A DNA stretch of 64,000 nt, taken from Candidatus Peribacteria bacterium (GTDB taxonomy: Bacteria; Patescibacteriota; Gracilibacteria; Peribacterales; Peribacteraceae). The position numbers were made by a program, and so were the translations under genes. Shown here piece by piece: positions 1-64,000 of the stretch (position 1 is the first letter of the stretch; the number at the start of each line of letters is the position of its first letter). The stretch covers positions 1 to 64,000 of the forward strand of contig JABICL010000034.1 of the NCBI GenBank assembly GCA_018652265.1, given 5' to 3'. The notes beneath the pieces were generated by a model, which was not told where the DNA came from, made no database searches, and was given only the letters and a program-made list of their open reading frames with translations.

Positions 1-11
1 CAGCCTAGATT

Positions 12-983
12 CTACCCCGAAGTGCAACACTCCTTGATTTCATGAAATACTTGATGAGGAGTTCGATAGCCTAGTCTTTTTCGTGGTCTATGATTGATCA
101 AATTAACTGCCCACGCAACTTCCCAATGCTCAATCTTGGAAAAATCTGTTCCCTTTGGGAAAAACTGCCTTAACAATCTATTGGTGTTCTCATTTGTCCC
201 GCGCTCCCAAGAATGATATGGATACGCGAAATACATTGTCATACTGAGTTCTTCTTCCATAATTTTGTGATAGGAAAATTCTGATCCGTTATCGTTTGTA
301 CATGTCTTCCTCTTTTCTATCGGAATTATACTAAATAGCTCTGAGGAAACACTTACCATTTCTGAAGAAGAACAATTAATCATTTTTTCTGCAAGAAGAT
401 ATCCAGATGCACGTTCTACAAATGTGGCAAGAGCATTCCTTCTACATTGGAAAACAATCGTATCTCCTTCCCAGTGCCCCAATTCCTTACGCTCTTCTAC
501 AAAAGATGGGCGCTCATCAATTCGTCTACAATCCTGAACAGAGCTTGATTTCTTTGTACTTCGTTTTCGATAATTCCCATGAGAAAGCAATAAAAGGTAT
601 TGCTTGAATTCTGGTCGTCGTTCTTTGATAAACCTGTAGATTGTCTCATTGCAGATCTGTGGAAAATCTTTTTCATTCTCTAAATCTCCACGAATAGCAT
701 CTGGACTCCAGCGTAAACGAAGTTTCCTCATGATATGGAGCTCTAATTGGCTTCCTTCTGATATCTTGTAACGTTCATTTGCTTTCTTTTTACGATATTC
801 AGCATATGAATGTGCAATGGAAGGATTGTAACCAAGGCTTGTACTTCTATTTCTTTGTAATTCTCTGGATATGGTGCTTACTGATCTATTCAATGAATCT
901 GCAATACTACGTATGCTATATCCTTCTTTCTGTAATATTGCTATTTGCCCACGTTCATAAGAGCTAAGCTGTGCATATGCCAT
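12..983 (-). CDS. IS30 family transposase
   Basis: 323 aa; N-terminal HTH (GYSIRSIADSLNRSVSTISREL) and DDE core (HWEGDTIVF, TNDNGSEF, HSWERGTNENTNRLLRQFFPKGTDF). Stop codon lies just outside the left IR. Confidence 0.95.
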   Translation of the reverse strand: MAYAQLSSYERGQIAILQKEGYSIRSIADSLNRSVSTISRELQRNRSTSLGYNPSIAHSYAEYRKKKANERYKISEGSQLELHIMRKLRLRWSPDAIRGDLENEKDFPQICNETIYRFIKERRPEFKQYLLLLSHGNYRKRSTKKSSSVQDCRRIDERPSFVEERKELGHWEGDTIVFQCRRNALATFVERASGYLLAEKMINCSSSEMVSVSSELFSIIPIEKRKTCTNDNGSEFSYHKIMEEELSMTMYFAYPYHSWERGTNENTNRLLRQFFPKGTDFSKIEHWEVAWAVNLINHRPRKRLGYRTPHQVFHEIKECCTSG

Positions 984-1066
984 AGTGTAAGGGGGGAAGG
1001 TGGTAGATTGACTTCACTACCGTACCTCCTTCCTATGGCATTTCAGAGCATCAAAGTGTTGCACTT
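20..1066 (-). mobile_element. IS30-family insertion sequence
   Basis: Inverted ends AAGTGCAACACT (20-31) and AGTGTTGCACTT (1055-1066) bracket an IS30-type transposase ORF. Confidence 0.85.
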
Positions 1067-1255
1067 GGGTGTTGCGCTTCGGAATGGAATGTAAGCAGAC
1101 CCCATTTAAAAATATGAAAATGTGTCTTAATAATATTTTCGGTCTGTATGTGCAGATAATCTCTCGACTCGTTGTGCTTTCCTCGAGCTTTCGCCTATGG
1201 CAAAAGTCGAGAGGTAGCGCAACTCACTCGAGAAAAGCTTGCTACAATCCATTTG

Positions 1256-1597
1256 ATGACAATCTCCATAAAAAACCTCGAACTCTGGACGAAGATCGGC
1301 ATAACGCCCGAAGAAAGATCGACTGAGCAAAGACTCCTGGTATCTGTGGATCTTAAATGCCCAGAAGTAAAAGCAGGGAAAACAGATCGAATAGAAGATA
1401 CTGTTGATTACGCAGAAGTCGCAGAAATTATTAAAGGCTTAGCAAAAAAAGAGAGGAAAACTTTGGAGAAGTTTGTAGATGAAATTTTGGATGAAATTCT
1501 TAAATTTAAATTTGTAGAATCAGCTGAAGTTGAGATTAAGAAATTTGCTTTGTCTGGAGCGGAATGTGTAAGTATAAAGAATTCTAAGTTTCGTTAG
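1256..1597 (+). CDS. folB: Dihydroneopterin aldolase
   Basis: MTISIKNLELWTKIGITPEERSTEQRLLVSVDL is FolB-like; the ORF track start (1172) lies in an upstream repeat, so ATG 1256 is preferred. Confidence 0.85.
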   Translation: MTISIKNLELWTKIGITPEERSTEQRLLVSVDLKCPEVKAGKTDRIEDTVDYAEVAEIIKGLAKKERKTLEKFVDEILDEILKFKFVESAEVEIKKFALSGAECVSIKNSKFR

Positions 1598-1838
1598 AAC
1601 TACGAACTACCTCTATATTATTCTTCACAACTAGATCCTCTGCTGTTTTGTGAACAGCAGCGCCTGCCTGATGTCTTTTCCAACTCGAAGGAGCAATGCC
1701 CGTCAAAACCACTTCTGCTTCATCTCTAATCTCAACATTTAAATCTCTTATATCTTCATCTGTCACAAACCCTATCATTGTTACTATTGACTCTACCAAT
1801 TTATCACTTGAGATCGGTGTTTTTCCAAAAGTACTCAT
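1584..1838 (-). CDS. Small BON-like domain protein
   Basis: 84 aa; pattern DLNVEIRDEAEVVLTGIAPSSWKRHQAGAAVHKTA resembles the downstream paralog and BON-type domains. Confidence 0.5.
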   Translation of the reverse strand: MSTFGKTPISSDKLVESIVTMIGFVTDEDIRDLNVEIRDEAEVVLTGIAPSSWKRHQAGAAVHKTAEDLVVKNNIEVVRSSNET

Positions 1839-1871
1839 AATTAACTTTAATTAAGTAATATCTAAATAGAA

Positions 1872-2153
1872 TTAATAGACTTCTATCTCGTTTGTAAGGC
1901 AAACATCATTTATCGTTTCAAAAACAGCATATGCTGCCAATTGCTTTATATAATATGTGGTAGCTCTACCTGAAACAATTACATCATCCCCATCAATATC
2001 TACCCTTAAATCTCTGATTGTTCCTCCTGTCCTCATTCTAACAGACCTCTCTATTGCCATTTGCAACAAACTCACTGAATCATCAGTAGATTGTTTTTCA
2101 TTGGTTTCTACGGAATCCCTTGAAGATTCTCCATTACCATTAAATCTATTCAT
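1872..2153 (-). CDS. Small BON-like domain protein
   Basis: 93 aa; DLRVDIDGDDVIVSGRATTYYIKQLAAYAVFE resembles BON domains; adjacent to a similar ORF. Confidence 0.55.
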   Translation of the reverse strand: MNRFNGNGESSRDSVETNEKQSTDDSVSLLQMAIERSVRMRTGGTIRDLRVDIDGDDVIVSGRATTYYIKQLAAYAVFETINDVCLTNEIEVY

Positions 2154-2185
2154 AATGATCTCATCGTGATACTCCTTACCCCTAT

Positions 2186-2671
2186 TTACAAGTAAAAATC
2201 CTCAGAAATTTTACAGCCTTGATTTTCTGCTTCCTCCAGAAGCTCTAGCCAAGAAATCTTCATCTCCGGATGCACAAATTCCGGATCGATAAGCTCACAA
2301 AGTGGCTTCAGGACAAATCTTCGCTCGTGCATTTTGCTATGCGGAACTTTCATGCCACCTTCCTCCACAACCTCATCTCCATACAAAAGCAGATCCAGAT
2401 CTATGGTCCTAGGACCATATTTAGATTTTTTGGACTTCCCTAATACTTTTTCAATCTCCTCTAATTTAGATATCAGAACTTTAATACTATCTTCTGTTTC
2501 AAACCTCGCCACAGCATTCAAGAAACTATCCTGATCCTCCTCATACATAGGAGCTGATTCATAAACTTTCGAAAATACTATTCCAGGAAATTCTGCCTTC
2601 ATCTTTTCCATAGCGGATTTTATGTTTTCTACTGCGTTTATATTAGAGCCAATACCTATGAATGTCTGCAT
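2186..2671 (-). CDS. folK: 2-amino-4-hydroxy-6-hydroxymethyldihydropteridine pyrophosphokinase
   Basis: IGIGSN, YGPRTIDLDLLLYGD, VPHSKMHERRFVLKPL HPPK motifs. Confidence 0.95.
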   Translation of the reverse strand: MQTFIGIGSNINAVENIKSAMEKMKAEFPGIVFSKVYESAPMYEEDQDSFLNAVARFETEDSIKVLISKLEEIEKVLGKSKKSKYGPRTIDLDLLLYGDEVVEEGGMKVPHSKMHERRFVLKPLCELIDPEFVHPEMKISWLELLEEAENQGCKISEDFYL

Positions 2672-2711
2672 GAATTAACAATACATTTAGGACTGCAATT
2701 GTGAAATGGAA

Positions 2712-2842
2712 AAGTGGTTAGAAGTTAGTGGTTAGTAGCCAGTAGCAAAGCAAGAACAAACATTCTACCTACCCACTACCCACTACCCACTACCCACTGC
2801 CCACTGCCCACTGCCCACTGCCCACTGCCCACTGCCCACTAT
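2712..2842. repeat. Period-7 hairpin repeat element
   Basis: Left arm of TTAGTGG-type units, loop TAGCAAAGCAA, right arm 4x ACCCACT plus 6x GCCCACT (2771-2840). Confidence 0.9.
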
Positions 2843-2881
2843 TCAATTGATTTCTTCTCTACAACTGATAACTTAGAAGTA

Positions 2882-3379
2882 ATGATATTATCACTCATAG
2901 CCGCGGCAGATGAAAATGATGTAATAGGAGGAGAAAATAAGCTGCTCTGGGATATGCCACGAGACATGAAGAGGTTTATAGATACCACAAAAGGAAAGCC
3001 AATTATCATGGGAAGAAAGACTTATGAATCTATAGGACGTCCTCTTCCTGGAAGGAGGAGCATAGTCATATCCAGACAAAATGATTTAAATATAAATGGA
3101 TGTGAAATAGTAGGATCATTAAACGAAGCTATAGAACTCGCATCAGAAAATCCTAATCCTGATACAGAAGTTTTTATAATTGGAGGAGGGGAGATATATA
3201 AACAAGCAATGCCATTTGCAAATCGTATTTATTTAACTCGTATACATGGGATGTTTAGTGGTGATACTAAATTTCCAGAAATAAATAATAGTGAATGGAA
3301 AGAAATAGAAAAAGAATTTCATACAGAGGACGAGAAAAATCCTCATGCATGCACTTTCCTTACTTACATTAGAAAATAG
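2882..3379 (+). CDS. folA: Dihydrofolate reductase
   Basis: LIAAADENDVIGGENKLLWDMPRDMKRF, GRKTYESIGRPLPGRRSIVISR, VFIIGGGEIYKQA. Confidence 0.96.
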   Translation: MILSLIAAADENDVIGGENKLLWDMPRDMKRFIDTTKGKPIIMGRKTYESIGRPLPGRRSIVISRQNDLNINGCEIVGSLNEAIELASENPNPDTEVFIIGGGEIYKQAMPFANRIYLTRIHGMFSGDTKFPEINNSEWKEIEKEFHTEDEKNPHACTFLTYIRK

Positions 3380-3381
3380 AT

Positions 3382-4038
3382 ATGGAATCTATGGATCGAT
3401 ATCCAGAGGCCCAAGAATTTATAACTGCAGATGCCGTTATAAATGATGTTGTTGATAACGAAGTTGCAAATGGAGGCATTGTATCTCCAGATTCAATTGC
3501 AAATGAAGTAGCAGAAAGATCCGAAGTACTCACAGAAGATCAAAAAATATTAACTCAGAAATATATAACCTGCATACAAGGATTCACACACGGCGCTGTG
3601 ATAAAAACATTGGAGGATGGAGTGGGTGGTATGTATGACGGATCTGTATTTATTGCAGAAGAAACTATAAGAATAGGAAGTAGTGTACAGTCCACTATTG
3701 AACAAACAGAAGAAACCATGGCGCATGAAGCTTTTCATAAAGATCATCTACATACTCAGGAGTACATAACTAGCCCGCTAGCAGACGAAGGTGCATTTGT
3801 AGTAATAGGAGGAGAAGAATTCTCCAGAGAAGTATTTATAGAGGGATTAACTGTTTTGAAAACAGGGGAAAGATATGTCTCTGCTGACTATAGAAACCGT
3901 ATGAATTTAGTTTTAAATTCAATATACAAATCAGACGTGAGCCTGGATGAAGTAGTGTATGCATCTAAATCCCACGATCTAACAAAAATCGATGACCGAT
4001 CCAGAAAAAATCAAAAACATTACAATATGTCATGCTGA
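3382..4038 (+). CDS. Hypothetical protein with HExxH (HEAFH) motif, putative metallopeptidase
   Basis: 218 aa ORF 2 nt after the folA stop; TMAHEAFHKDHLH. Confidence 0.6.
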   Translation: MESMDRYPEAQEFITADAVINDVVDNEVANGGIVSPDSIANEVAERSEVLTEDQKILTQKYITCIQGFTHGAVIKTLEDGVGGMYDGSVFIAEETIRIGSSVQSTIEQTEETMAHEAFHKDHLHTQEYITSPLADEGAFVVIGGEEFSREVFIEGLTVLKTGERYVSADYRNRMNLVLNSIYKSDVSLDEVVYASKSHDLTKIDDRSRKNQKHYNMSC

Positions 4039-4117
4039 GCCATACTGAGCGAGTAGAACTGGAGGCAGAACGAAGTGAAGCCTCAGTTCTAGGAGACGAA
4101 GTATGTGTCGAAGCATA
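4026..4117. repeat. Palindromic repeat, family A (TGTCATGCTGAGC...GTGTCGAAGCA)
   Basis: 92 bp imperfect palindrome, near-identical to 42336-42427; supplies the stop of the upstream ORF. Confidence 0.9.
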
Positions 4118-4120
4118 AAC

Positions 4121-4426
4121 TCAAGACAAATCCCTTATCCCAATCATCACTCCACCAATTTTTCTAGCAAGCCAATTGTAGAACAAAGATCCAAAATATC
4201 CGGATACTCCTCCGCCAAAGAATCCTCCTACTACTCCAGCGAGTAATCCTCCTATAGAAAATCCTTGTGGTGGAACTTCGCCAAATGCAGCAGGATCGCC
4301 CTGGAGAAGTAAACTTATTACTATTCCACTAAATAGCCAGCCAAGTATTGCCCATAGTATCCCGAGCAGTGCGGCCACTTTTGCTGTAGAGACAGGGTCT
4401 ATTCGAACTATTTCCTTCATACACAT
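4121..4426 (-). CDS. Small membrane protein
   Basis: 101 aa with two hydrophobic, glycine-rich segments. Confidence 0.55.
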   Translation of the reverse strand: MCMKEIVRIDPVSTAKVAALLGILWAILGWLFSGIVISLLLQGDPAAFGEVPPQGFSIGGLLAGVVGGFFGGGVSGYFGSLFYNWLARKIGGVMIGIRDLS

Positions 4427-4460
4427 ATATCGTACCCTTATTTTCTAAGGGTTCAAGGCC

Positions 4461-4970
4461 CTATTTGTCCTCAGGCTCTTTTTCTCTCGAATGAAAAGTA
4501 GATACTTTTGCACCTGATTTTACCCCCCTAATTTTCATACACATGTGCTCTGCATGTATTTTTACATCAACACCTTTTGGCTTGATAGAGCTCATAATCG
4601 CATCTGCAATCTGCGCTCCCAGTCTTTCTTGAGTTTGTAATCTCTTCGCAAACATATCTACAATCCTTGGAATCTTGGAAAGTCCTAGTATTTTTTTATT
4701 TGGCACATAACTAACTTCTATGTTGCCATAGAAGGGTAATATGTGATGCTCACATAAAGAAGAAAATTCAATATCACTTACAAGTATTGGATCAGATGAC
4801 ACGGCATCGAATATCCCTTCGCCTATTACCTCATCTAAGTTTTTGTCATATCCAGATGTAAGTTCTTTGAGTGCTTTTTCGTAACGCTCTGGAGTTTTTT
4901 TTAGCCCCTCTCTTTCTGGATCTTCGCCGATGTTCTTTAGAAACTCTACAATATTCATGGAGAGGGCCAA
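4461..4970 (-). CDS. folE: GTP cyclohydrolase I
   Basis: TPERYEKALKELTSGY, SLCEHHILPFYGNIEVSYVPNKKILGLSKI, QERLGAQIADAIM. Confidence 0.96.
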   Translation of the reverse strand: MALSMNIVEFLKNIGEDPEREGLKKTPERYEKALKELTSGYDKNLDEVIGEGIFDAVSSDPILVSDIEFSSLCEHHILPFYGNIEVSYVPNKKILGLSKIPRIVDMFAKRLQTQERLGAQIADAIMSSIKPKGVDVKIHAEHMCMKIRGVKSGAKVSTFHSREKEPEDK

Positions 4971-4993
4971 TTTATCATCTATAAATTGTTTTG

Positions 4994-5201
4994 CAAGTGA
5001 TTAGTGGTTGGTAAGCAGTAGCGCTTCGACACGTACTTCATGATGGAGCGGCTTCCACCTACGCCAAGCCTGCCTGCTGGCAGGCAGGGCTTCGGCGGAC
5101 AGGCAGCATGACATAAATAAGAGCAAACATTATACCTACCCACTACCCACTACCCACTACCCACTACCCACTACCCACTACCCACTACCCACTACCCACT
5201 A
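4994..5201. repeat. Period-7 hairpin repeat with nested palindromic repeat
   Basis: Left arm CAAGTGATTAGTGGTTGG, right arm 9x ACCCACT (5138-5200); family A-like element nested at 5023-5114; the thyA stop lies in the repeat. Confidence 0.85.
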
Positions 5202-5993
5202 AACTGCTATTGGAGCTTTTATTGCCGGACACGGATCATAATCCAAAATCTCTATATCTCCATAGGTAAAATCAAATATAGATTTCACATCTGAATTCAG
5301 TTTAAGTTTTGGGATAGATCTTGTTTCACGAGATAATTGTTCGCGTGCTTGATCTATATGATTTGAGTACAGATGAACATCACCAAAAGTATGAACAAAA
5401 TCTCCAACTTCAAGCTCACATATCTGTGCAATCATATGAGTGAGTAATGCGTAAGATGCGATATTAAATGGCACACCCAAGAAAACATCTGCACTTCTCT
5501 GATAAAGCTGACAACTAAGTTTTCCATTGCACACATAGAACTGAAATAGGCAGTGACATGGAGGTAGGGCCATATTTTTTATCTCACCAACATTCCATGC
5601 GCATACTATATGTCTACGTGAATCAGGATTATTTTTTAGACTATCTATGAGACCTGTTATTTGATCATGCGCATGTCCATCTTTATCTGGCCAAGATCTC
5701 CACTGAGATCCGTACACAGGCCCCAAATCACCATTTTCATCTGCCCACTCATCCCATATAGAAACCCCATTGTCTTTCAAATATTTTATATTTGTCTCGC
5801 CATTCAAAAACCAAAGAAGCTCATGAAAGATAGATCTGGTATGTAATTTTTTGGTTGTAAGAAGGGGAAACCCTTCAGACAAATCAAATCTCATCTGTCT
5901 TCCAAAAAGACTTAGTGTTCCTGTTCCTGTTCTATCAGATTTCTCTTCGCCGTTTTCTAGAACATCTTTTAAAAGGTTTAAATACTGTTTCAT
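5199..5993 (-). CDS. thyA: Thymidylate synthase
   Basis: [65 protein letters not shown]. Confidence 0.98.
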
Positions 5994-6025
5994 GGGGTGA
6001 CTATCCTAACATATTCAACTCGGCA

Positions 6026-6220
6026 GCAAGCGAGCAGGCGGTATTTTGCGTAAGATTTAAAACTTAGCGAGCATGCCGTTTTATATTGCGTAAGCGATCT
6101 TTCAGCAATCACGTGCCTTATTCAAATAAGACCACAAATTCAATCATGCCTGATAAAATTGAGTTGCGTTGATCGCGGCGCAATATAAAACATTCAGCAT
6201 GTGAGCGGAATATTGTAATT
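6026..6220. repeat. Long palindromic intergenic repeat, family D
   Basis: GCAAGCGAGCAGGCGGTATTTTGCGTAAGA shared in inverted orientation with 16163-16194; internal arms TTTTATATTGCG / CGCAATATAAAA. Confidence 0.65.
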
Positions 6221-6242
6221 GTTTTTAGAATGCTAAGGGGCA

Positions 6243-6611
6243 CTACAAGCCTGTTATGTCCTTATAATGTTCAATTACTTTCTTATTACACACTCCAATC
6301 ACATCTATTCGAGAGGGGACATTTCCTCCTTTTTGATCAATCCATGTTTCAGCTGCGCATTTTAATCTAGAAATTTTCTCTGAATCCACTCTTTCAGATG
6401 GAAGACTAGAATCTGATCTAGATTTTGTTTTAACCTCAACAAACACAGTAATATCTGAGTCTTTTGCAATTATGTCAACTTCGCCCCTTCCTGTTTTCAC
6501 ATTTCTGCCAAGCATCTTGTAACCAAGACTGATTAGATATTCTTCTGCAATATCCTCACCTATTTTCCCTGTGTCTATATGATCCCCTGCGGGTGTACTA
6601 CTGTTCACCAT
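6243..6611 (-). CDS. YraN/UPF0102 family endonuclease-like protein
   Basis: GKIGEDIAEEYLISLGYKMLGRNVKTGRGEVDIIAKDSDITVFVEVKTK; start set at the internal Met preceding the conserved region. Confidence 0.85.
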   Translation of the reverse strand: MVNSSTPAGDHIDTGKIGEDIAEEYLISLGYKMLGRNVKTGRGEVDIIAKDSDITVFVEVKTKSRSDSSLPSERVDSEKISRLKCAAETWIDQKGGNVPSRIDVIGVCNKKVIEHYKDITGL

Positions 6612-6742
6612 GTAAGATTTTTGGAAAGCTGCAACATGAAAAGTTTGCCACAAATAAATCGAAAGTAATACACTTGTTTTACCACAACGAAAAATATCAA
6701 TTATCGGCTGTGGCCTCATATAATTCCATTCCCCCATAAATT

Positions 6743-7591
6743 ATGTTCTCATTAAATCGAATACAGTTAGTTGGGTATTTAACACGCCCAGTTTCTATTC
6801 GACAAACTCCAAACGGAAGAAGTGTTTGTGATTTAAACATTGCTTCCCCTTACACATTTACATCAAACACAGGACAAGAGCTAAGCGGCACTGCATTCCA
6901 TTCCGTTACTGCGTGGGGTGGCATGGCAGATGTTGCTGCTCAATATTTAAAACCAGGAGGACAAGTATTTATTTCTGGAAGACTTCAAACTGATTCTTGG
7001 GAAGATACTCAATCTGGAGAAAAAAGAAATAAAACACAGATTGTTGCTATGGATCTAATACTTCTCGATCCAAAAGGAGGACAACTAGAACTAGATAGCT
7101 CGGCTAAGCCGCTCGCAAATTGTTTAAACCGCGCAGATGTAATTGGAAACCTTACAAAAGATCCTGAGCTTAGAACTACTACAAATGGACAAAGTGTTGT
7201 TTCCTTTGGAGTTGCTACGAATGAAAGCTGGAAAGATAGGCAAACAAATGAAATCAAAGAGCGAGCAGAATTTCATAACGTTGTAGTTTGGGGAGACTTG
7301 GCTCAAGTGTGTACACAAAACCTAAAGAAAGGAATGCGGGTACATGCCGCAGGCAGAGTGCAAACCAGAAGTTGGGAAACTCAAGCTGGCGCAAAAAGAT
7401 ATACGACTGAGGTGATAGCAGAGAATGTATCTATACTTGGAGCGAAGAATACTGACATTAATTATTCAAACGAAGGGCCTGCAGCTGCATCATCTCCAAC
7501 ACAAAAAGAGGTTGCACCTGTCGCCGCAAACACTGCTGTTCCAGAAGTTAAGTATGAATCCGAAGTAAAAGTAGAAGATCTTCCTTTCTAA
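6743..7591 (+). CDS. ssb: Single-stranded DNA-binding protein with two OB folds
   Basis: Two SSB domains in tandem (MFSLNRIQLVGYLTRPV..., CLNRADVIGNLTKDPELR...) and acidic tip EDLPF. Confidence 0.92.
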   Translation: MFSLNRIQLVGYLTRPVSIRQTPNGRSVCDLNIASPYTFTSNTGQELSGTAFHSVTAWGGMADVAAQYLKPGGQVFISGRLQTDSWEDTQSGEKRNKTQIVAMDLILLDPKGGQLELDSSAKPLANCLNRADVIGNLTKDPELRTTTNGQSVVSFGVATNESWKDRQTNEIKERAEFHNVVVWGDLAQVCTQNLKKGMRVHAAGRVQTRSWETQAGAKRYTTEVIAENVSILGAKNTDINYSNEGPAAASSPTQKEVAPVAANTAVPEVKYESEVKVEDLPF

Positions 7592-7657
7592 GTAGCAGGA
7601 ACTAAGCCTAGAATAACGCGCAAGAAAACAATTATTTCATAATCCATAATATTTCAT

Positions 7658-8221
7658 ATGTACTCTCTAGCAGAAATCAAAACAGGTATAGCAGTAGTAA
7701 TCGATGGAGACCCTTATGTCATTCTTAGATCGCAGTTTAGTAAACAAGGAAGACAAGGAGGAGTTACATCTACCAAGATGAAAAATTTAAAAACTGGGTC
7801 AACTATCCAAAAAACTTTCCAAGGTAACGATAAGCTGGAACCTGCTGATGTTGGATACAGACATGTTCAATATTTATATGGTGATGGTGAAAATTTTACT
7901 TTTATGAATTTAGATAGCTACGATCAATTTTCTTTGTCTAGCAGTGAAGTGGGGGAGGATGGACAGAAATATTTGGTAGATGGAATGGAAATGGATGTCC
8001 TCACATATGAAGAAAAGGCTATAGGAGTAAAATTCCCTGTTACCGTAGATCTAAAGGTTGAATCCACAACCCCTGGGGTAAAAGGAGATACCGCACAAGG
8101 CGGCACAAAGCCTGCAACCCTAGAAAGTGGCGCAGTTATACAAGTCCCGCTCTTTGTAAATGAGGGAGAGACTGTAAGGGTTAATACTGAGAGGGGAGAG
8201 TATGTAGAACGAGTCTCCTAA
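7658..8221 (+). CDS. efp: Elongation factor P
   Basis: 187 aa; three-domain EF-P architecture ending ESGAVIQVPLFVNEGETVRVNTERGEYVERV. Confidence 0.95.
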   Translation: MYSLAEIKTGIAVVIDGDPYVILRSQFSKQGRQGGVTSTKMKNLKTGSTIQKTFQGNDKLEPADVGYRHVQYLYGDGENFTFMNLDSYDQFSLSSSEVGEDGQKYLVDGMEMDVLTYEEKAIGVKFPVTVDLKVESTTPGVKGDTAQGGTKPATLESGAVIQVPLFVNEGETVRVNTERGEYVERVS

Positions 8222-8272
8222 TTTGCAAAACTGGATCTTACAAAGTTATAAGACATTTGCCGCCCCACAAAG

Positions 8273-8304
8273 AAGTGATTAGTGATTAGTGATTAGTGGG
8301 CAGT
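8273..8304. repeat. Period-7 repeat (AGTGATT)n
   Basis: AAGTGATTAGTGATTAGTGATTAGTGGGCAGT. Confidence 0.85.
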
Positions 8305-8554
8305 ATGAAGGATATTTTTTCTCCACTATCCCCAATATTTTTTCCGTGGACATGCTTTTTGGAAAAATTCTTGGCCTCCATTCACGAAGGCTATTTATTT
8401 CTTCTCCTAACTTTTCTTTCGAAAGAGAATTGAAACCAATGCACAGACTTGCAATTGCTGGCGCATCACCAGGCTTACTGGAAACTTCTCCTATAAGAAC
8501 TTCCACAACAATGTTTGTATCGAACCATTTTTCTTTTGTATTTTTTGTTTGCAT
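8279..8554 (-). CDS. Hypothetical protein; C-terminus encoded by the heptad repeat
   Basis: 91 aa ORF upstream of gatB; final residues PLITNH and stop come from the repeat. Confidence 0.45.
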   Translation of the reverse strand: MQTKNTKEKWFDTNIVVEVLIGEVSSKPGDAPAIASLCIGFNSLSKEKLGEEINSLREWRPRIFPKSMSTEKILGIVEKKYPSYCPLITNH

Positions 8555-8573
8555 CGGGACATTCTACACCCAT

Positions 8574-10007
8574 TTACCCTTTCTTTACAAGCTTTACCAC
8601 CATCTCGTCTACTAATCTTGGATCTGCTTGACCTTTTGTTTTTCCCATAACAAAGCCAATAATCGCCGATTTTGCTTTTTCATTTCCAGAAATAAAATCT
8701 TGTACTGCTTGTGGGTTATTTTTTACAGCTTCTTGGACAAAATTTTCTATTTCGGCAGAATTTGAGATTTGTTGCATATTTTCTTCTTTTATAATTTCTT
8801 GAGGCTTTTTATCTTCTTTTACCATTTTTTCTAAAACAACCTTCCCTGAATTTGCACTAATTGTTTTGTCATCTACCAATTTCAAAAGGCTAATTACATC
8901 TTCTACACTTGGTCCACTGGATAATTCTTTTCCTTCCGATTTTAAAAATCCCATGAGTTGAGTAAGAACAACTGAGCTAACCCTCTTGTAATCTTCTATT
9001 TTTGAAACCACCTCATCAAAGAAATCAGATAGCCTAGGATCTCCCGCGAGAAGCATTGCCTGATCTGCCGAGAGCCCCGCCTTCAAGTATCTCTCCCTTT
9101 TTTCTTCTGGCATTTCGCCAATAGAAGCCGAAATCTTTGAAACCTCAGATTCCTCAAAATGAAGGGGTGGAATGTCTGGTTCTGGGAAATATCTATAATC
9201 AGCAGATGATTCTTTTTCTCTCATTACTACTCCAACTTCTTTGTCATCATCCCAATGAACTGTTACCTCTTTGTCTTGTGGACTTCCTTCTTCCCAAAGT
9301 TTTCCTAAGCGCTTAATTTCGAAAATAAGAGCTTTTTCTAGAGACTTAAATGAGTTTAGATTTTTTATTTCTGATCTTGGATATAATTTTTTTTCTCCTT
9401 TTGGCCGGAGAGAAACAGATGCATCAAACCTCATCATTCCTTTATACATATCTGCTTCACTTGAATTAACTGAGATAAGTATTTTTTGTAATTCTTTTGC
9501 AAAGCTTACTGCGTCTTGCGGGGTTTTTAGATCTGGCTCTGTAACTATTTCCATAAGAGGAGTCCCTGCACGATTATAGTCACAATACGACCTTCCTCCT
9601 GCATGCTGCAGCTTTCCTGCGTCATTCTCTATATGTAGACGGGTTATCCTACATTCCTTTCTTTTTCCTTCACTATCTATAAATTCGACACATCCATTCT
9701 TGGAAATTGGATAATCGTACTGAGAAATTTGAAACCCCATTGGAAGATCTGGATAGAAATAATTTTTTCTATCTAAGTGATTATCTTCTGCAATCTCACA
9801 CTTAAGGGCTAGCGCTGCTTTTATTGCTTTTTTTATAGCCTCTTCATTTGTAACAGGAAGAGTTCCGGGGTGTCCCATACATATCGGACACACTGTAGTA
9901 TTTGGCGCTTTTCCAAAAGCATCATTATCACATCCACAGAACATCTTTGTCTTTGTATTCATCTGCGCATGCACCTCCAGGCCGATTATTACTTCTAAGT
10001 CTTTCAT
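8574..10007 (-). CDS. gatB: Asp/Glu-tRNA(Asn/Gln) amidotransferase subunit B
   Basis: EVIIGLEVHAQMNTKTKMFCGC, HLDRKNYFYPDLPMGFQISQYDYPI, RLHIENDAGKLQH. Confidence 0.97.
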   Translation of the reverse strand: MKDLEVIIGLEVHAQMNTKTKMFCGCDNDAFGKAPNTTVCPICMGHPGTLPVTNEEAIKKAIKAALALKCEIAEDNHLDRKNYFYPDLPMGFQISQYDYPISKNGCVEFIDSEGKRKECRITRLHIENDAGKLQHAGGRSYCDYNRAGTPLMEIVTEPDLKTPQDAVSFAKELQKILISVNSSEADMYKGMMRFDASVSLRPKGEKKLYPRSEIKNLNSFKSLEKALIFEIKRLGKLWEEGSPQDKEVTVHWDDDKEVGVVMREKESSADYRYFPEPDIPPLHFEESEVSKISASIGEMPEEKRERYLKAGLSADQAMLLAGDPRLSDFFDEVVSKIEDYKRVSSVVLTQLMGFLKSEGKELSSGPSVEDVISLLKLVDDKTISANSGKVVLEKMVKEDKKPQEIIKEENMQQISNSAEIENFVQEAVKNNPQAVQDFISGNEKAKSAIIGFVMGKTKGQADPRLVDEMVVKLVKKG

Positions 10008-10048
10008 TCTTTGTTTAAGGTTACAGCCTGAGCAAAGATCATATCAAG

Positions 10049-10489
10049 CTATCTAAAATCAGTTATAAGCACCCCGTTTAGATGATCTATCTCGTGCTGG
10101 GCAGCTCTAGCATCCACCCCAGAGAACTTTCGCTCCTGCTCTTTCCCATTCTGATCAAAGAATTTTAATATCACTTCAGAGGGCCTGGATATATTTATCC
10201 AAATATCTGGAAGACTAAGACATCCCTCTTCCATTATCACCTGAGCCTCTGACTTCCAAACTATTTCCGGATTTACAATAACAAGAAACGATCCGCCGAC
10301 TTTCATGACTGCAACTTTTTTAGACACCGCAATTTGTGGCGCAGCAATTCCTGCCCCCTTAGCATCGACTGCGGTTTCTATGAGATCATCTATAAGTTTT
10401 TGTAAGTCTTTTCCAAAGCTTTCTATGCTTTCATTCTCCCCTCTAAGAATTGGATGATTCTCGCCAGTAATAATTTCTCGAATAGCTAT
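10049..10489 (-). CDS. def: Peptide deformylase (apparent AUA start)
   Basis: GAGIAAPQ, EGCLSLP and QHEIDHLNG motifs in one open frame; the GTG start in the ORF track (10327) would remove motif 1. Confidence 0.85.
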   Translation of the reverse strand: MAIREIITGENHPILRGENESIESFGKDLQKLIDDLIETAVDAKGAGIAAPQIAVSKKVAVMKVGGSFLVIVNPEIVWKSEAQVIMEEGCLSLPDIWINISRPSEVILKFFDQNGKEQERKFSGVDARAAQHEIDHLNGVLITDFR

Positions 10490-11070
10490 ACCCCAATCTT
10501 AACTGATCCTGCTCTTCTCTTCAGCTCTTCCATAGAAGAAATTTTTCCTATTTCTATCATCTTCACAAAAGCCTGAGCAGTCATCAAAACATCTGGAAGT
10601 GCCCTATGACGCATTTCCTCTGCTTGTATCCCCAATCTCTTAGAGAGAACATCTAAATTATGTCTATATTCATTTGGAAAAACGGATTTACTTAATTTCA
10701 TAGTACATATGTAATCTGGAAGATCTATATATCCCCAACACATTTCTTTTTCTGCTTCCAGAAATGACATATCAAACCCTGCATTATGAGCAATCAAAGT
10801 AGTTCCAGATGCAAAGTCTAAAAACTTAGGAAGCACATCTTCTATAGGAGGTGCTCCTATTAGATCTTCTTGTTTTATTCCATTTATTCTAGAAGCCTCA
10901 GGCGAAATAGCTACGCCAGGATTTACCATAGAATCGAAAGTTTTTTCTTTTACTATCTCTCCATTTTCAATCCGCATTCCAGCAATTTCCACAATCCTAT
11001 CCCCCCTATTTGGATCCAGCCCCGTGGTCTCTATATCAAACACTGTGAACGGAAAATCTACTGAATACAT
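10486..11070 (-). CDS. DnaQ-like 3'-5' exonuclease
   Basis: FTVFDIETTGLDPNRGDRIVEIA, LIAHNAGFDMSFLE, HRALPDVLMTAQAF (DEDDh). Confidence 0.9.
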   Translation of the reverse strand: MYSVDFPFTVFDIETTGLDPNRGDRIVEIAGMRIENGEIVKEKTFDSMVNPGVAISPEASRINGIKQEDLIGAPPIEDVLPKFLDFASGTTLIAHNAGFDMSFLEAEKEMCWGYIDLPDYICTMKLSKSVFPNEYRHNLDVLSKRLGIQAEEMRHRALPDVLMTAQAFVKMIEIGKISSMEELKRRAGSVKIGV

Positions 11071-11080
11071 ATGGAATAAA

Positions 11081-11400
11081 TGTGGATAAGTGTGGAGACT
11101 ATAGGGAAGTTTTCAGATTCTTCAATTGTTAATTGAGTTGTGAAAACCCTTATTTAAGTGTTTAAAAGGTAACTTTTCTTTCACATGATGAACATCTCGT
11201 CCCCAAGTTATCAACACTGTATAAACATGTATGTAATTTGTATATTTGGCTTAAATAGGCCAAAAATGCACTTATTCCCCTTAATTACCCCAGGTAATCA
11301 ACATTATTTCCACAATTTAGACCACATTTAGCATGTCTTTGGCAAGGCCTACTATTACTACGATCTTATTGAGTAATTAAACAAATAATACATACTATAG
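11081..11400. promoter_or_regulatory. Candidate oriC / DnaA-box cluster upstream of dnaN
   Basis: Perfect DnaA box TGTGGATAA (11081-11089), near-boxes TTATCAACA (11208), TAATCAACA (11295), ATTTCCACA (11306) in an AT-rich spacer. Confidence 0.4.
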
Positions 11401-11402
11401 GC

Positions 11403-12563
11403 ATGAAGTTTTCATGTGGAACAAAGGACATTCTCCAGACAATAGGAATTGTTGGTAGGGCTATAACAGGACAACAAGCATTACCTATTTTAAATAACAT
11501 ACTTATTCAAGTTGAGGGAAAAAGATGTGTGCTCAGTGCAACAAATTTAGAATTTTCTATAATCTCTCATTTAGATGCAGAAGTAGAAAATGAAGGATCA
11601 ATAACAGTTCCTGCAAAAGCTATTCAAAACTTTGCTCAGTATTCAACAGATGATGAAGTTGTTTTCGAGACAAGTGAAGATTCTCAATTAAAATGTTTTT
11701 CTAAAAAATCAAAAACAATTATTGCTGGAGAATCAACAAGTGAATATCCAAAAATTTCTCCAATAAAGAAAGAGACTCAAATTACTATTAATAGTAAAGA
11801 CCTATCAGATGCAATTCATAATGTTGCATTTGCATCAGCTAAAACTACAACAAGGCCAGTTCTTTCAGGTGTATACATGAAAGTAATTAAAGGTGATTTG
11901 TATATGGTTGCTACAGATAGTTATAGATTGTCCGAATACAAGGTTCCTGTAGAAACTAAAGGTGAAGTGGAGTGTATAGTTCCAAGTAGAGTTCTTGTGG
12001 AAATGATGTCGGTTCTTGGTGGAAAGAAAATTGGTGACTCAAAGAAAAAAGAAGACGAAAAAGATTCTAGTGACGAAAAAGGATATCCAGTTCAAATGTC
12101 TTTAAGTCCACAGCAAATAGAGGTGGTTATAGGAAAGACAACACTTCTATCTAGATTGATAGATGGTGCATTTCCAAAGTATCAGCAAATAATTCCAGAG
12201 AAGCATGCAACAAGCGCACTTCTTCCATTGGGAGAATTTCTAACTACAGTAAAAAGAATGCATTATTTTGCGAAAGAAAGTAATAACAATCTTACATTCT
12301 CGTTAAATACTAAAGACGTATCAATTCAAACTCAGACAACGCAGGCAGGAAAGGATGAAGCTCAGATATCTGTGGATGTAAAAGGAGAGAAGAATAAGAT
12401 TGCATTAAGCTCATCATATCTATTAGACTTCCTATCGCACATCTCAGGAGACGAGGTACACATGGAAATAACTGATAAGATGCACCCTGCGGTATTTCGT
12501 GTTCCAGATGCACCAAACTTTCTTCATCTGATAATGCCACTAAGGATGTCAGAGGAAGAGTAA
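11403..12563 (+). CDS. dnaN: DNA polymerase III subunit beta
   Basis: 386 aa sliding clamp; RPVLSGVYMKV, ATDSYRLSEYKV, C-terminal LIMPLRM. Confidence 0.95.
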   Translation: MKFSCGTKDILQTIGIVGRAITGQQALPILNNILIQVEGKRCVLSATNLEFSIISHLDAEVENEGSITVPAKAIQNFAQYSTDDEVVFETSEDSQLKCFSKKSKTIIAGESTSEYPKISPIKKETQITINSKDLSDAIHNVAFASAKTTTRPVLSGVYMKVIKGDLYMVATDSYRLSEYKVPVETKGEVECIVPSRVLVEMMSVLGGKKIGDSKKKEDEKDSSDEKGYPVQMSLSPQQIEVVIGKTTLLSRLIDGAFPKYQQIIPEKHATSALLPLGEFLTTVKRMHYFAKESNNNLTFSLNTKDVSIQTQTTQAGKDEAQISVDVKGEKNKIALSSSYLLDFLSHISGDEVHMEITDKMHPAVFRVPDAPNFLHLIMPLRMSEEE

Positions 12564-12586
12564 AATTATAGATTTATAGATATATT

Positions 12587-15500
12587 ATGAAGCCTTCACT
12601 TCTCCTAGGAGAGGAGACACATAGGGAACTCAGAGAGCTGCTTCTTGCAAAAAAGAAGCTTGTTATTTCTGGTGCATCAAATGGAACAGCTAAGGCGATG
12701 TTTGTGGCACATATATTTGATATGTCGCCATCGAAGACAATTGTAGTTCTCCCAGACGAAGGAAGAAGAGAGGAGATGGAAAGGTGGCTTAATTTCTTTG
12801 AAGTTGCCACAGAATCTATAAAAAGTTCAAAAAATGAAGATGGAAATAGTTTTTCTAGAGATGATTTACCGTCATACCTTTCATTCTTTAAATCAGATTA
12901 TGCAGAGGTTCTTCTAATTACAGAAAGTGTGTGGGAGGAAGAGATGCCGCTTTTAAAAGAAATGTCCGAAAGAAAGATTACTTTCTCGAAAGGGCAGGAG
13001 ATAGATATAACAAATCTATTCGAGAGGCTTATAGAGATTGGATACTCACATGGACAAGATATATATCTAAAGCCTGGTGAGTATAGAAAGATAGGAGATG
13101 TTTTAGATATATTTCCTATACAAGCAGAAAGCCCAATAAAGATTCAATTTAATTTCGAGAAGATAGAAGAAATAAAAGAAGTAAACACAGAAGATGTATC
13201 TAGTACTGAAATAATAGAAGGAGATTTAGATGTGTATCCTGCTAAATGGCAAGAAACAGAAAAATTATATAAACAACTTGAGGAAGAACACATGCTTATA
13301 TTAGATGACATAGAATCAAACGATTCTGAAGAAACAAATGCAAATAAACTAATGTTTTCCTCTTTTCCAGAGTCAGGAGAAAATCATGCACATGTAAGAT
13401 ATTTATCTGTTTTAAAATTTTATACACTTGCAGATTTTCTAAATGATGTAAGAGATAAATTATCCCAAAAATGGAAATTACTTATTGTTAGCAAAAGGGC
13501 AGAAGAGCTAATTTCTATCCTAAAAGAAGAAAATATTTCACATACAGTCGATGAAGAGACAAGGCCTGGAACTATGACAATAGTCGATGCTTCACAGGAA
13601 GAAGTTTTGCCTCATTCATTGCAAAATCCAGATATGAAGCTTGCGATGCTTACAGACAGAGAAATCTTTTCTCTCAAAAAAGAAGCAAAACAAAGATCGA
13701 TACAAAAACTTTCGCTAGATTTCATAACATCATTACAACCAGGGGATTTCGTAGTGCATATGGATCATGGAATAGGACGTTTCGATGGAATAGTTCAAAA
13801 GACAATCGATGAAGTTACTCGTGAATATTTGGAAATTTCATATGCAGGAAATGACAAGCTATTTATTCCGATAGATCAAGCAGACAAACTAAGTAAGCAT
13901 GTTCACGAAGAAGGGGAAGAGCCAAAACTAAGTAAGTTGGGATCTATAGATTGGAAAAAGACAATGGCAAAGGTAAAAGAAGAAACAAAGAAAATAGCAA
14001 AAGAACTTCTAGCTCTTTATGCCAAGCGCGCAAAAGCAAAAGGATTTTCTTATGGTGAGGATGTAAAAGAACAAAAAGAATTTGAAAGAGCATTTCCATA
14101 TACAGAAACGCCAGGACAGCTAAAGGCTATAGAAGATATAAAAACAGATATGGAAGATCCACACCCAATGGATAGGCTTATATGTGGAGATGTTGGATTT
14201 GGAAAAACAGAAGTTGCTCTTCGTGCAGCTTTTAAAGCTGTAAAAAGTGGTAAGCAAGTTGCAATTATTAGTCCAATAACAATTCTTGCAGATCAGCACT
14301 ATAGAACGGTCATAAAGAGAATGGGAGATTTTTCTGTAAGAGTAGAGATGTTAAGTAGATTTAGAAGTAAGGCAGAGCAAAAGAAGATACTAGAAAAACT
14401 AAGAAAAGGAGATTTAGATATTGTTGTAGGAACACATAGGCTGCTTCAACCAGATGTGAAGTTTTTGAATCTAGGACTTCTAATAATAGATGAGGAGCAG
14501 AGATTCGGTGTTAAACAAAAAGAAGCTATAAAAGAAATGAGAGCAAATGTAGATATTCTTACTCTTACAGCAACTCCAATTCCAAGAACGCTAAACTTAA
14601 GTCTTCATAAATTTAGAGATATAACTACAATTACCACTCCTCCACCAGGAAGACTTCCGATAATCACTGAAGTTAGAAAATATTCCGATGCATTACTTCG
14701 TCAGTCCATTTTAAATGAGGTCAATAGGAAGGGGCAGGTGTACGTTTTGCATAATAGAGTGGAAACTATAGACGCGTTTGCAGATAAGCTCAGGAAGCTC
14801 ATCCCAGAGGCGAGTTTTATAGTGTCTCATGGACAGCTCCGACCTGAAGATTTAGAAAAGAGAGTTTCTGAATTCAAAGATGGTAAATATGACGTCTTGG
14901 TAAGTTCTACAATTATTGAAAATGGAATAGATCTACCTCGTGCAAATACGCTCATAGTAAATGAAGCCGAAAGATTTGGTCTTTCTCAGTTATATCAGCT
15001 TAGGGGTCGTGTAGGTCGTGGCAAAGTGCAGGCTTATGCATACTTCCTGTATCACACACAGAGATTAAAAGATGATGCAAAGAAAAGACTTAGAGCAATA
15101 GTGGAAGCATCTGAGCTTGGATCTGGATTCCAAATTGCAATGAGAGATTTAGAAATTCGTGGTGCTGGAGAAATACTTGGAGGAAGCCAGTCTGGCCATA
15201 TGAAAACAGTTGGAATGAGCCAATTTCTTAAACTTCTAAAGCAAACAGTTGCAGAAATGCAGACAGGAAGTAAGAAAGAAAAAGAAGAGATAGAAACAGA
15301 AATAAATTTGCCTATAGAAGCATATATTCCAAATTTCTATATTCCAGATGAACAAGAAAAAATCTCTGTATATCAAAAGTTGGCAGGAAGTTATTCGGAA
15401 GAAATTTTGAAAGAATTCGAAGAGGATTTAGAAGAAGAATTTGGAACTCCTCCAAAGCAAGTAGGAGGCTTGTTTAGAATTCTTCGACTAAAGATGGTTT

Positions 15501-15748
15501 GTAGAAAAGCTGGAGTAATGAGAATAAAAATGGAAGGAGGAAAAGTGGGAAGCCAAGAAGTAGTAGTTACTCTTCATCCAAGAGTGACAGCAAAACATAT
15601 AGTTCCACTGCTTGCGAAGAATGATAAATGGAAAGTTGTGGGATCCTCTTTGAGGATCAAAAAGGATGACCTCGGTGAAAGTTGGTTTGCTGCCCTAAAA
15701 AAAGACATGGAAGTACTTGTCGGCAAAAAACAAAAATTGGACAAGTGA
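12587..15748 (+). CDS. mfd: Transcription-repair coupling factor
   Basis: 1053 aa; GDFVVHMDHGIGRF, CGDVGFGKTEVALRAAFKA, LTLTATPIPRTLNLSL, QLYQLRGRVGR. Confidence 0.97.
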   Translation: MKPSLLLGEETHRELRELLLAKKKLVISGASNGTAKAMFVAHIFDMSPSKTIVVLPDEGRREEMERWLNFFEVATESIKSSKNEDGNSFSRDDLPSYLSFFKSDYAEVLLITESVWEEEMPLLKEMSERKITFSKGQEIDITNLFERLIEIGYSHGQDIYLKPGEYRKIGDVLDIFPIQAESPIKIQFNFEKIEEIKEVNTEDVSSTEIIEGDLDVYPAKWQETEKLYKQLEEEHMLILDDIESNDSEETNANKLMFSSFPESGENHAHVRYLSVLKFYTLADFLNDVRDKLSQKWKLLIVSKRAEELISILKEENISHTVDEETRPGTMTIVDASQEEVLPHSLQNPDMKLAMLTDREIFSLKKEAKQRSIQKLSLDFITSLQPGDFVVHMDHGIGRFDGIVQKTIDEVTREYLEISYAGNDKLFIPIDQADKLSKHVHEEGEEPKLSKLGSIDWKKTMAKVKEETKKIAKELLALYAKRAKAKGFSYGEDVKEQKEFERAFPYTETPGQLKAIEDIKTDMEDPHPMDRLICGDVGFGKTEVALRAAFKAVKSGKQVAIISPITILADQHYRTVIKRMGDFSVRVEMLSRFRSKAEQKKILEKLRKGDLDIVVGTHRLLQPDVKFLNLGLLIIDEEQRFGVKQKEAIKEMRANVDILTLTATPIPRTLNLSLHKFRDITTITTPPPGRLPIITEVRKYSDALLRQSILNEVNRKGQVYVLHNRVETIDAFADKLRKLIPEASFIVSHGQLRPEDLEKRVSEFKDGKYDVLVSSTIIENGIDLPRANTLIVNEAERFGLSQLYQLRGRVGRGKVQAYAYFLYHTQRLKDDAKKRLRAIVEASELGSGFQIAMRDLEIRGAGEILGGSQSGHMKTVGMSQFLKLLKQTVAEMQTGSKKEKEEIETEINLPIEAYIPNFYIPDEQEKISVYQKLAGSYSEEILKEFEEDLEEEFGTPPKQVGGLFRILRLKMVCRKAGVMRIKMEGGKVGSQEVVVTLHPRVTAKHIVPLLAKNDKWKVVGSSLRIKKDDLGESWFAALKKDMEVLVGKKQKLDK

Positions 15749-15826
15749 TTAGTGGGTAGTGAGTAGTGGTTAGATTTTCAAAAGCAGCACTACTAATCGC
15801 TAGCCACTAATTACTAACCACTACTC
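15741..15826. repeat. Period-7 hairpin repeat
   Basis: ACAAGTGATTAGTGGGTAGTGAGTAGTGGTTAG ... CTAATCGCTAGCCACTAATTACTAACCACTACT; the mfd stop TGA is inside it. Confidence 0.9.
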
Positions 15827-16032
15827 TATTTAACCTCTGTAAACACTCTATTTTCATTATTAGGTTTTCTTACAATAAGTAGTGTTATTCCCACAATTAT
15901 ACAAATTAAGCCTAGGGAACCATTAATAACAGGCCATTTTTCGTATTCAAAAGATAATAATATGTCGTATATCTGAGGAATCGCGAGAAGTAGTCCGCTT
16001 GCGATAAGTAATAGTCCTGTTAGTAAATTCAT
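15826..16032 (-). CDS. Small two-helix membrane protein
   Basis: 68 aa with two hydrophobic segments. Confidence 0.5.
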   Translation of the reverse strand: MNLLTGLLLIASGLLLAIPQIYDILLSFEYEKWPVINGSLGLICIIVGITLLIVRKPNNENRVFTEVK

Positions 16033-16069
16033 GTGGGCATTATAACTGATTTTCGTAGGGTTAGAATTG

Positions 16070-16200
16070 TTGCTACCCCGCTCGCGTGCTTAAGGTGGTA
16101 TATGCGACGAAATCGACGTAACCCATCACCGCTTATTATTTATCAGAGGTTACGGATCGATTTCTTACGCAAAATACCACCTGCACGCTTGCTACTGTAA
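16070..16200. repeat. Long palindromic intergenic repeat, family D
   Basis: Contains TCTTACGCAAAATACCACCTGCACGCTTGC (16163-16192), inverted match to 6026-6055. Confidence 0.6.
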
Positions 16201-16302
16201 GAAGTGGTAACTGCGCAGTGGGATCGGTAATCGATTTTAGGTTTTAAAGAAATCAAGTTAGTAATGTTCGAATCACGAAGTCGTATGATAAACTGACCAC
16301 TG

Positions 16303-18666
16303 ATGAAAATATCACTAAATTGGTTATCGGACTTTGTTGATTTTATAGAAAAAGATCCAAATAAAATCGAAGAAGCACTCACTATGAGCGTTGCTGAAGT
16401 TGATGAAATTGAAACTCAAGGAGAATTGTTAAATAATTGTTGCATCGGAAAAGTTGTTTCAATAGAAACTCATCCAAATGCAGATAAGCTAAAACTTTGT
16501 AATGTGAAGACAGACAAAGGAGAAAAAAAAGTGGTTTGCGGAGGCGATAACTTAAATGAAGGCATGCTGGTTGCCTTTGCACATATAGGCGCAAAGGTTA
16601 GATGGCATGGAGAAGAGATGATGGAACTTAAAAAAACTAAAATAAGAGGAGAGGAGAGTGAGGGCATGATATGTGCATCTTCTGAGCTGGGACTAGAAAG
16701 CTTATTCCCACATAAAACAGAAAAAGAAATTATAAGTCTTCCAGAAAGCTTTGCAGATTTTGTTGGGAAAGATCTAAAAGAATCTTTGGGTTTAAATGAC
16801 ATCATATTTCATATAGATAATCATGCGATTACCCATAGGCCGGATCTATTTTCTCATTTCGGATTTTCCAGAGAGTGTGTTGCTCTAGGTCTTGCTACAT
16901 GGAAAAAGGATGCGCCGAAATTTGAGGATCATTCTTTCTCGGATAAGAAAATGAGACTTAAAAATAAAGTTGAATGCAAGGATGAGATCTATAGATATCT
17001 ATCCTGTGAAATAAAAATAGACGATGTAGGAACTACTCCAGATTGGATGAAGAAAAAGCTAGAGGCAGTGGGCTTAAGATCTTTAAGTCTGCCAGTAGAT
17101 ATAACAAATTATGTAATGCTAGAAGTTGGAATGCCTCTTCATAGCTTTGATGCAGATGACATAAAAGGCGATGTAACAATAAGGCATGCAAAAGGCGGAG
17201 AAGAGATAATTACTTTGGATGAAGAAAAGAGAGTTTTGCCAGAAGGAGCAATAGTATTAAGTGATGAGAGTGGAATATTTGATTTACTGGGAATTATGGG
17301 AGGACTTAGAAGTTCTACAAAAAGTTCTACAAAAAATATTTATCTACATAGCGTAGGAGTGGATCCAGTTTCTGTGAGAAGGACAATAATAGAAACAGGT
17401 CATAGGACAGACGCTTCTACAATTTATGAAAAAGGCGTTCCAAATATAACTGTAAGACTAGGATTTAATCGCGCGCTCCAGTTGTTCCTGGATCTTGTGC
17501 CTGGAGCAGAAGTCATATCAGGTCTAGAAGAAGATGGTAACGATGGAGAATCAAAACCTATAAAAGTAGATCTAAAAAGAATCTCAGGACTCATAGGATC
17601 AGACGTAGAATTCAAAAATGCAGAGAAAATTCTGAAAGACTTAGATTTTTCAGTAAAGAAAGGAAAAGAGAGCGCAATAGAAGTTTCCCCACCACTTCAC
17701 AGGCTTGGTGATGTGCATGAATCTGTAGATATTGCAGAAGAGATAGCCAGAATTATGGGGTATATGGATTTCGAAGAAGAAATGCCAGAAGCAAATATAA
17801 TTCCTCCAGAAAGAAGAGCTGATCTAAATAAAATAAGAAGAATTTTAAAAGAATCAGGATTTTTCGAAGTAGTTAGATTCGCTTTTCTGGGAAGTGAATT
17901 GCTTTCTAGGTCTGGAATGGATTCTTCTGGACTTGAGGAGCTCAAAAATCCTCTAGGAGAAGATCTAAAAATTATGAGACCAAGCCTGATTCCACGACTA
18001 CTTGAATACACCGAAGAAAATATAAGATTTGTAGAAAGTGATCTTAAAGTTTTCGAAATAGGTCATGTGTTTGTTGGAGACAAAGAAAAGAATGCACTTT
18101 CTCTTATAGTTGCGTCTAAAACTCAGCCAAACCTTAAAGAGGAACCATTTCTAATAGCAAAAGCTTCTGTTTCTGAAATGCTCAGCGCCATAAATTCTTC
18201 ATGTGAATTTGAAAAAGAATCAAACACAGGTGTATGTCAGCATCCAGCAAGATCATTAAACATAATTATAAATGGTAAAAATATAGGATCCATATATGAA
18301 GTTCATCCATTGGTTTCAAAAGAATTTAATTCATCAGGAAGAATTGCAGTAGCAACACTTGATATGGATTTGCTTCTAGAGAATGTGTCCACAGATAAGA
18401 TCTGCAAAGAAGTATCTGAGTATCCATCCATAATATATGACGTGACAGTATCTTTTGATTCAAGTGTAGATACCGAAGATGTTCTAAGTAAAGTTCGTGG
18501 ATCTGATGATCTGTTGCAGAATGTGCGCCTTTCAGATCTTTACCAAAAAGGAGATGAAAGACAGTTAACATTCAGATGTACATATGGATCTTTTGAAAGA
18601 ACGCTCACAGAAGATGAGGTGAGGCCTGTTCATGAAAAAATAGAATCATCTCTTAGGGGTGCATAG
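16303..18666 (+). CDS. pheT: Phenylalanyl-tRNA synthetase beta subunit
   Basis: 787 aa; MKISLNWLSDFVDF, tRNA-binding domain THPNADKLKLCNVKTDKGEKKVVCGGDN, C-terminal anticodon-binding fold. Confidence 0.95.
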   Translation: MKISLNWLSDFVDFIEKDPNKIEEALTMSVAEVDEIETQGELLNNCCIGKVVSIETHPNADKLKLCNVKTDKGEKKVVCGGDNLNEGMLVAFAHIGAKVRWHGEEMMELKKTKIRGEESEGMICASSELGLESLFPHKTEKEIISLPESFADFVGKDLKESLGLNDIIFHIDNHAITHRPDLFSHFGFSRECVALGLATWKKDAPKFEDHSFSDKKMRLKNKVECKDEIYRYLSCEIKIDDVGTTPDWMKKKLEAVGLRSLSLPVDITNYVMLEVGMPLHSFDADDIKGDVTIRHAKGGEEIITLDEEKRVLPEGAIVLSDESGIFDLLGIMGGLRSSTKSSTKNIYLHSVGVDPVSVRRTIIETGHRTDASTIYEKGVPNITVRLGFNRALQLFLDLVPGAEVISGLEEDGNDGESKPIKVDLKRISGLIGSDVEFKNAEKILKDLDFSVKKGKESAIEVSPPLHRLGDVHESVDIAEEIARIMGYMDFEEEMPEANIIPPERRADLNKIRRILKESGFFEVVRFAFLGSELLSRSGMDSSGLEELKNPLGEDLKIMRPSLIPRLLEYTEENIRFVESDLKVFEIGHVFVGDKEKNALSLIVASKTQPNLKEEPFLIAKASVSEMLSAINSSCEFEKESNTGVCQHPARSLNIIINGKNIGSIYEVHPLVSKEFNSSGRIAVATLDMDLLLENVSTDKICKEVSEYPSIIYDVTVSFDSSVDTEDVLSKVRGSDDLLQNVRLSDLYQKGDERQLTFRCTYGSFERTLTEDEVRPVHEKIESSLRGA

Positions 18667-18692
18667 TGCTTATGTGCTAACATCGCCCTCAC

Positions 18693-20795
18693 ATGTCAAA
18701 ATTACCTAAGTTTAAATTTGCGATTGTAGATACAGAAACTACTGGTTTAGAGGCCAGGGGAGACAAGATTTTAGAGCTCGCAGTAGTTAGATTCGAAAAT
18801 GGAGAAAAGGTTGCAGAATATGAATCTTTGTTCGATGTAGGAAGAGAAATACCTCCACATGTGCAATCTCTTACGCGAATTGGTAATTCAGATATAGAAG
18901 GTAAATCAGCCTTTGATCCAAAGAAGGCATTAGACTTACTAGAGGATTCTGTATTTGTAGGGCATAACGCTCCATTTGATATGGGAATGCTTGCTGGAGA
19001 AGGTGTGGATATGGAAGGTCGAATATGGATAGACACAGCAATGCTTGCCTCCATTGTTTTTCCTGAGTGTGAGAGTTGGTCTTTGCCTTATTTAAGCAAA
19101 AAGCTAGGTCTACCACATGAGCCAAAACACAGAGCTATGGGAGATGTAATTGCAACTACTGCACTCTTTGAAAAAATTTGTGAACGACTAGGAAGTGTAT
19201 CCCCAGAAGTTTTCGAAAAAATTGCTGATGTTGCAACAAAAGGTTCAAAGGGGTATGCCAAATTCTTTGGGGATATAAAATCCGGTGGAGGAAAATGTGA
19301 ATTCTTAGAAAAGAAAGATAAACAAAAAGCTGAAATAAAACCTTTGTTTTTGAAGAATATTGATGAGAGCAATAAAACTTGGATTACAGTAAAAAATTTA
19401 CATTCAACACTTAGGCTTATAGGAAGTGGTGCAAATGATTTTTCTGTAATCCATCCTCCTCAATTTGTTATAGAGCCCTCAGAGAGAGATAAGTTTTTAT
19501 CGCAGGAAGAATTTTCTGTGTATGAAACAACTCTTGCAATTAAGCTTCATTTATATAAACCAGAAATCCAAAATAATTTCCCAATTCATGCAGAGGAGCG
19601 CGATGTATGGAAAGGAAAACTTGCATGCACAAAAGATTCAGATGCATATAAAAAGCAAATTACAGAAGCGCAAAACAAGATTCTCATAGACCATAAACAA
19701 TTGCTTGAGCTTATAAAAAATGGAGAAGGACCATGCAAAGGAGATCAAATCCTTATAGACGACTCTTCTATGCTAGAGGACACTGCAACCAAGGCCCTTA
19801 GATGGTCTTTTTCTATAGATCCAATCAGGGCTGCAGCAGAAGGAGATGATGAGCTTACAAGTTTCTTAGATGCTTATCAGATATGGATAGAGAAGGTCAG
19901 AAATTTCCAAGATACAAGATATTTTGTAGAAGCAGATTTGGTTCACAAAAATGCAAAAGGACTTAGAGATAGGCTTTCTGAATTTTTGAAAAAAGAACTT
20001 ACAAATCAAGTGCGAGACAGACTAGAAGATCTATCTAATATTTTAAATCCAGAAAATCTAGAGGGAAGAATTGCATATATTTCACAATTTCGTGATGGAG
20101 GACAAATAGTTCAGTCTGTTCCTACAAACATTTCAAAAGTTCTAAAAGAAAATGTTTATGATAAATTCAAAACAAAACTAATCCTTCCTCCAGGAGGAAA
20201 TTATCCCGCAGTTACTTCGGAGGATAGTGAGGTAGAAATCATTGAGGACAAATCGGAAATGGCTCCTATAGCATTTGCAGATGAGCATATGACATTAGAT
20301 AGATTAATTAATTATGTAGATGGAAAAGTTGTAGCTCTAATTTCTAGCAAAAGAACAATAGAACAATTATTCATAAAATATGTGGAGGCCTTAGAAGAAA
20401 AAGGAATTACATTAATCTGCCAAGGACTAAGCGGTGGAACGGGGCGAATGCAGGCTGAGTTCTGTGCTTCAGATGGGCCTACAATCCTTATGATAACTCC
20501 TTGGGTATATGAAGGATTAGAGCTTCCCCCAGGCACTGTAGATCACATGTGGGTTCACACTTTGCCATTTGATCATCCATCTCAGGCTGTGCTCTCGCGT
20601 AGGGGAGAGGAGCTTTACAGCGATTCTTTCAATGAGTATTTCATTCCAAGGCTTTTAAATAGGATGTTTAGAATTTTGAGATCCTATAATGACCATAGAA
20701 AAGAAGATGCAAACGTAATTTTGCTAGACGATAGAGTGAGAACGAAGAGGTATGGAGGAAGGGTTAGGGGGTATTTGGAGGAATTATCCCTTTAA
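18693..20795 (+). CDS. DEDDh exonuclease fused to DinG-like helicase region
   Basis: 700 aa; N-terminal AIVDTETTGLEARGDKILELAVVRF and HRAMGDVIAT; C-terminal ITPWVYEGLELPPGTVDHMWVHTLPFDHP; no clear Walker A seen. Confidence 0.7.
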   Translation: MSKLPKFKFAIVDTETTGLEARGDKILELAVVRFENGEKVAEYESLFDVGREIPPHVQSLTRIGNSDIEGKSAFDPKKALDLLEDSVFVGHNAPFDMGMLAGEGVDMEGRIWIDTAMLASIVFPECESWSLPYLSKKLGLPHEPKHRAMGDVIATTALFEKICERLGSVSPEVFEKIADVATKGSKGYAKFFGDIKSGGGKCEFLEKKDKQKAEIKPLFLKNIDESNKTWITVKNLHSTLRLIGSGANDFSVIHPPQFVIEPSERDKFLSQEEFSVYETTLAIKLHLYKPEIQNNFPIHAEERDVWKGKLACTKDSDAYKKQITEAQNKILIDHKQLLELIKNGEGPCKGDQILIDDSSMLEDTATKALRWSFSIDPIRAAAEGDDELTSFLDAYQIWIEKVRNFQDTRYFVEADLVHKNAKGLRDRLSEFLKKELTNQVRDRLEDLSNILNPENLEGRIAYISQFRDGGQIVQSVPTNISKVLKENVYDKFKTKLILPPGGNYPAVTSEDSEVEIIEDKSEMAPIAFADEHMTLDRLINYVDGKVVALISSKRTIEQLFIKYVEALEEKGITLICQGLSGGTGRMQAEFCASDGPTILMITPWVYEGLELPPGTVDHMWVHTLPFDHPSQAVLSRRGEELYSDSFNEYFIPRLLNRMFRILRSYNDHRKEDANVILLDDRVRTKRYGGRVRGYLEELSL

Positions 20796-21050
20796 ACTTC
20801 GGTTTTTCCTCTTTGGGCGCTTTGCAAAAACCTCTACTTCTAATTCGAATTCAGGCAATCTATGTTTTAGAGCATCTACAAATAACTGTCTTGTTTCTTG
20901 TGCATTTTTGCAGATGAGCTGAATAATTAAACGATTTCCATTTAATCTAACATTATGAAGTTTTGTATTGAGATTTCTATAATTTCTGATTGTGCTAAAT
21001 TCATCAAAAACTCTATTTTCTAGGTTCACAGAAACTGAAGGTGCAATCAT
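20784..21050 (-). CDS. Hypothetical protein
   Basis: 88 aa ORF, no recognised motif. Confidence 0.4.
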   Translation of the reverse strand: MIAPSVSVNLENRVFDEFSTIRNYRNLNTKLHNVRLNGNRLIIQLICKNAQETRQLFVDALKHRLPEFELEVEVFAKRPKRKNRSLKG

Positions 21051-21088
21051 TTCTATACATTAAATTAAGAAATAGGCACCGTATATTT

Positions 21089-21721
21089 TCAAAGTATCTT
21101 CTCTATGACAAGTAAAATTGGCGTAATTATTGCTGATATCCAACCTATTATCAGAGGGATTCCCAACATTCTTTCCATCATAAGGAGCGCCAGAAGAATC
21201 ATAGGACCATTTCTCAGGTAATCCTCATATTTTCCTTCGTGATGATATGGAATAAACATGGCAAGGACTTTAGAGCCATCGAGAGGGGCTACAGGAAGCA
21301 GGTTAAATGCCATAAGTCCAAGATTTAGAAATAGCATTGATTGAAAAAGTTCCATGAAAAATCTGGATGCTCCAGGGCCAGCGCTTATGCCAGACATAAA
21401 GATAATCTTGGCAATTAGTATTGTGATGATTGCTAAAATTAAATTACTTGCAGGTCCTGCTAGAGCTGTAAGGGTCATTCCTTTTTTTATGTTTCCCTTA
21501 AAATATCTTGGGTTTACTGGCACTGGCTTTGCCCATCCAAAACCAACAAAAAAGAACATAAGAGTGCCAAATAAATCTAAGTGAGCTAGCGGATTTAGCG
21601 TCAGTCTTCCCTCATATTTAGCCGTAGGATCCCCTAATTTGAGTGCCATTAGCCCATGTGAGACCTCATGCACAGTAAGTGCAATTAGCATAGATATGAT
21701 AAATGGTGGGCTTATGGACAT
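21089..21721 (-). CDS. Site-2 protease family (M50) membrane metalloprotease
   Basis: TVHEVSHGLMALKLGDPTAKYEGRLTLNPLAHLDLFGT and NLLPVAPLDGSKVL. Confidence 0.92.
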   Translation of the reverse strand: MSISPPFIISMLIALTVHEVSHGLMALKLGDPTAKYEGRLTLNPLAHLDLFGTLMFFFVGFGWAKPVPVNPRYFKGNIKKGMTLTALAGPASNLILAIITILIAKIIFMSGISAGPGASRFFMELFQSMLFLNLGLMAFNLLPVAPLDGSKVLAMFIPYHHEGKYEDYLRNGPMILLALLMMERMLGIPLIIGWISAIITPILLVIEKIL

Positions 21722-21812
21722 ATATTGCGGATTAATTACTTTTCTCTTTCGCTTTTTGCGTGCTAAAGTGCTCCTACCTTAACCTAAAACGGTTAATTAT
21801 TCATTCGTAATT

Positions 21813-22022
21813 ATGTCTAGAAAGTGTTCAAAAACAGGCAAAAAAACATCTGTAGGAAATCTGCGTAGTAAATCTATGCGAGCAACTAAGCGTGTGTTTA
21901 AACCAAATCTACAGACAAAACGAATATACGATCCAGAAACTGGTGAGTATAAAAAGGCAAAAGTCTCCACTGCTTTTCTGCGAACCCTCGCAAAGAGGTT
22001 GCAAGCAGGGAAGAAGGCTTAA
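21813..22022 (+). CDS. rpmB: 50S ribosomal protein L28
   Basis: MSRKCSKTGKKTSVGNLRSKSMRATKRVFKPNLQTKRI. Confidence 0.93.
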   Translation: MSRKCSKTGKKTSVGNLRSKSMRATKRVFKPNLQTKRIYDPETGEYKKAKVSTAFLRTLAKRLQAGKKA

Positions 22023-22025
22023 AGG

Positions 22026-22156
22026 GAATGCTCTAAAAGATAGTACACTTATGCTCTTCGTAGTGCTCGGCTAGATAGTCCACCTACGTTCTGCTTCGCA
22101 GAACTTCGGCGGATACCTGCCTACGCCAAGGCTTCGGCAGGCAGGCAGTATCTTTG
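22026..22156. repeat. Palindromic repeat, family C (GAATGCTCTAAAAGATAGTAC...)
   Basis: Shares GAATGCTCTAAAAGATAGT end with the inverted element at 25585-25656; contains nested GTTCTGC/GCAGAAC and CCTGCC/GGCAGG hairpins. Confidence 0.7.
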
Positions 22157-22229
22157 GCTTTACTCTGCGCCTGCGATTCTTACATAAAATGGTCCTTCGA
22201 CTCTTCGCCTTCGGCGAATCGCTCAGGAT

Positions 22230-22304
22230 CATTCGATTCGTTTGTAAACAATTGAATGGTTTACCATGAGTGAGCTATTTGCGAAGCAAATAGCGAATCG
22301 AATG
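22230..22304. repeat. Palindromic element abutting tRNA-Ser 3' end
   Basis: Perfect 11-bp arms CATTCGATTCG (22230-22240) and CGAATCGAATG (22294-22304), inner hairpin GCTATTTGC-GAA-GCAAATAGC. Confidence 0.8.
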
Positions 22305-22392
22305 GCGGAGAGAGGGGGATTCGAACCCCCGAGACCCTTGCAGGTCTACTCGCTTTCCAAGCGAGCGCACTAGGCCACTATGCGATCCCTCC
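22303..22392 (-). tRNA. tRNA-Ser (anticodon GGA)
   Basis: GGAGGGATCGCATAGTGGCCTAGTGCGCTCGCTTGGAAAGCGAG...GGTTCGAATCCCCCTCTCTCCGCCA; long variable arm, encoded CCA. Confidence 0.93.
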
Positions 22393-22444
22393 ACTCTTAA
22401 TTATACAGATAAATTTTTCTTCATCGTTGATATCTTTAGCTTTT

Positions 22445-24109
22445 TTAAATTGCTATATCCTCCAAAAATATCTGCACCCTACTTTCTTCATTCCAATTAT
22501 CTATTCCAAGTTTGCAGACAACGTCACAACGACTTGGAATTTTAGATGCAAGATGCCCAAGGCCGAAGCCAATGACTTTTATTCTTCCTATGAAGCATTG
22601 CAAGTGATCATTTTCTTGTCCCACACATCTAATTCCAGAAATAGTTTGGTTTCTAAGTAAAAATTTGGGTTCTGGGTTTCCATTTCCAAAAGGTTCAAGT
22701 TTTTGTAAGTCTTTTACAAAATTTAGACTCAAGTCTTCTAAAGATATTTCTGCATTTATTTCCAATGATGGAACAAGATCATATTTCTCCAGTCTTTCGT
22801 CTGCATCATTTTTAATCGCATCCGTAAATTTAATCCAATTAGATTTTTCCACTGTGCATCCAGCGGCCTCGGCATGCCCTCCGAAGTTTACTAAATACTC
22901 AGAGCATCTTTCTAGAGCCTCTACTACGTTGTATTCAGGAATGCTACGAAGAGAGCAGATGATCATATTAGATTTCAGAGTACCTACAATTGCTGGTATA
23001 GAGTATTTCTGGGAAAGTCTTCCTGCAATAAGTCCCACGATTCCTTGGTGGAAAGATGGGGACTGTAGAGTAATTATTGAATGATTTGTATCGATCAATC
23101 CAACCTCTTGCATCGCATTTGCAACCATTTGTTGTCTCTGGGTGTTTAATAATTCCATTTGTGGAATGTAATCTCCACCTTCAAGTAGTGCATTTAAAGA
23201 TAATCTAGGATCAGCAATTCTTCCTGCAGCATTTATTCTTGGTGCGATTCTATATCCTATATGAGAGCTAACCACTTCTTCACTTTCTTTTTTTATAGAT
23301 TTAACCAAATCAAATACAGCGTCATCAGATCCATTTTGCATAGCTTCAAGTCCTAGCTGAACTATAGTTCTATTTTCTCCCGTAAGTAACATTACATCTC
23401 CCACTGTTCCTATCGCAGCAAGAGATACATCTATATCTCTTTCTTCCCAATCATTATTCTCCAGTGCTCTTATGAGAGTAAATACAACTCCAGATCCACA
23501 AAGATTTTCATTTGAGTGTTTTGTTTTTGCGAATGGGTGAACGATGATGGGGAAGTGGCTTGCTGTGCACCCGAGTTCGCCACAGCGAACGAGTGGGGAA
23601 TGGCCTGCCGTGCACCCGAACGAAGTGAGTGGTGCATGGTGGTCTGTCACAATCGTATCTATTCCCATCTCCTTTGCCCTCTTTATTTCTTCTACTGCAT
23701 TTATTCCATTATCTACTGTGATTATTAGCGAAGCACCTTTCGAATATAAATCATCTATGAAGTCAGGATGAATTCCATATCCGTGTTCTATGCGATGGGG
23801 GAGTATAACTACAGGCTCAAGCCCATGGCGCCTGAAGAATCTTATAAGCTGCACCGCTCCTGTAATTCCATCTGCATCATAATCTCCGATTATTCCTACA
23901 GTTTCTCTAGTTGAGATTGCATGGTTTATTCTCTCGCATGCTTTCTCTATATCTCCCAGAGTTTTTGGATCTACTAAATCATTCCAGGATCCAAATTTCT
24001 CTGTGTCGATTCCTCTCTCTTCTGAAATTCTTTGAATACAGTCTATTTCTCCTATTCTCTCCGGAAGGATCCAATTCTTTCCTATGAGGGAGAGGGGCTT
24101 TGTCTGCAT
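22445..24109 (-). CDS. recJ: Single-stranded-DNA-specific exonuclease RecJ
   Basis: GDYDADGITGAVQLIRFF, VTDHHAP, LVNFGGHAEAAGCTVE, LEPFGNGNPEPKF; contains a repeat-encoded insertion near 23548-23635. Confidence 0.93.
   Translation of the reverse strand: MQTKPLSLIGKNWILPERIGEIDCIQRISEERGIDTEKFGSWNDLVDPKTLGDIEKACERINHAISTRETVGIIGDYDADGITGAVQLIRFFRRHGLEPVVILPHRIEHGYGIHPDFIDDLYSKGASLIITVDNGINAVEEIKRAKEMGIDTIVTDHHAPLTSFGCTAGHSPLVRCGELGCTASHFPIIVHPFAKTKHSNENLCGSGVVFTLIRALENNDWEERDIDVSLAAIGTVGDVMLLTGENRTIVQLGLEAMQNGSDDAVFDLVKSIKKESEEVVSSHIGYRIAPRINAAGRIADPRLSLNALLEGGDYIPQMELLNTQRQQMVANAMQEVGLIDTNHSIITLQSPSFHQGIVGLIAGRLSQKYSIPAIVGTLKSNMIICSLRSIPEYNVVEALERCSEYLVNFGGHAEAAGCTVEKSNWIKFTDAIKNDADERLEKYDLVPSLEINAEISLEDLSLNFVKDLQKLEPFGNGNPEPKFLLRNQTISGIRCVGQENDHLQCFIGRIKVIGFGLGHLASKIPSRCDVVCKLGIDNWNEESRVQIFLEDIAI
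23548..23635. repeat. Repeat/palindrome inserted in the recJ coding region
   Basis: Two near copies TGGGGAAGTGGCTTGCTGTGCACCCGAG and TGGGGAATGGCCTGCCGTGCACCCGAA flanking palindromic GTTCGCCACAGCGAAC. Confidence 0.8.
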
Positions 24110-24185
24110 GCTGCCACTTTATTATAGCCGAAGAAGGCAGAAAAATTTCTTGCTGTTTCTGTGTGGAGGAATATGATTCCTTGCT

Positions 24186-24941
24186 ATGGAAAGAGAACAA
24201 ATTATGGTCCAAGTGGCAGAAGGTCAGCATTTAGATGAAAAAAATGCGAGTGCAATTGCAACATGGCTTGTTGGGATTCGACAACAAGGTTTTGAAGTTC
24301 TTAACATACAAGGGGCAGAAGGAAAGAATTTAAGATCGGAAACAAGGACAGAAGATGCTGCCATTGTTAAGCAGGTATTGCTTTATCAGCCCGCTTTTTA
24401 TCTTACGGTTACACATGAGGATGCAGAGAAAATTCGAGAATTAAGAGTAGCGCTAATAAAGGCAATCAATCCAGCTCAACTGGAGGAGGAAAAAAATCAG
24501 AAACTTCTCAAAGAAGATGATGTTACAAATTTTGGACCAGAATATGATGAAGTTGTTGAGCAGGCTAAAAAAGATGCAAGGAATGGAGGACTTTTCAATC
24601 CTCCTCGCGAAAAAAGATATCAGTATTCCAAAGAATATCATCAGTTTGATGAACAAACCCATTGCATGGATCCGGCTGATGCAGGAGTAGCTGAAAGTAT
24701 TAGAGTTTATAAACTTGCGTGGTTTGCTGAAATGAAAAGATTGGGACGAATCCCAAAGGAGACTAAGACATACGACGATTTTATGGCTGATGTCAGAAAA
24801 AAGAGTGAAGAGGAAGAAAAAGCGAAGAGGAAGAAAGCAGAAGAGCGCGCAAGAAAAAAATCGATCGATGAAGGAGGGATTAGTAGAAGATATAGAACAG
24901 AGAGAAGGCATCGCGAAATAGATGATCTTTATGGTAATTAA
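24186..24941 (+). CDS. Hypothetical protein with charged C-terminus
   Basis: 251 aa ORF, no recognised domain. Confidence 0.5.
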   Translation: MEREQIMVQVAEGQHLDEKNASAIATWLVGIRQQGFEVLNIQGAEGKNLRSETRTEDAAIVKQVLLYQPAFYLTVTHEDAEKIRELRVALIKAINPAQLEEEKNQKLLKEDDVTNFGPEYDEVVEQAKKDARNGGLFNPPREKRYQYSKEYHQFDEQTHCMDPADAGVAESIRVYKLAWFAEMKRLGRIPKETKTYDDFMADVRKKSEEEEKAKRKKAEERARKKSIDEGGISRRYRTERRHREIDDLYGN

Positions 24942-24991
24942 GATATTGTAAAAACATATCGGGAAAATAAGGTGCCCAATTTAAATGTTTA

Positions 24992-25300
24992 TTAGAAATC
25001 CTCAATATTAACAGTTATATCTCCTATAACTTTAGCCTGACATCCAAGTCTGTTATCAGGACCCTCCACTCCCATGTTTTCCTCTTTGTCATTCACGGGA
25101 CTTACTTTTTCTTCATCTATGGCTGCCTGCCCTTCCTTCATCTTGCAGGCACAAGTAGTACAAAATCCATTCCCACCACAGGCGCTCTCCATTTCTACCC
25201 CATTTTCCTGTGCAGCCTGTAAAAGAGTCTTTCCTTCCTCTGTTTCGACAATTTTCTCTGTGCCATCTGGCAAAATAAAAGTGACTTTCGGCATAGCCAT
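24992..25300 (-). CDS. 2Fe-2S ferredoxin
   Basis: ESACGGNGFCTTCACKM ... NRLGCQAKV plant-type ferredoxin cysteine pattern. Confidence 0.93.
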   Translation of the reverse strand: MAMPKVTFILPDGTEKIVETEEGKTLLQAAQENGVEMESACGGNGFCTTCACKMKEGQAAIDEEKVSPVNDKEENMGVEGPDNRLGCQAKVIGDITVNIEDF

Positions 25301-25376
25301 AGTATGACATTTTCTGATAGAGTTTTGCAGCAGATCTTTTCGATTTTAATTCATATTTTGCTCCTCACATAATTGT

Positions 25377-25453
25377 GGGGCTGTAGCTCAGCTGGTTAGA
25401 GCGTCCGCCTGTCACGCGGAAGGTCGCGGGTTCGAGTCCCGTCAGCCCCGCCA
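25377..25453 (+). tRNA. tRNA-Asp (anticodon GTC)
   Basis: GGGGCTGTAGCTCAGCTGGTTAGAGCGTCCGCCTGTCACGCGGAAGGTCGCGGGTTCGAGTCCCGTCAGCCCCGCCA. Confidence 0.96.
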
Positions 25454-25503
25454 TAGTTGAATTCGAGACGAAAACGAGTGCGAAGCACGAAGTTTGAGTC
25501 CGA

Positions 25504-25554
25504 AGATACTATGTGCTCCGAAGTCCGCCGCAGGCGGACGAAGGGGTACTATCT
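25504..25554. repeat. Palindromic repeat, family C, copy 1
   Basis: AGATACTATGTGCTCCGAAG-TCCGCCGCAGGCGGA-CGAAGGGGTACTATCT. Confidence 0.85.
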
Positions 25555-25584
25555 AGCAAACAATTAATTACGCAGCAAATCGCA

Positions 25585-25656
25585 AGATACTATGTGCTCC
25601 GAAGTTCTGCGTAGCTTGCGAAGCAGAACGAAGGGGCACTATCTTTTAGAGCATTC
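25585..25656. repeat. Palindromic repeat, family C, copy 2
   Basis: AGATACTATGTGCTCCGAAG-TTCTGCGTAGCTTGCGAAGCAGAA-CGAAGGGGCACTATCTTTTAGAGCATTC. Confidence 0.85.
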
Positions 25657-25661
25657 ATTTT

Positions 25662-26306
25662 CTAAAATCTTCTTCTCCTACGATCCTTCTCTGCTTTTCT
25701 AGCTCTTTCTAGATTAGTATCTAATATTGACTTTGTGTTAGATTGGAAATGAGAAGCTGCATTTAATATTTCTTGTTTAGTTTTATTGCGATATGCATCA
25801 ACAGTTTCATCAACAGTTGCCTTGAGGCCAACGTTATCTATAAATTGATCCTTGCTTAATTTTCCAGGCCTAAAATCACTTTCAATTGTTTGAAACAAAA
25901 TAGTTGCAGCCGATTTCAACTCAAAAAGAGCATCATCTGTTTGGTTGGATCTCTTTCTTTGGCCCTTTGATGGACCTTCTCTTCTGTTTACAGCTGCCAA
26001 AGCAGAATCAAGACTTTTTATAAATCCTGCAATTTGAAATGGTTTTTTACTTACGAATCTTTCCAGTGTTTCCATTACAGATTCTCCAAGTTCACCAATA
26101 TCTTCAGCCGAGATAGTCCCTGTTTCAATTGCTTTAAAAACCTCTACCAATTTTTCCTCAAGCCTTTGTAGTGCAGCCATTCTTTTCTGTTCCTTTGAGG
26201 ACATTTCTGTTGCAGGGCTTTCTTCTGTTCTATTTTCTCCAGATACTGGTATTACAGATTCGAAATCTCTCATATATATTAATGAGTAAAATAGTAAAGG
26301 TAGCAA
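25662..26306 (-). CDS. Hypothetical protein
   Basis: 214 aa, charged/helical, no recognised family. Confidence 0.5.
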   Translation of the reverse strand: MLPLLFYSLIYMRDFESVIPVSGENRTEESPATEMSSKEQKRMAALQRLEEKLVEVFKAIETGTISAEDIGELGESVMETLERFVSKKPFQIAGFIKSLDSALAAVNRREGPSKGQRKRSNQTDDALFELKSAATILFQTIESDFRPGKLSKDQFIDNVGLKATVDETVDAYRNKTKQEILNAASHFQSNTKSILDTNLERARKAEKDRRRRRF

Positions 26307-26356
26307 ATGCTACCATTCTGCAATATGGCGTCAAATGTTTGTTGTAGATTTGCTCT

Positions 26357-26728
26357 CTAAATGGAATTCGCCAGCAGATCAACCACTAGCCCTCGAAATA
26401 CCTCCGTAAGCTGAGCCTCATTTCCTACAACTTGTGGAATATCTATTTCGTTTAGCTCTTTTTCTAGTACATGCTTTCTTATATTTGCAGAGAAGGCGAG
26501 TTGTTTACCTATTTCTTTTCCAGTTACTCCGCCTGGCTCGATTGCAAGCGCGGTTACGACATCATTTTCCACAGTAAAAGTAACAGAGATTGAATGTGAT
26601 TCTCCGTCTGCCATGTAAGTTGGTGCAAAAGAAAATTCCTGTGCTCCGCCTCCGATGATAGATGCAGTTAGGTCACAGCCAACCAGAAAGAATGCAAACA
26701 TTGTTACGGCGATAATATTAAATTTCAT
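26357..26728 (-). CDS. Putative lipoprotein
   Basis: 123 aa; signal peptide with lipobox-like FFLVGC. Confidence 0.6.
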   Translation of the reverse strand: MKFNIIAVTMFAFFLVGCDLTASIIGGGAQEFSFAPTYMADGESHSISVTFTVENDVVTALAIEPGGVTGKEIGKQLAFSANIRKHVLEKELNEIDIPQVVGNEAQLTEVFRGLVVDLLANSI

Positions 26729-26823
26729 AACTTATTTATTCTAACACTAATATCCATGCTACTCATGTGGAAATTTGTGCCGCCCCCACAGGGGGGCGGC
26801 TATGTTTGGAGAATCGATAACAG

Positions 26824-26994
26824 TTACAGCAATTCGTGGTCGCGCTCCATCCATTTAATAGACGGAGCCTGATCATTTTGGAGCTTGGCGACCCCCGGCG
26901 GCCCACTTGGCCGCATGCAACTCCTCCTTGTTTGATTTCTCCTCCTTGTTCCTTTCCCTTTCCCCTTTTTTATGTGGGGACCCTTACCGCTCAT
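26824..26994 (-). CDS. Small basic ORF (56 aa) missed by the ORF track
   Basis: SD GGAGGAG before ATG; MSGKGPHIKKGKGKGTRRRNQTRRSCMRPSGPPGVAKLQNDQAPSIKWMERDHELL; GCCGCCCCCCTGTGGGGGCGGC hairpin follows the stop. Confidence 0.45.
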   Translation of the reverse strand: MSGKGPHIKKGKGKGTRRRNQTRRSCMRPSGPPGVAKLQNDQAPSIKWMERDHELL

Positions 26995-27164
26995 GTTATC
27001 TCCTCCGAAAATTCCTGTAAATTCCCCAGATACCTATAGAGTGCGACTTTGCAGACTATAGGGGGGAGTTTCACAGGAGTAGTATAAATACAATTGTTGA
27101 AAATGATCGACAAAAACACTTTGAAATACTAAAGAAAACTTGTCAATCAACCAGTGAAGATATT

Positions 27165-28454
27165 CTAAGTCCCTTCTTGCCAGCTTTCCAGATACTTTTT
27201 CTGTTCTTCAGTTAATTCATCGATAGTAGTATCCATCTCCATTAATTGAAGAGTAGAGATTGTTTGATCTACATCCTCTGGAAGAGAAATAACCTCGTTC
27301 TTCATATTCCCCTTATTCTTCACAATATATTCACAAGCAAGAGCTTGTCCGCAGAAGCTTAAGCTCATTACTTCAGAAGGATGACCTTCTGCTGAAGCTA
27401 GATTTACTAGTCTTCCTTCTCCTGCGACATATATAACTCGTCCATCTTTCATAAGGTATTCATCTAGGTAATGTCTTACACGTCTTTTTCTGCTTGCAAC
27501 ACCTTCTAGTGAATCTATATCAATCTCATTATCGAAATGACCAGAGTTTGCGAGGATAGCTCCGTCTTTCATAAGCTCAGTGTGCTCACTTCGAATTACA
27601 TGTAAGTTTCCTGTAACAGTTATAAATATCTCTCCAAGTGGAGCCGCTTCTTTCATTGGCATTACGCGGAAGCCATCCATCTTTGCTTGTAATGCACAGA
27701 ATGGATCTACTTCTGTAACTATTACATTTGCTCCAAGTCCTTTTGCTCTCATTGCACATCCCTTTCCGCAACTTCCGTATCCTGCAATTACCACAGTCTT
27801 TCCTGCAATTAGAATATTTGTAGATCTTATAATTCCATCAAATGTTGATTGTCCTGTTCCGTAGTAGTTATCAAAAAGATGTTTTGTTTTATTGTCATTT
27901 ACAGCGATCATAGGACATTCTAGAACTCCTTCTTTTACCATAGCGTCTAATCTAATTATTCCAGTCGTGGTTTCTTCGCATCCTCCTATTACTTTTGGAA
28001 GAGCATCTCGCCTCTTTGTGTGAAGCTCTGTGACCAGGTCACATCCATCATCTATTGTTATGTCTGGCGCTGAATCTATAACTGCATTTAAGAATTTATA
28101 GTAGTCATCGTCTGTTTCTCCTTTGTATGCCCAAACTAATACATTCTCTTCTTCAGCCAGAGCTGCTGCAATATCGTCTTGTGTACTTAGTGGGTTACAT
28201 CCTGTTATTGCGATTTTTGCTCCACCTGCAACTAGCGTTCTTACCAAGACTCCAGTTTCTTTTGTTACATGAAGTGCCATTCCTATAGTTAGTCCGCTAA
28301 ATGGTTTTTCTTTTGCGAATCTTTCTTTTATTTTCATAAGTGCACCCATGCGTTTTTCTGCGATTTCTAGATTTAGACGTCCTTGTTCTGCAAGGCTAGG
28401 ATCTGCGACGTGTGACATAATTTTTGTTGGGGGTTCGGATATAAGTGTAGACAT
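27165..28454 (-). CDS. ahcY: Adenosylhomocysteinase
   Basis: 429 aa; VAVNDNKTKHLFDNYYGTGQSTFDGIIR, VVIAGYGSCGKGCAMRAKGLGANVIVTEVD, GHFDNEID. Confidence 0.97.
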   Translation of the reverse strand: MSTLISEPPTKIMSHVADPSLAEQGRLNLEIAEKRMGALMKIKERFAKEKPFSGLTIGMALHVTKETGVLVRTLVAGGAKIAITGCNPLSTQDDIAAALAEEENVLVWAYKGETDDDYYKFLNAVIDSAPDITIDDGCDLVTELHTKRRDALPKVIGGCEETTTGIIRLDAMVKEGVLECPMIAVNDNKTKHLFDNYYGTGQSTFDGIIRSTNILIAGKTVVIAGYGSCGKGCAMRAKGLGANVIVTEVDPFCALQAKMDGFRVMPMKEAAPLGEIFITVTGNLHVIRSEHTELMKDGAILANSGHFDNEIDIDSLEGVASRKRRVRHYLDEYLMKDGRVIYVAGEGRLVNLASAEGHPSEVMSLSFCGQALACEYIVKNKGNMKNEVISLPEDVDQTISTLQLMEMDTTIDELTEEQKKYLESWQEGT

Positions 28455-28546
28455 AGTTTTGAGAAAAAAGTGATTATTTGCGCATAATATAGCAAAGAAT
28501 GGATATTAATTTAATGTGTAAGAGAAAATTCACGCATGGTTGATAT

Positions 28547-28672
28547 GAGGATGGAAAGGATTTAAACGATTTAAAGGAGTAAAAGGAAATATCATTATTA
28601 TCAGATATGAGCGAATCCTCTTAATCCTTTCATTCTTTTCCATCTTTTCACTCCTTCTCGCCTTCTTGTTTC
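28547..28672. repeat. Period-9 inverted repeat element
   Basis: Left arm GGAAAGGAT TTAAACGAT TTAAAGGAG TAAAAGGAA; right arm TCCTCTTAA TCCTTTCAT TCTTTTCCA TCTTTTCAC TCCTTCTCG. Confidence 0.75.
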
Positions 28673-28743
28673 CCTAATTTCCCCCATTTTTCTTGCGGAC
28701 ATACAGCAATGGGTGTAAAGTAAGCTCAACAGTAAGAAATGAT

Positions 28744-28776
28744 CAGTATCAGGATTTACCTGATGCTGGTTTTTTG
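28744..28776 (+). terminator. Intrinsic-terminator-like hairpin in the nusA leader
   Basis: CAGTATCAGG-ATTTA-CCTGATGCTG followed by GTTTTTTG, about 30 nt before the nusA ATG. Confidence 0.7.
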
Positions 28777-28805
28777 TTTTACCTATATCCATTACTATTG
28801 TAATC

Positions 28806-30182
28806 ATGAAATCATCATTCATAGCAGCAATTAATCAAATATGTGCAGAGAAAAATGTGGCGGCAGATGAAGTGCTAGAAGCTGTAAAGCAAGCTATAGC
28901 TACTGCATATAGAAAAGACTTTGGAAACAAAGAACAAGAGATCAGAGTTGTTCTTCGTGAAGATCAAGATATGCCAAGCATTCTTTTGGTAAAAGAAGTT
29001 GTAGAAGAAGTAGAAAATGAAAATATAGAAATTTCTGTAGAAGATGCTGGAAGACTAAAACCAGATGCTGCGGCTGGAGATGAAATAGAAATAGATGTAA
29101 CTCCAGAACAATATGGAAGAATTGCAGCACAAGCAGCTAAACAAGTTATTGTTCAGAAGATACATGAGGCAGAAAAGAAGGCAGTATATGAAATGTTCAA
29201 AGACAGAGAAGATGAACTTCTAACTGCTAGTGTTACAAAGGTAGAACCAAACTGGGTAACTCTAGAAATAGAAGGCAGTGCAGTTTCTCTTCCATGGAGA
29301 GAACAAATTCCTGGCGAGCATTACTACACAGGAAAAAGAATTCGTGTGTATTTAGATAAAGTTGAATTCACAAGCAAAGGTCCACAACTAAAGATTTCTA
29401 GAACTCATCCAAACTTAGTAAAAAGACTACTTGAACTTGAAATCCCAGAAATAAGAAATGGTGATGTAAAGATAAAAGCGATTGCTAGAGACTCAGGATT
29501 CAGAAGCAAAGTAGCAGTTACAAGTGATGATCCAAGAGTAGATCCTATTGGTGCTTGTGTAGGACAGAAGGGAGTTCGTATTCGATCTGTTATGGAAGAA
29601 TTAAATGGAGAAAGAGTAGATATGATTGAATGGTCAGCTGATTCTATTAGGCTTATATCTACAGCGCTTCAGCCAGCATCTATTGCTGCAGTAATTATTG
29701 TGAATGATTCAGAATATGAAGATGAAGAGGGGAGAGCAGTCAAAAAGCGTGCTGCAGTTTTTGTAGAAGAAGCACAACGTCCACTTGCAATAGGTAAGAA
29801 AGGACAAAATATTCACTTAGCAACTCAGCTTACAGGTTATGAATTAGATATGTACGATTACGATGAGCTGCCTAAGTTCCAAGCAAAACTTGCAGAAGTG
29901 CGTGGCGAAGAACCTAAGGTGACTGTGTTTGTAAATGAAGATGGAGAGGAGCTTGAAGAACCTAAGACTATGGAGGAGGCAGTAAATAATGATGTTCAGG
30001 AGGAAGTAGTTGATAGTTCCGAAAAAGAAATCAAGGAAAGCGAAGAAGTCGAGGAAATCAAGGAGGAGGAAAAAGCTGAAGAAGAAAATGCTGAAGCCAA
30101 GCAAGTAGAAAAGGTTGAAGCCTCAGAGGATTCTGAATCTGAGGAAAAAGATGAAGGTGAGCCTGAGAATGACAAGGGCTAA
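28806..30182 (+). CDS. nusA: Transcription termination/antitermination protein NusA
   Basis: 458 aa; N-terminal domain, S1, KH regions (DPIGACVGQKGVRIRSVMEELNGERVDMIEW; AIGKKGQNIHLATQLTGYELDM), acidic tail. Confidence 0.97.
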   Translation: MKSSFIAAINQICAEKNVAADEVLEAVKQAIATAYRKDFGNKEQEIRVVLREDQDMPSILLVKEVVEEVENENIEISVEDAGRLKPDAAAGDEIEIDVTPEQYGRIAAQAAKQVIVQKIHEAEKKAVYEMFKDREDELLTASVTKVEPNWVTLEIEGSAVSLPWREQIPGEHYYTGKRIRVYLDKVEFTSKGPQLKISRTHPNLVKRLLELEIPEIRNGDVKIKAIARDSGFRSKVAVTSDDPRVDPIGACVGQKGVRIRSVMEELNGERVDMIEWSADSIRLISTALQPASIAAVIIVNDSEYEDEEGRAVKKRAAVFVEEAQRPLAIGKKGQNIHLATQLTGYELDMYDYDELPKFQAKLAEVRGEEPKVTVFVNEDGEELEEPKTMEEAVNNDVQEEVVDSSEKEIKESEEVEEIKEEEKAEEENAEAKQVEKVEASEDSESEEKDEGEPENDKG

Positions 30183-30212
30183 CCACTAATCGCTAGCCAC
30201 TAACCACTCGTC
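30180..30212. repeat. Short period-7 element filling the nusA-tsaB gap
   Basis: TAACCACTAATCGCTAGCCACTAACCACTCGTCA overlaps both stop codons. Confidence 0.8.
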
Positions 30213-30813
30213 AAGCTTCTCTTCCATACCACGGCATCAAAATAGCTTTCGAATATTTAAGAGAAGAAAGAGTCCCAGGCAACACATCTTTAATATTAGA
30301 TAATTTTCCAGAATCCATTTGTGTGCAATTTACGAGAATGTCTTTATGTTCTTGTATAAGTTCTCCAATGTATTCTCCCTGTAAACCAGAGACATCTCTT
30401 ATATCCATCAGGGCAACAGGGGTTGATGTTCCATTTTCTCCAAAGCCCTTTACAAATAACTCAGCTCTTCTAGTTGAGTGTAGCCATAAAAATGGTTTAT
30501 CAAAATCTTTAATTCTTGATGTGCATAAGTCACTCAGATGAATTCCTGCAGCAGGAATTTTAAGTGAATAAGAAAGCGTATTTGCAACTGCAATTCCAGT
30601 TCGAAGGCTGGTAAAGCCACCAGGCCCTATGGCGCATGCAATTTGATCTAGGTCTTTGTATTCCAAATTATTCAAATCAAGTATTTCTTCTATCTTTGGC
30701 ATAATCTCCTCATTGCCATGTGTAGGTAGATCACAAATGGATAGAGTTGCTTCCTCTGTGCACAGAGCAAGGAAATTTGGATTGCTGGCCGTATTTATGA
30801 ATAAAGTGTGCAT
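30211..30813 (-). CDS. tsaB: tRNA threonylcarbamoyladenosine biosynthesis protein TsaB
   Basis: FINTASNPNFLAL, IACAIGPGGFTSLRTGIAVANTLSYSLKIP. Confidence 0.9.
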   Translation of the reverse strand: MHTLFINTASNPNFLALCTEEATLSICDLPTHGNEEIMPKIEEILDLNNLEYKDLDQIACAIGPGGFTSLRTGIAVANTLSYSLKIPAAGIHLSDLCTSRIKDFDKPFLWLHSTRRAELFVKGFGENGTSTPVALMDIRDVSGLQGEYIGELIQEHKDILVNCTQMDSGKLSNIKDVLPGTLSSLKYSKAILMPWYGREA

Positions 30814-30855
30814 TTACTTTCCATGAGGTATCAGTCAGTGTGACAATGTAGCAAC

Positions 30856-31731
30856 ATGACCACCAAGTTATCCATCATAATTCCGACTTATAATCGTACA
30901 AACATCTTGCGAAATTGTTTAGATTGTATTGCAAATCAAACATTCAAAGATTTTGAGGTCATTGTCGTAAGCGATGGGCCAGATGAAAAAACGGCAGAAA
31001 TGTTCCAGGGACTTGAATGGCCATTTGAGATTCAATATTTTTCTATTCCAAAAAGTCAGCAGGGAGTGTGTAGAAATAGGGCAGTAGAAAAAGCAAAAGG
31101 AGAATATGTATTACTTATAGGTGATGATTTCTTCTTAGCTCCTGATGCATGCGAGAGTCATATGCGGGCGCATGAATCAGAGGCAGCAAGAGAAGAGGGA
31201 GACAGTAAAAGGCCAATTGCAGTGCTTGGATTTAGCACTTGGGATCCATCTATAAATCCAACATCTCTTATGAGGTGGATAGAGAGCAATGGAATACAAT
31301 TTGGTTATCCAAAGATAAAAAAGTATGAGCAGGATTTTATTCCAGAGGACATTCAACACTTTTTTACTTACACAAGTAACATCAGTCTTCCTGCCAAAGT
31401 TTTATATCAAAATAAATTCTTGGAAGATGTTTCTATGTATGGATGGGAAGATATGGAATGGGGACTTAGATTAAAAGAAGAGGAAATAGATTTATTTTAT
31501 GAGCCAGGAGCAAAAGCTTATCATCATCACCCATTTACAAATCGTGAAATATGGGAGAGATCTAGATTAATTGGTGCTTCTGCAAAAGAAATAGAAAAAA
31601 TGGTTCCAGGCGCTTCGTTCACTCCAAAAGGATTTAAGCTAATTGCATATTTCCTGAATGCACTTCTGCCAACTCGTATGGGAAAACATAGAAGGCAGTT
31701 TTTGAAGGGAATATTTAGTGTGTCATCCTGA
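30856..31731 (+). CDS. Family 2 glycosyltransferase
   Basis: KLSIIIPTYNRTNILRNCLDCIANQTFKDFEVIVVSDGP, GDDFFLAPD. Confidence 0.92.
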   Translation: MTTKLSIIIPTYNRTNILRNCLDCIANQTFKDFEVIVVSDGPDEKTAEMFQGLEWPFEIQYFSIPKSQQGVCRNRAVEKAKGEYVLLIGDDFFLAPDACESHMRAHESEAAREEGDSKRPIAVLGFSTWDPSINPTSLMRWIESNGIQFGYPKIKKYEQDFIPEDIQHFFTYTSNISLPAKVLYQNKFLEDVSMYGWEDMEWGLRLKEEEIDLFYEPGAKAYHHHPFTNREIWERSRLIGASAKEIEKMVPGASFTPKGFKLIAYFLNALLPTRMGKHRRQFLKGIFSVSS

Positions 31732-31809
31732 GGAGTCCGCCCACAGGCGGACGTCTCGAAGGACATAACATGCTTCGAGATGTCGCTTCACTCCTCCTCA
31801 GCATGACAC
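31720..31809. repeat. Palindromic repeat (GTGTCATCCTGAGGAG...CTCCTCAGCATGACAC)
   Basis: 16-bp terminal arms with one mismatch; overlaps the glycosyltransferase stop codon. Confidence 0.9.
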
Positions 31810-31814
31810 GCAAA

Positions 31815-32582
31815 TTAGGACACTTCAGACAACTCCCTAATCTTGGTTTTAACATCCTCATCTCTAGGATCTAGCCTATTTATTTCGTTATAAGCAACTT
31901 GTGCTCCTTCTCTGTCTCCGAGTTGTAGGTGGCACTCTGCAAGAAGCCTCAAGAGTCCTATGTCTTTTGTAAGTGACTGAGATGCTTTTTTAAGTAGTGG
32001 GACAGCCTCTTCAAATCTTTTTGCTGCGATACATGCTCTTCCAAGGTTATAGCTCCTATCTGGATTTTGCGGATCTAGATTGAGAGATTCTTGATAAGCG
32101 TGACATGAATCGGTGTATTTTTTTTGTTTATAGAATGTAAGGCCAAGATTTGAATATAATTCAGGGCTTTTATTGCCAGTTAGAAGCTCTGTGTATAAGG
32201 CTTCCGCCTTTGGTTCCATGCCTGTTTCTAGATAAACCTTTGCAAGCTTGGTTTTTACCTCTCTATCTTCATGATTCACTGTTAGAGCTTTTATAAGCTC
32301 TTTTTCTGCTCCTTCATAATCTTGTTTTGCAAGTGAGCGATCCGCATCTCGAATAAGAGTTCTCACTTCTTGTAATTCAATAGCTCTAGCCCGTGGAGAT
32401 TTGAAAGCTTTGTCGGTAGGTGTATCTGGGATTAGTTTTACATTTCTCTCTTCTGCATCCGAAAGCCCTTTTTTTACTGAGCGAACGACCCTTCTCACAT
32501 TTCTACTTCGGAGTATTCCTCTGAACATAAAAACCAAGAATATTCCTGTTGCCGATACAATCATTACTGCGAGATAGACCAT
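31815..32582 (-). CDS. Membrane-anchored TPR protein
   Basis: N-terminal TM segment MVYLAVMIVSATGIFLVFMF; repeated TPR patterns; start reset to Met at 32582, just after the upstream stop. Confidence 0.85.
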   Translation of the reverse strand: MVYLAVMIVSATGIFLVFMFRGILRSRNVRRVVRSVKKGLSDAEERNVKLIPDTPTDKAFKSPRARAIELQEVRTLIRDADRSLAKQDYEGAEKELIKALTVNHEDREVKTKLAKVYLETGMEPKAEALYTELLTGNKSPELYSNLGLTFYKQKKYTDSCHAYQESLNLDPQNPDRSYNLGRACIAAKRFEEAVPLLKKASQSLTKDIGLLRLLAECHLQLGDREGAQVAYNEINRLDPRDEDVKTKIRELSEVS

Positions 32583-32583
32583 T

Positions 32584-33582
32584 TTATATGTGGGAAGATT
32601 TAGAAGAACATTGTAATGCAGTTTGCACTGCAAGGAGATCCTTATGTGTATTAGATTTTAGTGTGTGAAGTATAGGGAATAAACATTTGAGCATTCTCAG
32701 TGCATTATCAACTTCGGTGGAATTTTCGGATTTGAGTTTCTTTTGTAAATGCAAAAATACGTACTGCATAAAAATTTCCGATTTAGGATCTTTATAAGAT
32801 GCGGATGCTTTTTTGAATCTATCCAATGCAGAATTTGTTTCTACAAATTGTTCTGCGTCTATATGAGCTTGTCTTAGGGTTCTAAGAAGGGATGTATCTT
32901 CTTTGCATCTAAAAAGTATTCCAGGCCTTCCTTGTGCTATATGAGATAGAAATCTTTGATCTTCTTCGGAGAATGTATCTAGCATGGGAGACATTTCTTC
33001 CTCAGACAGTGGATAAAATCGAATTATTCGCATTCTGGAAGCCACAGTGTCTGGTATAGAGTTAAGGTTTTCGGTTGTTAGACAAAAAACAACATGCTTT
33101 GGAGGTTCTTCTAAAATCTTTAAGAATGAGTTTGCTGCTGTGTTATGCATGCGTTCAATTGAGCGCATTAAACAACATGTTCTTCCTGTTTGTGACGTTT
33201 CATGAAGTCTTTCTTGTATTGAGCGAATATCGTCTATTCCTATCACATTGGTTTTTGCCTTTGCCTTTGCGCGATGTTCTTGAGTGACATTCGAAGACAT
33301 TGAGATTGTTTTCCAATCAGTACATTTATCTTCCATCCATAATTTATCCAAAGTGATTAGATCTGGATGCATGTTTTTATCTATCAAATGCTCTGCATCC
33401 AATACACTTGTGTCGGTTTTGTCTGTTAATAATTTTTTGGCAAACCATTTAGCGATTGTAAATTTCCCCAGGTCTTTATCTCCTGCAAATAAATACGCAT
33501 GTGACACATTATTTTTTGCAAGATCCTGCAATATGGCCTCTCGTTGTTTCGAGTGCCCAATAATGGACGAAGAAGATGGCAT
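32584..33582 (-). CDS. DNA polymerase III delta-prime-like subunit
   Basis: IIGHSKQREAILQDLAKNNVSHAYLFAGDKDLGKFTIAKWFAKKLL; AANSFLKILEEPPKHVVFCLTTENLNSIPDTVASRMRI. Confidence 0.9.
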   Translation of the reverse strand: MPSSSSIIGHSKQREAILQDLAKNNVSHAYLFAGDKDLGKFTIAKWFAKKLLTDKTDTSVLDAEHLIDKNMHPDLITLDKLWMEDKCTDWKTISMSSNVTQEHRAKAKAKTNVIGIDDIRSIQERLHETSQTGRTCCLMRSIERMHNTAANSFLKILEEPPKHVVFCLTTENLNSIPDTVASRMRIIRFYPLSEEEMSPMLDTFSEEDQRFLSHIAQGRPGILFRCKEDTSLLRTLRQAHIDAEQFVETNSALDRFKKASASYKDPKSEIFMQYVFLHLQKKLKSENSTEVDNALRMLKCLFPILHTLKSNTHKDLLAVQTALQCSSKSSHI

Positions 33583-33586
33583 CTAG

Positions 33587-33838
33587 CTATTTGCGGAAGG
33601 CAATCAGTCCCATAAAGCGAGATCTTTCTACAGCTTTGCGTAAAGATTTTTGATGCTTTAAGCAAACTCCAGTGTAATAACGCTTCTTTATATTCCCAAA
33701 GTAGTCAGTAAAGTTCTTTAGAGTGGGGAAATCGGCCCAACTTATGTTGATTACTCCTGCTTTGCAAAATGGACATGGCCTACTTCCTGGAAGCTTCTTC
33801 TGATCTGAGCCTGTGAATGGTGAAATTACTTTTGGCAT
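33587..33838 (-). CDS. rpsR: 30S ribosomal protein S18
   Basis: CPFC...DYFGNIKKRYYTGVCLKHQKSLRKAVERSRFMGLIAF. Confidence 0.93.
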   Translation of the reverse strand: MPKVISPFTGSDQKKLPGSRPCPFCKAGVINISWADFPTLKNFTDYFGNIKKRYYTGVCLKHQKSLRKAVERSRFMGLIAFRK

Positions 33839-33843
33839 TGTTC

Positions 33844-34401
33844 TTATAGGTTAAGGTCTTCGTCTGAAATAATTTCTTCTAACTTATCTTCTAAGTCCGG
33901 AGATGGCTCAGTGCTAGCCTCAGGAGCTTTCTCTGTTTTTTCTACTGCTGATGCCTTCTTGGAGACTTTCTTTATGATTTTCTTCTTTTCCTCTTCTGCC
34001 CTCTCTTCTTCTACTCTTTCCTTTTCTTCATCACGCTTCTCTAGCCATTCTTTGAACCATTTACCCCAATCTACTATTTCGAAATTCTTTGGAGTAGAAA
34101 TGATTATATGTCTGAGTAAGTTCTTCTCTAGCTTCAGAGAGTCGTCTATTTCTTTAATGTATTCTGGCTTTATTTCATAAACATATACGAAATATCTGCC
34201 TTGAGTATGTCCTTTTATTTTGTAGGCAAGTCCGCGTCTTCCCCATTCGTGTTTAGCAATTTGTTTGCCTCCTTTTTCTGTGAAGAATCCTTCTGAGTTT
34301 TTTATGCATTCAGAAGTTTCTTTATCAGAAATACTAGAGGGCAGAAGTATTGCACACTCGTATATGCGGGTTTCCTGTGATGTTGGAGTAATTGCGTTCA
34401 T
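33844..34401 (-). CDS. rpsF: 30S ribosomal protein S6 with charged C-terminal extension
   Basis: YECAILLPSSIS..., WGRRGLAYKIKGHTQGRYFVYVYE, EKNLLRHIIIS; start reset to 34401. Confidence 0.9.
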   Translation of the reverse strand: MNAITPTSQETRIYECAILLPSSISDKETSECIKNSEGFFTEKGGKQIAKHEWGRRGLAYKIKGHTQGRYFVYVYEIKPEYIKEIDDSLKLEKNLLRHIIISTPKNFEIVDWGKWFKEWLEKRDEEKERVEEERAEEEKKKIIKKVSKKASAVEKTEKAPEASTEPSPDLEDKLEEIISDEDLNL

Positions 34402-34484
34402 ATGATTTTTGGGCAAAGCACTGCTTAAGCAGCGAAATCGTGATGAGATTGTAACATAGTAATAATGAGGGGAAATCAAAAAGT

Positions 34485-37400
34485 ATGGAATATTTTGAGG
34501 TATCCTATGTGGGTATGTCACAGTTTTCACAGCATGAGGTTTATGAGAGGCATCGTCATATAAGGCGAGGCTCTTCTCGTGGTAAAAGCATTGGGATTTT
34601 TATAAAAAGGATTATTGGATGGATTCTTATGCAGATTGTGAAGCTCATAAAATGGTTTAAAAGCTCCAGATCAAAAGAGGAGCTATTTAAACGTGTATTC
34701 AAATTTGTATTCATATCAGGATCCTTATTTGCAGGGTTTATATTTGTATGGTTACTCTTTATATATCTAACACTTCCAAATGTAGATGAGGTTGGCGCAC
34801 TGTTTGCTGCAGAAAGCACAGTTATAACTGATAGACATGGAGAAGAGCTTTATAGAATCCACGGAGATGAAGACAGAACATTTGTCCCGCTTTCATATAT
34901 TTCAGATTTCGCTAAGCAGGCAACTATAGCCATAGAAGATGAAAGGTTCTATGAGCGAGGATGTTTTGACCCTAGGGCATTTACGAGAGCAGTGATAAGA
35001 AATCTAATAGGAGGATTTGGTTCACAAGGTGGATCTACTATTACTCAGCAATTTGCAAAGAATGCGATTATAGGATCAAGAAAAAAGAGAGTAACCAGAA
35101 AACTAAAGGAGTACATGCTTAGTTGTAAGCTCGAAGATAAATATTCGAAAGATGAAGTTTTAGAGCTTTACTTAAATAGAATTCCATATGGACATAATGC
35201 GCATGGCATAGAGCAGGCATCTAAAATTTATTTTGCTAAATCTTCTAGTGGTCTAACTCTTGCAGAGGCATCTGTGCTTGCAGCACTTCCTCAGCTGCCG
35301 TCATATTTAAATCCTTATGGAAAACATGTTCGAACTACTCTTTCGGAAGGTGGAAAAGATAGAATGATCAGAGGAAAGATAAAATCTTCTAGAGATATAA
35401 AAGATGAAGACTTTTGGTTGGGGCTTGCAGGCGAAAACTTTGATCTAGAAACTGGCGAACCCTTGGGTCCGGATGCTGGGACTGGAAATGTTCTATATAT
35501 AGGAGGTCGTACAGATCAGGTGCTTCGCAATATGCAAGATCAAGGATTTATATCAAATGAAGATAGAGAGTCTGCACTTTTTGATCTTCAAAATATTGCT
35601 TTCAAGAGAGCTCGAGAGAATATAAGGGCGCCACACTTCGTTCTCTTTGTAAGAGAAGAGATAAAAAAGATGCTAGCAGGACAATTTGATGAAGGATTCT
35701 TGGAGCGAGGTGGTCTTAAGGTAATTACGACACTAGATTACAACTTGCAAGAGATTGCAGAATCAATTGTTACTGAAATAGGGGATTTAAATATTGATCT
35801 ATATGGAGCTTACAATGCTGCACTACTCGCTATGGACCCATGGAAAGGAGAGGTTCTTGCTTATGTAGGAAATAGAGATTATTGGGATGAAGAAAACGAT
35901 GGAAATGTAGATATTATTCGTGCCCCTAGACAGCCAGGCTCTAGCTTTAAGCCATTTTCTTATGCAGCATCTTTTCTAAATGGATTTAATCCTGCAACTG
36001 TTCTTTATGATGTTCCTACAAAAATAGGAGAGGACGAACCAGAGAACTTCGATAGTAAATTCTTCGGCCCAATGACTATCCGAGATGCACTCGGAGCTTC
36101 TAGAAACATACCTGCAGCAAAATCATATTTTATGGCAGGAAGAGAAGATTCAATTGTTAATCTAGCTGCTGATATGGGAATTCCTACAGTGCGTGATAGA
36201 AGAGATGAATTATCAGAGGCTCGTGGTAGTGAATATAAATATGGTTGGCCTCTTTCTTTGGGCGCTGCAGAGATTCCACTTTTCGAGCTCGCACAAGGTT
36301 ATTCAACTTTTGCTCGCGAAGGAAAAGCATTAGATCCAACTTATTTACTTAGAATAGAGGATAGGCATGGCAATATTTTGTATGAAGCGACTGAAGAAAA
36401 AGAAGAAAGAGATGTTTTGGATCCCAGAGTTTCTTACATGATTACTTCTATATTGAGTGATGAAAGTGCACGGCCAGAAGAATACTGGAGACAGCAACTT
36501 TCTATACCAGGATATGAAACAGCTGCAAAAACTGGCACAAGTAATAAATGCTCAAAGAGAGATAACAAAGAGATAGAAGATGGACATGGTAGATGTCTAG
36601 AATCTGCGCCAGATAACACATGGACAATTGGATACACCCCTTTCCTTGTTGCTGGTGCATGGGGTGGCAATGCATCTGGAGGTACATTGTTTGCTAAGGC
36701 TTCGGGGTTAAATACAGCAAGTCCAATCTGGAGAAGATTTATGATCGCTGCTCACAAAAAAATAAATAAGGAAGGAGTAAGTGTAAATGATGATGGGAAA
36801 TTCAGTTTTGAAATTCCAGATGAATTAGAAAGTGCTCAGATTTCTAAGCTCTCAGGAAAATTAGCTTCGAAGTGCACTCCAGTTGAGTACAGAAAAGCAG
36901 ATATATTTATGAAAGGAGAAGCACCAAAAGAATTTGATACGGCTTGCGTCGAATCTGAAATAGATAAGCTGACAGGCCTTATTGCTTCGGACGAATGTCC
37001 ACAAGAAGCAAGAGAGCAAGGAAGTTTCTTTGATCCAAAAAGCATTATGCCAACCAGATGGCATACCTGGGAAAAAGATGTGCAGAATTGGGCCAAAGAT
37101 GTTTCTGCTGGAACAGGTAGTTCTTATTGGATAGAGACCCAAAATGAAGATGGAGAAATTTCGAAAAAATTCCGAGGAACTGGAGCATTTCTGCCTCTTC
37201 CTTTGCCACTTTTTCCAGATGACAAATGTACTTTGGACATCACTCCTGGAAGACTTATAAAACCAAGCGTGAGAATAAAGTTTCCATCTAATAATGGACT
37301 CGCAGCACTCCCTTCATTTATACCAAAGATAGATTACACAGTTGGGCATCAGGTTCGGGATGTAAGGTATGAGCTCGATGGAAGGCTAGTTTCTTTTGCT

Positions 37401-37571
37401 GCTTCGGGATCTAATCTAATGCCGCGGATTCGAATATCCAGAAGAATGGATACATCTGGTTCACATACTCTAAAAGTTACTCTTACAGATTCTTACTACA
37501 ACACAGCTTCTCATGCTGTGAAGTTTAGATTTGAAGAGGGGGAGAATACGTCTAGAAATAACAGAAGGTAA
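34485..37571 (+). CDS. Class A penicillin-binding protein
   Basis: 1028 aa; IAIEDERFYERGCFDPRAFTRAVIRN, GGSTITQQFAKNA, RQPGSSFKPFSYA, AAKTGTSNK. Confidence 0.96.
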   Translation: MEYFEVSYVGMSQFSQHEVYERHRHIRRGSSRGKSIGIFIKRIIGWILMQIVKLIKWFKSSRSKEELFKRVFKFVFISGSLFAGFIFVWLLFIYLTLPNVDEVGALFAAESTVITDRHGEELYRIHGDEDRTFVPLSYISDFAKQATIAIEDERFYERGCFDPRAFTRAVIRNLIGGFGSQGGSTITQQFAKNAIIGSRKKRVTRKLKEYMLSCKLEDKYSKDEVLELYLNRIPYGHNAHGIEQASKIYFAKSSSGLTLAEASVLAALPQLPSYLNPYGKHVRTTLSEGGKDRMIRGKIKSSRDIKDEDFWLGLAGENFDLETGEPLGPDAGTGNVLYIGGRTDQVLRNMQDQGFISNEDRESALFDLQNIAFKRARENIRAPHFVLFVREEIKKMLAGQFDEGFLERGGLKVITTLDYNLQEIAESIVTEIGDLNIDLYGAYNAALLAMDPWKGEVLAYVGNRDYWDEENDGNVDIIRAPRQPGSSFKPFSYAASFLNGFNPATVLYDVPTKIGEDEPENFDSKFFGPMTIRDALGASRNIPAAKSYFMAGREDSIVNLAADMGIPTVRDRRDELSEARGSEYKYGWPLSLGAAEIPLFELAQGYSTFAREGKALDPTYLLRIEDRHGNILYEATEEKEERDVLDPRVSYMITSILSDESARPEEYWRQQLSIPGYETAAKTGTSNKCSKRDNKEIEDGHGRCLESAPDNTWTIGYTPFLVAGAWGGNASGGTLFAKASGLNTASPIWRRFMIAAHKKINKEGVSVNDDGKFSFEIPDELESAQISKLSGKLASKCTPVEYRKADIFMKGEAPKEFDTACVESEIDKLTGLIASDECPQEAREQGSFFDPKSIMPTRWHTWEKDVQNWAKDVSAGTGSSYWIETQNEDGEISKKFRGTGAFLPLPLPLFPDDKCTLDITPGRLIKPSVRIKFPSNNGLAALPSFIPKIDYTVGHQVRDVRYELDGRLVSFAASGSNLMPRIRISRRMDTSGSHTLKVTLTDSYYNTASHAVKFRFEEGENTSRNNRR

Positions 37572-37612
37572 GTCGTTCATACGCTGCAAAGACTCCGCTC
37601 GCTCGCTACCCG

Positions 37613-37709
37613 ATGTCATGCTGAGCCACCCTGAGAGAGCGAGCACTTGAAGCAGAGCGACGAAGTCGCGATGCTTAAGTCTCGCGAGTCGAAGGGTGTG
37701 TCGAAGCAC
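37613..37709. repeat. Palindromic repeat, family A
   Basis: ATGTCATGCTGAGCCACCCTGAG...GTCGAAGGGTGTGTCGAAGCAC. Confidence 0.85.
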
Positions 37710-37762
37710 TATTTTTCTTCTTTTAGTTATAAATCCTGCTACAAATTCGCTAGAATCAAATC

Positions 37763-39529
37763 ATGATCAGAACTAACACCTGCGGCGAGCTTAGAAAAGA
37801 AAATGTAAAAGAAGAGGTAACACTTTGTGGTTGGGTACATCGTAGACGCGACCATGGAGGACTTGTATTTATAGATCTGCGTGATAGATATGGATTCACT
37901 CAGATTGTTTTCGATCCTAGTGATTGTCCTAAAGATATTTTTGCAATTGCAGAGACAGTAAGACCTGAATGGGTTCTGAAAATAACCGGAGAAGTTCGCA
38001 AAAGAACAGAAGGAGCTGTGCGAGAAGATTGTCCTACTGGAGATATAGAAATAGTAGTTTCTGCTATAGAAGTATTCAATGAATCCAAAACTCCTCCATT
38101 CGAAATAGATCAGGAAAAAGATGTAGGAGAAGAAACTCGATTGGAACATAGATATCTAGATCTTCGTCGTGGGCGTATGTTTACAAACATAAAACGCAGA
38201 GGTGAAATCGTGAAACGAATAAGAGATTATTTTCATAAAAATGATTTCATAGATGTTGAGACTCCTATTCTTATAAAAGGAACCCCAGAAGGTTCTCGCG
38301 AATATCTAGTTCCTTCTCGTCTACACAATGGCAAATTCTATGTGTTGCCGCAGAGTCCACAGCAGCTTAAGCAGCTTTTGATGGTTGCAGGATTCGATAA
38401 ATACTTTCAGGTGGCTAGATGTTTTCGTGACGAAGATCAGCGTGGAGACAGACAGCCGGAATTTACTCAGTTCGAACTGGAAATGAGTTTCATAGATCAA
38501 AATGATGTTATAGATGTTACAGAAGGTTGTTTTGTAGAAGTTACAGAAGCAGTAAGGCCAGATAAAAAGATTCAAAAAATGCCTTTCCCAAGGCTGACAT
38601 ACAAAGAGGCGATGGAAAAATATGGTTCAGATAAACCAGATCTAAGGTTTGAGTTGCCACTTACGTTAGTGACAGAGGTTGTGCGCGGATGTGGATTCAA
38701 GGCATTTGCTTCTCCTATAGAAGATGGAGGTATAGCTGCAGCATTGCGCGTGCCTGGAGGGGCAGAGTTAACACGTAAAGAAATAGATGAACTAACAGAT
38801 CTTGCAAAAAGACATGGAGCAAAGGGGCTTGCATATATCGTAGTGAAAGATGATGGTCTCCAGTCTCCAATTGTAAAACATTTAGGAGATGACATTGCAC
38901 AACAACTCGTAAAAGAAGTAGAGGCTCAAGTAGGCGACATTATTTTCTTTGGTGTAGATGAATATACGACAGCGCTTACCCCTCTTGGAGAAGTTCGTAA
39001 GGCATGTGCAAGAAGATTTAATTTGATAGATGAGTCTGTTTGGAGCTATTGCTGGGTTACAGATTTTCCTATGTTCGAGAAAAGTAAAGAAACAGGAGCA
39101 ATTGGAGCAGTTCATCATCCATTTACTCGTCCATGTTCTGAAGATGTCGACATTTTGGAATCAGATCCTCTGAATGCCAGGTCTGTTGCATATGATATTG
39201 TGTTGGATGGCGTAGAAGTTGGGGGTGGTTCTATGAGAATTCATGAGCATGATTTGCAGAAAAAGATTTTTGATCTTCTTGGTATTTCGGAAAAAGATGC
39301 TGAACGACGTTTCGGTCACATGTTGAAAGCTTTTGAGTATGGAGCTCCTCCACATGGTGGAATTGCTATGGGATTAGATCGTTTTGTTATGCTTTTATGT
39401 GATGAGCCAAACATTCGTGAGGTAATAGCTTTTCCAAAAGATCAAAGAGCAAAAGATCTCATGTTAGGAGCGCCTTCTGAAATGCCTGATACACAAATTG
39501 CTGAATTGGGTATAAAGATTGTGGAATAA
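37763..39529 (+). CDS. aspS: Aspartyl-tRNA synthetase
   Basis: 588 aa; GWVHRRRDHGGLVFIDLRDRYG, LEHRYLDLRRGRM, FRDEDQRGDRQPEFTQFELEMSF, GGIAMGLDRFVML. Confidence 0.97.
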   Translation: MIRTNTCGELRKENVKEEVTLCGWVHRRRDHGGLVFIDLRDRYGFTQIVFDPSDCPKDIFAIAETVRPEWVLKITGEVRKRTEGAVREDCPTGDIEIVVSAIEVFNESKTPPFEIDQEKDVGEETRLEHRYLDLRRGRMFTNIKRRGEIVKRIRDYFHKNDFIDVETPILIKGTPEGSREYLVPSRLHNGKFYVLPQSPQQLKQLLMVAGFDKYFQVARCFRDEDQRGDRQPEFTQFELEMSFIDQNDVIDVTEGCFVEVTEAVRPDKKIQKMPFPRLTYKEAMEKYGSDKPDLRFELPLTLVTEVVRGCGFKAFASPIEDGGIAAALRVPGGAELTRKEIDELTDLAKRHGAKGLAYIVVKDDGLQSPIVKHLGDDIAQQLVKEVEAQVGDIIFFGVDEYTTALTPLGEVRKACARRFNLIDESVWSYCWVTDFPMFEKSKETGAIGAVHHPFTRPCSEDVDILESDPLNARSVAYDIVLDGVEVGGGSMRIHEHDLQKKIFDLLGISEKDAERRFGHMLKAFEYGAPPHGGIAMGLDRFVMLLCDEPNIREVIAFPKDQRAKDLMLGAPSEMPDTQIAELGIKIVE

Positions 39530-39610
39530 AAAATCACCCACCTGTCCCTACAAAGAAGAACAGGCGGGCTTGCCTACTGTTAGGTAGGCTTAGTTACACT
39601 CCTTGGCTAC

Positions 39611-39883
39611 TTAATCTGAGACAGAGGCTTGCCCTGCCTCAAATAAGTGAACTAAGAGGCTGTCGATCGAATGACCGGCAAGGATATCTCCTCCTACTTC
39701 CTGTATCCTTCGAATTGCTGCAAACAGCTCTTCGAGAGGTTCGGGTAAGTTGAGAGGGATTTCTCTTAGAACGCTACCACCCCCGTCAATGAGGGCTTCC
39801 ACTTCTGTGTGATGGCTCACAACATCATGGAATGGAGTTCCACCGTCTTCTCCAGGTTGAACCTGGACGATACGGTACGTCAT
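39611..39883 (-). CDS. Small hypothetical protein
   Basis: MTYRIVQVQPGEDGGTPFHDVVSHHTE...; SD GGAGG before ATG; downstream hairpin plus T-run TGATTTTTT at the aspS 3' side. Confidence 0.6.
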   Translation of the reverse strand: MTYRIVQVQPGEDGGTPFHDVVSHHTEVEALIDGGGSVLREIPLNLPEPLEELFAAIRRIQEVGGDILAGHSIDSLLVHLFEAGQASVSD

Positions 39884-40089
39884 GTCACACCTCCGTGCTG
39901 ACAAGAAACGAACGATCGCTCAGCAACATCGCATGAGCGAGTAACTATTTTTAAATTACCATGTAAAGTTTATATAACAAGGGTTTTCTGTACATATTTT
40001 GGCTTGCCAGCCGAAGTCGCAGCGATTTTATGCTTCATAAAATGCATCCTGCAAAATATTACGGATGATAATCTACGCTGCGCGTAGGC

Positions 40090-40109
40090 TGGTGCCCAGG
40101 GAGAGACTC
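40090..40109. repeat. Duplicate of the tRNA-Leu 3' end
   Basis: TGGTGCCCAGGGAGAGACTC, exact copy of 40210-40229. Confidence 0.95.
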
Positions 40110-40209
40110 CCTTCGTCTCGCTCACTTCGTTCACTCGCTCAGGATAAACTTCTCGTCTCTCCACACTTTAAATCCGTCAAATGCATATAAGATGCATTTG
40201 TCGAATCTA

Positions 40210-40298
40210 TGGTGCCCAGGGAGAGACTCGAACTCTCACAGGATTGCTCCTACTAGCTCCTAAGGCTAGCGCGTCTACCAATTCCGCCACCTGGGCAC
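40210..40298 (-). tRNA. tRNA-Leu (anticodon TAG)
   Basis: GTGCCCAGGTGGCGGAATTGGTAGACGCGCTAGCCTTAGGAGCTAG...GAGAGTTCGAGTCTCTCCCTGGGCACCA. Confidence 0.95.
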
Positions 40299-40372
40299 GA
40301 GCCACATTTTAGCAGTAATTTATAGGAAATAACTATTTTGATGATATTTATTTCGTATCATCGCTACTCTGA

Positions 40373-40747
40373 TCAATTGAGCACTAGAGAGCCAGAAGGG
40401 CTTTCTAGTATCTTTTTTAAGTTAACTTTTTCTTTAGATGAAGTTCGTGAAACAAAATCAGATGGACTTAGTGGTTTAATTGTCACAACTCTTGCTTTCC
40501 CTCTCCTCATTACTATGTGATCGTCTTTTTTTAGCACTGCACCCTTAGGAAAAGCACTTTTTGATAATGGCATTTCTATTGGCATGCCCATAACGAAAAA
40601 AACTGCAAATATTACTTCTCCAGAAATTCCTATAATTTTCCCCTCAAGTCTTCGGTTGAATATTGCCCGTAGCATCTCTTCTTTTCCAAGGTCGGGGTAG
40701 TCTTCCATTCCCAAATGATTCCAGATTAAGTAGCTTAAGACAAACAA
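40373..40747 (-). CDS. Hypothetical protein, possibly membrane-associated
   Basis: 124 aa ORF, no recognised family. Confidence 0.4.
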   Translation of the reverse strand: MFVLSYLIWNHLGMEDYPDLGKEEMLRAIFNRRLEGKIIGISGEVIFAVFFVMGMPIEMPLSKSAFPKGAVLKKDDHIVMRRGKARVVTIKPLSPSDFVSRTSSKEKVNLKKILESPSGSLVLN

Positions 40748-40779
40748 AAATAAGCGAAAATTCGTGCTAAAATCCGATT

Positions 40780-41367
40780 ATGAATAAGTTCATAAAAAAC
40801 AATCTATCTCTGATACTTGCATTCTCTTTGCCAGTAGCACTAATACTAGTTGTAGTTTTTACTACATATTCCCCATTTACTTCGGTAGAAACCAATTACA
40901 ATTTTATGTATACAGCATGTGACAATGGAACTGGAGGATATTCGTATGGATGCCTAAATCATATGGAGGCATTATTTTCTGTAAAAGACACTTCTCTCAT
41001 AAAAAATGATCTAGATGATTCTAGAGATACAGATAAAGATGGAATTTCTGACATAGATGAAAATTATCATGTAAGAATTTTCCTGCATGACACCCAACAA
41101 AATGAAAGCAGAGAAGTTAAATTTGAAAATGCAAAAGACTACGAAATAATTACAGATACTATTACATCCCCAGATGGAGTAAATGTTTCAGGTGGCTACG
41201 AAAGAGGACCAGAGGTATTTCCTATTATAGATACTCATTCTTCGTATGATTATTACCTTACGAAAGGTAAGAGTAAAACAAGGCTTAACCTTATAAATCG
41301 CGATAACAGATACTACTATAGAGATAACTTCCGATTTATAGGATGGGTATCATCTAAAATCAATTAA
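40780..41367 (+). CDS. Hypothetical membrane-anchored protein with Ca-binding-like loop
   Basis: N-terminal TM; DTDKDGISDIDE resembles thrombospondin type 3/EF-hand-like loops. Confidence 0.55.
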   Translation: MNKFIKNNLSLILAFSLPVALILVVVFTTYSPFTSVETNYNFMYTACDNGTGGYSYGCLNHMEALFSVKDTSLIKNDLDDSRDTDKDGISDIDENYHVRIFLHDTQQNESREVKFENAKDYEIITDTITSPDGVNVSGGYERGPEVFPIIDTHSSYDYYLTKGKSKTRLNLINRDNRYYYRDNFRFIGWVSSKIN

Positions 41368-41378
41368 CCCCTTATATC

Positions 41379-42335
41379 ATGAACAAAAAAGAACTCTTAA
41401 AAGAGCTTTCAGAAAAAGTTGCATCTGGATCTATAGATAAAAGCGAAGTTATGGATGCTATTTCCGGAGAGGGGATAAAAAAATCCATGTCTCATTTATC
41501 TATAATGACAATCCTATACTTCATAGGTGCAGTTGCAGTGATTATGGGAATTATCTTCTTTATAGCGCAAGTTTGGGAGGATATAGGATCATTTGTAAGA
41601 GTATCTATTACATTAGGCATGGGTCTTATAATGACCATGCTTGGATCTATGCTTGTAAAAGAAAAAGAAAAGAAAAACATAGGTTTAGTTTTTCAGTTTA
41701 TAGGAGGCCTACTTATTCCGGGGGGATCTATGGTACTACTTTCTGAATTTAGTACTGGAGTTGTTCACATGTGGCCTATAGCAATAACTATTGGAATTAT
41801 ATTTTTGTTTTATTTGATATTGGATTTTGCACAAAAAAATCCCATTCTTACATTCTTTGCGATAGCAAACGGAACAGCTTTTATTTATCTCCTTATAGGA
41901 GCTCTTACAGAAGGGCAGGCTTCTTATAAATACGATGATCTATATGCATATACAACTATGATAATAGGTGCATCGTATCTCGCACTTTCACATAATTTTA
42001 AGACAGGTTGGAATAGGAATTTGGTAGGAATTTTGCAACTTGTAGGATCTTTCGGCTTCTTTGTTGCTGCATTCTCTAGGGTAGAATATATTTTTGCAGG
42101 ACAGATCCTCTACTTCTTCGTATTAGGCGCAGGGCTCTTCTTATCTATCTATATGAAAAGCAAAGCCATATTGCTTACCAGTACAGTATTTTTGATAGTC
42201 CATTTTGTTTATATAACAGACAGATACTTCGCAGATTCTCTCGGTTGGCCTATTTCTCTGATTATTTTGGGACTTATAATAATCGCTCTAGGATACGGAT
42301 CCGTGGAGGTTAATAAGAAATATTTGAAGAAATAG
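41379..42335 (+). CDS. Polytopic membrane protein, DUF2157-like
   Basis: 318 aa with many hydrophobic helices and N-terminal ELLKELSEKVASGSIDKSEVMDAI. Confidence 0.6.
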   Translation: MNKKELLKELSEKVASGSIDKSEVMDAISGEGIKKSMSHLSIMTILYFIGAVAVIMGIIFFIAQVWEDIGSFVRVSITLGMGLIMTMLGSMLVKEKEKKNIGLVFQFIGGLLIPGGSMVLLSEFSTGVVHMWPIAITIGIIFLFYLILDFAQKNPILTFFAIANGTAFIYLLIGALTEGQASYKYDDLYAYTTMIIGASYLALSHNFKTGWNRNLVGILQLVGSFGFFVAAFSRVEYIFAGQILYFFVLGAGLFLSIYMKSKAILLTSTVFLIVHFVYITDRYFADSLGWPISLIILGLIIIALGYGSVEVNKKYLKK

Positions 42336-42427
42336 TATGTCATGCTGAGCCGTACTGAGCGAGTAGAACTGGAGGCAGAACGAAGTGAAGCCTCAGTTCT
42401 AGGAGACGAAGTACGTGTCGAAGCATA
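42336..42427. repeat. Palindromic repeat, family A
   Basis: 90/92 identical to 4026-4117. Confidence 0.95.
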
Positions 42428-42524
42428 GATATTTTGCTAGAGATTGGTTGTATAAGTTATAAATAAGTTGTACAAATATAGTTAGTCTCAGATTTCACGT
42501 TGTTCCTTACACAAGGGGATAGAA

Positions 42525-42803
42525 ATGGCTAATTCGATTGCTGCCTTTGTTTCTGCTCTGGGCATATGTGTGTTTTCGAGCATTTTGATGTTTCTGACAT
42601 GGGGTTTCATGAAACATGTTCAGGAGACCATCGATGCCTTGTCTGCACAGGAAGATAACTTGCTTACTCCTGAGCACAGAAGCAAGTTAGTACGCTCGTT
42701 TCAAGTTTTGTATTTGAGGATGAATTATTGCTGTGGAGGGGCAGCTATAACCGCAATGGGATGCGCGCTAGTTGCCATCGTGGTTGCGTGTTACATTTTC
42801 TGA
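42525..42803 (+). CDS. Small two-TM protein
   Basis: 92 aa; purine-rich AAGGGGATAGAA before ATG; strong terminator downstream. Confidence 0.6.
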   Translation: MANSIAAFVSALGICVFSSILMFLTWGFMKHVQETIDALSAQEDNLLTPEHRSKLVRSFQVLYLRMNYCCGGAAITAMGCALVAIVVACYIF

Positions 42804-42833
42804 GATCTCTCCAGCGTTGTTGGAGAAAATCAG

Positions 42834-42860
42834 CCCCCACTTAACGGTGGGGGTTTGACT
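42834..42860 (+). terminator. Intrinsic terminator
   Basis: CCCCCAC-TTAACG-GTGGGGG followed by TTTGACTT. Confidence 0.75.
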
Positions 42861-42924
42861 TATATTTATTTTTTCTAAAAAAGAGATTCTTATGGCCTTG
42901 GATAAGAAGTATTTGAAGAGGTAG

Positions 42925-43290
42925 CTATCCTCTGCCTACAAATCTTTTCCTCGCTTCGCTTACTGCAGTATTAACATTCTCGACAAATTTTGTTAATTCG
43001 CCTGGATTCATGCCTTCAGGATTTTGAGAGCCAATCTCTGCTTCTATAACACGTTTCAAAGACGGATTCATGCCTTCTGTGCCCCCTTCAGTTATTTCAT
43101 CAGGGTTAAATTTTACAATTAATTTGTCGTCTTTTTCTACTACATCAATTGCTTTTCCTAATTGGATTTCAACTGTATAACTTTGAAAATTACCTAAGCC
43201 ATCTACTAAATTCTTTTTCCCATTTTTTGCAGATTGTTCTAATGCTTGTTTGTGTAATTCGATACTTTTTTGTACAGATTCCCTGGTAGG
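42925..43290 (-). pseudogene. 121-codon open frame in phase after the TAA of the 43291-45168 ORF
   Basis: PTRESVQKSIELHKQALEQSAKNGKKNLVDGLGNFQSYTVEIQLGKAIDVVEKDDKLIVKF...ARKRFVGRG; no ATG/GTG/TTG near its 5' end. Confidence 0.6.
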
Positions 43291-45168
43291 TTATTCTGTA
43301 GATTCGCTTGGTTTGTCTGTATCAGAATCTTCTATTGTTGTCTCAGATTCACTTTTTGGTTCGGCAGGTTCTTTGTTTGCATTATTGTCTACAGCAGCAG
43401 TATCTTCTCCTGTTGTAGCCTCAGGAAGTTTTTCTTCTAAAATTGATTCAACATCTTTCAAGGCAATGGTGAGAGTATTTTTCTCAGTATCTCTAGTCCC
43501 AGTATCAAATTCAACATCCTTAGCATTGTTTATGATAATGACAAACTGATCTTCAAGCCCAAAATGAATATCTTCTATATTTACGCCTATAGCATTAGCA
43601 ATTTTTTGTAGTACTGGTTTCAATCTACCTGTCAAAACTTCAAAATCGCTTCCAAGCTTCTTTGTAATTTCAGATTTCTTCTCAAGTTTTTCATTTTCCA
43701 GGGTTTTCTCTTTTACAAGATCATCTAATTTTTGGGCAGCTTCTTTGTTTGAGACAATCCTATCCTGTATTGTTTTTAGTTCAATCTCAAGCATCTTAAC
43801 CTTGGTCTCCATTCCTTCATCTGAGCTTAAGTCTCCAATTTGACCTTTTAGTTCTCCTTCTTGTATGTATAGATCTTTGTTTGATTCTTCGTATTTTTCT
43901 CTGCTCGATTCAAGATCGACAATATCTTTTTCATTAGATTTAATTTTTTCCGTTGTATCTCCATCTATCTCATTTATTGCATCACGGGTTTGCTCTGTAG
44001 TTTCAGGGTTTTTTGCTGCAATCTCACTTTTAATTTCCGTTTCTTCAGGACTATCTGTTTTTGCCACTTCATTTACCTCTGTTTCTTCAGGAGTTTCACT
44101 CGTATCTTCATCCTTTTCGATTTTATCAAAAAGAGTTCCCTTTCCAAATTCTTTAAACATTTTCAGTATCATTGCAAAAGCCTCTGCAAGAGCCTTTATT
44201 TGATCTTTACCATTCATCTTATCAAAGTCCTCCATTACTTCATTGATATCTTGGTATGATTTGTCGAAATTTGTTTCAGGATCTTCTAAAAATCTTGTAC
44301 TAGGCTTTGGTTCTATTGGATGACCTGCTTGCTCTGCATTGTTTCTAAATTCTGTGTCTATAATGTTTCTTTCTTTATCTGAAATCTTATCCAAAGATGC
44401 ACCATTTTTTGACCAAAAATCTGAGACTTCTGTTTGTGATTCAGTATTTTTACCTTCTTCTCTAAGGGCAACAGCCTTAGCTAAAACGATTTTTCCTTCT
44501 GCTTGGATCTGTTTTGCTAGTTTTGATAATTGTTCCTTGCCTTCTTCGGGGGATTCTGCGCTGTCATTTGGAGCCGCTCCTTCTCCCTCTCCTTTTGCTG
44601 ATTCTGTTGGCTTTGCAGCATCTTCTGCTAAGTCTCCCATTACGTTTCCTGAGCCTTCCTCTACATCGACTATTTGATTCCTTTTTCCAATAAGAGCCTC
44701 CATCTCAGAGCCAATGTCTCCTTCATATTTTGAGGGATCTTTCTGCTCCAGATCTGCAATTTTCTGATTTATCTCTTCTAGGCTGAGACTGTCCGAACTC
44801 TGTTTTGTATTAGGTTTGTCAGGGTGTTCTCCAACTACTGCAGAATCCAAATCCTCATCCATAGGTATTTGATTGCTATCATTATCTATTTTACTTCCAA
44901 TATTTTTAAACCATTTATCTGTATTTTTGATTGCATCTTCCAAAGGATTAGCTTTTTTTGCTGTATTCTTAGCCTCTTCTTTTGCTACAGTTTTTGCTTC
45001 AGAGGCATCCTCAATAGCAGGAGGCATATCTGCTTTGCTTGGATCTTCAAAATCATCAGGGTTTTCAGGCATTGGTTGTTCTTGATCTCCCCCTTCTCCC
45101 CCCATAAAAACAAGAAATCTCTCTTTCTCGTTATAGTCAATTTCTGATGTGTATGTGTGTTTTTCCAT
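43291..45168 (-). CDS. Large acidic, low-complexity coiled-coil protein
   Basis: 625 aa, E/K/S-rich, no recognised domain. Confidence 0.65.
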   Translation of the reverse strand: MEKHTYTSEIDYNEKERFLVFMGGEGGDQEQPMPENPDDFEDPSKADMPPAIEDASEAKTVAKEEAKNTAKKANPLEDAIKNTDKWFKNIGSKIDNDSNQIPMDEDLDSAVVGEHPDKPNTKQSSDSLSLEEINQKIADLEQKDPSKYEGDIGSEMEALIGKRNQIVDVEEGSGNVMGDLAEDAAKPTESAKGEGEGAAPNDSAESPEEGKEQLSKLAKQIQAEGKIVLAKAVALREEGKNTESQTEVSDFWSKNGASLDKISDKERNIIDTEFRNNAEQAGHPIEPKPSTRFLEDPETNFDKSYQDINEVMEDFDKMNGKDQIKALAEAFAMILKMFKEFGKGTLFDKIEKDEDTSETPEETEVNEVAKTDSPEETEIKSEIAAKNPETTEQTRDAINEIDGDTTEKIKSNEKDIVDLESSREKYEESNKDLYIQEGELKGQIGDLSSDEGMETKVKMLEIELKTIQDRIVSNKEAAQKLDDLVKEKTLENEKLEKKSEITKKLGSDFEVLTGRLKPVLQKIANAIGVNIEDIHFGLEDQFVIIINNAKDVEFDTGTRDTEKNTLTIALKDVESILEEKLPEATTGEDTAAVDNNANKEPAEPKSESETTIEDSDTDKPSESTE

Positions 45169-45189
45169 AATGGATTAGGTAATAAATAT

Positions 45190-45522
45190 TTATTTTTCTT
45201 TTTGTATTTGTTTTTCTATTTCTGCAAGTTTTACTTCTTCCTTTTCTTTATTTCTATTTTCTAAGCTTTGTATAGAAATTCTCTTGTACTCTACAATTTT
45301 CTGGTTCATGCCTGCTAGATATTCATCTAGCTCTTTGTGATACTGAGCGAATGCTTTGTTATATCTATTTTTTCTTTCCTCTTTTTCTTCTGGGGTTTCA
45401 TTTTTATATTTTTCCTCCAGACCATCTAAATTTTTGGAAAGAAGATCAGATTCAATCTTTCCCATAAGCAAGTCATAAATTTCCTGGCCGCTAGGTATAA
45501 CTGGTGGGTCGATTTGGGACAT
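45190..45522 (-). CDS. Coiled-coil hypothetical protein
   Basis: 110 aa charged helical ORF upstream of the 625 aa ORF. Confidence 0.5.
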   Translation of the reverse strand: MSQIDPPVIPSGQEIYDLLMGKIESDLLSKNLDGLEEKYKNETPEEKEERKNRYNKAFAQYHKELDEYLAGMNQKIVEYKRISIQSLENRNKEKEEVKLAEIEKQIQKEK

Positions 45523-45782
45523 TTTTGTTTGTTTTAGTTTTCCTATTATTATACCATACGGCTTCGCGTTTAGGAATAGACCTATTCATTTGTCATATCA
45601 CTTATTTTGACCAGCGATCCCGCTACGCCGCCATTATTTCCGTTATTTTAATATGCCATTGGATGTGCTTTAATTGCAGGTTTTGATAAGAATTTGCCAT
45701 TGTTTACCACCCAGAGATTCGCTACAGTAAGCCTAACATCACCGCTTGCCCCGTAGTGCTGCAAAGCTACTTCTGGGGCCAA

Positions 45783-45884
45783 CTATCAAGAGAGACATAA
45801 AGGGAACTGGCCCGTCTGCATATGTCCCCCAACCGCCCCTAATACGGGAAAGGTGGGAAATCCAGCCCCTATACGGGAAGATAG
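45783..45884 (+). promoter_or_regulatory. SAM riboswitch (S-box/SAM-I-like) in the metK leader
   Basis: CTATCAAGAGAGACATAAAGGGAACTGGCCCG...CCAACC...AAAGGTGGGAAATCCAGCCCC...GATAG; P1 CTATC/GATAG. Confidence 0.85.
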
Positions 45885-45893
45885 CAAAAGCTC

Positions 45894-45927
45894 AACTCTT
45901 CTCTTATAAGGAAAGAGTTATTTCTTT
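45894..45927 (+). terminator. Terminator hairpin of the riboswitch expression platform
   Basis: AACTCTT (45894-45900) ... AAGAGTT (45913-45919) followed by ATTTCTTTATTT. Confidence 0.6.
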
Positions 45928-45945
45928 ATTTATACCCCTCACCCC

Positions 45946-47148
45946 ATGTCTTACTTTTTCACATCAGAATCCGTAACCGAAGGTCATCCAGATAAAATTT
46001 GTGACCAAATCTCCGATGCAATACTAGATGCAGTTCTAAAAGAAGATCCTACAGGCAAAGTATGTTGTGAAGTGTTTACAACAACTGGATTGATAGTAAT
46101 AGGAGGAGAAATTACTACAAAGACATATGTTGATGTAGCTAAAGTTGCGCGCGGATTGCTTAGAGAAATTGGTTATACAGATTCAAAATATGGTATTGAT
46201 TGCGATAGTTGTTCTGTAATAGTTGCGATTGATGAGCAAAGTCCAGAGATTGCACAAGGAGAGTCAGATACAGATGGAACACACAAAGAAATGGGAGCAG
46301 GGGATCAAGGTCTTATGTTTGGATATGCATGCGATGAAACTCCTGAACTTATGCCTTTGCCTATTAAATTGTCGCATAGTTTAGCGCGTAGACTTGCAGA
46401 TGTTCGTAGATCGAAGACTATAAACTATCTAAGGCCAGATGGGAAAAGCCAGGTTACCGTGGAATATGATGATCAGAATAAGCCTATAAGAGTTGATACT
46501 GTAGTAATTGCAGCACAGCATGATGATACAGTGACACAAGATCAGATTAAGACAGATGTGATAAGACATGTTATTGAGCCTGTATGTGAAGATTATATTG
46601 ATTCAAAAACTCGTTTTCTTGTGAATGAAACAGGAAAATTTGTTTTAGGTGGACCGCAGGCTGATACTGGTCTTACTGGTCGAAAAATTATTGTAGATAC
46701 ATATGGAGGCATGGGACGTCATGGTGGCGGATGTTTTTCTGGAAAAAGTCCGAACAAACAAGATCGATCGGGGGCATATATGGCCCGTTACGTAGCCAAA
46801 AATATTGTTAAAGCAGGATTGGCAAAAAAATGTGAAGTGCAAATTTCATATGCTATTGGTTTTCCTGAGCCTATTTCAATTCATGTAGATACATTTGGCA
46901 CAGGAACTGCAGGCGATAGAGTGCTAGAAAAAGCAGTTTCTGAAACATTTGATCTCAAGCCTGCTGCTATAATTCGTGATCTTGACCTTCTTAATCCTCA
47001 GTACAAAGCGCTTGCTGCTTATGGTCATATGGGAAGAGAAGACTTAAATGTTAAGTGGGAGAAGTGCGATAGAGTAGAAGCTCTTAAGTCTGCAGTAGCT
47101 AATGTAAATACAGTGAAATCCAGTGATCCTGTATTGCAAGCAGCTTAG
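45946..47148 (+). CDS. metK: S-adenosylmethionine synthase
   Basis: 400 aa; [67 protein letters not shown]. Confidence 0.98.
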
Positions 47149-50100
47149 TTTCTCAGAGAGTGCACAGGGAGAATCTTCGTTCCTGGATAGTAATAATGCA
47201 AAATTTCTTCTGCAGTTTTACCTTCGTTAGCTTGCCCCTCTGCTCCGCAGCCTGACATACCTACTCCGTGTCCTGCATTACTCATGCCTTTGCACCATGG
47301 ATCATCTTTTGAGTTTAAATATGGAGTGTGTTCCCATCCCCATACATCGAGTGCTGATTTAGTTCTTCCATTGTCACTTGAGAAGTAAGGAGCTTTTACT
47401 ACCTTTCTTTCCCAGGATAGAACCTTAGATTCTGTAGATTTCACAGCATCTTTCCATCGAGGATTTCTTTCTTCAAACACAACTCCTCCATAAGCTTGAA
47501 AACTTGCAGGACTATCAGATCCATCCCATGGCTTGCCAGGGAATTTTCTTTGTCCAGATATCAGATAAAAAAGAGCATAAGATCTAGCAGCTATAGCGAA
47601 TGCACGCTGCTTCTCGTATGGTTCTGTGTCTGGCTCTTCTGCTAGACCATTTAGATATGTTTCTAGTGGTAATTCATTTATGAACTTAATTTCATTGTCT
47701 ATGATTCGACATTCCACAATTCCTCTGTATCTGTTTAGACTCTTTGTTTCTGTCATTATTTTTACGAAAGAGTTTGCATCCTCTGCAGAGAATTTAATAT
47801 GTGGAGCAATTATGTGGCCATTACTTGTAATTACCTTACATTGATCATGTTCTTTTGTGATGTGAGCAGGGCCAGACTCTAGGAAAATTATATTTCCACC
47901 ACCCTGTATTCTCATTGTAGAAGGAGAATTGAAGATAGAGTTTGGTTTTGTATAAGAAAGAAGAATTCTTATATTAGGATTATCCACATTGTTTGTAGTA
48001 GATCGAACAGGTGGAGGAGCGGTTTTTATTCTTCTTGCCCTTCTTTCTGCGCGCCTATCTGCCACAGTTCTTCTGGAAACCTGTCTGATAGATAATTGAT
48101 TTGTACTAGAGCTTTGTCTAATTCTAATATTTGAATTTCCAGATACCTTCAGGCTGAAATTAATATCGCCTATAGAAAAAGTATAATCACCAATATTGCG
48201 TGGAGCTTTTACTATCAAATTCAAATCATGAGTTTGGAATTTTCTGAGTGAGATTGGAGCTTTGAAATAAGATCCAACTCTTTGTGATCCATCTTCTGGC
48301 TTTAAGACTATTGTTGGATTAGATTTAACAACTGGTGAAATGTTTTGATATCTTCTAACACCATTTTTACCAGCTCTTATCCTAAGGGGAATTATAGATT
48401 GCTCTTTTGGTTTGAGTGTAAGCTCAGTTCCGGCAAGAGCTTCTATTCTTGCGTCTACTCCAGTTTCTTTCCCTTTACTTCTTCTAGAAGAGGGAAGCGG
48501 GGCTAGGTGAGATTGTCCAGAAAATGCAATTTCTGGGATTGGTTCTGCTCTTGATGCAACTGTAATAACATTCCCAATTATGTCTGATCCTTCAGCGAAT
48601 TTAGGAACTATAGTTCTAGAATATTTACCTTCCTCTTCCACATTTTGTAATTGAACTCGAAAAGATCCTTGTTTTCCTGGGGCAATGCTATTTGGATGAT
48701 TGATTACACTTACTTCTCCAGTTCCGCCTTCGATTTCAAATTGTACTTCTGTAATAGTATCTCGATCCCATGGTACCGAACCTGAATTAAATATTTTTAT
48801 AGTGCCTGCCAAATCTTCTCCTGTTCTATGCAGAGGAGGGAAGTAAGAAGTCACATAAGTATATTTTGGGTTTCCATGTGAAATTTTAAATTTAACAGGA
48901 GCTATATTTTTTATAAGTCTCCTTCTGTTATTTATTACAGGAGTTAGATTTATGGTTCCTTCTTTTTCAGAAAGTCCACCCTGGATTCTCACTGTAAATG
49001 TTCCTATCTCTCCAGGTTTTACTTCTTGTTCTTTTATAAGTCCGGCTATGAAGCTATATGGCCTGTATTCAGTAAGGAATGCGCCGGTATCACCTTCTCC
49101 AAGTAGCCAAGTTTTTTCGTTCCAGGTATCCATGCCTACATTCATAAATTGAACATCAAACTCCTTCATCGCACCCATTGGCAGAGTTATGGGATCTATA
49201 GATGCCATGATTGCAGCTTCATTCTGTGAAGACTGAGCTGCTACAGAAGAAAAGAGTGGCCTAGAAGACTCTCTTTCTTTTGCATGTTGTCTGATTTGCG
49301 GAAGTAGTTCTTGTGAAAATGTTCCAGGACATGATGTTTGCCCTACATCTCTATGTCCTATTACTGTTGGCATAGTTTTTCCATGATGAAGAGTTCTTCC
49401 TGTTGGATCTATTTTGTATTTATCTGCTAAATAAGAAACTAACCATCTAAGAGATGTAAGTTGTCCATCTGTTGGCTTGCTACTTTGAAAATTTCCCATA
49501 AGAGAAATCCCCATAGTTCCTACATTGTTGCAGTATGCATGAGCTCCCACTGCATAATCTCCTCCAGCACGACCTTCGTAGATTTGTCCGTCTGTATCTA
49601 TTACGAAATTGTATCCGATATCTCCCCATCCTTTAGATGCAGTGTGATATTCATAAATTGTCCTCATTCTCTGTGGTCCTGTTCGGGTATTTGATGCATT
49701 AGTAGATTCTGCAGTGTGATGAATCACTATCATATTAACTTTGTCTGAATATCCCTGTGGCCACAAAAGTGCATTACCTGATTCATCTGAGAACTTTCTA
49801 TTTGTTTCTCTAAATTCATCTGGATACAAAAAAGCTCTTCTGTCGCAATGTCTTATTTTGTCTGCTAGAAATGGATCACGATTATTAAATAGTCTTTCTA
49901 TATCTTTTGCTCCACGATTTGAATATCTAAGTGTTTCATTTGCTCCCCATTGCCATCTGGGCACTATTACTGCGGCAGGGGATAAGCTTCTTCCCGCTGC
50001 CTCCTCCCAATCAGTTGTAGATTTAGATGGAGAGATGGCATGCAAATTTATATTTGTAGATTTTTCAGATTTTAACCTTACTTTTGTTGCAGAATCGGTG

Positions 50101-50423
50101 AAGAGTAAATTGCTGTGTCTTTCTCCTGGCATTTTTACATCATCATCTATGCTTAAATTTTTCCATTCAGACCATTTACTTCCTTCTAGAGTTTGAATCT
50201 TTAAGTTTTTAATCCCACTTGGTAGTTCCGCAGATATTCCTGTCGCAGGTTTTTCTAGAGATATCTCTTTTGTTCGTTTTGCTTTTAGTGCGATAGAACT
50301 ACTGTGCACTTCTGCATGAACTTCTTGTGCCCATAGCAAAGATATAACTGCTGCAAGTACCAAAACTATTGGCTTTGCAGTAATGCGGGATCTGTGAGAA
50401 ATTTTAAAACGCCTAAGTAACAT
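47145..50423 (-). CDS. Secreted cell-wall protein: PGRP-type amidase domain plus SpoIID domain
   Basis: 1092 aa; signal peptide; [11 protein letters not shown]...[15 protein letters not shown]...[14 protein letters not shown] (PGRP/amidase 2); C-terminal [35 protein letters not shown]...[31 protein letters not shown] (SpoIID). Confidence 0.9.
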
Positions 50424-50504
50424 ATATCTCTGATTATAGCGGGTTTTTGGTAGTTTTGTAGGTTATGTATTTTATGTATAAATTGTCCAATGCTCCCTAA
50501 AGCT

Positions 50505-50584
50505 AATGAATAATTAAAAATGAATAATGAATAATTATGGACTATTTCCTTTATTGTACATTTTTCATTGTACATTTTTCATTT
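50505..50584. repeat. AT-rich period-7 hairpin element
   Basis: AATGAAT AATTAAA AATGAAT AATGAAT AATTATGG...ATTGTAC ATTTTTC ATTGTAC ATTTTTC. Confidence 0.8.
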
Positions 50585-51780
50585 GTCGTCTTAATAACAT
50601 TTATATATTGATTTACCATCCTCTCAACAGAAAATCTTTCTCTAGCACTTTTTTCTCCATTTCTAGACAGTTTCTCCAAAACTTCTTCTTTCTGAATTTC
50701 TGTAATTGCAGCTTTAATTTTATTACTACTTCCTGCAGGAACAATAATTGAATCCTCCGAGGAGATATGCCTAGAGATTCCACATGCATCTGTACATATA
50801 GTAGGAATTCCTCGCATCATTGCTTCGGCAATCACTAGTCCAAAAGGATCATTTTCTCTGCTTGGCAAAACCAGACAATCTATCCGATTATAAAATTCTT
50901 CTATATTGGGAATTGATTCCACAAGCTCAATTTTTTGCTGCCCACTTGTTTGTTTTTGTATATTGCAGCGAGAACAGGCTTTTATAAGCTTATTTCTCTC
51001 AGGTCCATTTCCAACTATCTCTAGCTCCACATTCGAAAGATCTTTTATGGCTTCTATAAGCAGATCTACTCCTTTGTCGTAAGTTAAGCGAGAAATACAG
51101 CCTATGCGGAAATTTCTAGCTTTCCTAGGGTGAACATTGTTGCTCTCCTCGACCGAGTCCGCCGAGGCGGACGAGTGGAGAGGCGCCTCTCGATTCAGCT
51201 CCTTGCTAGGAGCTTCACTCGAGGAAAGCCTTGTTTCCACTCCATTAGGAATAGAAATCACATCCTCCTCTCTCCACCCCATATCCAAATAAATATCTCT
51301 GCTCAGGTCAGATACCGTAACTGTAGTTGCTAGCCTGCTTAGTTTGCGAAGACGCGGAAGCCATGGATTCCACTTAAGCCATCTTCCTACTTTATCATGT
51401 TCGACCCAGATTACTTTTATGTTGTTTTGAATGCACCACTCTGTGAGTAGAAGTTTTTCGCTTAGGCTCAACATGAAAACCGTGCTCAGTGTTCCGCGTT
51501 CCGCGTTCAGTGCTTCTATAAGCTTTTTCTTCATACCTTTCTTCCGCCATAAGAAACTAATTGCATTCCACTTAGTAACTGGCGGGGGATCAATATTCAA
51601 TTCTTTCATGCGGTCCGCGGTCCGCGGTCCGCGGACCGCTCGTAATAGTGTTTTACAATCTCCCAAAAACTCAACTTCATAACCTCTCTCTCCCAGTCCT
51701 TTCATTAAACTCAGCGTCTGCACCTCCGCCCCGCCGAAACGAGATTCAAGTGGAAATCTGGTAAATAGGACTTTCTTCAC
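50551..51780 (-). CDS. Family 4-type glycosyltransferase containing several repeat-derived segments
   Basis: MKKVLFTRFPLESRFGGAEVQTLSLMKGLGERG; IPNGVE; IGCISRLTYDKGVDLLIEAI; LPSRENDPFGLVIAEAMMRGIPTI. Confidence 0.9.
   Translation of the reverse strand: MKKVLFTRFPLESRFGGAEVQTLSLMKGLGERGYEVEFLGDCKTLLRAVRGPRTADRMKELNIDPPPVTKWNAISFLWRKKGMKKKLIEALNAERGTLSTVFMLSLSEKLLLTEWCIQNNIKVIWVEHDKVGRWLKWNPWLPRLRKLSRLATTVTVSDLSRDIYLDMGWREEDVISIPNGVETRLSSSEAPSKELNREAPLHSSASADSVEESNNVHPRKARNFRIGCISRLTYDKGVDLLIEAIKDLSNVELEIVGNGPERNKLIKACSRCNIQKQTSGQQKIELVESIPNIEEFYNRIDCLVLPSRENDPFGLVIAEAMMRGIPTICTDACGISRHISSEDSIIVPAGSSNKIKAAITEIQKEEVLEKLSRNGEKSARERFSVERMVNQYINVIKTTNEKCTMKNVQ
51118..51232. repeat. Palindromic element inside glycosyltransferase CDS, family B
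   Basis: AGCTTTCCTAGGG...GTCCGCCGAGGCGGAC...GGAGAGGCGCCTCTCG...CGAGGAAAGCCT; homologous to 62396-62525. Confidence 0.9.
51484..51513. repeat. Period-7 array inside glycosyltransferase CDS
   Basis: GCTCAGT GTTCCGC GTTCCGC GTTCAGT. Confidence 0.8.
51611..51640. repeat. Period-7 array inside glycosyltransferase CDS
   Basis: 3x CGGTCCG plus CGGACCG. Confidence 0.85.
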
Positions 51781-51854
51781 CGGTATAAATTAACATGTTA
51801 TTAGATTGGGCGCGTGCTTCAAAAAGGGAATATGAAGAGCGCTTTGAGCAAGAA

Positions 51855-51957
51855 GTAGCATGCGCGTCCCGCGCATGAGGTCAAATGGGCGTCCTCGCCC
51901 ACGTTTACCGCGGGCACGATGCCCGCATGACCTCATCGCCGAGGACGGCGATGCTAC
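51855..51957. repeat. GC-rich nested palindrome with four mini-hairpins
   Basis: GTAGCAT[GCGCGTCCCGCGC]ATGAGGTCA..[GGGCGTCCTCGCCC]..[CGGGCACGATGCCCG]..TGACCTCAT[CGCCGAGGACGGCG]ATGCTAC. Confidence 0.9.
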
Positions 51958-51963
51958 GCCGTC

Positions 51964-54621
51964 CTAGCCTCCGTGACACTTCTTATATTTCTTCCCACTA
52001 CCGCACGGACAAGGATCATTTCTTCCTACTTTGGTTTTAGGCATACCAGGTGGTAATCCCTGAGAAGAAGGCCTCTTTCCGTTTCGCATAGCAGAACCTG
52101 CACCGGTTTCGTAAAGTTCATTTTCTATATCATCTATATTCGTTTCCAGATCTTTTTGCTCTTCTTTTACTCTTTCCATCATCGCTCGTGGAGCGAATTG
52201 TTTGAAGTCTATTTGTAGCAGTGTGTGAACTATAGATGATTCGATAGATACAATTAGCTGCGCAAATAATCTAAATCCTTTGTCTTTATATTCGATCAAA
52301 GGATCTTTTTGTGCATAACCAGAGAAGGCGACTTGCTCTCTAAGGTGAGACATAGTGTCTATATGATTCATCCAGTGGGTATCTATAGATCTAAGCGTAA
52401 CTACTCTTTCTGCCTGTTCTACAAGTTCACTGTCATACTCTTTGCATTTTTTCTCGTATGCATCTTTTGTGGCTTCACACAGTGATGTTTTTAATTCTTC
52501 TGTTGTTTGAAAACCTTTTACGCTGAATTCTCCAAGTGAGTGATGTAGTGCTCCAAGTCTCTTACTTATATCTTCTATCTCCCATTTTTCTGGATCTTTA
52601 TCGGAAGCATGAGCAACAACTATTGCTCCTATTTCTTTTTCTATATATTCAACTATTTCACTATGTAAACTTTCTTCATTACTTTCATCGCTTTCTTTAT
52701 AGGAGCTACTCATCTTATTCATAAGATCCTGTCTCCTCTTGTACATAATCTTTCTATGCTTATTCATTACATCGTCGTACTGCACAACGTGTTTTCTTAC
52801 ATCGAAGTTTCTCCCCTCCACTTTCTTTTGAGCATTTCCTATAGCTCTCGATACCATTGAATTTTCAAGTGGAACATCATCAGGAACATTCATTCTTTCC
52901 ATCATTGATTTCAATCTATCTCCACCAAATAGTCTCATTAGATCGTCTTCCATAGATACAAAAAATTGGCTTTCTCCAGCGTCTCCTTGCCTTCCTGCTC
53001 TTCCGCGAAGCTGATTATCTATACGACGAGCTTCGTGCCTTTCTGTTCCAAGTATTACAAGTCCTCCTAGTTCCAATACCTCTTCTGCGAGCTTTATATC
53101 AGTTCCACGTCCTGCCATATTTGTGGCTATGGTTACTGCGCCTTTTTGTCCTGCCTGAGACACTATTTCTGCTTCACGTTCGTGGTGTTTTGCGTTTAAA
53201 ACCTCATGTGGAATATTTTCTGCAGCAAGCAAAGCTCCCAATGCTTCAGATTTTTCTATAGAAGTTGTTCCTGCAAGAACTGGCTGACCTTTTTCGTGTT
53301 TTTCTTTTATGATTTTTGCAGCAGCTTTAAATTTCGCCTCTACAGTTCGATAAATTGCATCAGATTTATCATCACGTATTGTTGGTTTATTTGTTGGAAT
53401 TACATATGTTCGTGTTCCATATATCTGTTCAAATTCTTCTTCTTCTGTTTTAGCAGTTCCTGTCATTCCAGATAACTTTTCGTACATACGGAAATAGTTC
53501 TGGAAAGTTATAGTTGCCAGAGTTTTACTCTCCCTTTGTACTTCTACCCTCTCCTTTGCCTCTATGGCCTGATGTAAGCCATGTCCATATCTACGTCCTG
53601 GCATCAGGCGACCGGTAAATTCATCTACAATTATTATTTCTTGCTCCCTTACTACATAGTCCACATCTGATTTATATATTGCATGTGCTCTGAGAGCTTG
53701 CTCTATATGATGCACCTCTTCGAATCCTTTCTCTGTATATATATTTTCTATTCCAAGTAGTTCTTCCATATGCCTTATCCCTTCCTCTGTAAGAACTGCG
53801 AGCCTTTGTTTTTCATCTATTGTGTAATCTTTATTTGGTTTTAAATTACTTACGAGTCCAGAATACAAATTGTATTTATCGGTACTTTCTTCTGCTGGCT
53901 GGCTAATAATTAGGGGAGTACGGGCTTCGTCTATAAGGATTGAATCTACTTCATCTACTATGCAGAAATTTAAGCCCCTTTGAACCTGTAGATCTACAGA
54001 TGGTGCCATGTTGTCTCTGAGATAATCGAATCCAAATTCATTGTTAGTTCCATATGTCACATCAGAGTTATATGCAGCACGACGTTCTTCTGCAGATTTT
54101 TCATGTACAACTACATCAGTTGTTAGGCCTAGCATTTCATATAATGGCCTCATCCACTCTTCATCACGCTTTGCAAGATAATCGTTCACGGTGACCACGT
54201 GTACACCTTTGCCTGTAAGTGCATTTAGGTACACAGGCATGGTACAAACCAAGGTTTTACCTTCACCAGTCTTCATTTCAGCTATTGAGCCTTTGTGCAA
54301 AATAATTCCACCAAGAATTTGAACATCAAATGGAACCATATTCCATATTACTTGGGATTTTCCAACTTGGATTTCTGTACCACATAAAAGCTGACAAGCC
54401 CTAATTACTACTGCAAAAGCTTCTGGCATTACGCTATCTAGAGATTCTCCCTCCTTTATTCTTGTGCAGAATTCTTCTGTTTTCTTCTTTATATCTTCTT
54501 CGGAGAAGTTCTGAGCCTCTTCGAATCTATTTTTTACTTTAGCAACCAAAGGCGTAAGCTTCTTCAATTCTTTCTGAGCCGGGTCACCAAGTAGGCGATT
54601 TAGAGCATCTACAAACGACAT
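51964..54621 (-). CDS. secA: Preprotein translocase subunit SecA
   Basis: 885 aa; MKTGEGKTLVCTMPVYLNAL, VDEVDSILIDEARTPLIIS, C-terminal RNDPCPCGSGKKYKKCHGG. Confidence 0.98.
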   Translation of the reverse strand: MSFVDALNRLLGDPAQKELKKLTPLVAKVKNRFEEAQNFSEEDIKKKTEEFCTRIKEGESLDSVMPEAFAVVIRACQLLCGTEIQVGKSQVIWNMVPFDVQILGGIILHKGSIAEMKTGEGKTLVCTMPVYLNALTGKGVHVVTVNDYLAKRDEEWMRPLYEMLGLTTDVVVHEKSAEERRAAYNSDVTYGTNNEFGFDYLRDNMAPSVDLQVQRGLNFCIVDEVDSILIDEARTPLIISQPAEESTDKYNLYSGLVSNLKPNKDYTIDEKQRLAVLTEEGIRHMEELLGIENIYTEKGFEEVHHIEQALRAHAIYKSDVDYVVREQEIIIVDEFTGRLMPGRRYGHGLHQAIEAKERVEVQRESKTLATITFQNYFRMYEKLSGMTGTAKTEEEEFEQIYGTRTYVIPTNKPTIRDDKSDAIYRTVEAKFKAAAKIIKEKHEKGQPVLAGTTSIEKSEALGALLAAENIPHEVLNAKHHEREAEIVSQAGQKGAVTIATNMAGRGTDIKLAEEVLELGGLVILGTERHEARRIDNQLRGRAGRQGDAGESQFFVSMEDDLMRLFGGDRLKSMMERMNVPDDVPLENSMVSRAIGNAQKKVEGRNFDVRKHVVQYDDVMNKHRKIMYKRRQDLMNKMSSSYKESDESNEESLHSEIVEYIEKEIGAIVVAHASDKDPEKWEIEDISKRLGALHHSLGEFSVKGFQTTEELKTSLCEATKDAYEKKCKEYDSELVEQAERVVTLRSIDTHWMNHIDTMSHLREQVAFSGYAQKDPLIEYKDKGFRLFAQLIVSIESSIVHTLLQIDFKQFAPRAMMERVKEEQKDLETNIDDIENELYETGAGSAMRNGKRPSSQGLPPGMPKTKVGRNDPCPCGSGKKYKKCHGG

Positions 54622-54675
54622 CTTTATAAGGATAGCATTTTATTTATGTTTACATTGTAAATTCCTGTTAGAATC

Positions 54676-55221
54676 ATGCATATGCCTCTCTATACAAGAT
54701 TGGGCGACAGTGGAGAAACCATGCTTTATGGAGGAGAGAAGATAAGTAAATCTGAACCAAGAATTCATGCTTATGGGACTTTAGATGAGCTGGATGCTTT
54801 GCTTGGAGTAATAGCTTCTGATAGCGAGTGCAAAGAGGACCTGAAAACTAGGGTGCAGAAATTGCAGAAGAAGTTATTTATTGCAAAGTCAGATTTTGCA
54901 ACACCCATGTCTTTTGGAGGTGATTGCTTGAGAATTTCTCAAGAAGATGTAGAAGAAATGGAAAAAGAGATAGATGAATTAGAATCTAATGTTCCAAAAC
55001 TTACAAAGTTTATAATTCCAGGAGGATCAAAAGTTGCATCTTATCTTCATCAAGCTCGTACAGTTTGTAGAAGAGCAGAGAGATGGGCAGTTAAATTTTC
55101 CGAAGAGAGTGAGATAAATTATGCGGCACTTAGGTACTTAAATCGTTTTGGAGATATGCTTTTTGCTCTTGGTAGAGCGGTAAACATGGAAGAAGGTGTG
55201 GAAGAAGTAGAAGCAGGGTAA
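54676..55221 (+). CDS. PduO-type cob(I)alamin adenosyltransferase
   Basis: YTRLGDSGETMLYGGEKISKSEPRIHAYGTLDELDALLG; FIIPGGSKVASYLHQARTVCRRAERWAV; YLNRFGDMLFALGR. Confidence 0.92.
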   Translation: MHMPLYTRLGDSGETMLYGGEKISKSEPRIHAYGTLDELDALLGVIASDSECKEDLKTRVQKLQKKLFIAKSDFATPMSFGGDCLRISQEDVEEMEKEIDELESNVPKLTKFIIPGGSKVASYLHQARTVCRRAERWAVKFSEESEINYAALRYLNRFGDMLFALGRAVNMEEGVEEVEAG

Positions 55222-55230
55222 GATACCGAT

Positions 55231-55464
55231 ATGACAAAAAGAGAACTCACAGGCGATGAAGCTAGACAACTCATAGACGATATTTTATCTAGAACGAATG
55301 ATCCTTTTATAATGCATTTAAGTTGGAAGCGATCTGGAGAGAAGGACAAGATAGAACAACACTTAAGTTTTCATGGAACTTGGAATTCACAGGAGATCCT
55401 TGCGACGGGGAAGGGGAGAAATCAGCAGATACAAGAGATTGTTATGCGGAGTTTGGGAAAATAG
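55231..55464 (+). CDS. Hypothetical protein
   Basis: 77 aa ORF immediately downstream of pduO-like gene. Confidence 0.5.
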   Translation: MTKRELTGDEARQLIDDILSRTNDPFIMHLSWKRSGEKDKIEQHLSFHGTWNSQEILATGKGRNQQIQEIVMRSLGK

Positions 55465-55473
55465 TCGAAGCAT

Positions 55474-57447
55474 CTAAAGTTCCCTCTTAAGCATCTCCAC
55501 CTCATCCCTCAAATCTGCAGCCTTTTCAAACTCATAGTTTTCTGAGGCGATTTCCATCTGATTTTGAAGTTCTTTTATAAGCCTCTTCTTTTCATCTTTT
55601 GGAATCTTCTTGTTATCACGTTTTGGCTTTCTGAGTTCCAGCTTATTTTTCTCTTCTGCAATGTCATGAACTGCTTTTTCAATCGATTGAGGAGATATTC
55701 CATGATCTTCATTAAATTTATGTTGAATAGATCTTCTTCTTTCAGTTTCTTCCATTGCTGCTTTCATAGCTTTTGTAATTTTGTCTGCATACAAAACTAC
55801 ATGCCCGCGAACATTTCTAGCACATCTTCCTATTGTCTGTACAAGCGCATCGCGAGATCTCAAGAATCCTTCTTTGTCTGCGCCAAGTATCGCAATAAAA
55901 CTTACCTCTGGCAGATCCAATCCTTCTCGAAGTAGATTTACTCCTACTATTATATCTATTTCTCCAATTCTTAATTCTCTTATGGTTTCTACCCTGTCCA
56001 ATGTTTTAATATCTGAATGCAGATATTTAACTTTATAATCTTTATCGAGTAAGTACTGAGAAATTTCTTCTGCACTTTTTTTGGTAAGTGTAGTTACAAG
56101 TATTCTTTCTTCTCTATCTATAGTTTGATCTATTTCCGAGACAATATTATCTATTTGTCCTTTCGATGGATGAATGGTTACTACTGGATCTAGTAATCCA
56201 GTGGGACGTATAACTTGTTCTACAATTCTATCTTTTTTGGTGTTCTTATATTCATATTTGCCAGGAGTGGCTGATATATAGACTGCTTGTCCTATTTTGT
56301 TTTCGAATTCTTCAAATCTAAGGGGTCTATTGTCTTTGCTAGAAGGAAGTCTAAATCCATATTCTATAAGAGTATTTTTCCTACTTAAGTTTCCTTCATA
56401 CATACCTCCCACTTGAGGAATTGTCATATGAGATTCATCTACCAATAATAGAAAATCATCAGGGAAATAATCCAGAAGAGTTTCTGGTGGAGATCCAGGT
56501 TTTTTCTCTCCTAGATATCTCGCATAGTTTTCTATGCCTGTGCAGTATCCAGTTTCAAGTAACATTTCCAGATCATATTCAGTCCTCTGTCTTAATCTTT
56601 CTGCTTTTGCGATATCTCCTCTTTCTATAAGTTCTTTTTCTCTTTCATTTAAGTCTTTTTTTATAGATCCAGCTGCTTTTTCTATTTTCTCCTTTGTAGT
56701 TACTGTGTGAGTGGCAGGGAAAATAGTTGCCTCACTCATCTCGCACAGTACTTCGCCAGTAAAACTATCTACCTCTGATATAGATTCAATTTCATCAAAG
56801 GCCATTTCTATCCTTATTACAGTGTCTCCACTAGGAGGAAATATTTCTACCGTATCTCCTAGAACATGCACCATGCCCTGCTTAAATTCCACACCTGATC
56901 TTTTGTATTGTATGTCTGTAAGCTCTCTTAAAAATGTATCACGTACTTTTTGCTCACCTTGTTTTATAGTTATTGCCATTCCCTCGTAATCCGTAACACT
57001 ACCAAGTCCATATATACAAGATACTGATGCAACTATAATCACATCTCTCCTAGAGAGAAGATTATGTGTAGCTGCGTGTCTATATTTTGCAATTTCATCA
57101 TTGATAGATGCATCTTTTTCTATATACGTATCTGTAGATGGCATATATGCCTCTGGCTGATAATAATCGTAATAAGAAACAAAATAAGAAATTGCATTCT
57201 CTGGAAAAAAAGATTGAAATTCAGAACATAATTGAGCCGCTAAAGTTTTATTATGAGCCATTACCAATGTTGGCCTTTGCTGCTGCTCAATTATATTTGC
57301 CATTGTGAAAGTTTTACCTGTTCCTGTAGCTCCCAAAAGAGTTTGATGTCTTTCGCCGGATTTTAATCCTGCAGAGAGTTTTTTGATTGCCTCTGGCTGA
57401 TCACCTTTTGGATCGAATTTGGATACGAGTTTAAATTGGTTAGACAT
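55474..57447 (-). CDS. uvrB: Excinuclease ABC subunit B
   Basis: 657 aa; LLGATGTGKTFTMANII, SYYDYYQPEAYMPSTDTYIEKDASIN, VGVNLLREGLDLPEVSFIAILGADKEGFLRS, UVR motif at C-terminus. Confidence 0.98.
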   Translation of the reverse strand: MSNQFKLVSKFDPKGDQPEAIKKLSAGLKSGERHQTLLGATGTGKTFTMANIIEQQQRPTLVMAHNKTLAAQLCSEFQSFFPENAISYFVSYYDYYQPEAYMPSTDTYIEKDASINDEIAKYRHAATHNLLSRRDVIIVASVSCIYGLGSVTDYEGMAITIKQGEQKVRDTFLRELTDIQYKRSGVEFKQGMVHVLGDTVEIFPPSGDTVIRIEMAFDEIESISEVDSFTGEVLCEMSEATIFPATHTVTTKEKIEKAAGSIKKDLNEREKELIERGDIAKAERLRQRTEYDLEMLLETGYCTGIENYARYLGEKKPGSPPETLLDYFPDDFLLLVDESHMTIPQVGGMYEGNLSRKNTLIEYGFRLPSSKDNRPLRFEEFENKIGQAVYISATPGKYEYKNTKKDRIVEQVIRPTGLLDPVVTIHPSKGQIDNIVSEIDQTIDREERILVTTLTKKSAEEISQYLLDKDYKVKYLHSDIKTLDRVETIRELRIGEIDIIVGVNLLREGLDLPEVSFIAILGADKEGFLRSRDALVQTIGRCARNVRGHVVLYADKITKAMKAAMEETERRRSIQHKFNEDHGISPQSIEKAVHDIAEEKNKLELRKPKRDNKKIPKDEKKRLIKELQNQMEIASENYEFEKAADLRDEVEMLKREL

Positions 57448-57493
57448 GAAGAGGAATTGTATGTGTAAATTAAAACACAGGAAAGAAAAATAA

Positions 57494-57637
57494 GTACTTT
57501 AGGTACTTTATGTACATTAGGTAATTTAGGTACATATTTAATACGAGAAATTAAATCCTACCTAAGATACCTAAGATACCTAAGATACCTAAGATACCTA
57601 AGATACCTAAGATACCTAAGATACCTAAGATACCTTA
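57494..57637. repeat. Period-9 inverted repeat element
   Basis: Left arm TTTAGGTAC-type units; right arm 8x CTAAGATAC (57562-57633). Confidence 0.9.
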
Positions 57638-57650
57638 TACTACCCCTCGT

Positions 57651-60536
57651 ATGATTAAAAAAATTCAAAACTATCTGTCACATGTATTTTTTCTGGCTCT
57701 GGTCGTATGGGGCATTTATGCAACGTTAGTGTTTTTGGGTATAGATGCACACATAGTTGTCCTTCTAGAAGATGAAGCATGGAAATCTATAGCTAAGGAT
57801 ATTCCACAAAAACAGGGGGAATTTCCTCCGGCTGCGTTTTTGAGAGGGTTAAATGCTCTAGTGCCTATGGTTCAGCATTTTATATCTAGAGCTAGACCAT
57901 TTCTTGCTTACGGAGTGGTTAGTGCTTTAATTTATTTGTTATATGTGTGTTATACAGTTCTTGTAAAGGGAAGGCTTTTTATAGATAAAAAGGTAAATGC
58001 TCTACATTTAATTATTTTATTCTTTGGAAGTACATGGCTTGTATTTACTACTCTTTTTTATGTTGATGTTCCAAATTTACTTCCCAGTCTTATACTTGAG
58101 CCTTCAAGAGAGTCTTTAAATGATTCAGTTTCCGAAGAGGCATTTGTTGTATTAAAAGAAAATTTCAAGAGATTGGAAGAGTCTGGATGTATTATTCAAG
58201 ATAAAGAGGGCAGAAAAACTGGAGCTGGAGCAAATGCATACTGGTATCAGGGCATTTGTGTTCAGAAAGCATTCTTTACCAGAGTTATGTCTCAGGCTTT
58301 TATGCTTATGTTTTTGATATTGAATTTCCTTGTTATAGGTAAATTCTTGCTTAAGCTTTTTAAGTTCAAGACATCAAAATTATTAGAATTTGCTATGAGT
58401 TTAGGTTTGGGTGCAGCAGGAGTTACTATGATAATTTGGATATTGGCACTTATTAAGATTTTAAATTCTGCTACTGCATGGGTAGTTCTTATTGCTATTC
58501 CAATAATTGGATATCCGTATGTTTCTTATTGGATAAAATCAATTTTGCATTCCAACTGGAAATACAAAACATCATTCTTATCTGCAAAAAATATTATTAT
58601 CTGGCTTCTTATTACATATCTAGCATTTAACTTCTTAACAGTTGTAAGGCCATTTCCTATTGGATGGGATGATCTTGGTAGATATATAAATGGGCCAAGA
58701 CAAGTAAGTGTATTTGGCCATATTATTCCTGGAATGCTTGCTGCACAGTGGGAATATCTAACGTCTTTGGGGTTTGTATTGTTTGGTTATTATTCAGCTT
58801 TTGGGGCAACACTTGCTCAGCAAATTAATTGGATGGCAGGACTTTTTGCAACATTTGCTGTGTTTATTTGTGCAAGAAGTGTTTTGGGTGATGGCAAAGG
58901 AATATTTGCTGCCCTCTTCTATTACACATTACCAATGGCTGGTCATTTCTCGTTTGCAGATATGAAAACTGAGAATGCACTACTCTTTTATGGGGCGCTT
59001 GGTATTACCGCAGTTGTTATTTGGATAAAAAATAGAGAAAAAGAAGAGCAAGATGGAAATGGAATGAAGTGGTTGTTTGTTGCGGGAATTTTATTTGCTG
59101 CAGGAGTTGCTACCAAGCCTACGATTGTTCTTATGTTTCTTATGGCAGGAACCATGATTACATTCGATGTATTGGGAGTTTCTAGTGGTATAGGATCAAT
59201 ATTTCTTGGCACTCTTATACTTACAAAATCTAGGGCAATCAGCTTATCCAAGATAGCGGAAAAATTGGGGATACTAGACGTTTCATTGTTTAGTACTTTT
59301 GTGACTATCTCTCTCCTTGTGATTGGTGTTGCACTATTTGTAATGCCACTTGTTTATTCAAGGAAAAAATCAAATACAAAAGCAAAACTTGCGGAACACA
59401 AGTTCTATTGGAAGAGCGTTATGGTTATTGTAGTTGGTTTTATGATTTTCTCGGGGCCATGGATGGTTAGAAATATGGGGGCTAATAAAATGATAAATGT
59501 GTCTGCATTACTTGGTGCGCCAAATACGATTACTCCTATGATTGTATATAGCGAAGAAATGCTTCCTGATAATGCTCCTGAAGGATCGAGATTTTTGCCT
59601 CCTGAATTGGCAGTAGATCCTGATCATGAAAGATGTATAGGTACTTCTGAGCAAGAAGAGTTAGATAGATATTGGGGATATGGTGCTGGATTTAGTCATT
59701 TCCTTAAATTGCCATGGAGAGTGATTATGAATGTAGATTCTCAGGGGTACTACCTCACAACTTCTCCATTATTACTTCTTGTTCCATTATTACTTCTGGC
59801 GCCAATCTTTTGGAGGAAGAGAATTCTTAGATTGATATTCTGGGGGACACTTGCATATGTTTTCCAATGGATTCTCGCAGCCAGTGGTATCCCTTGGTAT
59901 GGAATAGGAATGTTCCTTGGCCTTGCCATATGTGTTGAAGCTGTTTTATTTGGTTCAAAAGATAAGGCTTCCAGGATAGTAGGAGGGACTTTGTGTGTTG
60001 TTGCAATACTTATGGTCCTATCTCTTAGGCTTTGGCAATTTTCCATGCAAATGAATTTGCATGAGTATTCATGGGGAAAAGCTTCCTTTGAAGTGCTTAG
60101 AGAGATGACTATTCCTGATTACGATAATATTACAGAAAATGTTGTTGAGCTTTCCAAGAATAAGGAAACACCTTATCTATATAGGATGGGAACTTTTATA
60201 AGTTATTTCATTCCACGCAATAGGGAAATTATTACGCTAAATGATAATCAGCTTGTCTTTTTTAATTGTATAAACCAAGAGGGAGATCATCTTCTTACTT
60301 TAAAGAGACTTAAGGCATTAGGATTTCATAGTATAGTTTTTGATACGAATACTGCGACCATAGAAAAAGATCAAAACGGAACTCTTCATCAGAAGGTAAA
60401 TAATTTTATGGATTTTGCAAATGATGAAAGTACGGGAATTATATCTGTGGTGAATAATCCAGGAGGGGGGATTGCTTATATGATACTTCCGGAGAGCGTT
60501 GAGATTGATGAGGATGCTGTAGATGTAGAGGAGTGA
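57651..60536 (+). CDS. Large polytopic membrane protein, putative lipid-linked glycosyltransferase
   Basis: 961 aa with many TM segments; DDLGRYINGPRQ and charged loop; in a glycan cluster. Confidence 0.6.
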   Translation: MIKKIQNYLSHVFFLALVVWGIYATLVFLGIDAHIVVLLEDEAWKSIAKDIPQKQGEFPPAAFLRGLNALVPMVQHFISRARPFLAYGVVSALIYLLYVCYTVLVKGRLFIDKKVNALHLIILFFGSTWLVFTTLFYVDVPNLLPSLILEPSRESLNDSVSEEAFVVLKENFKRLEESGCIIQDKEGRKTGAGANAYWYQGICVQKAFFTRVMSQAFMLMFLILNFLVIGKFLLKLFKFKTSKLLEFAMSLGLGAAGVTMIIWILALIKILNSATAWVVLIAIPIIGYPYVSYWIKSILHSNWKYKTSFLSAKNIIIWLLITYLAFNFLTVVRPFPIGWDDLGRYINGPRQVSVFGHIIPGMLAAQWEYLTSLGFVLFGYYSAFGATLAQQINWMAGLFATFAVFICARSVLGDGKGIFAALFYYTLPMAGHFSFADMKTENALLFYGALGITAVVIWIKNREKEEQDGNGMKWLFVAGILFAAGVATKPTIVLMFLMAGTMITFDVLGVSSGIGSIFLGTLILTKSRAISLSKIAEKLGILDVSLFSTFVTISLLVIGVALFVMPLVYSRKKSNTKAKLAEHKFYWKSVMVIVVGFMIFSGPWMVRNMGANKMINVSALLGAPNTITPMIVYSEEMLPDNAPEGSRFLPPELAVDPDHERCIGTSEQEELDRYWGYGAGFSHFLKLPWRVIMNVDSQGYYLTTSPLLLLVPLLLLAPIFWRKRILRLIFWGTLAYVFQWILAASGIPWYGIGMFLGLAICVEAVLFGSKDKASRIVGGTLCVVAILMVLSLRLWQFSMQMNLHEYSWGKASFEVLREMTIPDYDNITENVVELSKNKETPYLYRMGTFISYFIPRNREIITLNDNQLVFFNCINQEGDHLLTLKRLKALGFHSIVFDTNTATIEKDQNGTLHQKVNNFMDFANDESTGIISVVNNPGGGIAYMILPESVEIDEDAVDVEE

Positions 60537-60628
60537 TTAGTAGGTAGTGGGTAGTGATTAGTAGCAAAACAATATGTGGTACGTTGTGCAGCGTGCTAGC
60601 CACTAACTACTAACCACTAACCACTTGT
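60531..60628. repeat. Period-7 hairpin repeat
   Basis: GAGTGATTAGTAGGTAGTGGGTAGTGATTAGTAGCAAAACAA...CTAGCCACTAACTACTAACCACTAACCACTTGT. Confidence 0.9.
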
Positions 60629-60701
60629 TCGTTCTTAAAATTCTTCAAAATATACAATTTATTCCATACATATCACCAATAATAGTTCTATACTTTATAC
60701 T

Positions 60702-61370
60702 GTGAAGACCGTAGCAATAATTCCGGCTTTCAATGAAGTAACGCAGATATCTGATGTTATAAATGGAATGAAAAAGCATGTGGATTCTGTAATAGTTATA
60801 GATGATGGTTCCACAGATGGTACAGGTAATATTTCTAGAGATTGTGGAGCAATAGTAGTGACTCACAGAATGACTCGAGGTGCAGGAGCCGCAACTATGA
60901 CTGGAATTATTGTAGCAAGGCTAATGCATGCACAGGCTGCTATAACAATAGATGCAGATGGTCAGCATGATCCGAATGATTCTCCAAAATTGTTGGCCCC
61001 TATTCTAAGTGAAGATGCAGACATAGTTATAGGCACAAGATTTAAAGGAAGAAACAATGTCCCGTTTTTGCCAAAGCTATTTAATAAAATTGGAAACATA
61101 CTTACTTTTATGACTACTGGTAAATATGTCTCAGATAGCCAGTCGGGATTCAAAGCCTTTGGACCGGTTTCTTTATATACGATTCATTTGCATATGGATG
61201 GGTTTGAATTCTGCACAGAAATTGTAAGAGAAATTGCACAATATGGATGGAAGGCAAAAGAGGTTCCTGTAGGAGTTACATACTCTGAATACACTAGAGC
61301 AAAAGGTCAGTCTTTTTCCCGTGGAGTGATTACAGCATGTAAGATATTACTTAGATTCTTCCTCAGATAA
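60702..61370 (+). CDS. Family 2 glycosyltransferase (polyprenyl-phosphate type)
   Basis: VAIIPAFNEVTQISDVINGM, VIDDGSTDGT, ITIDADGQHDPNDSPKLLAPI; GTG start. Confidence 0.92.
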   Translation: MKTVAIIPAFNEVTQISDVINGMKKHVDSVIVIDDGSTDGTGNISRDCGAIVVTHRMTRGAGAATMTGIIVARLMHAQAAITIDADGQHDPNDSPKLLAPILSEDADIVIGTRFKGRNNVPFLPKLFNKIGNILTFMTTGKYVSDSQSGFKAFGPVSLYTIHLHMDGFEFCTEIVREIAQYGWKAKEVPVGVTYSEYTRAKGQSFSRGVITACKILLRFFLR

Positions 61371-61372
61371 TT

Positions 61373-61750
61373 ATGGATTTTCAAATAACCCCATACATCG
61401 TAGTAGTGCCGCTCATAGCCTTTTTCTTTATAGTTTATGCATGGAACCACGTTATGCGTGGGACCAAGACTATATGGGAAGCAATACTTTGGTCGTTTTT
61501 CTGGGGGTGCATCGCAACTATAGTTCTTTTCCCAGAATGGATAGGCTTTCTAACATCATGGACTGGGATAAAAGATCAAGAGAATGCAATATTTGCTATA
61601 GCAATTGGAATAATCCTTTTTATCGTTTTCCAAATAATTATAAGAATGGAAAATATGCAGAAGCAAATTACAGATTTGGTGAGGCATGATGCTATTGAGG
61701 ATTCGGGACTAACAGAGTCAGATGCTGTAACAAATAGCACAAACAAGTGA
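61373..61750 (+). CDS. DUF2304-like small membrane protein
   Basis: 125 aa with three hydrophobic segments, directly after a GT2 gene. Confidence 0.65.
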   Translation: MDFQITPYIVVVPLIAFFFIVYAWNHVMRGTKTIWEAILWSFFWGCIATIVLFPEWIGFLTSWTGIKDQENAIFAIAIGIILFIVFQIIIRMENMQKQITDLVRHDAIEDSGLTESDAVTNSTNK

Positions 61751-61841
61751 GTAGTGAGTAGTGGGTAGTGATTAGTAGCAAAGCAATAGGTACGCGATAT
61801 GTAACCCACTGACCACTGACCACTAACCACTAACCACTCGT
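61745..61841. repeat. Period-7 hairpin repeat filling an intergenic gap
   Basis: ACAAGTGAGTAGTGAGTAGTGGGTAGTGATTAGTAGCAAAGCAA...CCACTGACCACTGACCACTAACCACTAACCACTCGT. Confidence 0.9.
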
Positions 61842-61843
61842 AC

Positions 61844-63043
61844 ATGAAAACCATTCTACTCATCTCCCCCTATTGGAAAGAGCCGCATCGTTGGATGGTA
61901 AGTTCTGTAAAACTTGCAGAGCTTTGGCAAAGAATGGGATATAAAGTAGTTGTTGTATGTATGGGGGCGAAAACAGAGAAAGAAGTAGTCTCGGAAACTC
62001 TCACTATTTATAGGGTGTGGGATTTCTTTTTGCCAGACCCTTTAAACTATGGAATATCTCCAGGATTTTTCTTTAAAGTTTTAAGGGTTTTAAAAAACGA
62101 AAAGCCAGACATCGTAATTGTAAATAAGATTCTTTTCTGGACTTCTTTGATTGTTCCTTGGCTTAGAATTCTTGGAAAAAAGCCAATCGTTACTACGGAT
62201 GCACTTGTAGGAGTTACCTGGCAGCCTAGAGGAATAATTCCAAAAGTCATTATGTCTATTGGAGGATGGACGGCTGGATGGAAAGTAATGCTTTTTGCCA
62301 AAAAATTAGTATTTTTTCATCCGCAGCCGGATAAGATTTTGAAAATGATGGGGGTTTATGGAAAATCAATTGTGATTCCTACGGGGATAGATAGTCGAGC
62401 TTTCCTTAACAAGCTCTCCTCGAGTGAGTCCGCCAGCGGGCGGACGAATCGAGAGGCGCCTCTCCACTCGTCCGCTAAAGCGGACTCGGTCGAGGAGAGT
62501 TACAATATTCATGCGAGGAAAGCTCAAACCGTGACTTATGTTGGACGATTAGAATCTGTAAAAGGTGTAGATGATTTTCTCGCAGCGACAGTGCCTCTAA
62601 AAAAAGATTATCCAGATCTAAATATTCAAGTTGTTGGATATTGTAAGCCAGGGAATACGATCGTAAGGCAATATGAAGGTAGCGTGAAATTCACAGGATT
62701 GCGTGATGATATTCCAGAGATTCTAAGTAGCTCAGATATATTCGTCTTACCAAGTTATAGTGAAGGCCTTAGTAATGCTCTCATGGAAGCTATGTCTTCT
62801 AGGTGTGCATGTATTGCTACCGGTGTAGGCGGTAATAAATATTTAATAGAAGACTCAGTATCTGGATTACTATTTAAGCCAGGGGATATCGAGGCTCTTA
62901 GATCTCATGTAAGAAGCCTGATAGACAATCCTTCAAGGATAGAGGGATTAGGAAATGCAGCCAGGGCCCGCATAGAGGATATGTTTGACTGGAGCGTAAT
63001 CGAGAGTAAATATGCTGAACTTTTTAACGAGCGGGCCAATTAA
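61844..63043 (+). CDS. Family 4-type glycosyltransferase with palindrome-encoded insertion
   Basis: VIPTGIDSRAF; VTYVGRLESVKGVDDFL; LPSYSEGLSNALMEAMSSRCACIATGVGGN. Confidence 0.92.
   Translation: MKTILLISPYWKEPHRWMVSSVKLAELWQRMGYKVVVVCMGAKTEKEVVSETLTIYRVWDFFLPDPLNYGISPGFFFKVLRVLKNEKPDIVIVNKILFWTSLIVPWLRILGKKPIVTTDALVGVTWQPRGIIPKVIMSIGGWTAGWKVMLFAKKLVFFHPQPDKILKMMGVYGKSIVIPTGIDSRAFLNKLSSSESASGRTNREAPLHSSAKADSVEESYNIHARKAQTVTYVGRLESVKGVDDFLAATVPLKKDYPDLNIQVVGYCKPGNTIVRQYEGSVKFTGLRDDIPEILSSSDIFVLPSYSEGLSNALMEAMSSRCACIATGVGGNKYLIEDSVSGLLFKPGDIEALRSHVRSLIDNPSRIEGLGNAARARIEDMFDWSVIESKYAELFNERAN
62396..62525. repeat. Palindromic element inside glycosyltransferase CDS, family B
   Basis: CGAGCTTTCCT...GTCCGCCAGCGGGCGGAC...CGAGAGGCGCCTCTCC...AGGAAAGCTC. 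Confidence 0.92.
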
Positions 63044-63117
63044 CAATGTACAATGAAAAATGAATAATAAAGGAAATCTTCCATAATTATTCATTGTTAA
63101 TTATTAATTATTCATTA
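63041..63117. repeat. AT-rich period-7 hairpin element
   Basis: AATGTAC AATGAAA AATGAAT AATAAAGGAAATCTTCCATAATTATT CATTGTT AATTATT AATTATT CATTAAT. Confidence 0.8.
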
Positions 63118-63128
63118 ATACTTTCTCT

Positions 63129-64000
63129 ATGATGACATCTATAGTTACTGGCGGAGCAGGATTCATAGGTTCACATCTATGTGAAGTACTTCTTGAAAGG
63201 GGAGAGAGGGTTATCTGCATCGATAATTTTTTCACTGGAAATAAGAAGAACGTAGAGCATCTAATGGATAATGAAAAATTTACTTTAATTGATCATGATA
63301 TTGTTGATCCATTATCAACGGTGGAATGCCCACTTGCTGCTGACATAATTTACAATCTTGCATGTCCAGCTTCCCCTGTTCACTATCAGCATGATCCAGT
63401 AAAAACTGTTCAAACAAATGTGGTAGGAACTACAAATATGTTGGAGCTAGCAAAAGCTAGAGGAGCAATTTTTCTACAAGCCTCGACTTCCGAAGTATAT
63501 GGAGATCCAGAAGTACATCCACAGCCAGAAAGTTATGTGGGGCATGTAAATCCACTAGGGCCTCGGGCTTGTTATGACGAAGGAAAGAGATGCGCAGAGA
63601 CTTTATGTTCTGACTATCATCGTGAATATGGATTGACGACTAAGATTGCACGTATTTTTAATACGTATGGTCCACGTATGGCAGAAAATGATGGAAGAGT
63701 AGTTTCTAATTTTATTTTGCAAGCACTTCGAAATGAACCAATAACAATATATGGGGATGGATCACAAACTCGTAGCTTTCAATTTGTAAATGATCTAGTT
63801 CGAGGACTTCTTCTACTTGCTGATCACAAAGATTTTCATGGTCCTGTAAATATAGGTACTCAGTTTGAGATGACTGTGAAAGCGCTTGCTGAAATGATTA
63901 TTAAAATGACTGGATCGAAAAGCGAAATAATATATGGCCCGTTGCCTGAAAATGATCCTAAACAAAGAAGGCCAGATTCTTCACTTGCAAAAGAGAAATT
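63129..64000 (+). CDS. NAD-dependent epimerase/dehydratase, UDP-glucuronate decarboxylase-like (partial, runs off window)
   Basis: [82 protein letters not shown]. Confidence 0.93.

What the first reader, a model, noticed from the sequence alone, without database searches (positions are those of the whole stretch)
62396..62525. Palindromic element translated in frame in two glycosyltransferases (first copy)
The 61844-63043 glycosyltransferase carries a ~130 bp imperfect palindrome (CGAGCTTTCCT...AGGAAAGCTC arms, central GAGAGGCGCCTCTC) encoding KLSSSESASGRTNREAPLHSSAKADSVEESYNIHARKA. The second glycosyltransferase (50551-51780) encodes RLSSSEAPSKELNREAPLHSSASADSVEESNNVHPRKA from a homologous palindrome in the same reading frame. 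Both sit at the equivalent site, between the IPxG(I/V)(D/E) region and the second Rossmann domain (YVGRLxSxKGV / CISRLTYDKGV). In-frame palindromes in proteins are known as Rickettsia palindromic elements; this is a distinct sequence in an unrelated-looking genome and may be an undescribed class of protein-invading repeat.
Basis: partly seen in the sequence, partly recalled or inferred. Interest (0 to 1): 0.88.

Follow-up and report, generated by a model that had tools for sequence, protein, structure and literature searches.

The report
Palindromic repeats translated inside bacterial proteins
A small, probably Patescibacteria-type bacterium carries about 60 copies of a short fold-back DNA repeat, and at least 26 of them sit in frame inside 24 mostly housekeeping genes, where they appear to be translated as extra surface loops; this is the same kind of thing as the Rickettsia palindromic elements, but a new family with an unusual modular build.

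Summary
Window 62413-62500 is an 88-bp four-helix palindrome, translated in frame in a GT4 glycosyltransferase; a second copy lies at 51142-51229. The element is a genome-wide family of about 60 loci, built from a ~42-nt REP-like monomer found singly (rare), as inverted dimers (84-116 bp), or as a nested inverted pair (~80 bp). Compensatory changes strongly support the fold. At least 26 copies lie in frame in 24 genes, including leuS, rsmA, gatA, carA and tsaE. Family relatives, or distant proteins of solved structure, lack the insert where checked; LeuRS gains exactly 30 residues. In-gene copies are read in frames giving acidic-to-neutral peptides (mean charge -1.9; other open frames of the same copies +3.1; p=2e-7), which argues for translation and protein-level filtering. 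The family was not found in any same-family genome searched. Other genera have different palindromes at the same GT and LeuRS sites. The two GT copies share flanking sequence and are not independent; a third GT has an opposite-orientation copy in the same linker. It works like RPEs and intragenic REPs but fits neither family's sequence signature. No IS200-type transposase was detected, so mobilisation is inferred.

The parts
61844..63043 (+). GT1: GT4-type glycosyltransferase gene, 399 aa, carrying the insert at residues 190-219 in the linker between the two Rossmann domains
   Evidence: Pfam Glyco_transf_4 at 23-118 and Glyco_trans_1_4 at 228-362; orthologs in 51 of 57 same-family genomes
62413..62500 (+). 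88-bp inverted-dimer palindromic element, translated in frame as (K)LSSSESASGRTNREAPLHSSAKADSVEES
   Evidence: four-helix fold supported by covariation across 27 copies
62413..62456 (-). left half-element (monomer in reverse orientation) GCTCTCCTCGAGTGAG-[TCCGCCAGCGGGCGGA]-CGAATCGAGAGG
   Evidence: monomer deduced from comparing dimers, nested copies and solitary copies
62459..62500 (+). right half-element (monomer) CCTCTCCACTCG-[TCCGCTAAAGCGGA]-CTCGGTCGAGGAGAGT
62398..62406 (+). outer arm AGCTTTCCT of the composite
   Evidence: same octamer as the family's terminal arm
62516..62524 (+). outer arm AGGAAAGCT of the composite; with the preceding ACAATATTCATGCG it is shared only with the copy in GT2
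50551..51780 (-). GT2: second GT4-type glycosyltransferase gene with a copy in the corresponding linker
51142..51229 (-). 88-bp copy in GT2, translated as RLSSSEAPSKELNREAPLHSSASADSVEES
1159..1238 (+). 80-bp nested-type copy in the leader of the folB gene (not in a conserved coding region)
   Evidence: position; Pfam FolB starts at residue 31 of the ORF, downstream of the copy
23567..23635 (-). unrelated palindromic repeat translated in frame inside recJ (ORF 22445-24109); weak match to this family's model, treated as another family
   Evidence: (E=0.17)

Best explanation
This is a REP-like mobile palindrome family restricted, in everything searched, to this genus. The unit is a ~42-nt monomer (CCTCTCNACTCG-[variable hairpin]-CTCNNTCGAGGAAAGC) that spreads mainly as inverted pairs: dimers H'-spacer-H of 84-116 bp, or a nested form of about 80 bp in which one monomer sits in the hairpin of the other. 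Copies enter intergenic DNA and genes; those in genes persist only where the frame is kept and the resulting 14-34 residue peptide is tolerated, usually in an interdomain linker or surface loop and as a hydrophilic, near-neutral to acidic segment. The insert in the window's glycosyltransferase is one of these and is translated, not removed. Shown by computation: the family, the fold, the in-frame insertions, absence from the homologs checked, and the charge filter. Inferred: actual translation in the cell, the loop being disordered, and dispersal by a Y1 (IS200/RAYT-like) transposase acting in trans and since lost from this genome. The GT1 and GT2 copies were most likely spread from one to the other as a composite by duplicative transposition or gene conversion.
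For: Genome-wide family. Fold: 91.6% of pair cells paired against 80.1% in shuffles and 40-50% in slid controls; 99 two-sided changes against 28. 26 insertions in 24 genes, with Pfam domains spanning or flanking most of the inserts. LeuRS alignment to E. coli LeuRS resumes at 797|798 with 30 extra residues and none lost, and most sampled same-family LeuRS are uninterrupted there. CarA +27 aa = 81 nt; GatA +14 aa = one monomer; RsmA and GT1 alignments break at the insert. GT1 linker is 17-22 aa in 19 of 29 orthologs, about 45 aa here. Translated frame is never net positive in 17 dimer-class copies (mean -1.9) against +3.1 in the other open frames of the same copies (p=2e-7) and +2.5 in intergenic copies (p=1e-6); nested class p=1e-3. 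Frame +0, open in only 8 of 33 dimers, is never used. Genus restriction: 0 of 23 same-family genera; database-wide scan gives only 5 scattered hits. Y1 transposases occur in 38 of 57 family genomes.
Against: No Y1 transposase or reverse transcriptase found in this assembly, and no consistent target-site duplication, so mobility is not shown directly. No same-genus genome was available for base-exact empty sites. Copies were called in-gene because they lie in long ORFs, so frame preservation is partly built into the definition; the charge test is not. The two carA copies, and GT1/GT2, are not independent events.
Confidence: 0.83

Rival explanations
1. The inserts are not part of the mature protein: the hairpin is removed from the mRNA or skipped by the ribosome (as with mitochondrial byps), so the host protein is made without the extra residues.
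For: The DNA/RNA fold is very stable (-40 to -63 kcal/mol for the folds printed) and is kept equally in genes and between genes (91.2% vs 92.0% of pairs).
Against: All in-gene copies keep an open frame that continues into the host gene, and the translated frame is selectively acidic or neutral while other open frames of the same copies are basic; a skipped segment need not care about frame or charge.
Confidence: 0.05
2. The palindromes are native, functional loops of the glycosyltransferases and the other proteins, and the DNA symmetry is incidental.
For: Two GTs share the peptide at the same linker.
Against: The same DNA is found in 24 unrelated genes, in four or more reading frames and both orientations, and between genes; homologs checked lack it.
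Confidence: 0.02
3. Copies arise by DNA-polymerase template switching or slippage and gene conversion between quasi-palindromes rather than by transposition; covariation of the hairpins reflects quasi-palindrome correction, not selection for structure.
For: No dedicated transposase detected; no constant target-site duplication; hairpin arms are swapped as whole units between copies; shared flank between GT1 and GT2 suggests conversion.
Against: About 60 dispersed copies at unrelated sites with defined ends are hard to obtain without insertion of a mobile unit; Y1 transposases are common in the same family.
Confidence: 0.25

Closest known systems
Rickettsia palindromic elements (RPE; Ogata 2000, cited in PMC10969869)
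   Same: Palindromic repeat of roughly 100-150 bp inserted in frame in unrelated genes and predicted to be translated; several families; also present between genes.
   Different: Unrelated host and sequence; here modular monomer/dimer/nested architecture; at least four reading frames used in both orientations.
CGTC-tagged REP elements, including RPE-4 and RPE-6 (Di Nocera 2013, PMC3733652)
   Same: Short hairpin units, predominantly inverted dimers with spacers, some copies inside genes coding for 20-30 residues, no dedicated transposase.
   Different: Outer ends are GCTT/GCTC/ACTT, not CGTC/TGTC/CCTC; hairpin has an internal loop and a variable 12-20 nt arm rather than an 8-9 bp stem with a 4-5 nt loop. 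Two weak CM hits in another family of the class (L064, L067) are CGTC- or TGTC-like dimers, which hints at distant kinship.
REPINs / GTAG REPs mobilised by RAYT transposases
   Same: Inverted pairs of REP-like units dispersed genome-wide.
   Different: No GTAG tag; no RAYT/Y1 gene found in this genome.
Other palindromes and heptad repeats in relatives of the same family
   Same: Translated in frame at the same GT linker and the same LeuRS junction; two shown to be dispersed repeats of their own genomes.
   Different: Unrelated sequences, specific to each genus.

Membership tests
Rickettsia palindromic elements | Palindromic element of about 100-150 bp | tested here: met
   84-116 bp dimers and ~80 bp nested copies with strong fold; slightly shorter than classical RPE-1
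Rickettsia palindromic elements | In-frame insertion in unrelated protein genes | tested here: met
   26 insertions in 24 genes
Rickettsia palindromic elements | Sequence homology to RPE families / Rickettsia host | tested here: not met
   Scan of 84,980 species genomes with the core pattern gives five hits, none from Rickettsia; direct alignment to RPE sequences was not done
CGTC REP superfamily | CGTC (or TGTC/CCTC) unpaired tag at the outer end | tested here: not met
   Outer ends read GCTT, GCTC, ACTT or ACTC in the intact dimers; the inner end CCTC could be read as a variant tag, which would make these TT dimers
CGTC REP superfamily | 8-9 bp stem, 4-5 nt loop, CCA tail | tested here: not met
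   Monomer has a two-part stem with an internal loop and variable arm
CGTC REP superfamily | Inverted dimers predominate; no associated transposase; intragenic copies | tested here: met
GTAG REP / REPIN-RAYT | GTAG tag | tested here: not met
GTAG REP / REPIN-RAYT | Cognate RAYT (Y1) gene in the genome | tested here: not met
   PF01797 absent from G000, present in 38 of 57 family genomes
MITE | Target-site duplication of fixed length | tested here: not met
   No consistent duplication among copies

The most novel reading that the evidence does not exclude
In this bacterial family (probably Patescibacteria) each genus has its own palindromic repeat, and these unrelated repeats independently and repeatedly invade the same permissive sites of orthologous essential proteins (GT linker, LeuRS linker), so that translated repeat DNA is an ongoing main source of new protein loops, filtered by peptide charge.
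Probability: 0.6. Interest if true: 0.78.

Novelty: new variant of a known kind. Interest (0 to 1): 0.66.

Why it matters
Protein-coding palindromes were described in Rickettsia in 2000 and later as intragenic REPs elsewhere, but whether they are really translated and what decides which insertions survive is mostly open. Here one genome supplies 26 mostly independent insertions with a clear internal control: the frame read in the gene against the other open frames of the same DNA. That gives a quantitative sign of protein-level selection and makes the question testable. The recurrence of unrelated palindromes at the same sites in different genera suggests a general route by which small-genome bacteria gain protein linkers.

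Tried and rejected
Rfam gave only sub-threshold microRNA hits, which are hairpin chance matches. Phage and viral collections: no match. The database-wide pattern scan gave five scattered hits; the two Spirochaetales loci I looked at do not contain the element. PDB searches of the transketolase and dihydroorotase returned nothing at the strict cut-offs I set, and were not repeated. One PDB call failed on wrong coordinates. Target-site duplication: a possible ACAA at GT1 is not seen as a rule, so rejected. Reverse transcriptase as mobiliser: absent. Literature searches for such elements in Parcubacteria/CPR found none, within an open-access library only.

Full report
Observation. The described palindrome is present exactly where stated: outer arms at 62396-62406 and 62516-62525, centre GAGAGGCGCCTCTC, open through the glycosyltransferase ORF 61844-63043. 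The homologous copy in the second GT is at 51142-51229 on the other strand. It is not a chance feature: a 16-nt core word is found 3 times in the window against 0.02 expected, and the fold is -63 kcal/mol.

What it is. A search of the window's own genome (1.07 Mb, 48 contigs) finds a dispersed family. Alignment of 27 full copies and a four-helix model (outer stem, two side arms, central arm) shows 91.6% of pair cells paired against 80.1% in shuffles and 40-50% when the partner is slid, with 99 two-sided changes against 28. The side arms change sequence completely between copies and stay complementary. A covariance model finds roughly 35 long copies (84-116 bp) and 21 matches of 63-64 bp. Reading the flanks shows that the 63-bp matches are part of an ~80-bp unit and that everything is made of one monomer of about 42 nt, CCTCTCNACTCG-[hairpin]-CTCNNTCGAGGAAAGC. 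Long copies are two monomers in inverted order with a variable spacer; the 80-bp form is one monomer with the other nested in its hairpin; single monomers occur in gatA and between genes at C38:44935.

Where it sits. Of 58 loci read in context, 26 of this family plus one of another family (in recJ) lie inside long ORFs with coding sequence on both sides; the rest lie between ORFs, including three in the leaders of dnaK, a murF-like gene and a nucleotidyltransferase gene. The 26 insertions are in 24 genes: three GT4 glycosyltransferases, a dicarboxylate symporter, LeuRS, an IleRS-type synthetase, MurD- and MurE-like ligases, FemAB (two inserts), transketolase, dihydroorotase (two inserts), a POR-type oxidoreductase, a PyrK-like protein, TsaE, RsmA, a metallophosphoesterase, a TrxB-like protein, ComEC, a carbamoyltransferase, two CarA, ProC, GatA and a glucan phosphorylase. 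Gene names are from Pfam domains and sequence reading. If coding density is taken as 0.88, an assumption, genes hold far fewer copies than expected (27 of 58, p about 3e-14), as purifying selection would give.

Insertions, not ancestral sequence. GT1 orthologs exist in 51 of 57 same-family genomes; alignments break at the insert. In 19 of 29 orthologs the linker is 17-22 residues, against about 45 here. LeuRS gains exactly 30 residues between E. coli positions 797 and 798 with no loss; most of 11 sampled relatives are uninterrupted there. CarA gains 27 residues = 81 nt, GatA 14 residues = one monomer, and RsmA breaks at residue 87. The family was found in none of 23 other genera of the same family, so the insertions are young.

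The two GT copies. GT1 and GT2 are 36% identical over the aligned part, yet share, besides the element, 23 bp of 3' flank ending in AGGAAAGCT that occurs at no other fetched place. They are therefore most likely one event copied from one gene to the other, not two independent hits and not inheritance from a recent duplication. A third GT (C30:81967), 31% identical to GT1, carries an opposite-orientation copy in the same linker, which is independent.

Is it translated? The elements use several frames: of 17 dimer-class in-gene copies (including the gatA monomer), four use one sense frame and 13 use the three antisense frames; the frame with a frequent TGA is never used. Peptides in the frame actually read are never net positive (mean charge -1.9); the other open frames of the same copies average +3.1 (Mann-Whitney p=2e-7) and open frames of intergenic copies +2.5 (p=1e-6). 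The nested class shows the same trend (p=1e-3). This test does not depend on having selected copies in long ORFs, and I take it as the best evidence that the segments are made as protein and filtered. Open frames of the element are 59-73% disorder-promoting residues against 48% for the host proteins, in keeping with a flexible loop, which is inferred, not modelled.

A wider pattern. In about ten relatives the same GT linker carries other palindromic or heptad-repeat DNA; in two tested cases those sequences are dispersed repeats of their own genomes (13 places in G072; about 50 matches in G068). At the LeuRS site three relatives carry other inserts, of which one is a clear palindrome. So permissive sites seem to be hit repeatedly by whichever palindrome a genus harbours. 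Only two genes were examined in this way.

Mobilisation. No Y1 transposase or reverse transcriptase was found in this genome, though Y1 proteins occur in 38 of 57 family genomes. No fixed target duplication is seen. A Y1 enzyme acting in trans and later lost is my preferred but unproven reading; template switching and conversion are the rival.

Comparison with the known. It works like Rickettsia palindromic elements and like intragenic REPs, which are reported in several phyla, with RPE-4 and RPE-6 classed as CGTC REPs that lack a transposase (PMC3733652; PMC10969869). It lacks the CGTC and GTAG tags and their stem-loop dimensions, so I do not file it in either superfamily. Two weak model hits in another family of the class (L064, L067) are CGTC- or TGTC-like dimers, a hint of distant kinship.

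Organism. Not named by the tools. Small genomes across the class and absence of ribosomal protein uL30 in all 20 genomes searched (present in 13 of 14 controls) suggest Patescibacteria/CPR; this is inference from general knowledge.

Noticed in passing
L144-L150 (relatives G002, G010, G021, G047, G052, G056, G062), LeuRS ORFs of 974-1071 aa: In seven relatives from at least six genera of the same family the leucyl-tRNA synthetase contains a Y1_Tnp (IS200/RAYT-like, PF01797) domain in frame inside the editing domain, between QRNWIGRKEGI and ITVFTTRPDTNF, with the HxH motif (AMPDHVHLLVSF) and a YIxxNP motif kept. Pfam finds both LeuRS and Y1 domains in the four ORFs tested. One literature search found no report. 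It may be a domesticated transposase and deserves its own study.
   Followed up: partly
window 23567-23635, inside recJ (22445-24109, - strand): RecJ carries a different in-frame repeat insert (HHAPLTSFGCTAGHSPLVRCGELGCTASHFPIIVHP) with GGGTGCA... palindromic parts.
   Followed up: partly
window 2768-2850, 5135-5210, 15744-15832, 60532-60628, 61746-61841: Intergenic heptad arrays (CCCACTA / AACCACT type) that can fold back on each other; similar heptad repeats are translated inside GT1 orthologs of relatives.
   Followed up: partly
window 51612-51641, inside GT2: GT2 also contains a CGGTCCGCGGTCCGCGG-type repeat translated as RAVRGPRTADR; related peptides (RGPRTAD, EPRTADRGP) appear in CarA and MurD of this genome, so another repeat family is probably translated too.
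   Followed up: no
G000 C14:8440-9621 and C20:11662-12879 (approximate; L075, L076): Two diverged carA genes carry the same insert at the same site: either a duplication after insertion or strain variation in the assembly.
   Followed up: no
window 4026-4117 and 42336-42427: A 92-bp intergenic palindrome (TATGTCATGCTGAGCC...GTGTCGAAGCATA), 98% identical copies, of another dispersed family.
   Followed up: no
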